From the IMG/VR virus record IMGVR_UViG_3300008450_000527, positions 1 through 21,894 of that record: DNA of 21,894 bases. One strand, given 5' to 3'. The notes beneath the pieces are model-generated. The model saw only the letters and a program-made list of their open reading frames with translations, searched no databases and had not been told where the DNA came from. This document shows, piece by piece, positions 1 through 21,894 of the stretch. A program made the translations under genes and the position numbers. Positions within the stretch are counted from its first letter, which is position 1, and each line of letters starts with the position of its first letter. The DNA comes from a virus.

Positions 1-1
1 G

Positions 2-1720
2 ATCGTCGAACAACTCACGCGAACGTTCGGGGGTGCATCGGCTACGGCGGTCGCATCGTTCGACGGTCGTATGCGACAACTGAAGATCGGGCTGGATGAG
101 GCTGTGGAGTCGATTGGCTACGCGTTGCTGCCGTTCGCGGAACGGTTCGTCACGTTCATCAACAACAACATCGTTCCCGCTCTGCAGATCTTCGCGAACA
201 ACGTCGGAGAGAAGGGCTTGGGCAAGGCGGCGTCTCTCGGGATCGCGTCGATGGGCGACCTCGGGGATCGTGGTATTGACGCGTTCGAGAAGATCACGCT
301 GGGTACGTTGACGGCGGCGAAGTCGATCGTGGATCTGACGGAGAAGTTGGCACTAGCCGCGACGATCTTCGGAATGATTACCTACAACGCGAGTCTGACC
401 TTCAAGGCGATCGCCGCAGGCTATGGATCGGACGTCACGCAGGACGCGCTGAACGATGCGATTGCCAAGACTCCCGAACTGTTCGACAAGTTGCGTGGAT
501 CGGTTGCGCGCTCGGCTAAGGAACTCGATCAGGCGAAGTGGGGTCTGGGCGACTACACGCGCGCGCAGAACGATGCGAACAAGAAGAAGAAGCAAGGCAC
601 GGATCTCGAAGGCGACTACGGCGGCGCGGTTGCAGGATCGGCTAAGGACGTGAACAAGGGCGAGGACGCGCTGAAGGAATACGCTCGTCAGTTGACGGCG
701 ACGCAGAGCGCGCTGAAGTCCGTCAAGAGCGCAAGCCGCGATCTCCAGCGTGCTGATCTCGCCGTTATGGACTCGACCACGCGTCTCGCCGAGGCGCGTG
801 CTCGGTTCAATCAGATCATCCGAGGCTACGGGGCGAACTCGCCGCAGGCGGCTGATCGTCAGCGCGACTTGGCGCGCGCTCAGCGCGACGTCGAGCGGTC
901 GGGCTATGACGTCGAACAGGCGACGTTTGCGATTGCGGACGCGGAGCGTCAGTTGGCTCAGGTTCGAGCCGATCCAACGGCGACGCCCGACATGATCCGT
1001 GAGGCTGAGATCAGTCTTGCTGAGGCTCGTCTCGGAGTAGCGGACGCGACCGACGCCCAATGGCAGGCTACTCAGGATCTCAACGAGGCGCAGCGCGTTC
1101 TCGACATGACGATCAACGGCGCACGCGAAGGCAGCGAGGAATACACGCAGGCTCTCGAGGAACTCGAGGCGGCTCAGCGTTCGTATCAGGATGCGATCGA
1201 GTCTCAGATTGAGGCGCGCGAGCGCGAGGCTGAGGCGATCAAGAAGGTGCGTGAAGAGGAAGAGGCTCTGAAGAAGTTGCGCGAGAGTCTCCCGAAGGGG
1301 ACGACGTTCGACGAGGCTGGCAACGCGACTGCGCCGACGCCTGCGGCATCTGGGTCGAAGTTCCCGAACTTCATGGCTGCGGTCAAGGCGTTGCATCCCA
1401 ACGCGCCCTCGCTGAAGTCGAACACGCCCGTGAAGGCGTCGCGGATGGCGTTCCCGAACCTCTACAAGGAATACAAGGATGCGGGTCTGGCTCTCGCGGA
1501 GGGCGGCATCGTGCGACGTCCCACGACTGCGCTGATCGGAGAGGCTGGACCCGAGGCAGTCATTCCGTTGCGCGACATCTCGTCGCTCGGTAGCACCAAC
1601 GTGTACGTCACGGTGAACGCTGGGATGGGTGTTGACCCCGCTGTGGTGGGCGACGAGATCGTGAACATCTTGCAGCGGTACAACAGACGGAACGGTGCGC
1701 TGCCTTTGGCGGTGGCGTAG
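2..1720 (+). CDS. Tail tape-measure protein, C-terminal part (5'-truncated by window edge)
   Basis: The reading frame is open from base 2, so the gene starts upstream; the Met codon at 71 is internal. The tape measure sets tail length and is packed inside the tail tube. The visible part begins with a globular or hydrophobic stretch (ALLPFAERFVTFINNN), followed by a long Ala/Glu/Arg/Gln-rich coiled-coil segment (about residues 200-420 counted from base 71). It ends with the GGIVRRPTTALIGEAGPEAV stretch that is highly characteristic of tape-measure C-termini. The stop TAG abuts the ATG of the minor tail gene with no gap, so the two are probably translationally coupled. Position just before a minor tail gene is the standard siphovirus order. 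The family call is secure; total length cannot be told from the window. Confidence 0.9.
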   Translation: MVEQLTRTFGGASATAVASFDGRMRQLKIGLDEAVESIGYALLPFAERFVTFINNNIVPALQIFANNVGEKGLGKAASLGIASMGDLGDRGIDAFEKITLGTLTAAKSIVDLTEKLALAATIFGMITYNASLTFKAIAAGYGSDVTQDALNDAIAKTPELFDKLRGSVARSAKELDQAKWGLGDYTRAQNDANKKKKQGTDLEGDYGGAVAGSAKDVNKGEDALKEYARQLTATQSALKSVKSASRDLQRADLAVMDSTTRLAEARARFNQIIRGYGANSPQAADRQRDLARAQRDVERSGYDVEQATFAIADAERQLAQVRADPTATPDMIREAEISLAEARLGVADATDAQWQATQDLNEAQRVLDMTINGAREGSEEYTQALEELEAAQRSYQDAIESQIEAREREAEAIKKVREEEEALKKLRESLPKGTTFDEAGNATAPTPAASGSKFPNFMAAVKALHPNAPSLKSNTPVKASRMAFPNLYKEYKDAGLALAEGGIVRRPTTALIGEAGPEAVIPLRDISSLGSTNVYVTVNAGMGVDPAVVGDEIVNILQRYNRRNGALPLAVA

Positions 1721-3010
1721 ATGACGACGACGACCGCGTGGGGTGAGACGCTCGAAGTTCAGATGCAACTCGGGTTCCCCGTCAACGAGTTCACGATTGG
1801 CAACACGACCTCGGGAGTGATTGGAGATCCCAACTACTTCATCGGCGGCACGCTCGAAGGCATCGACGTCTCGCCCTACGTTCTCTCGCTGTCGACGTCT
1901 CGAGGACGTCCCGATCAACTCGCCCAGTTCACGGCGGGCAGCGCGACGATCCAACTCGACAATCGTGACCGTAGGTTCGATCCGATCAACGAGTCCTCGC
2001 CGTACTGGGATGCGACCGAGGGTCGTACTGGAGTCGTACCGCGACGGAAGGTGACGATCAAGTGCGACGGCGATCCCGTGTTCGTTGGTCGCATAACGGA
2101 CATCGACATCTCGTATGAGCCGACGCGCCTGACGGCGACCACGGAGAACTCTTCGGTGACGATCACGGCGGCTGACGACTTCCTCCTGCTCGCGAACACG
2201 TTCACGGCGTCTCCGATTACGCCCAGCGAACAGTTCTCTGGCGCGCGCGTCTCTGCGATCTTGGATCTCCCAGAAGTCGACTACCCGTCGACGAGTCGCG
2301 ACATCGACACGGGTGTTGCGGTCTTGGGTGGCGGGGCGACGTTCGCGATTGACGCGAACACGAACGTGCTGACCTATCTCCAAGAGATCACGAAGTCCGA
2401 AGAGGGCTTGCTGTTCGTCGACCGTACGGGCTGGCTGACGTTTCGCGAGCGCGTACTGCCATCGTTCGACAATCCCGTGCTGACGTTCGCAGACGACGGC
2501 TCTGGGATCGACTATCAGTCGATTGCGATTATCTACGGCTCGGAGTTCCTCTACAACCGCGTGTCGTGTTCGATCGTCGGCGGTACCGATCAGGTCGTCA
2601 ACAATCTGACGTCTCAGGAAGAGTTCGGGATCATCACGCTGTCGCTCAGCGATCTCTTGCTGAAGGACGACGCCGCTGCGCTCGAACTCGCGAACGTCCT
2701 GCTGGATCGCTACTCCCAGCCCCAGTATCGGTTCGACGCCGTTCAGGTGATCTACAACAACAAGACCGCGCTGCAACGCGAGGCGTTGACCCAACTCGAA
2801 GTGGGCGAACAGATCGAGGTGACGAGGACGTTCCGTACGGGTACGCCCGCCTCGGTGACGGAGGGCTACGTCGTCGAAGGCGTACGCCATACGATCTCGC
2901 CCCAGTCGCACAGCGTTGTGTACAGTCTGTCCGCGACGGACGTGCTGTACCCGTTCATCATAGGCGATCCCGTCTATGGCGTGATCGGGACGGTCAACGC
3001 GATCTCATAA
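1721..3010 (+). CDS. Minor tail protein (distal tail/baseplate-like)
   Basis: A 429-residue protein. Around residues 60-88 it carries RGRPDQLAQFTAG followed by LDNRDRRFDP, a signature of minor tail proteins in actinobacterial siphophages. The rest is beta-rich with many Thr/Val/Asp, as expected for a tail-tip hub or baseplate protein. The ATG directly follows the tape-measure stop. A short motif recurs near both ends (SGVIGDPNYFIGG near residue 31 and IIGDPVYGVIG near the C-terminus), which might be an internal repeat of a small beta element. Its role is probably assembly of the tail tip below the tape measure; the exact hub position is inferred from gene order only. Confidence 0.85.
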   Translation: MTTTTAWGETLEVQMQLGFPVNEFTIGNTTSGVIGDPNYFIGGTLEGIDVSPYVLSLSTSRGRPDQLAQFTAGSATIQLDNRDRRFDPINESSPYWDATEGRTGVVPRRKVTIKCDGDPVFVGRITDIDISYEPTRLTATTENSSVTITAADDFLLLANTFTASPITPSEQFSGARVSAILDLPEVDYPSTSRDIDTGVAVLGGGATFAIDANTNVLTYLQEITKSEEGLLFVDRTGWLTFRERVLPSFDNPVLTFADDGSGIDYQSIAIIYGSEFLYNRVSCSIVGGTDQVVNNLTSQEEFGIITLSLSDLLLKDDAAALELANVLLDRYSQPQYRFDAVQVIYNNKTALQREALTQLEVGEQIEVTRTFRTGTPASVTEGYVVEGVRHTISPQSHSVVYSLSATDVLYPFIIGDPVYGVIGTVNAIS

Positions 3011-3024
3011 GGTAGGCTGACGGT

Positions 3025-3303
3025 ATGGCGATCACAGGGACCAAGTTGTGGACGGATGAAACCGTCCTGTATGCGGTGGACATGAATCAGTACCTGATGC
3101 GTGGCATCAAGGTATTCGCAGACGCGGCGACGAGAGACGCGGCGTACGGTGGAGCGGGTGAGCCGACTCTCGAAGAGGGAGAAGTGTGCTACCTGCTCGA
3201 CACCAATCAAGTCTTGGCGTACAACGGTACGTCATGGAACAGCGTGGGCAGCGCGGTTGACGACGATCAGACGATCCTCGCGGCGCGCGTGTTCGGTGGA
3301 TAG
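3025..3303 (+). CDS. Small phage structural protein (tail-associated)
   Basis: A 92-residue protein. ATG 3025 is preceded by AAGGTAGG, a good ribosome binding site. The central pattern, FADAATRDAAYG..., then EGEVCYLLDTNQVLAYNGTSW, is a module I recognise from small phage tail proteins that lie downstream of minor tail genes (an 'ARDAA ... EG ... YLxDTNxxxxYxGxxW' pattern). No enzyme motif is present. It probably decorates the tail tip or forms part of a fibre, but that comes from location and module similarity. It belongs to the late operon and is followed after 9 bp by the next structural gene. Confidence 0.6.
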   Translation: MAITGTKLWTDETVLYAVDMNQYLMRGIKVFADAATRDAAYGGAGEPTLEEGEVCYLLDTNQVLAYNGTSWNSVGSAVDDDQTILAARVFGG

Positions 3304-3312
3304 GGAGACACG

Positions 3313-3678
3313 ATGGCAACATTCAGCAAGTCAATCCTCAGCGGCTCGACGGACGGTAAGGGCATCCTCGTTGCTGCGACTGCGACCGCAGGCACGCTCA
3401 TCCACACGGGTTCTTCGACGGCTACGACTCTCGACGAGGTCTGGCTGTATGCGATGAACACGGACACGACGGCACGCAAGTTGACGATCGAATGGGGTGG
3501 CGTTACCGCGCCCAACGATCTCATTGAGATGACTGTGCAGCCCGAGGCGGGTCTGACTCTCGTAGCCCCTGGGCTACTGATCAAGGGCAACGTGTCGTCG
3601 GCTCTGATCGTTCGCGCGTTCGCAGCGACTACGAACGTCATCACGATTCACGGATACGTCAACCGCATCGCGGTGTAG
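3313..3678 (+). CDS. Small beta-rich phage structural protein
   Basis: A 121-residue protein starting at ATG 3313, with GGGAG upstream as ribosome binding site. It is rich in Thr, Ala, Val and Ile in alternating patterns (LDEVWLYAMNTDTTARKLTI, MTVQPEAGLTLVAPG), suggesting a compact beta-sandwich as in tail-decorating or fibre-associated proteins. No signal peptide, membrane segment or catalytic motif is visible. It lies between another small tail protein and the glycine-rich tip protein, so a virion role is likely. The function cannot be stated more precisely from the sequence. Confidence 0.6.
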   Translation: MATFSKSILSGSTDGKGILVAATATAGTLIHTGSSTATTLDEVWLYAMNTDTTARKLTIEWGGVTAPNDLIEMTVQPEAGLTLVAPGLLIKGNVSSALIVRAFAATTNVITIHGYVNRIAV

Positions 3679-3680
3679 TC

Positions 3681-4499
3681 GTGGCGATCGTCGGCGGGAC
3701 GCGGTTCGGACAGCGCGAGCGCGTCTCTTCGTACACGCGCGGCTGGATGGGCAACTCACTTGACTTTGACTATCTCGTACAGGCTGGCGGCGGCGGCGGT
3801 CAGCGTTACACGGGTGGCGGTGGCGGTGGTGGTCAGGTTCAGTCGTGGGAGGCATCCGCACCCATCGGATTCGCGGCTGGCACAAGCGGCTCGATCGCGA
3901 TGACGATCGGCGCAGGCTCGACTGGTGCTGGTGGCAACTCTCAGATCGCTGGCGTACAGACCACGACTGGTGGTGGTAACTCGAACACGAACGCGGCTGG
4001 ATCGAATGGCGGCTGTGGTGGTGGACGTCAATACAACTACGCGCCACCGGGGACTGGCATCGCGGGTCCTCCACGTCAAGGCTATGACGGTGGATGGGGT
4101 GGTGGCGGTACGGCGGCTGCGGCTGATCTCGCGACGAACAACGGCGCGGCTGGACGTTCGACGACGATCCGTGGCACGCTCGAATACTTCGGCGGTGGAG
4201 GTTCGGGATCGGGCTACGCGACTGGTGTTGGTGGCACGTCTGGTGGCATCGGTGGTGGCGGTAACTACAACACGGCGGGTGGTACGAACACAGGTGGTGG
4301 TGGCGGCGCGTCGCTGAACGATCCTCCGTACTCGAACGCTGGCGGCTCGGGCATCGTGATCGTTCGCGTCTACGAGTCCGATCTAGGCGTCGGACGTCAG
4401 ATGCGTAGGAAGATCAGCGGTCAGAGTTCAACGACCTACAATCTTCCCCACGAGACGTTCACCTTCACGGGTACGGGCACGTTGACTTGGAACCGCTAA
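3681..4499 (+). CDS. Glycine-rich tail tip/adhesin-like protein
   Basis: A 272-residue protein with a GTG start 2 bp after the previous stop. It is dominated by runs of Gly interspersed with Ala, Ser, Thr and Asn, starting at LVQAGGGGG near residue 34. The Gly-rich part ends in GGSGIVIVRVYESD, the strand that typically closes the glycine-rich domain of phage tail-tip and receptor-binding proteins. A C-terminal strand FTFTGTGTLTW follows. In T-even-like phages such domains form polyglycine-helix sandwiches that bind the host surface; here the same role is inferred from composition and position at the end of the tail operon. A direct host receptor cannot be named. Confidence 0.7.
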   Translation: MAIVGGTRFGQRERVSSYTRGWMGNSLDFDYLVQAGGGGGQRYTGGGGGGGQVQSWEASAPIGFAAGTSGSIAMTIGAGSTGAGGNSQIAGVQTTTGGGNSNTNAAGSNGGCGGGRQYNYAPPGTGIAGPPRQGYDGGWGGGGTAAAADLATNNGAAGRSTTIRGTLEYFGGGGSGSGYATGVGGTSGGIGGGGNYNTAGGTNTGGGGGASLNDPPYSNAGGSGIVIVRVYESDLGVGRQMRRKISGQSSTTYNLPHETFTFTGTGTLTWNR

Positions 4500-4771
4500 T
4501 GGCGCACTTCGCTCTTCTCGACTCGAACAACGTCGTGACCAACGTCGTCGTCGTCGACAACGTAAGGCTCGGCGACGATCCGACGCTGGAGGAGGCTCGA
4601 GGCGTCGCGTATCTCCAAGCGATCTTCGGAGAAGAGACGCGCTGGGTTCAGACGTCGTACAACGCGCGGATCAGAGACATCTTCGCGAGTATTGGCGACC
4701 GCTACGATGAGGTGGCAGACAAGTTCATAACCGACCGACCACGACCCGAGGACGTCCTTCCAGATGACTGA
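4499..4771 (+). CDS. Small phage-conserved protein of the tail/lysis junction
   Basis: A 90-residue protein. Its ATG overlaps the previous stop (TAATG), which fits better than the in-frame ATG at 4487. The pattern MAHFALLDSNNVVTNVVVV ... AYLQAIFG ... WVQTSYNARIRDIFASIGDRYD matches a small family I recall from many aquatic phages (MAxFAxLDxNNxVxxVxVV ... WVQTSYN ... AxIGxxYD), usually beside tail-fibre genes. Its function is unknown; it may be a tail-fibre accessory or assembly protein. The start is set by translational coupling, and the C-terminus ends just before the first lysis-cassette gene. Confidence 0.6.
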   Translation: MAHFALLDSNNVVTNVVVVDNVRLGDDPTLEEARGVAYLQAIFGEETRWVQTSYNARIRDIFASIGDRYDEVADKFITDRPRPEDVLPDD

Positions 4772-4784
4772 TTGGAGACTGACG

Positions 4785-5006
4785 ATGTATCAGATCAGAG
4801 AGTTCATCGAGCGCAACCCTGTGCGCGTTGCTGCGGTCGTCTCGTCGATCGTCGCGCTGTTCCTTCCTGTATTCGCGCCAGATCTGCCTGTTGATCAGGC
4901 GGTGATCTTCGTGCTCGCCGCGCTCGGTCTTGGCGAGTATGCGCAACGTGTCGAAGATCGCAAGACGGATAAGGCTCTTCGCAAGTCGCCTCCGCGCAAG
5001 AAGTAG
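4785..5006 (+). CDS. Holin-like small membrane protein (two TM segments)
   Basis: A 73-residue protein. I place the start at ATG 4785 because GGAG lies 7 bases upstream; the in-frame ATG at 4764 has no well-placed ribosome binding site. Two hydrophobic segments (about residues 14-31 and 36-50) are joined by a short PDLPVDQ turn. They are followed by a highly basic tail ending KSPPRKK. This is the layout of small phage holins, which open the cell membrane so that endolysin reaches the wall. It sits 6 bp before the peptidase gene, which supports a lysis role. It could instead be another small membrane protein, since holins have no sequence signature. Confidence 0.6.
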   Translation: MYQIREFIERNPVRVAAVVSSIVALFLPVFAPDLPVDQAVIFVLAALGLGEYAQRVEDRKTDKALRKSPPRKK

Positions 5007-5012
5007 TTGACG

Positions 5013-5519
5013 ATGACGCGTCCGTACACGGGAACGTCAGACGGCATCGCGTCTGGAGCACGCGCTGGACTCGTCGAGTTCGTCAAGCAAGTCGAGACGC
5101 GTACAGATCGCGCACTCTGGAACAACGGGACGTGGGGCGTTCGCAAGATGCGTGGGAAGGACTCGCTGTCCGTGCACGCGACTGGGCGTGCGGTTGATCT
5201 CTCGTATCGGCGTATGAGCGATGGTCGTGGCAAGAAGGACGGGCGACGCTACGCGCAAGTGCTGATGAACTGGATGACGCGCAACGCGGACGCTCTCGGC
5301 TTGGAGATGTGTATTGACTATGCGGTACCGCGCCACGGACGGGCGTACAAGTGCGATCGCGACGGCTGGGTGCGTTATACCAAGCACACGGTGACGGGTG
5401 GCGGCTCTCCGTCGTCCGATTGGATCCACGTCGAGTTGTCGCCGAAGATGGCTGACGATCCCGCTGGGATCGCGCGCGCGTTCGAGTCTCTGACGCCAGA
5501 TCTCTTCGAGAAGGCGTGA
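5013..5519 (+). CDS. Endolysin-type peptidase of the M15 (D-Ala-D-Ala carboxypeptidase/endopeptidase) fold
   Basis: A 168-residue protein from ATG 5013; a TTG at 5007 is the other possible start. It contains the zinc-binding pattern of M15 peptidases: SVHATGRAVDL gives His55 and Asp62, and DWIHVEL gives His139 with Glu141 nearby. M15 enzymes cut D-Ala-containing peptide bonds in peptidoglycan, and phage members act as endolysins. No cell-wall-binding domain or signal peptide is visible, so export would depend on a holin. It lies between two small membrane proteins (4785-5006 and 5521-5772), a classic lysis cassette. Confidence in the fold is good; the exact cleaved bond is not visible in the sequence. 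Confidence 0.75.
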   Translation: MTRPYTGTSDGIASGARAGLVEFVKQVETRTDRALWNNGTWGVRKMRGKDSLSVHATGRAVDLSYRRMSDGRGKKDGRRYAQVLMNWMTRNADALGLEMCIDYAVPRHGRAYKCDRDGWVRYTKHTVTGGGSPSSDWIHVELSPKMADDPAGIARAFESLTPDLFEKA

Positions 5520-5520
5520 G

Positions 5521-5772
5521 ATGGATCAGGGGATTGCGCTCGTCGTCGTCGCGGTAATCACAGCGGTTGGTGGCATCATCGTCGCCGTCATCCAGTCCTC
5601 GAGACGGGAGAACCGCAGGGACCACGCGTCTGTCGCGGCGGCTCTTCTCAAACTGCACAACGCCTCGCAGAAGGCTAGCCTTGCCATAGGCAGGGTCGAG
5701 GTCAAGTTGGATCGCCACCTGTTGGATCACGAGAAGGGTGAACACGATGGGATTGCTCGACGAGATACGTGA
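5521..5772 (+). CDS. Small membrane protein, DUF2746-like (second holin candidate)
   Basis: An 83-residue protein. ATG 5521 follows the peptidase stop by one base. One N-terminal transmembrane segment (about residues 5-24, Val/Ile/Ala-rich) is followed by a charged helical region (RRENRRDHASVAAALLKL ... VEVKLDRHLLDH). This one-helix plus coiled-coil layout matches the DUF2746-like proteins next to lysin genes in actinobacteriophages, which are holin or holin-partner candidates. The C-terminus overlaps the next gene by 26 bp. Its membrane topology is clear; the lysis role is inferred from neighbours. Confidence 0.6.
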   Translation: MDQGIALVVVAVITAVGGIIVAVIQSSRRENRRDHASVAAALLKLHNASQKASLAIGRVEVKLDRHLLDHEKGEHDGIARRDT

Positions 5773-5971
5773 TGAGGGACGACGCGTCACCAAGACGGAA
5801 CGTTTCCTTGCACAGTTCAGCGAAGAGGACAGGCGCGATCTAGTCGAGGCGTTGTCGGATCATTCGATCCCGATGCCGTCGATCGTTCGCGCTCTTCACA
5901 AGCGCGGAGTGAGCGTGACGCTCGATCAGGCGTATGGTCTGCGAAGGAGGCTCGCGAATGAGTCTCGGTGA
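5747..5971 (+). CDS. Small helical protein with possible helix-turn-helix (unknown function)
   Basis: A 74-residue protein. ATG 5747 is chosen because GAAGGG lies upstream at good spacing; GTG 5738 is in frame but is itself part of the ribosome binding site. After an N-terminal LLDEIRDEG the region SEEDRRDLVEALSDHSIP then MPSIVRALHKRGVSVTLDQA could form a small helix-turn-helix. The N-terminal 'DEIRDE' is repeated in the next gene's N-terminus (MSLGDEIRDES), hinting that the two proteins share a docking tag or arose by duplication. It overlaps the phosphoesterase gene by 14 bp. I do not recognise its family. Confidence 0.5.
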   Translation: MGLLDEIRDEGRRVTKTERFLAQFSEEDRRDLVEALSDHSIPMPSIVRALHKRGVSVTLDQAYGLRRRLANESR

Positions 5972-7019
5972 CGAGATCAGAGACGAGTCGTCGACGCTCG
6001 ACAAGGCTGAGTTGATCCGCGCGCGTCGCGCGAAGGAACAAGCGGAGCGTGAAGTGAGTCGGCTACTCGACGAGTTGGAGAGAGCACAGAAGGCGTTGGC
6101 AATCGTCGGAAGTCTCGACGAGGCTGCGCTGCAACCTCCGAAGTGGATGAACGTCGGCAAGCCGAAGATCGGACGCGCGACGCCGATCGTGATGCTGTCG
6201 GACACGCACTTCGACGAGGTCGTGAACCCAGATGAGATGGAAGGGCTGAACGCGTACAACCGCGAGATCGCCGTGATGCGCCTCGAGCGTTGGTCGCAGA
6301 ACGTCGTGAAGTTGGCGCGGAACTATCTCGCGGGACTCCAGTACGACGGGATTGTGGTGATGCTCGGTGGCGACATCTTCTCGGGCGACATCCACGAGGA
6401 ACTCGCGGAGACGAACGAGGACACCATGCTCGGCTCGTTGCTGTTCTGGAGTGAACAGATCGCCGCTGCGCTGGATCTTCTTCAGCGCGAGTTTAGGCAG
6501 ATGCACGTTGCGTCGGTGATGGGCAACCACGGACGGATGACGCGCAAGCCGCGAGCGAAGTTGCGTGCGCGGACGAACTTTGACTGGCTGCTGTCGAAGA
6601 TGGTGCAACGGCACTTCCGCGACAACAGCAAGATGACGTTCGATGTTCCCGAGTCGGCTGACGTTCTCGTGCGCGTGTACGACCATGGGCAGTTGATGAC
6701 GCACGGCGATCAGGTCAACGGCGGTGGTGGCATCGGCGGGATCTACCCGCCCGTGATGCGTCTGCGTGCGCGCAAACAGCAACGGCATCTGCAAGTCGGC
6801 TCGTCGTTCGAGACGCTGTGGATGGGGCATTGGCATCAGTACCTGAGTACGCCGTCGCTGATCGTGAACGGATCGCTGAAGGGCTATGACGAGTATGCGA
6901 TGGTGAGCAACTTCGCCTTTGAGCAACCACAGCAGGCGTTCGCGATCGTTACCCCTGAGCGTGGCGTGACGATTCAGGCACCCGTGTTCTGCATGGATCG
7001 CAAGCGGGAGAAGTGGTGA
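5958..7019 (+). CDS. Calcineurin-like metallophosphoesterase
   Basis: A 353-residue protein. ATG 5958 has GAAGGAGG 7 bases upstream; the in-frame ATG 5934 is upstream of that site and less likely. All metal-binding blocks of the family are present: SDTH (81-84), GGDIFSGD (137-144), GNHGR (189-193), THGDQ (248-252) and GHWH (290-293). Such enzymes use two metal ions to hydrolyse phosphodiesters or phosphomonoesters. Residues 1-50 form a charged helix before the domain. It sits between the lysis cassette and the late/early boundary. The substrate is unknown; DNA end processing (SbcD/Mre11-like) and nucleotide turnover are both possible. Confidence 0.85.
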   Translation: MSLGDEIRDESSTLDKAELIRARRAKEQAEREVSRLLDELERAQKALAIVGSLDEAALQPPKWMNVGKPKIGRATPIVMLSDTHFDEVVNPDEMEGLNAYNREIAVMRLERWSQNVVKLARNYLAGLQYDGIVVMLGGDIFSGDIHEELAETNEDTMLGSLLFWSEQIAAALDLLQREFRQMHVASVMGNHGRMTRKPRAKLRARTNFDWLLSKMVQRHFRDNSKMTFDVPESADVLVRVYDHGQLMTHGDQVNGGGGIGGIYPPVMRLRARKQQRHLQVGSSFETLWMGHWHQYLSTPSLIVNGSLKGYDEYAMVSNFAFEQPQQAFAIVTPERGVTIQAPVFCMDRKREKW

Positions 7020-7264
7020 GCGACACAGTCGTGTGGATCAAGTGGGCTGATGCCCATACGTCGGATGGTGGCTGGCTGGATCTCGACGCGTACGAAGATG
7101 ACGGCGAAGTGATCGTGGACACGGTCGGGTTCCTCGTTCCGATCGACGCCGCGGGTAGCAAGCATGGTCACGTGACCGTCTGGCAGACGCGTTGCGACAA
7201 CGAAGGAATACACGCGATGCACATCCCTGTTGGCATGGTGCGTTCGATGATCGTTCTCGCGTAG
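7016..7264 (+). CDS. Small phage-conserved protein, unknown function
   Basis: An 82-residue protein; GTG 7016 overlaps the phosphoesterase stop (GTGA) and has GGGAG 5 bases upstream, while GTG 7013 is the alternative. The pattern VVWIKWADAHTSDGGWLDLD ... VGFLVP ... TVWQTRCDNEG ... IPVGMVRSMIVL resembles a small family of phage proteins of about 70-90 residues (WxDA ... GW ... TVGxL ... IPxGMVRxxxxL). It is probably a small beta-barrel. No membrane segment or catalytic motif is visible. It is the last gene before the 170-bp non-coding gap, so it may close the late transcription unit. Confidence 0.55.
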   Translation: MSDTVVWIKWADAHTSDGGWLDLDAYEDDGEVIVDTVGFLVPIDAAGSKHGHVTVWQTRCDNEGIHAMHIPVGMVRSMIVLA

Positions 7265-7326
7265 TTCTCGCGTGCTACGGTGCGCCAGCCGAGTCGTTCC
7301 CCTTCTCCGACGCGGTCGGGTCGAGA

Positions 7327-7353
7327 CGCCGCCAGTTCGCAAGGCTGGCGGCG
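7327..7353 (+). terminator. Strong GC-rich hairpin at the late/early boundary (possible terminator)
   Basis: CGCCGCCAG (7327-7335) and CTGGCGGCG (7345-7353) are perfect reverse complements with a 9-base loop. An AGACG/CGTCT pair flanks the stem with a bulge on one side. No T-run follows, so a classical intrinsic terminator is not shown; actinobacterial phages often use T-poor hairpins. The rest of the gap 7265-7434 holds a TGCTAGACT -10-like element (7383-7391), a small hairpin GTTGAG-GGA-CTCGAC (7403-7417) and the AAGGAGGG ribosome binding site of the next gene. Confidence 0.5.
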
Positions 7354-7382
7354 GCTCCCCGTCTGAGGGTCGTTCCGTCTCC

Positions 7383-7391
7383 TGCTAGACT
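7383..7391 (+). promoter_or_regulatory. Possible extended -10 promoter (TGCTAGACT)
   Basis: TGC-TAGACT fits the extended -10 form TGN-TANNNT and sits 44 bases before the ATG at 7435, just after the boundary hairpin. No -35 box like TTGACA lies at the proper distance, so it would have to rely on the extended -10. A CTAGACT also occurs before the ParB-like gene at 19411-19417. Placement at the start of a new gene block supports it, but one element is weak evidence. Confidence 0.3.
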
Positions 7392-7434
7392 TGTCTCGTC
7401 GGGTTGAGGGACTCGACTTCACGAAGGAGGGAAG

Positions 7435-8157
7435 ATGGAGGGGAAGAAGCAAGCGCGTTGGATCTGTCCGACGTGCAGCAACGGGAGGCTCGCGCCGACG
7501 CGCCCACGACGGGACGATGTTCGTCGCTACTGCCTGCCGTGCTCTGAAGAGTCGGGGCGACTCGTCGAACGGATCGCACCCGCGCTCGAACGTCAGCGTG
7601 AGAAGAAGAGCACGAAGAAGAAGGCGGCACGCAAGCGCAAGCGGGCGACACGCGCTCGACGCGAGGCACCCAAGAAGGAACTTGCGAAGGTCAAGAAGAA
7701 CCTTCAGCGGCGGGACTCGAACGGGATGCCGTACAAGCGCGAGGCTGAGCGCATCTGGAAGATCTTGGAGCCGTACCACAAGGGACGTCCGCTGCCACGG
7801 ATCGTCGTACCGACACGCGGCGTGAGCATCGAGAACGGTACGACGTGGATGCCAGCCAGCGGAGTCGCGGGACTCTCGTATGGCGGCAAGATCGTCGTCA
7901 AGCCGTGGGCAGGATGGGGAACGCTCGCACACGAACTCGCACACGAAGTCGACTACGGCAACAGGTCGAACGGTCGACGTCCCCACGATGAGGTGTTCTA
8001 CGCGATCGTGCGACACATCTACGAGAAGAGATGGCGCGTGCAGATCTCGAACTACGGGATCACCCGCTGGGGGTACAACGTTGATCGTCACTACGAGTTG
8101 CAGGTGCGGCATCTCTGGGCGACGGCGTGGAAGAAGTCGAAGAGCGCGGACGCGTAG
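7435..8157 (+). CDS. Zinc-ribbon plus HExxH metalloprotease-like protein (SprT/zincin-like)
   Basis: A 240-residue protein with an ideal AAGGAGGGA ribosome binding site. Residues 11-36 carry CPTC and CLPC, a zinc ribbon. A very basic Lys/Arg-rich linker follows (about 55-90). The C-terminal domain contains WGTLAHELAHEVDY with HELAH at 166-170, then HDEVFYAIVRHI, an arrangement seen in SprT-like and other zincin peptidases. The basic linker and zinc ribbon suggest DNA or RNA binding, as in SprT/Spartan-type proteases that act on DNA-bound proteins; this comparison is an inference. As the first gene after the boundary it may act early, for example on host DNA-binding proteins. It is followed by promoter cassette P1. 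Confidence 0.65.
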   Translation: MEGKKQARWICPTCSNGRLAPTRPRRDDVRRYCLPCSEESGRLVERIAPALERQREKKSTKKKAARKRKRATRARREAPKKELAKVKKNLQRRDSNGMPYKREAERIWKILEPYHKGRPLPRIVVPTRGVSIENGTTWMPASGVAGLSYGGKIVVKPWAGWGTLAHELAHEVDYGNRSNGRRPHDEVFYAIVRHIYEKRWRVQISNYGITRWGYNVDRHYELQVRHLWATAWKKSKSADA

Positions 8158-8159
8158 TC

Positions 8160-8218
8160 CCGTTCGAGAAGAGCGGTTCTAGCGGTTCTGGACGAGGGGG
8201 CGGCGCGCCCCTTACGCT
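8160..8218 (+). promoter_or_regulatory. Early promoter cassette P1 (operator-like repeat, -35, -10)
   Basis: TGGACG (8189-8194) and TACGCT (8213-8218) are separated by 18 bases, the same spacing as at P2 and P3. Upstream, CCGTT (8160-8164) and AGCGG (8172-8176) form the degenerate form of the inverted repeat found at P2 and P3, again with a 7-base spacer. The -35/-10 spacer holds a GC-only inverted repeat GGGGCG-GCG-CGCCCC (8197-8211) that is absent from P2 and P3 and could be a repressor site. The likely transcript starts near 8225 and has a purine-rich leader reading into the ATG at 8263. Confidence 0.6.
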
Positions 8219-8262
8219 TGGAGACGTCGGGGCGAGGGGCTCCGCGAGAGGAAGGGGAAGAG

Positions 8263-8490
8263 ATGAAGAGCAAGCGGAACGTCAGCAAGGTCGAACTCGC
8301 CGACTGCCCAGAGGACGGCGGCAAGTGGATCATCTATTGCGAGCACTTCGACGACAACGGCGAGTGCATCTATGCCGCGATCCTTCAGGACACGAACAAG
8401 CGACGTCTGAACTCGTGGAGGACGGGAACGCACGTCTGGTGCGAGAAGTGCCAAGAGGACTACGAGAACGAACTGGAGGGCAACAAGTGA
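8263..8490 (+). CDS. Small Cys-containing early protein, unknown function
   Basis: A 75-residue protein. ATG 8263 lies just after GAAGGGGAAGAG and is the first start downstream of P1. The sequence has CPEDGGKW, YCEHF, a further Cys (GEC) and WCEKCQEDYENE; the Cys/His residues could bind one zinc. No known family is recognised. Its stop overlaps the next gene's GTG (GTGA), so it heads a coupled chain of five small genes (8263-9596). Length and charge are typical of early phage proteins that bind host targets, but no target can be named. Confidence 0.55.
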   Translation: MKSKRNVSKVELADCPEDGGKWIIYCEHFDDNGECIYAAILQDTNKRRLNSWRTGTHVWCEKCQEDYENELEGNK

Positions 8491-8972
8491 GCGCGAAGAT
8501 CGAGACGGTACGCGACGAGCACCATCGCTGCACGTACCACTACCACGTGGGTCGACCCGCGATCTGCAAGAAGTGCGGCACGACTGGACTCGTCTGGATG
8601 CGCACCGAGTACGACACTCCGCATCGGATCGACGAGTGGTCGCTGATGTACACGGACACCGATGGGCAGAGGTACAACCACGTGTTCAAGTGCGGGACGC
8701 GTCGAGCGACGAACGTGGCACGAGCACGTGTCGAGAACGCCGCGCCGTCTCCAGTCAAGGTGGGTGATCGAGTTACCGTCAGCGGGCATCTGGGTACGGT
8801 CGAGCGTCTGTGGCGACCGACATACGATGTCTGGGCAGACAGCAAGCGCATACGGTTCGCACGGGGCGAACTGGCTGTGAAGATCAAGTGGGACGAGCGC
8901 GGCAAGCATCGTCTGAACGATTGGCAGCGGGCGGCGAATGTCCGCATCGTCGAGGAAGAGAGGCAAGGATGA
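8487..8972 (+). CDS. Early protein with zinc knuckle and KOW/SH3-like segment, unknown function
   Basis: A 161-residue protein from GTG 8487 (GTGA overlap). Residues 1-70 are rich in His and Cys (HHRCTYHYHVG, AICKKCGTTG) and look zinc-binding. Around residues 92-105, VKVGDRVTVSGHLGTVERLW resembles a short KOW/SH3-type beta-barrel, and the end (VKIKWDERG..LNDWQRAANVRIVE) continues that barrel. Nucleic-acid or protein binding is therefore plausible. The family is not recognised. It is the second gene of the P1 operon. Confidence 0.55.
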   Translation: MSAKIETVRDEHHRCTYHYHVGRPAICKKCGTTGLVWMRTEYDTPHRIDEWSLMYTDTDGQRYNHVFKCGTRRATNVARARVENAAPSPVKVGDRVTVSGHLGTVERLWRPTYDVWADSKRIRFARGELAVKIKWDERGKHRLNDWQRAANVRIVEEERQG

Positions 8973-9124
8973 GCGAGAAGAGCGACCGATGCGTGGTCTG
9001 CGGCGACGTCGCGTCGCACTACCCCGTGATGATCTGGGACGGTACGGAACCGATGTTCTGCTGTTCGTGCTACGACTGCGGCGAGGCGGCAACGACCTGT
9101 GAGACGCGCGAGGCTACGTCGTGA
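8969..9124 (+). CDS. Small zinc-ribbon protein, unknown function
   Basis: A 51-residue protein from ATG 8969, whose start overlaps the previous stop (ATGA). CVVCGD near residue 9 and CCSCYDC near residue 33 provide two Cys pairs for a treble-clef or ribbon zinc site. Nothing else is recognisable. Its GTGA junction with the next gene indicates coupling within the P1 operon. It is one of several Cys-pair microproteins in this early region. Confidence 0.5.
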   Translation: MSEKSDRCVVCGDVASHYPVMIWDGTEPMFCCSCYDCGEAATTCETREATS

Positions 9125-9309
9125 ACGTCGACGCGGTGCGCTGCCTCAACTGCGGGCATCTCGTCGCGCTCGACGAGCGACGACTGACTGGCTGCCTTTG
9201 CGATCCAGATGCGCCGACGTGGATCGCGTTGACGCGCGACGGCGCGTTGCTGAAGGGATCGGCGTCAAGGTTCGAGATCGAGAAGAGCAACGAGGAAGGG
9301 AGACAGTAG
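9121..9309 (+). CDS. Small zinc-knuckle protein, unknown function
   Basis: A 62-residue protein, GTG start at 9121 overlapping the previous stop. CLNCGHLVALDERRLTGCLC supplies four Cys in a compact zinc-knuckle pattern; CDPDAPTWI and a charged tail follow. The pattern resembles the small zinc-finger domains common in actinobacteriophage early proteins. The function is unknown. It ends in TAGTG, with the next gene starting one base into the stop. Confidence 0.5.
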   Translation: MNVDAVRCLNCGHLVALDERRLTGCLCDPDAPTWIALTRDGALLKGSASRFEIEKSNEEGRQ

Positions 9310-9596
9310 TGACGAGCAAGTGGCAGGAAGAGTTCCTCCTAGTCGACGGGTCGCGTGGATGGCGGGCGACGCTCGCAATCTGTTCCATCGCGCGATCGTG
9401 CGGCTGGACGAAGGAAGTCAAGGCGCGAGAGTTCGCATCGGACTACGGCGACGACGAGTGGGACGATCTCCACGACGCTGCGGACGAGGCGATGGAGTGG
9501 CTCACAGCGACGTTCTGCGCGGAGGGCTACGAGGTGCGTTGGGACAGCGGCGAGATCGTCGTGGCGCGTCTCGAGGACGATGGCGAGGCGGCGTAG
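9309..9596 (+). CDS. Acidic early protein, unknown function
   Basis: A 95-residue protein from GTG 9309 (TAGTG overlap). It is acidic, with DYGDDEWDDLHDAADEAMEW around residues 45-65, and has only three Cys. A helical fold with an acidic face is likely; such proteins can mimic DNA, but that is only a possibility. The family is not recognised. It is the last gene of the P1 operon, and the operator-like repeat of P2 begins two bases after its stop. Confidence 0.5.
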   Translation: MTSKWQEEFLLVDGSRGWRATLAICSIARSCGWTKEVKAREFASDYGDDEWDDLHDAADEAMEWLTATFCAEGYEVRWDSGEIVVARLEDDGEAA

Positions 9597-9598
9597 AA

Positions 9599-9656
9599 CC
9601 GTTGCGCGAGAACGGCGAGAAGGTTCTGGACACGTCGGCGGGTAGCACCGTACGCT
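9599..9656 (+). promoter_or_regulatory. Early promoter cassette P2
   Basis: TGGACA (9627-9632) and TACGCT (9651-9656) with an 18-base spacer. Upstream lies the inverted repeat CCGTT (9599-9603)/AACGG (9611-9615) with a 7-base spacer. The block GAGAAGGTTCTGGACA is nearly identical to P3, as is GCACCGTACGCT at the -10 and the start-site region ATCTCATCGG. The leader contains GCGAGGGG and CGAGAG, also seen at P1 and P3, and reads into ATG 9704. Confidence 0.65.
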
Positions 9657-9703
9657 GATCTCATCGGCGGCGAGGGGTCGTCGAGAGAAGAGAGGGGAAG
9701 AGC

Positions 9704-10009
9704 ATGGCACGCAAGATCCAGTTCGAGATCGCGAACAGCGAGGGGCATCAGATCCTCGTCGTCCGCGACGTACGAGGCGAGCACTCGTGCAACGATCGAT
9801 GCCGCCTCTGCGGTCTGAAGATCCGCAACGGCGGCAAGCACTCGTACTACCTCGCACAAGCGAACATCGGCGTCGCGCTCGTCGGACACGAGGACAGGGC
9901 GTTCGTTCTCGCCGAGTTGCTCGATGACTCGTCGATCAGCCTCGGCGCGGTCGCCGTCGGCTCCGAGTGCCGCAAGCAACTGCCCGCCGAGTTCGTCGGC
10001 AAGTGGTAG
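9704..10009 (+). CDS. Zinc-finger-like early protein, unknown function
   Basis: A 101-residue protein. ATG 9704 follows GAGAGGGGAAGAGC, the leader motif shared with the next gene. HSCNDRCRLCGLKIRNGGKH (about residues 27-46) provides Cys/His ligands for one zinc. The C-terminal half is hydrophobic and helical (RAFVLAELLDDSSISLG). It is the first gene after P2 and so is likely to be strongly expressed early. The family is not recognised. Confidence 0.55.
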   Translation: MARKIQFEIANSEGHQILVVRDVRGEHSCNDRCRLCGLKIRNGGKHSYYLAQANIGVALVGHEDRAFVLAELLDDSSISLGAVAVGSECRKQLPAEFVGKW

Positions 10010-10050
10010 TCGAGATGGTCAGCAACAACAACACACGAGAGGGGAAGAGC

Positions 10051-10362
10051 ATGGCAGGCAAGAAGGCAGAGAAGGTCGTCATCAAGACACGGATCCAAGA
10101 GATCCCGCTAGGCGGGACGCTCGCCTACTTCGACGGTCAGGAAGTTCGCACCGTCAAGGGATACATCTGGCGCGACGGCGAGGGCGGCGTTCACCTTCGC
10201 AAGTGCCGTAGCAACTACCACGAGCGGATCACCTACACGTGGAACGTCCTCGGCTTCTGGGTCGAGCGGTTGAGCGGCGGCTACGTCCTCGAGAAGAACG
10301 ACAACGGCGAGATCGTCAGCGTCTGGCAGGACTTCGACCACAGCCATCTGGAGATCGCGTAG
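10051..10362 (+). CDS. Early protein, unknown function
   Basis: A 103-residue protein. I choose ATG 10051 because it follows a perfect GAGAGGGGAAGAGC copy, the same leader as at 9704; in-frame ATG 10015 has no such signal. The protein is rich in aromatic and Arg/Lys residues (GYIWRDGEGGVHLRKC, YTWNVLGFWVERLSGGYVL), suggesting a small beta-rich fold. No family is recognised. It is the last gene before the structured leader element at 10370. Confidence 0.55.
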   Translation: MAGKKAEKVVIKTRIQEIPLGGTLAYFDGQEVRTVKGYIWRDGEGGVHLRKCRSNYHERITYTWNVLGFWVERLSGGYVLEKNDNGEIVSVWQDFDHSHLEIA

Positions 10363-10369
10363 GTCAGTC

Positions 10370-10453
10370 TCCCCACACCGCGCAGGCGGCATCGGTTCGC
10401 GACCGAAGTGGGGAACTCCGAGCGAGGTGCTCGGACACGAGAGAGAGGGAGAG
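10370..10453 (+). ncRNA. Structured leader element SE1 (multi-hairpin, repeated at 16465)
   Basis: A closing stem TCCCCAC (10370-10376)/GTGGGGA (10408-10414) encloses two hairpins: CCGC-gcag-GCGG (10378-10389) and TCGGT-tcgcg-ACCGA (10392-10406). The linker ACT leads to a third hairpin CCGAGC-gaggt-GCTCGG (10418-10434), followed by a purine-rich ribosome binding region up to the ATG at 10454. The element at 16465-16549 has the same order, lengths and joints with compensatory base changes in the stems, which supports a folded RNA. The joint GGGAACTCCGA is identical in both copies. No match to a riboswitch class I know. Confidence 0.65.
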
Positions 10454-10633
10454 ATGGAGCCGAAGAGGGAGAGCAAGGATCGGTGGGTCGTTCTTCGGGA
10501 CGGCGAGATCGTGAAGTGGTGCCAGTCCTACTGGGACGCGTTTCACTCGATCCACACGATGCAGGGACAGTCGGTCTGGTGGGCGACGACCTACGAGGGC
10601 TGGGAGATCGCGCATCTGGCGGTCGTCCGATGA
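10454..10633 (+). CDS. Small early protein downstream of SE1, unknown function
   Basis: A 59-residue protein whose ATG 10454 lies right after the purine-rich end of SE1. The sequence is rich in Trp and Tyr (RWVVLRDGEIVKWCQSYWDA, QSVWWATTYEGW) and probably forms a small alpha/beta fold. It overlaps the next gene by ATGA. No family is recognised. Its expression would be the first to respond if SE1 regulates translation. Confidence 0.5.
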   Translation: MEPKRESKDRWVVLRDGEIVKWCQSYWDAFHSIHTMQGQSVWWATTYEGWEIAHLAVVR

Positions 10634-10836
10634 GCGCGGATCTCATCGACCATCGCGAGCGTCAGGGACGTCTCGTGTATCGCTGCGGCTACGAGTTGCG
10701 TGAGCACTACGGCTGGGTGCGTCTCTCCGTGCGAGGGGCGATCGTCGAGGGACGTCGGATCCGAGGGAGCAACCGTTGGGGCATCTGTTCGCTCGACGAG
10801 GTCGTGCTGTTCGAAGAGAAGAAGAAGGGGGCGTGA
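10630..10836 (+). CDS. Small basic early protein, unknown function
   Basis: A 68-residue protein with ATG 10630 overlapping the preceding stop. It is basic and Arg-rich (RERQGRLVYRCGYELREHYG, GRRIRGSNRWG) and ends LFEEKKKGA. Nucleic-acid binding would fit the charge but is not shown. It is the second gene of the small operon after SE1. The family is not recognised. Confidence 0.5.
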   Translation: MSADLIDHRERQGRLVYRCGYELREHYGWVRLSVRGAIVEGRRIRGSNRWGICSLDEVVLFEEKKKGA

Positions 10837-10837
10837 C

Positions 10838-11359
10838 GTGGAGAACTCTGCGACACCCCTAGACGAGACTCCAGAGGTGGAGATCTGCGAACTGTGCGAG
10901 ACGCGAGTGCCAGAGGACGAGATCGAGGACGGACTGTGCGTGGTCTGTTTCACGGAGATGGAACCTGAGAAGTGGTACCACTCTCTGCCTGACGGCTGGC
11001 GCGCGATCAGCAATCAGATGTGCGAGTTCGAGTATGAGACGGCACACGAACTGTGGTGCGATCTCGTCGGCACGACGCTGATCCCTCCGCGCGATCGCGT
11101 TCACATCGACAGCGAGTGGATGTGGTACGTCGACGGACTCCCGATGTGGCACGGACGTCAGACGGGTTACGTATGCGCCGAGACGCCAGACGAGTTGCTG
11201 CAAGGCATCACGATCCGAGGCTCGTGGTGGCTGTTGTGGAAGATCGACAACGGCGTGCTGCGATGCGACCTGAAACACCACGATGTTCCGTTCGGCGGCG
11301 AATACACCGTCCGATGGGCAAACCCAAGAGAGATCCTCAACGAACAGGAGACAGAATGA
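10838..11359 (+). CDS. Zinc-ribbon early protein, unknown function
   Basis: A 173-residue protein, GTG 10838 with AAGGGGG upstream as ribosome binding site. Near the N-terminus CELCETRVPEDEIEDGLCVV then C gives two Cys pairs of a zinc ribbon. The remainder contains many Trp (WYHSLPDGWRA, SEWMWYVDGLPMWHG, GSWWLLWKIDNG) and looks like a single compact domain. It ends in an ATGA overlap with the recombination exonuclease, so it is co-expressed with the recombination genes. A role in recombination or replication is possible by context only. Confidence 0.55.
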   Translation: MENSATPLDETPEVEICELCETRVPEDEIEDGLCVVCFTEMEPEKWYHSLPDGWRAISNQMCEFEYETAHELWCDLVGTTLIPPRDRVHIDSEWMWYVDGLPMWHGRQTGYVCAETPDELLQGITIRGSWWLLWKIDNGVLRCDLKHHDVPFGGEYTVRWANPREILNEQETE

Positions 11360-12345
11360 GATTCATCCGCAAGCCCGCGCACTCGTCGCTCGAATGGCAA
11401 CGCAAGCGGCATCGAGACGATGAGGGACGCGTCGTGTTCGGCGCGAGCGAAGCACCCGCGTTGATGGGCGCGTCACCGTTCTCGACGACAGCCGAGTTGC
11501 TCGTCCGCAAGATGGGTAACGCTCAGGTGTCGATCGAGACGTCACCCGCGATGCGAACTGGCAACCTCGTCGAACCCGTGTTGATCCGCGAGGCGTCCGA
11601 AGTGCTCGGCGTCGAGTTCGTCACGCCCGACTGGATGTTTGGTCGTGGCAGGTTCGTCGCGACACCCGATGGCATCGACGCGCTCTCCGCGACGTCGCTC
11701 GACAAGCACGGCGATACAATCCCCGCGTTCTGGGTCGAGGCGAAGTGCACGGGACGGCACCGCGTCAAGTCGCTCGACGACGTACCCGCCCAATGGCTGT
11801 GGCAGATCGCTGCACAGTCCTACGTGCTCGGTGGTCACACGCCGATGTATCTCGTCGTTCTCGACGCCGACCTACACATCAACGTCATCGAGATCCCGCG
11901 CAACATCGAGGCTGAGGAACGTCTCGTGGAGACTGCGGAGCGTCTAGGCGCGAGCGTCGACGCGGGAGAGATCCCAGAAGAGATCGTGCCGCTGATGAGC
12001 GCGGATGAGGTCGCGTCAATCTGGAAGGCGACCGAGGACACGGTCGAACTGCCAGAGGAGGCGGCTGACTGGCTGCTGACGCTCGAGGAGGCGAAGGATC
12101 TGAAGAGGCAGGCTGACGACCTCGAAGAGCGCGCGAAGGCGTGGCTGGCACAGCAGATGCGTGGCGCGTCCGTCGCGACGTTCCGTGGCGCGCAAGCGAT
12201 CACGTGGCGCGAACAGGCGGGGCGTTCGTCGCTCGACTCGAAGAGACTGGCAGACGAGCATCCTGAGATCGTCGAGGCGTACACGCGGCGTGGCGAGCCG
12301 TTCCGCGTGATGCGTCTGAGCAACAAGTGGCGGGCGGGCAAGTAG
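11356..12345 (+). CDS. YqaJ/lambda-exonuclease-type recombination nuclease (PDDEXK fold)
   Basis: A 329-residue protein with ATG 11356 overlapping the previous stop. GASEAPALMGASPF (29-42) is the YqaJ N-terminal signature. GNLVEPVLIREA (69-80) carries Glu73. Catalytic Asp105 lies in ATPDGI, and Glu128/Lys130 in WVEAK, with QWLWQ (146-150) completing the PDDEXK site. Such enzymes degrade one strand of dsDNA to give ssDNA tails for annealing. The C-terminal 100 residues form a helical extension common in phage versions. It is followed by the ERF-like annealing protein, the expected partner. The call is robust. Confidence 0.85.
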   Translation: MRFIRKPAHSSLEWQRKRHRDDEGRVVFGASEAPALMGASPFSTTAELLVRKMGNAQVSIETSPAMRTGNLVEPVLIREASEVLGVEFVTPDWMFGRGRFVATPDGIDALSATSLDKHGDTIPAFWVEAKCTGRHRVKSLDDVPAQWLWQIAAQSYVLGGHTPMYLVVLDADLHINVIEIPRNIEAEERLVETAERLGASVDAGEIPEEIVPLMSADEVASIWKATEDTVELPEEAADWLLTLEEAKDLKRQADDLEERAKAWLAQQMRGASVATFRGAQAITWREQAGRSSLDSKRLADEHPEIVEAYTRRGEPFRVMRLSNKWRAGK

Positions 12346-12362
12346 CCGTCCGAAGAGAACGC

Positions 12363-12376
12363 GCCTCAGCCGAGGC
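12363..12376 (+). other. Small hairpin in the leader of the ERF-like gene
   Basis: GCCTC-AGCC-GAGGC forms a 5-bp stem with a 4-base loop, 30 bases before ATG 12407, followed by AGAGAGAAGGGAG. Hairpin plus purine-rich ribosome binding site is the same arrangement as the 3' end of SE1 and SE2, but no other part of those elements is present. It may act as an RNA stabiliser or a partial relic. Confidence 0.35.
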
Positions 12377-12406
12377 ACGTAACAACAAGAGAGAAGGGAG
12401 CAACAC

Positions 12407-13084
12407 ATGGCATACGACCTCAACGGCTACGTCGACGTGGCAGAGAGGATCCGACAACTACGGGAGAAGCATCCGCACGCGGTTCTTCGTCCGTACAATC
12501 CAGCGGAACCGTTCAAGGTGATGGAGATCGGTGGGCGAGAGTTCATCGTGTACACGGCAGTGTGCTACCGCACGCCAGACGATCCGACGCCTGCGATCGC
12601 GGTAGCCGCAGAGCCTGCGGTGGGCAAGACCAACTACACGCGCGACAGCGAGGTGATGAACGCGGAGACGAGCGCGTGGGGGCGTTGTATCGTGGCAGCC
12701 CTCGCGGCTGATACTCAGCGCATCGCGTCTCTCAACGAGGTGCAGAACCGTCGAGCCGATCAGGAGAACGTGACGCCGCAGGATCTTCAGGAGGCGTACG
12801 AGCCTCGTGGTCCGATCCCGTTCCCCAAGCGTCCGAGCGCGTCTCAGGCGCGAGTCGACGAGCATCCGTCAGCGGGCGGCTCGTCCTCGAGCGGTGGCGA
12901 GATCTCGATGACGCCGAAGCAACGCGGGCTGATGATGAAGTTGGCGACCGAGAAGGGCTTGGACACGAGCGAACTCAAGGCGTTGATTCTCATCGCAGTC
13001 GGACGAGAAGTCGCTGAGATCAGCGATCTGTCGAAGGGCGACGCGTCGAAGGTGATCAAGCATCTGATGGAGATGGTCGGATGA
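12407..13084 (+). CDS. ERF-like single-strand annealing / ssDNA-binding protein
   Basis: A 225-residue protein with AAGGGAG upstream. The N-terminal domain ends in NYTRDSEVMNAETSAWGRCI (about 76-95); the ETSAWGR block resembles the ERF-type annealing-protein core (SETRAxGRAL). A flexible Ser/Gly/Pro linker (about 135-165) precedes a C-terminal module starting MTPKQRGLMMKLATEKGL (168 on) and ending DLSKGDASKVIKHLMEM, which is widespread in phage recombination and ssDNA-binding proteins. Together with the upstream YqaJ nuclease it forms an exonuclease-annealase recombination pair, as in lambda Exo-Beta. The annealase call rests on neighbours and motif similarity; plain ssDNA-binding is possible. 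Confidence 0.65.
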   Translation: MAYDLNGYVDVAERIRQLREKHPHAVLRPYNPAEPFKVMEIGGREFIVYTAVCYRTPDDPTPAIAVAAEPAVGKTNYTRDSEVMNAETSAWGRCIVAALAADTQRIASLNEVQNRRADQENVTPQDLQEAYEPRGPIPFPKRPSASQARVDEHPSAGGSSSSGGEISMTPKQRGLMMKLATEKGLDTSELKALILIAVGREVAEISDLSKGDASKVIKHLMEMVG

Positions 13085-13590
13085 GCATCGTCGATCCGTT
13101 CGGCAACAGCGTGCCGTTCGTGGCTGTCGACACGTCCCGCGAGCGTGCGGGCGTGTTGGCAGCGACTGGCAAGTGGCAGAAGTACCGAGAGGACGTCCTA
13201 CGTCGCTTGTACGAGGCGGGCGATACTGGGATGACGTGGCGAGAACTCTCGTCTGAGACGGGCTTGCACCACGGGCAGATCAGCGGCGTTCTCTCGAAGT
13301 TGCACGAGGACGGTCTGGTGTTTGCGTTGACGGCGCGTCGCGCGAGATCGCATCCGTACGTTCACAGCGCGTTCCGTATCGCGTTCAGTCCGTCACTTCG
13401 ACGTGACGAACCGACGAGGACGAAGGCGTCGACGTATCGCGAGACGTTGGAGCACGCGCGCGCGATCTCGAGGGATCTTCAGACGAGGCTCAACGACTTC
13501 GATCGCGAGATCCTTCAGGCGGCTCTGGGCGAGAGGTTCGTGCATCTGATCGACGAGTTGGATGGAGTGCTGAACGATGCGACGCGATAG
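13081..13590 (+). CDS. Winged-helix DNA-binding protein
   Basis: A 169-residue protein with an ATGA overlap. Residues about 34-90 form a winged helix: YREDVLRRLYEAGDTGMTWR then ELSSETGLHHGQISGVLSKL and HEDGLVFALTARR as the wing. This resembles MarR-like domains, here with a hydrophobic helical C-terminus (about 115-165) that may dimerise. It lies between the annealing protein and WhiB, so it may be an early-gene regulator or act at the origin. The target is unknown. Confidence 0.65.
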   Translation: MSIVDPFGNSVPFVAVDTSRERAGVLAATGKWQKYREDVLRRLYEAGDTGMTWRELSSETGLHHGQISGVLSKLHEDGLVFALTARRARSHPYVHSAFRIAFSPSLRRDEPTRTKASTYRETLEHARAISRDLQTRLNDFDREILQAALGERFVHLIDELDGVLNDATR

Positions 13591-13837
13591 GTGGCTGACG
13601 AGCGCGGCGTGCCGTGGCTTGCCCACGTCGATGTTCTTCCCTGAGCGTTGGCAGAACGCGTCGGCGCACGAGACTGCCAAGAAGATCTGCGACACCTGTA
13701 GGGTGAAGGGCGAGTGTCTCGAACTCGCCTTGCGCGAGATCCGATCGGAAGAGGATCGCTGGGGCGTATTCGGCGGTTTGACGCCGCACGAGCGGTGGAT
13801 GGAACGGAGACGAAGGGAGAGAGAGGCGAATGGCTGA
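13577..13837 (+). CDS. WhiB-family iron-sulfur regulator (phage-encoded)
   Basis: An 86-residue protein whose ATG overlaps the previous gene by 14 bp. It has the four WhiB Cys (C12, C38, C41, C47) in the pattern C-x25-CDTC-x5-C and the GVFGGLTPHER motif (63-73) equivalent to the GVWGG turn. WhiB proteins bind a 4Fe-4S cluster and attach to the main sigma factor in actinobacteria. Phage-borne WhiB proteins, such as that of mycobacteriophage TM4, can counter host WhiB function. Its presence is the best single indicator of an actinobacterial host. It probably modulates host transcription during infection. Confidence 0.88.
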   Translation: MRRDRWLTSAACRGLPTSMFFPERWQNASAHETAKKICDTCRVKGECLELALREIRSEEDRWGVFGGLTPHERWMERRRREREANG

Positions 13838-14009
13838 GAACGTGGGAGACGAGCCGTCGATGGCGATGCTGTATGCGGTCGCGTGTCGAGAACGCGACGC
13901 GTGGCGCAAGGCGGCATACGACGCGCTGGAACTGGCAGAACAGATCAAGGACGCGCTCGCGAAGGCGAACACGATGCTGGAGGCGATGACTCATGGCAGT
14001 AACAACTGA
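13830..14009 (+). CDS. Small helical protein, unknown function
   Basis: A 59-residue protein with ATG 13830 overlapping the WhiB stop and GAAGGGAGAGAG upstream. It is mostly one amphipathic helix (CRERDAWRKAAYDALELAEQ followed by IKDALAKANTMLEAM), so it is likely a coiled coil. It overlaps the next gene by 17 bp, which is larger than usual but in a distinct frame with its own start. No family is recognised. Confidence 0.45.
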   Translation: MAENVGDEPSMAMLYAVACRERDAWRKAAYDALELAEQIKDALAKANTMLEAMTHGSNN

Positions 14010-14460
14010 GCGCAAGGGCGAGTGCGGTGGCGTCCGCGAGAAGTGCTCGCTGCCTGACTGTCCGAAGTTCGGCACGCTGGGGCGAGAAGATCGCAACGGG
14101 CGACGTCGAGTCAAGGGCTGTGGCGATCCAGCGGCGCGTGGCAAGCGGAACCGTACGAAGGGCGACAGCAAGGCGCGTCGCGCTCGTCGAGTGCTCGGGA
14201 TCTCTGGCGCGAACAGTCGCCACGAAGAGCATTGGGGCGGCGGGCTTGTTCGAGTCGAAGTGAAGGCTGGCGCGCAAGTGTCGCCGATCGCGACACGGTT
14301 CGACGCGGCACGCAGTCAGTCGGAGGCGCAACGTCCGCTTGGTGACGTTCGTCCGTTCGCGATGATCGCGATGCCAGACGGTCGTACGAACGGGATCGTG
14401 TTGATGGCACTCGAGGACTTCGCGGTGCTAATCGAGGCGGCGCAGGCGTCGCTACGCTGA
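13993..14460 (+). CDS. PDDEXK-like nuclease, possible Holliday-junction resolvase
   Basis: A 155-residue protein from ATG 13993. An N-terminal Cys cluster (C11, C18, C23, C43) suggests zinc. Then come a basic region and HEEHWGGGLVRVEVKAG with E78/E79, Glu89 and Lys91, an E...ExK arrangement as in PDDEXK nucleases. ATRFDAARSQSEAQ and MIAMPDGRTNGIVLM complete a pattern I recall from resolvase-like proteins of actinobacteriophages. It sits between recombination genes and the replication initiator, which fits a DNA-branch nuclease. The precise substrate is not proven. Confidence 0.5.
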   Translation: MAVTTERKGECGGVREKCSLPDCPKFGTLGREDRNGRRRVKGCGDPAARGKRNRTKGDSKARRARRVLGISGANSRHEEHWGGGLVRVEVKAGAQVSPIATRFDAARSQSEAQRPLGDVRPFAMIAMPDGRTNGIVLMALEDFAVLIEAAQASLR

Positions 14461-14485
14461 GAGATCGAGAGGGAAGGGGAAGAGA

Positions 14486-15274
14486 GTGAGCATCAAGTGG
14501 CTGTCGAGCGTCTGGACGCGTTCACCGTATCGCGGCGAGCGTCTGCTGTTGCATCTCGCGCTGGCTGACTTCGCGAACGACGAGGGGACGTGCTTCCCGT
14601 CGGTGCGAACGCTCGCGCACAAGGCGCGTTGCAGCGAAGTGTGGGCGCGCAAGGGCATCCAACAGATGATCGACGACGGGCTGTTGGAGATCGTCGAGCG
14701 TGGTCTGGGGCGCGGGAACGTCAACCGCTACCGCCTTCTGAGCCTCGTTCGAGAAGAGATAACCCAGTTGCCCCTTTCACGAGAAGGGGTAACTACGGAA
14801 CAGGTAAGGGGTAACAGCGAGCCGATCCCTACTACTACACAGAACCATCAAGAACCGTCAATAGATGATCAGTTCAGTTCCTTCTGGAAGGCGTACCCGC
14901 GCAAGGTCGGTCGCGCCAAGGCGCGTCTCGCGTTCGAGCGAGCGATGGCACGCAAGGACTCGCCCACCCTCGAGGAACTCTTGGCGGCAGTCGCGCGCTA
15001 CGCGCTCTCCGTCGCCGATCCGAAGTACATCGCGCACGCGACGACGTGGCTCAACGGCGAACGGTGGACGGACGAACTCGACGCGCCGAAGGTCGCATCC
15101 GCTATCATTCAGAGCGACCCAACACTCCGCTCTGCTGAGAGCACAGGTGCAGCGTTCGCCCTCACGGGCAGAACCCTCGACGACCTGATGGATCTTCTCG
15201 CAAGCAAGTCAGACGCCGAGCGCAACGCAGCACGCGATTCCTACAACCACACACGAGGGAGGAACAGCAAGTGA
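14486..15274 (+). CDS. Replication initiator-like protein (HTH plus C-terminal domain)
   Basis: A 262-residue protein from GTG 14486, with AGGGAAGGGGAAGAG upstream. Residues 1-90 form a winged-helix domain (NDEGTCFPSVRTLAHKARCS, then IQQMIDDGLLEIVERGLG), as in phage replication initiators. A low-complexity linker (about 91-130) follows. The C-terminal domain has FWKAYPRKVGRAKARLAFER and HATTWLNGERW, a signature of many phage replication proteins that load the helicase. Iteron-like repeats lie inside the linker's DNA (14767-14815), as in the origin within lambda gene O. The call is good; helicase partner and origin are inferred. Confidence 0.75.
   Translation: MSIKWLSSVWTRSPYRGERLLLHLALADFANDEGTCFPSVRTLAHKARCSEVWARKGIQQMIDDGLLEIVERGLGRGNVNRYRLLSLVREEITQLPLSREGVTTEQVRGNSEPIPTTTQNHQEPSIDDQFSSFWKAYPRKVGRAKARLAFERAMARKDSPTLEELLAAVARYALSVADPKYIAHATTWLNGERWTDELDAPKVASAIIQSDPTLRSAESTGAAFALTGRTLDDLMDLLASKSDAERNAARDSYNHTRGRNSK
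14767..14815 (+). other. Candidate replication origin: iteron-like repeats inside the initiator gene
   Basis: AAGGGGTAAC occurs at 14784-14793 and 14806-14815, 22 bases apart (two helical turns). An inverted near-copy GTTGCCCCTT (reverse complement AAGGGGCAAC) is at 14767-14776. The following 60 bases are AT-richer than the surroundings (CCCTACTACTACACAG, GTCAATAGATGATCAG). The repeats lie in the linker-coding part of the initiator gene, where protein sequence is least constrained, as in the lambda-type origin. Confidence 0.45.
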
Positions 15275-15843
15275 AGTTGATCATGGCAGTCTATGTTCTG
15301 GTGCTCGGTTGGATGACGCACGACGTCGTGACGAACCTTCCGACGCCCGCAGTTGAGATCGTCGAGCCGATGCGTGGTCACGTGTACGACCCGCGTCCGT
15401 ATCTGCCCGCGCCGACGTCGACCACGACGACGACGATCGTGGTGGAGGCGTTCACGACTCGGTACGAGGATCGTTGCCCTGAGTGGCGTCCGCTCGTCGA
15501 GTCGCTCGGCGTGCGGTCTGACGAGATCGCCTATGTGATGCGGATCATCTACCGCGAGTCACGTTGCAATCCGAAGTCTGTGAACTCGACTCTGAACCGT
15601 GACGGCTCGATCGACTACGGACTGGCGCAGGTGAACGACCGCACGTGGTGTCTGCCGACGAAGTACGCCAAGCGTGGCTGGCTGCAACAGCAACGGATCG
15701 TGGAGACGTGCGCGGATCTTCTCGACGCTGAGACGAACTTGCGCGCGATGGTCGCGCTGATGGACTACTCACGCGAGCGGACGGGTTGCGCGTTCACGCC
15801 GTGGCTGTTGTGCGACGAGTGGCGAGAGTCGCGAGACGAGTAG
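15271..15843 (+). CDS. Exported lysozyme/transglycosylase-like wall hydrolase
   Basis: A 190-residue protein with a GTGA start. An N-terminal hydrophobic stretch (about residues 2-15) is likely a signal anchor. A Pro/Thr-rich linker (PAPTSTTTTTIVV) follows. The domain from about residue 65 has IIYRESRCNP with Glu96 as the likely catalytic acid and SIDYGLAQVNDRTWC, the signature of soluble lytic transglycosylases. Six Cys suggest disulfides outside the membrane. Such enzymes cut glycan strands. It lies in the early region, not the lysis cassette, which is unusual: it could remodel the wall during infection or act in superinfection exclusion. Confidence 0.7.
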   Translation: MKLIMAVYVLVLGWMTHDVVTNLPTPAVEIVEPMRGHVYDPRPYLPAPTSTTTTTIVVEAFTTRYEDRCPEWRPLVESLGVRSDEIAYVMRIIYRESRCNPKSVNSTLNRDGSIDYGLAQVNDRTWCLPTKYAKRGWLQQQRIVETCADLLDAETNLRAMVALMDYSRERTGCAFTPWLLCDEWRESRDE

Positions 15844-15867
15844 TCGACGAGGGCGAGAACCCCTCGC

Positions 15868-15930
15868 AAACCGTTGCTAGATAACGGTTTGAGAAGGTTC
15901 TGGACAGACAGTTGGCGCGCACCGTACGCT
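15868..15930 (+). promoter_or_regulatory. Early promoter cassette P3
   Basis: TGGACA (15901-15906) and TACGCT (15925-15930), 18 bases apart. Upstream is the best copy of the operator-like repeat: AAACCGTT (15868-15875)-N7-AACGGTTT (15883-15890), perfect 8-base arms. GAGAAGGTTCTGGACA, GCACCGTACGCT and ATCTCATCGG match P2 closely. The GCGAGGGG leader and purine-rich ribosome binding site read into GTG 15981. Confidence 0.65.
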
Positions 15931-15980
15931 CATCTCATCGGGCGCGAGGGGCGTTCGAGAGAACAAGAGAGGGGCAGCAA

Positions 15981-16454
15981 GTGAACCACATCAGCCAGAC
16001 GATCGCAGACGCGATCGCCGACTACGAGACGAGTGCAGCATTCAGTCTGATCCACGAAGGTCACGAGCGCACGCGCACGTTCGCCTTCAGGATCTCGAAG
16101 GCTCTGAACGAGATCGCTGAGAGCAACGAGACGATCGAACAGCGCACCGTCTCGCTCTTCGCAGACACGATCCGCGAGTACGAGCGCACCCGTAGCGATC
16201 TCCGCAGCCAGATGGAGAGCGACGCCAAGAGGCTTATGCGGAACGTCGAGGCACTCAACGAGGGATGCAGCATCGCGTTCGCCTCGGGATTCCTCGCGGA
16301 CAACACGCGCACGACGACGATCGGCGCGAAGGCTCAGATGCTCGAAGAGAAGGTTGCGACGATGATGTACGTCCTCGAGATCGACGAGGTCACCCGCCAG
16401 TCGATCTTCGCCGCGATCACGAAGGGCAACACGCAGACGACCTTCAGCAAGTAG
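15981..16454 (+). CDS. Helical coiled-coil early protein, unknown function
   Basis: A 157-residue protein from GTG 15981, with GAGAGGGGCAGCAA upstream. It is almost entirely helical, with heptad-like regions (RISKALNEIAESNETIEQRT, REYERTRSDLRSQMESDAKR) and no Trp. It follows P3 directly and so is likely expressed strongly and early. The family is not recognised; a structural or oligomeric role is possible. It precedes the structured leader element SE2. Confidence 0.55.
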   Translation: MNHISQTIADAIADYETSAAFSLIHEGHERTRTFAFRISKALNEIAESNETIEQRTVSLFADTIREYERTRSDLRSQMESDAKRLMRNVEALNEGCSIAFASGFLADNTRTTTIGAKAQMLEEKVATMMYVLEIDEVTRQSIFAAITKGNTQTTFSK

Positions 16455-16464
16455 CACGCGAGAC

Positions 16465-16549
16465 TCCCTCGACCCGCGAAGGCGGCGACGGCTCACGACC
16501 GATCGAGGGAACTCCGAACAACCGTTCGGTACGAGAGAGGGAGAAGAGA
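16465..16549 (+). ncRNA. Structured leader element SE2 (second copy of SE1)
   Basis: The closing stem TCCCTCGA (16465-16472)/TCGAGGGA (16503-16510) replaces TCCCCAC/GTGGGGA of SE1, with compensatory changes at positions 5, 6 and 7 of the stem. Inside are CCGC-gaag-GCGG (16474-16485) and a shorter CGG/CCG stem (16489-16501). After the joint ACT, the hairpin CCGAAC-aacc-GTTCGG (16514-16529) differs from SE1 by a compensated G-C to A-T change. A purine-rich ribosome binding region (GAGAGAGGGAGAAGAG) then leads to GTG 16550. Confidence 0.65.
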
Positions 16550-16753
16550 GTGGAGAGGAACTCGACAGGGCAGCCGCTCTGCGAACAGGGATGCGGGAAG
16601 GTCGCCACCGTCTACGGCGGCGGGCGTCGCGCGGGAGACTGGGCGGGGAAGTATTGCGAGCCGTGCTGCAAGCGGCTCGGGTTCGACGTCTGGGACATCC
16701 TCGCCAACGACGAGTTTGATACGCCGACGATCGCGTCGCCGTGGGGGTTCTGA
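16550..16753 (+). CDS. Small Cys-rich protein downstream of SE2, unknown function
   Basis: A 67-residue protein, GTG 16550 right after SE2. CEQGCG near residue 11 and CEPCC near residue 36 supply two Cys pairs for a zinc site; YGGGRRAGDWAGKY links them. The C-terminus is acidic and aromatic (DVWDILANDEFD). The stop overlaps the next ATG (TGATG). No family is recognised. Confidence 0.5.
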   Translation: MERNSTGQPLCEQGCGKVATVYGGGRRAGDWAGKYCEPCCKRLGFDVWDILANDEFDTPTIASPWGF

Positions 16754-17046
16754 TGGAACACCGCATCTGCAAGTTCCCCAACTGGCGGGAACTCGAGGAC
16801 GCCGAGACGATCTCGGAGGGCTACACCTGCGACCTGAAGGTCGATGACGAGGGAGTCCGTATCTGGCTGGCGCGTACTTCGATCGAGGACGGCGAACCGT
16901 ATCGGCACACCGTCTACGTCGAGATCCGCGAAGAGGACGGACGCTGGCGCGACTTCGCCTCGTACGACGGGGCGAACCCGCCCGACACGTTGCGCGACGA
17001 GCGCGACGAGCGTCACCCGCTGTACGCCGAACGGTGGCTGGGATGA
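16753..17046 (+). CDS. Acidic early protein, unknown function
   Basis: A 97-residue protein with ATG 16753 in a TGATG overlap. It is highly charged and acidic (VDDEGVRIWLARTSIEDGEP, TVYVEIREEDGRWRDF), with a beta-strand pattern in the middle and a helical DERDERHPLYAERW end. It is the second gene of the operon after SE2. The family is not recognised. Confidence 0.5.
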   Translation: MEHRICKFPNWRELEDAETISEGYTCDLKVDDEGVRIWLARTSIEDGEPYRHTVYVEIREEDGRWRDFASYDGANPPDTLRDERDERHPLYAERWLG

Positions 17047-17330
17047 ACCGCTGGCATCACGTCGAAGTCTGCACGGACTGTCTCCAGTTCGCCGCCAATG
17101 GCGAGGTCGAGTTTGAGACTGACTCCGAGGCGTTGCGGTTCCACGCGGCGTACATCGCGGCGGGATCTTCTGGCGACCAACTGGAGGCAGCCTGCCCCAT
17201 AGGCGACCACCACGACGTGTTCACGGGAGAGCACTTCGAGGGGTCATCGTTCTCGCACGAACCGTGCGATTGGTGCCGCCGACCACTCGGCGGGATGCGG
17301 TACTGTGCCGCGATCAGAGAGGGAGAGTGA
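17043..17330 (+). CDS. Phage-conserved zinc-binding protein
   Basis: A 95-residue protein with ATGA overlap. HHVEVCTDCLQFAANGE at the N-terminus and SFSHEPCDWCRRPLGGMRYC near the C-terminus match a family I recall in many actinobacteriophages (CTDC ... FS...C..C...LGG.R), where two CxxC pairs bind zinc. The function is unknown although the family is widespread. It lies in the operon after SE2 and is followed after one base by the next gene. Confidence 0.65.
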   Translation: MNRWHHVEVCTDCLQFAANGEVEFETDSEALRFHAAYIAAGSSGDQLEAACPIGDHHDVFTGEHFEGSSFSHEPCDWCRRPLGGMRYCAAIREGE

Positions 17331-17331
17331 G

Positions 17332-17547
17332 ATGACGAGGAAGGGCTATCAGGTGATTGCCACCGCACTTGCCAAGCACGTGCAGGCGATCTCGAACGAC
17401 TGGCAGGAGGGCGTCGAGATGATCGAGCCGTTGCTGTGGTCGATCTGCGAGACGCTGCGGGATGACAACCCGCGGTTCGACGAAGAGAAGTTCCGCGAGT
17501 GGATCGCGAACGAGTGCCGTCTGGCGTACTCGTCCGCTGGCAACTGA
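17332..17547 (+). CDS. Small phage-conserved helical protein
   Basis: A 71-residue protein with GAGAGGGAGAGTG upstream. The pattern MTRKGYQVIATALAKHV ... LRDDNPRFDEEKFREWIANEC fits a small helical family common in phages (MTRxHYxxIAxxL ... DNPRFDxxxFxxA..). Its role is unknown. It is probably an all-alpha protein of four short helices. Confidence 0.6.
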   Translation: MTRKGYQVIATALAKHVQAISNDWQEGVEMIEPLLWSICETLRDDNPRFDEEKFREWIANECRLAYSSAGN

Positions 17548-17559
17548 AGGGAGACGCCG

Positions 17560-17751
17560 ATGGGCATCTACGTCAAGGATCGAGTTCGCTGGAGGCGAAC
17601 GGTCACGTGCATCGGCTTCGCGTCTCTTCTCGCGCTCGTCGTACGCGTCTGGGCTTTCGATCTCCTGTTCATCATCGACCCCGACACCGTCGCGTTCACC
17701 GTCTCGGTAATCTCTCTCGGCTACGTCGGGCTGACGTCGGAGGGCATCTGA
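17560..17751 (+). CDS. Small membrane protein (two TM segments)
   Basis: A 63-residue protein, ATG 17560 with GGGAGACG upstream. Two hydrophobic segments (about residues 14-30 and 33-58) follow a basic N-terminus (YVKDRVRWRR). The layout suggests both ends in the cytoplasm. No family is recognised; a superinfection-exclusion or membrane-anchor role is possible. It overlaps the next gene by one base. Confidence 0.5.
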   Translation: MGIYVKDRVRWRRTVTCIGFASLLALVVRVWAFDLLFIIDPDTVAFTVSVISLGYVGLTSEGI

Positions 17752-18044
17752 TGCGACCCACACAGCAGCACATCTCGATCGACGAGTTGCTGAGGACGTC
17801 CCACTACTTCGTCGTCAGAGCACAGTTCGTCGACCACGGCTGGGAGTTCGTCCTCGACGACGAGACGCTGTTGGCAAGGTTCGCCGAAGGTGTGATGTAC
17901 GTTGATGAACGTGGCTGGCACAACGGCATGGATGGGGAGCAAGCGTCGATGGACGAGGCTCTTGCCGACGCCCTCGCAACCGCGCTGGATGCTATCAACA
18001 AGCGTCTGGCTAAGCATCCGCGCCCGATCGTCGAGAGACGGTAG
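17751..18044 (+). CDS. Early protein, unknown function
   Basis: A 97-residue protein with ATG 17751 in a TGATG overlap. The first half is predicted beta-rich (YFVVRAQFVDHGWEFVLDD, FAEGVMYVDERGW) and the second half helical (MDEALADALATALDAINKRL). No family is recognised. It is the last gene before the 102-bp gap that contains the long inverted repeat. Confidence 0.5.
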   Translation: MRPTQQHISIDELLRTSHYFVVRAQFVDHGWEFVLDDETLLARFAEGVMYVDERGWHNGMDGEQASMDEALADALATALDAINKRLAKHPRPIVERR

Positions 18045-18054
18045 GGTCATGGTC

Positions 18055-18120
18055 GGTCGGCGTACTGGTGTAGCGACTTCCCCCTCCTTGTCGCATCCCC
18101 TCCGCATCAGTACGCCGACC
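18055..18120 (+). repeat. Long inverted repeat with pyrimidine-rich loop upstream of the PP-loop gene
   Basis: GGTCGGCGTACT (18055-18066) and AGTACGCCGACC (18109-18120) are perfect 12-base reverse complements enclosing 42 bases. Inside, GCGAC (18073-18077)/GTCGC (18090-18094) forms a second hairpin with a 12-base loop TTCCCCCTCCTT, and CCCCTCC recurs at 18097-18103. There is no T-run. It lies between a stop (18044) and a ribosome binding site (18130-18138). It may be a terminator for the early operon or a leader structure. Confidence 0.5.
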
Positions 18121-18146
18121 ATCTATCTCGGAAGGGAGTTCTAACA

Positions 18147-18980
18147 ATGGAGACGCGCAAGCCGTTGAGGTTTCTATCGCTCGGCGCGGGAGTTCAGTCG
18201 ACGACCGTTCTGCTGATGATGATCCACGGCGAGATCGAGCGAGCCGACCACGTGATCTTCGCCGACACGGGCTGGGAGCCAGCGGGTGTCTACGAACATC
18301 TGGCACGACTCGAGGAACTGATGGTGAAACACGATTTGCCGTTTCACAAGGTTGGGGTTGGCAACATTCGAGAGGACGCGATCATTCCAGACAAGCGTTC
18401 TGCAACGCTGCCATTCCACATGATCAACGCCGATGGATCGCGCGGCATGATCAGACGCCAGTGCACGAACGACTACAAGATTCAGCCTCTGCTGAAGAAA
18501 CAGCGCGAACTTGTCGGTTTGGCGCGAGGTCAGCGATCGAAGGAACATTTGGGTACGACCGTCATCGGTATCTCGTGGGACGAGACTCAGAGGATGCGTG
18601 ATGCGGCGTTCTCGTGGCTGAGGAACGAGTATCCGTTGGTGGATCTTAGGATGACGCGCGAGGACTGTCTTGCGTGGTGCGCCAAGAACGGTTACGCGTT
18701 GCCGCCTCGTTCGGCGTGCATCGGCTGTCCGTTCAAGAGCGACGCGGAGTGGCGACGTCTCAAAGAGACGATGCCCGAAGAGTGGGCTGACGCGGTCGCC
18801 TTCGATAAGGCGATCCGAGATCCCGCGACGAAGAAGAAGATGATGCGGTCAACGCCGTATCTCCACAAGTCAGCCGTTCCGCTCGACGAGGTCGATCTAC
18901 GAACGGAAGAAGAGCGCGGCATTATGCGTCTCTTCGAGGAAGAGTTTGGACAAGAGTGCGAAGGTATGTGTGGGCTGTAG
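18147..18980 (+). CDS. PAPS-reductase-like PP-loop protein (adenine-nucleotide alpha-hydrolase superfamily)
   Basis: A 277-residue protein from ATG 18147 with GGAAGGGAG upstream. LGAGVQSTT (12-20) is the ATP pyrophosphatase PP-loop; ADTGWEP (39-45) and RRQCTNDYKIQPL (103-115) are typical of the PAPS-reductase family found in phages. CIGC (191-194) and the final CEGMC (271-275), with C106, may hold an iron-sulfur cluster or a redox centre. In cells the family reduces PAPS or activates a substrate by adenylation. In phages it commonly lies near DNA methyltransferases and ParB-like genes, as here. A role in nucleotide or DNA sulfur chemistry is possible, but its reaction is not known from sequence. 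Confidence 0.8.
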   Translation: METRKPLRFLSLGAGVQSTTVLLMMIHGEIERADHVIFADTGWEPAGVYEHLARLEELMVKHDLPFHKVGVGNIREDAIIPDKRSATLPFHMINADGSRGMIRRQCTNDYKIQPLLKKQRELVGLARGQRSKEHLGTTVIGISWDETQRMRDAAFSWLRNEYPLVDLRMTREDCLAWCAKNGYALPPRSACIGCPFKSDAEWRRLKETMPEEWADAVAFDKAIRDPATKKKMMRSTPYLHKSAVPLDEVDLRTEEERGIMRLFEEEFGQECEGMCGL

Positions 18981-18983
18981 GAG

Positions 18984-19133
18984 ATGCGCAAGTCAGAGAT
19001 TCAGGATGCGATCATGTTCCTCAGCCGTCTCGTCGTAGGACGGATGGAGGAGGACAGGCTGTTCGCGGTGATCGCCGCGCTACAACGTCAACTGAAGGGA
19101 GAAGAGGGTGAGCAACAATCATCTCGTCGCTGA
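18984..19133 (+). CDS. Small helical protein, unknown function
   Basis: A possible 49-residue protein. ATG 18984 follows the previous stop by 3 bases. The sequence is helical (IQDAIMFLSRLVVGRMEEDR, then FAVIAALQRQL) and ends in a polar EGEQQSSRR tail. The ribosome binding site is poor: GGAG touches the ATG, so translation may depend on coupling from the previous gene. It overlaps the next gene by 26 bp. No family is recognised. Confidence 0.4.
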   Translation: MRKSEIQDAIMFLSRLVVGRMEEDRLFAVIAALQRQLKGEEGEQQSSRR

Positions 19134-19326
19134 GATCGTCGAACTGACGCAACGCGTCGCGGATCTCCAGTCTGCGAACGCGAGACTGACCGAAGAGCGC
19201 GAGGCGGCTCGTTCGAGCGTCGATCTGCTGATGCACGAAGTCGCGACGCTCGAGGATCGTCTGAAGGCGTCCGAGGCGACGGTCGATCGGCTTAGGCTGC
19301 ACATCCAGCAAGGCGTCGAACTGTGA
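19108..19326 (+). CDS. Coiled-coil protein, unknown function
   Basis: A 72-residue protein, GTG 19108 with GAAGGGAGAAGAGG upstream. It is one continuous coiled coil (VELTQRVADLQSANARLTEE, VDLLMHEVATLEDRLKASEA) with clear Leu/Val heptads. It is likely a dimerisation module or scaffold. It overlaps the next tiny gene by GTGA. No family is recognised. Confidence 0.5.
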   Translation: MSNNHLVAEIVELTQRVADLQSANARLTEEREAARSSVDLLMHEVATLEDRLKASEATVDRLRLHIQQGVEL

Positions 19327-19403
19327 GCGTCGATGATCGGCTGATCTTCTCGCTCGTCCTGACGAGTTGGGGTATCGCCGTCCTCTTGCTCCTGATCCGC
19401 TGA
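19323..19403 (+). CDS. Possible 26-residue membrane microprotein
   Basis: GTG 19323 overlaps the previous stop (GTGA). The product is one hydrophobic helix: charged start SVDDR, then LIFSLVLTSWGIAVLLLL and IR at the end. This is a single-pass membrane peptide. Translation would depend on coupling. It is too short for family recognition but follows the same overlap rule as its neighbours. Confidence 0.4.
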   Translation: MSVDDRLIFSLVLTSWGIAVLLLLIR

Positions 19404-19444
19404 CGGTCGCCTAGACTGGCTGGACGAGAGATCGGAAGGGCGAC
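19404..19444 (+). promoter_or_regulatory. Gap before the ParB-like gene with a possible -10 element
   Basis: CTAGACT (19411-19417) resembles the TAGACT at 7386. Upstream TTGCTC (19386-19391) is 20 bases away, longer than usual for a -35/-10 pair. GGAAGGG lies 5 bases before GTG 19445. A promoter here would let the modification genes be expressed separately, but the support is weak. Confidence 0.25.
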
Positions 19445-19951
19445 GTGATCCACCAAGCAATCGAGCATCTGGCTGTCGAGATCGACACGCTGAAGGCACA
19501 TCCGCGCAACGTACGTCAGGGAGACGTCGGAGCAATCTCCGAGTCGCTACGCGAGCACGGGCAGTACCGCCCGATCATCGTGCAGAAGTCGACGCGCTAC
19601 ATCATCGCGGGCAACCACACCTACAAGGCAGCGAAGTCTCTTGGCTGGGAGAAGATCGCGGCGCACTTGCTCGACGTCGACGACGACACAGCGATCAGGA
19701 TGATGCTCATCGACAATCGCGCCAACGATCTCGCGATGTACGACGATCGCGAACTTGCCAACCTTCTGTCGGATCTCGCCACGAGCGAGAACGGACTACT
19801 GGGTACGGGATACTCGGCTGATCTTCTCGACGATCTGATCAAGGACATCGAGACGCCACTCACCGACGAGTTCGAGAAGGTCGACGTGGATCTGGCGACG
19901 GAGCACCGTTGTCCCAAGTGCGGCTACGAGTGGAGCGGCAAGTCAACGTGA
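19445..19951 (+). CDS. ParB-like nuclease-domain protein with C-terminal zinc ribbon
   Basis: A 168-residue protein from GTG 19445 (GGAAGGG upstream). The ParB/Srx-like fold is shown by LKAHPRNVRQGD (16-27), GAISESLREHGQYRPIIV (29-46), GNHTYKAAKSLGW (56-68) and LIDNRANDLA (88-97). The C-terminus CPKCGYEW (156-163) is half a zinc ribbon. In phages such proteins often pair with DNA methyltransferases and are thought to guide or regulate modification, or to bind CTP/ATP like ParB. It overlaps the methyltransferase gene by GTGA, so the two are probably made in fixed ratio. Confidence 0.8.
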   Translation: MIHQAIEHLAVEIDTLKAHPRNVRQGDVGAISESLREHGQYRPIIVQKSTRYIIAGNHTYKAAKSLGWEKIAAHLLDVDDDTAIRMMLIDNRANDLAMYDDRELANLLSDLATSENGLLGTGYSADLLDDLIKDIETPLTDEFEKVDVDLATEHRCPKCGYEWSGKST

Positions 19952-21024
19952 CGTCGACGCGCACGCCCTACCACGTGCCGTCTATGGATGAGATCGCGCG
20001 CATACGAGGGACGAACGGCTACACGCTCGTGTCGACGTTCTCTGGCTGTGGCGGTTCGTGTCTCGGGTTCGAGATGGCTGGGTTTGACGTTCGCGTAGCG
20101 TCGGAGTTCATTCCAGCGGCTCGCGAGACGTACGCCGCTAACCATCCACACGTCGTGCTCGACGGACGCGACATCCGCGACGTTCGCGCCTCTGATCTTC
20201 TCGAACTCGCTGGAGTCGACGAGATCGACGTCCTCGAGGGTTCGCCGCCGTGCGCCTCGTTCTCGACGGCTGGCAAGCGTCACGAAGGCTGGGGAGACGT
20301 CCGCAGTTACTCGGACTCGTCCCAACGGTCGGATGACCTGTTCTTCGAGTACGCGCGCATCCTCAAGGAACTCCAGCCGAAGGTGTTCGTGGCAGAGAAC
20401 GTGACGGGACTCGTCAAGGGTTCTGCCAAGGGGTACTTCAAGATGATCATCACGCGTCTGCGTGAGTGCGGCTACGTCGTCGAGGCTCGCGTGCTCGACG
20501 CCTCGCAACTGGGCGTCCCGCAGAAGAGACAGCGCGTGATCTTCGTCGGCGTCCGCAACGATCTCGGACGTCAGCCCGCATTCCCTAAGCCTCGAGCCGA
20601 AGTCGTGACGATGTATGACGCGCTCGGAGAGAACTTGCGCGTGCCAGATGACGCGACGAACTTGGATCCTGAGACTGGGCAAGACCTGTCGATCCGCAAC
20701 TACAAGGTGGGCGAGGCGTATCTGAGCGTTCCGCTCGGCAAGCACAACGCGCGCTACTTCCAGTTGAGCCGTCCCGATCCGACGCGTCCCGCGCCGACGA
20801 TCTGCGCGTCAGTTGGCAGTCTCGGATCTCGCAACCCCGTGCACCCGTTTGACTTCCGCTATTTCAACCTGCGCGAACTTCGACGCCTCTGCGGGTTCCC
20901 CGACGACTTCATCCTTCACGGTCACTACTCGCGACGCGCGGAACGTCTCGGACGAGCGGTGCCGCCTCTGATGATGCGCGAGGTCGCTGCGACCGTACGC
21001 GACGAGATCTTGGCAACGTTGTGA
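19948..21024 (+). CDS. C5-cytosine DNA methyltransferase with altered motif X (GRAVPP)
   Basis: A 358-residue protein. GTG 19948 overlaps the ParB-like stop (GTGA); upstream in-frame starts would lie inside the ParB-like gene. All core motifs are present: I FSGCGG (31-36), IV GSPPC with catalytic Cys102, VI ENV (150-152), VIII QKRQR (192-196), IX LRRLCGFPDDF (311-321). In motif X the family normally has GN-A/S-V, with the Asn near the cofactor; here it is GRAVPP with Arg336 (bases 20953-20955). An engineered C5-methyltransferase (M.MpeI N374K) is known to gain carboxy-SAM use by a basic change at this motif-X Asn. The target site is not known. It is coupled by GTGA to the CmoA-like gene. Confidence 0.88.
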   Translation: MTSTRTPYHVPSMDEIARIRGTNGYTLVSTFSGCGGSCLGFEMAGFDVRVASEFIPAARETYAANHPHVVLDGRDIRDVRASDLLELAGVDEIDVLEGSPPCASFSTAGKRHEGWGDVRSYSDSSQRSDDLFFEYARILKELQPKVFVAENVTGLVKGSAKGYFKMIITRLRECGYVVEARVLDASQLGVPQKRQRVIFVGVRNDLGRQPAFPKPRAEVVTMYDALGENLRVPDDATNLDPETGQDLSIRNYKVGEAYLSVPLGKHNARYFQLSRPDPTRPAPTICASVGSLGSRNPVHPFDFRYFNLRELRRLCGFPDDFILHGHYSRRAERLGRAVPPLMMREVAATVRDEILATL

Positions 21025-21680
21025 CCGAACGGTTCGAGATCCCGCGTGACTGGACGTTCAAGGATCAGAGCGTCGTGGACGCGTTCGATCGCCACGTGCG
21101 CGAGCAACTCCCGTTCTACGATCTCGTGGCTGGAGCCGTCGCTCACATCGCCCGCCACTACCTGCCCCACGGCGGTCGGCTGTACGACATCGGAGCGTCG
21201 ACAGGGAACGTCACTACCCTTCTCGCCGAGACGATCGCGACACGAGACATCGAGACGATCAGTCTGGACAACGCGCCAGAGATGGCAACCAAGTTCCGTG
21301 GCGTCGGGACGCTGACGATCGCAGACGCGACGGGCTACCCGTTCGAGCCGTTCGACGTCGCCGTGCTCTTCCTCGTCCTGATGTTCGTCCCTATGCGCGA
21401 GAGAGCCGACCTTATGGATCGCCTGCTGGACGCTGGGCGAGAAGGAGGCGCAATCATCATCGTCGACAAGATCGCCGACCACACGGACTATGTCGGGACG
21501 ATCATGCGCAGACTGACCCTCGCTGGGAAGATCGCCGCTGGCACGAGCGCGCAGGACGTACTCGACAAGGAACTATCCCTCGGCGGGATCCAACGCCCCA
21601 TCAGTCTCGACACGCTGCCCAATCACGCACAAGAGTTCTTCCGTTGGGGAGAGTTCGCAGGCTGGATCATCGAGACGTGA
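21021..21680 (+). CDS. CmoA-family SAM-dependent enzyme (possible carboxy-SAM synthase)
   Basis: A 219-residue protein, GTG 21021 overlapping the methyltransferase stop. The N-terminal DWTFKDQSVVDAFDRHV then QLPFYD (10-33) is the CmoA-specific lead-in, followed by LYDIGASTG (54-62) as SAM motif I, SLDNAPEM (81-88) for the acidic loop, and a C-terminal FFRWGEFAGWIIE as in CmoA. CmoA converts SAM plus prephenate to carboxy-SAM, used by CmoB on tRNA; no CmoB is in the window. By eye, E. coli Arg199 aligns with Glu184 here (LDKELSLGG), which may alter carboxylate binding; Arg192 lies nearby. The family call is good; the product (carboxy-SAM or other) is not proven. Confidence 0.75.
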   Translation: MTERFEIPRDWTFKDQSVVDAFDRHVREQLPFYDLVAGAVAHIARHYLPHGGRLYDIGASTGNVTTLLAETIATRDIETISLDNAPEMATKFRGVGTLTIADATGYPFEPFDVAVLFLVLMFVPMRERADLMDRLLDAGREGGAIIIVDKIADHTDYVGTIMRRLTLAGKIAAGTSAQDVLDKELSLGGIQRPISLDTLPNHAQEFFRWGEFAGWIIET

Positions 21681-21894
21681 AGATCCGTCGCCCCTGCCTC
21701 GACTGCGGAGCACTCACCGAAGGCACCACCCGCTGCCCCAGCCATACCAAGAAGGCGAACCGACTCTATGACTCGTCCCACCGCAAGAAGGCACGAGAAG
21801 TTCGAGCGACCACGACCCGATGCTGGATCTGTGGAGAAGGCGAACGCGAAGGCGACCCGTGGCAAGCCGATCACCTAGACGCTGGCAACCCGAA
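21677..21894 (+). CDS. HNH endonuclease with zinc-finger N-terminus (3'-truncated by window edge)
   Basis: Starts at GTG 21677 overlapping the CmoA-like stop (GTGA) and runs off the window end. CLDCGALTEG then TRCPSH gives a zinc ligand set, followed by NRLYDSSHRKKAREV and CWICGEGEREG then DPWQADHLDAG, the beginning of the HNH site (DH). Phage HNH nucleases of this kind commonly lie just before the terminase genes and help DNA packaging cuts. The position after the modification island would fit the end of the early or start of the packaging module. Confidence 0.75.
   Translation, partial: MKIRRPCLDCGALTEGTTRCPSHTKKANRLYDSSHRKKAREVRATTTRCWICGEGEREGDPWQADHLDAGNP

Follow-up and report, generated by a model that had tools for sequence, protein, structure and literature searches.

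The three genes at the right end of the window, coding for ParB, CmoX and CmoA, follow one another in series, joined by two 4-base GTGA overlaps, and very probably constitute a CmoA/CmoX-type DNA hypermodification cassette in which CmoA would make carboxy-SAM and CmoX would use it to put 5-carboxymethylcytosine (5cxmC) into DNA. By the window we mean the whole stretch of DNA that was analysed, 21,894 bases, which is the complete IMG/VR record IMGVR_UViG_3300008450_000527 and a fragment of a tailed phage. The pair of CmoX and CmoA is a further member of a system that was published in December 2025. The first-pass annotation had read this pair in the same sense, as a CmoA whose carboxy-SAM is used to form 5cxmC; the chemistry of that reading stands, having been proven for the homologues from phage S-B43 (PMC12783734), its novelty does not survive the December 2025 publication, and the final base is uncertain, the S-B43 base being amidated by CmoY. 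Our confidence in the final base is accordingly much lower than in the mechanism. The features to which we refer are as follows.

13577-13837: WhiB-family regulator (PF02467, E 1.3e-15)
18147-18980: PAPS-reductase-like PP-loop protein with C-terminal cysteines (phrog_424), ~460 bases upstream of the ParB gene
19445..19951, plus strand: ParB-N (ParBc)-domain protein, 168 residues (PF02195, E 5.7e-12; phrog_723/620), with CPKCGYEW near the C-terminus
19948-19951: GTGA overlap of the ParB stop and the CmoX start
19948..21024, plus strand: CmoX, predicted C5-cytosine DNA carboxymethyltransferase, 358 residues (PF00145, E 2.5e-60), with Cys102 as nucleophile and Arg336 in motif X
21021..21024, plus strand: GTGA overlap of the CmoX stop and the CmoA start
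21021..21680, plus strand: CmoA, predicted carboxy-SAM synthase homologue, 219 residues (TIGR00740, E 1.7e-16; phrog_4752, E 2.3e-45)
21680-21894: open frame with CxxC pairs that runs off the end of the fragment, HNH-endonuclease-like by eye

Besides the cassette, the window carries tail genes (with tape-measure matches), a RecE-like exonuclease, a replication-initiation protein and the WhiB regulator, from which a probable actinobacterial host can be proposed. Searches of the cut-off frame at the right end against Pfam and PHROG gave no match. The first-pass annotation had described a complete C5-methyltransferase gene whose stop overlaps the start of a CmoA-like gene, and it was right in this, coordinates included: the methyltransferase frame opens with GTG and is intact, the overlap is the GTGA at 21021-21024, and the downstream product is CmoA-like by TIGR00740, although it scores below the equivalog cut-off of that model. 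That account had left out the ParB gene as well as a second overlap, the one at 19948-19951. The ParB-N protein is a recurrent partner of CmoX, a ParB-like gene being close by in 90 of 129 dereplicated CmoX loci. The pairing of CmoX with CmoA is not a matter of chance, since dozens of unrelated contigs have the two genes together as well. Purifying selection acts on both genes, as judged by uncorrected pN/pS values, taken against the homologous locus L006, of 0.26/0.80 for CmoX and 0.16/0.67 for CmoA.

The system to which we assign these genes was described by Yang and colleagues (Nat Commun, December 2025; PMC12783734) in Synechococcus phage S-B43, where CmoA is a carboxy-SAM synthase that outpaces its E. 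coli counterpart, CmoX uses carboxy-SAM and not SAM to form 5cxmC, and the ligase CmoY amidates this base with glycine. The modification motif there is GC, and mass spectrometry of the phage DNA detected the glycine amide only. In the crystal structure 8yf3 of SpCmoX, Arg350, at the position of M.HhaI Asn304, touches the carboxymethyl group, and the R350N mutant used neither cofactor (PMC12783734).

The window CmoX has the key residues of SpCmoX. Its motif IV is GSPPC at residues 98-102, with Cys102 as nucleophile, as in the C5-methyltransferase fold, and its motif X reads GRAVPP, with Arg336 at the usual Asn position. Its top match in the PDB is 8yf3 itself (E 4.1e-62), the runner-up, M.HaeIII, being far behind (E 1.4e-29). 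Arg336 aligns with Arg350 of 8yf3, so that motif and alignment both bear out the earlier observation that an arginine replaces the motif-X Asn of this methyltransferase. The other contacts to carboxy-SAM are also kept, with F25, E47, F48, D69 and R350 of SpCmoX corresponding to F31, E53, F54, D75 and R336 of the window enzyme, and these five residues are invariant across 20 homologues. A CmoA gene lies next to it and overlaps it.

Both reactions and the contact between arginine and carboxylate have been demonstrated in homologues (PMC12783734), and by analogy with these one may propose the following course. CmoA would convert SAM and prephenate to carboxy-SAM. CmoX would flip a cytosine out of double-stranded DNA, Cys102 would attack C6, and the carboxymethyl group would be moved from carboxy-SAM to C5, with Arg336 binding the carboxylate of the cofactor and excluding ordinary SAM. 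The resulting 5cxmC would lie at a short recognition motif in the phage genome, where it should block host restriction. As the fragment has no CmoY, the base would then either stay 5cxmC or be altered by the product of a gene that lies beyond the fragment. What we observe are the identities of the genes, their key residues, their operon layout and the linkage of the motif-X Arg with CmoA; activity in this phage, its target motif, its final base and its biological role are what we infer.

The final base would depend on whether the phage has an amide ligase. An iterated CmoY profile found no CmoY-type amide ligase (AMP-forming, of the Asn-synthase type) in the 21.9 kb window, which is an incomplete genome. 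Among 76 dereplicated CmoX loci that have 2 kb of flank, 30 include a CmoY-like gene, a share close to the 2,251 ligases reported for 5,615 CmoX (PMC12783734). The two nearest relatives of the window differ in this respect: L006, whose CmoX is 65% identical, carries a CmoY-like gene that separates ParB from CmoX, whereas the 11.5 kb contig of L019, whose CmoX is 69% identical, lacks one. It is therefore possible that 5cxmC is only an intermediate, which an amide ligase or another tailoring enzyme encoded outside the fragment converts, much as CmoY does in S-B43. This version of the main reading, to which we give a chance somewhat below even, draws on the ligase gene of L006, on its frequency among CmoX loci and on the fact that only 214 bases of the fragment are left beyond CmoA. 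Against it stand, apart from L019, the complete genomes of phage Mcat8 and of Synechococcus phage S-CRM01, which encode CmoX and CmoA but were entirely free of Asn-synthase-type genes in a search that did detect such genes in TurkishDelight, S-B05 and Erwinia phage Y3. Nor was any other tailoring gene seen to recur beside the ligase-free cassettes; the recurring neighbours apart from ParB look, by eye only, like packaging and structural genes. The CmoY-like protein of L006, used as a query against the ligase-free relatives in a search that had no positive control, returned nothing.

Plain 5cxmC may thus be the final base in Mcat8 and S-CRM01, and a bare 5cxmC as the final mark for part of the CmoX family is a fair prediction. 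The view that the window phage belongs to a ligase-free branch, in which the bare, negatively charged 5cxmC is the final mark or else is tailored by an enzyme other than CmoY, falls only just short of an even chance. We also considered the PP-loop gene at 18147-18980 as a substitute for CmoY and rejected it: among the surveyed loci it was met only in the window and in L066, in the latter well away from the cassette, and it does not recur among cassette neighbours.

The CmoA of the window belongs to a divergent subfamily, about 20-22% identical to E. coli CmoA and, by alignment, 21-25% identical to other distant phage CmoAs. TIGR00740 is its best curated model and covers nearly its full length (residues 10-198), with a score of 60.6 bits against an NCBIfam equivalog cut-off of 193.3. 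On sequence it is therefore to be called a CmoA homologue only, and its function is judged from its context. An AlphaFold2 model (mean pLDDT 90) is nearest to H. influenzae YecO, a CmoA homologue (Z 25.5), and to E. coli CmoA (Z 25.2), and almost as near to the methyltransferases CysG(N-16) and BelI (Z 23.7). With these so close behind, the fold alone is no proof of carboxy-SAM synthesis, and the fold search could not decisively separate CmoA from these related enzymes. Of the CmoA ligand residues, Y33, D56, G58, S60, D83, N84, D102 and F122 are kept, and Phe replaces Asn132 of E. coli.

The residue at one further position could be thought to speak against carboxy-SAM. In E. coli CmoA, Arg199 forms a salt bridge with the carboxylate (PMC3663124), and the first-pass annotation had aligned Glu184 of the window protein with this residue, concluding that the small molecule could differ. 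The alignment holds, as Glu184 does occupy the Arg199 column; the conclusion does not, since the CmoA of S-B43 (taken from MN018232; S-B05 has an identical one), a proven maker of carboxy-SAM (PMC12783734), also has Glu there. Elsewhere this column holds Ala (TurkishDelight) or, in other viral CmoAs, Arg, Lys or Ser, and the position therefore does not decide the activity of a phage CmoA. That Glu184 would direct the enzyme to another SAM derivative is for this reason very unlikely, the more so as the carboxylate-binding arginine is retained in CmoX. The genomes of possible hosts are in keeping with carboxy-SAM made by the phage itself: none of 7 actinobacterial genomes with the cassette had a CmoA above the curated cut-off; the strong matches below it map for the most part to the cassette loci. 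A phage infecting such a host would therefore have to bring its own CmoA. As the phage CmoAs are also below the cut-off, this absence is supportive, not decisive.

The first-pass annotation had proposed a survey of the co-occurrence of a basic motif-X residue with a CmoA neighbour, a missing link being taken to count against its reading; the outcome favours that reading. Several queries against viral contigs supplied a set of C5-methyltransferases, which was dereplicated at 80% identity, and for each enzyme we noted which residue it has in motif X and how far away the nearest CmoA lies. A CmoA was found within 5 kb of all 88 Arg enzymes with enough flank, versus 5 of 25 non-Arg enzymes, the other 20 being Asn enzymes. 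As CmoA itself had served to recruit some of these loci, we recounted with the loci found by methyltransferase queries, again in viral contigs, and the association held (69/69 Arg versus 2/22 Asn), as it did with an Asn-type query alone (22/22 Arg versus 0/20 Asn). In contigs of bacterial genomes, which were not dereplicated, 34 Arg-column enzymes had a CmoA within 5 kb, 33 of them recognised by pattern and one (L314) by its alignment column, versus none of 22 Asn enzymes. Another bacterial Arg enzyme (L272) has its CmoA at 5.1 kb, and three further ones had flanks too short to judge. The sole Arg-motif-X enzyme for which no CmoA was found, in ~8 kb on either side, is that of the Chloroflexi MAG NAT137 (L304:7905-9167).

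The five non-Arg exceptions of the viral set are of several kinds. In L019 the Asn enzyme accompanies a true CmoX as an additional methyltransferase, in L045 the Asn enzyme is close to the CmoA that belongs to a phrog_5475 locus (see below), and in L180 the CmoA is 4.7 kb away. The remaining two, L078 and L082, come from staphylococcal phages and have Gly at the motif-X position. In these phages, vB-SscS-F1 and SPbeta-like, CmoA lies beside an HhaI-like C5-methyltransferase (L082:4983-7501, L078:4989-6688), and the CmoA locus of phage F1 also has a CmoY-like ligase. Arg is thus not the sole motif-X state next to CmoA, and a search based on Arg would miss the staphylococcal pairs.

On the tree, the Arg state needs 4 changes, of which at least 3 are forced, giving 3 independent pairs. 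As there are only about 3-4 independent changes, Fisher p-values (below 1e-11) overstate the link between Arg and CmoA, and a sign test on the independent evolutionary pairs had 3 pairs only, too few for significance. L028, a distant C5-methyltransferase that adjoins CmoA, also has Arg, which is compatible with a repeated origin. Even so read, the near-perfect co-occurrence, together with the finding that SpCmoX, with the same Arg, used carboxy-SAM only and as R350N neither cofactor (PMC12783734), makes it the least probable of the alternatives, and a very improbable one, that the window enzyme is an ordinary SAM-using methyltransferase making 5mC, with a neutral Arg and a CmoA-like gene employed otherwise, for example in tRNA or small-molecule methylation, even if CmoX shares its fold with ordinary C5-methyltransferases and CmoA-like folds include true small-molecule methyltransferases.

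The survey also brought to light arrangements of the cassette that depart from that of the window. In Erwinia phage vB_EamM_Y3 (L081), CmoA and CmoY-like genes are at 12641-14309, and ParB with a long CmoX-like protein (GRICVP) is at 29703-32538, about 16 kb from them, so the parts of the cassette need not adjoin. In Verrucomicrobia MAGs (e.g. JAOSKK, JAKQDD, JABTUJ; L254-L264, L266), several CmoX-CmoA pairs occur on separate contigs of one MAG, which points to more than one prophage or to an element that spreads.

Many viral contigs form a group with a CmoA about 50% identical to that of the window and no CmoX. The partner of CmoA there is phrog_5475, a protein of ~504 residues in which one or more ParB-N domains are followed by a class I methyltransferase-like domain; in its predicted structure the former gave Z 14.3 and the latter Z 13.3 (METTL6). 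A HAD-like phosphatase often lies between phrog_5475 and CmoA. A CmoA homologue was near phrog_5475, without CmoX, in 83 of 84 loci, a count for which phrog_5475 itself was the main query and which includes some loci first found through CmoA. Isolated phages with this pair are Gordonia phage Evaa, Pseudomonas phage SM1 and Aeromonas phage HJ05, and examples of the gene are at the following positions.

L037:5844-7355
L045:7122-8621
L079:702-2234
L316:3947-5503
L317:1032-2624
~80 further loci

A preliminary search by Yang and colleagues found no candidates for adenine-N6 or cytosine-N4 carboxymethyltransferases beside CmoA (PMC12783734). With this in mind, phrog_5475 is a lead, and may represent a second, undescribed kind of carboxy-SAM user.

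Taken together, our findings widen the predicted range of the newly published 5cxmC modification, which now takes in a phage whose host is probably an actinobacterium as well as a divergent subfamily of CmoA, and they remove the apparent objection that came from Arg199 of CmoA. In the survey the motif-X Arg is linked to CmoA by controlled counts, and phage CmoA gains another candidate partner, unrelated to the first. Complete phages that have CmoX and CmoA and lack a CmoY-type ligase make bare 5cxmC, as a natural final base, a testable proposition.

Among known systems, that of S-B43 is alike in having a CmoX with SPPC and a motif-X Arg, a CmoA nearby and the same proposed chemistry, and a ParBc-domain neighbour was likewise reported to be common (PMC12783734). 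The window differs from it in sequence (about 37% identity for CmoX and about 21% for CmoA), in gene order, which is CmoA-CmoY-CmoX in S-B43 and ParB-CmoX-CmoA with overlaps here, in that no CmoY was found, and in its probably actinobacterial host. Moraxella phage Mcat8 (KR093632), in which these genes are annotated as hypothetical proteins, has the same order of ParB, CmoX and CmoA, overlapping CmoX and CmoA genes, a CmoA of the same subfamily (47-48% identity) and a complete genome without an Asn-synthase-type ligase; its cassette, however, lies one gene upstream of the terminase in a phage of Moraxella, and its sequences are 43-48% identical to those of the window. E. coli CmoA (4gek/4iwn) shares with the window protein its fold (Z 25) and most of the SAM-contacting residues, but only about 20-22% identity, with Glu for Arg199 and Phe for Asn132 in the window, and it serves the synthesis of tRNA cmo5U34 together with CmoB. 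In the engineered M.MpeI N374K, too, a basic residue in place of the motif-X Asn permits the use of carboxy-SAM (cited in PMC12783734); there the residue is a man-made Lys in an enzyme with a CG target, whereas in the window it is a natural Arg, accompanied by its own cofactor gene.
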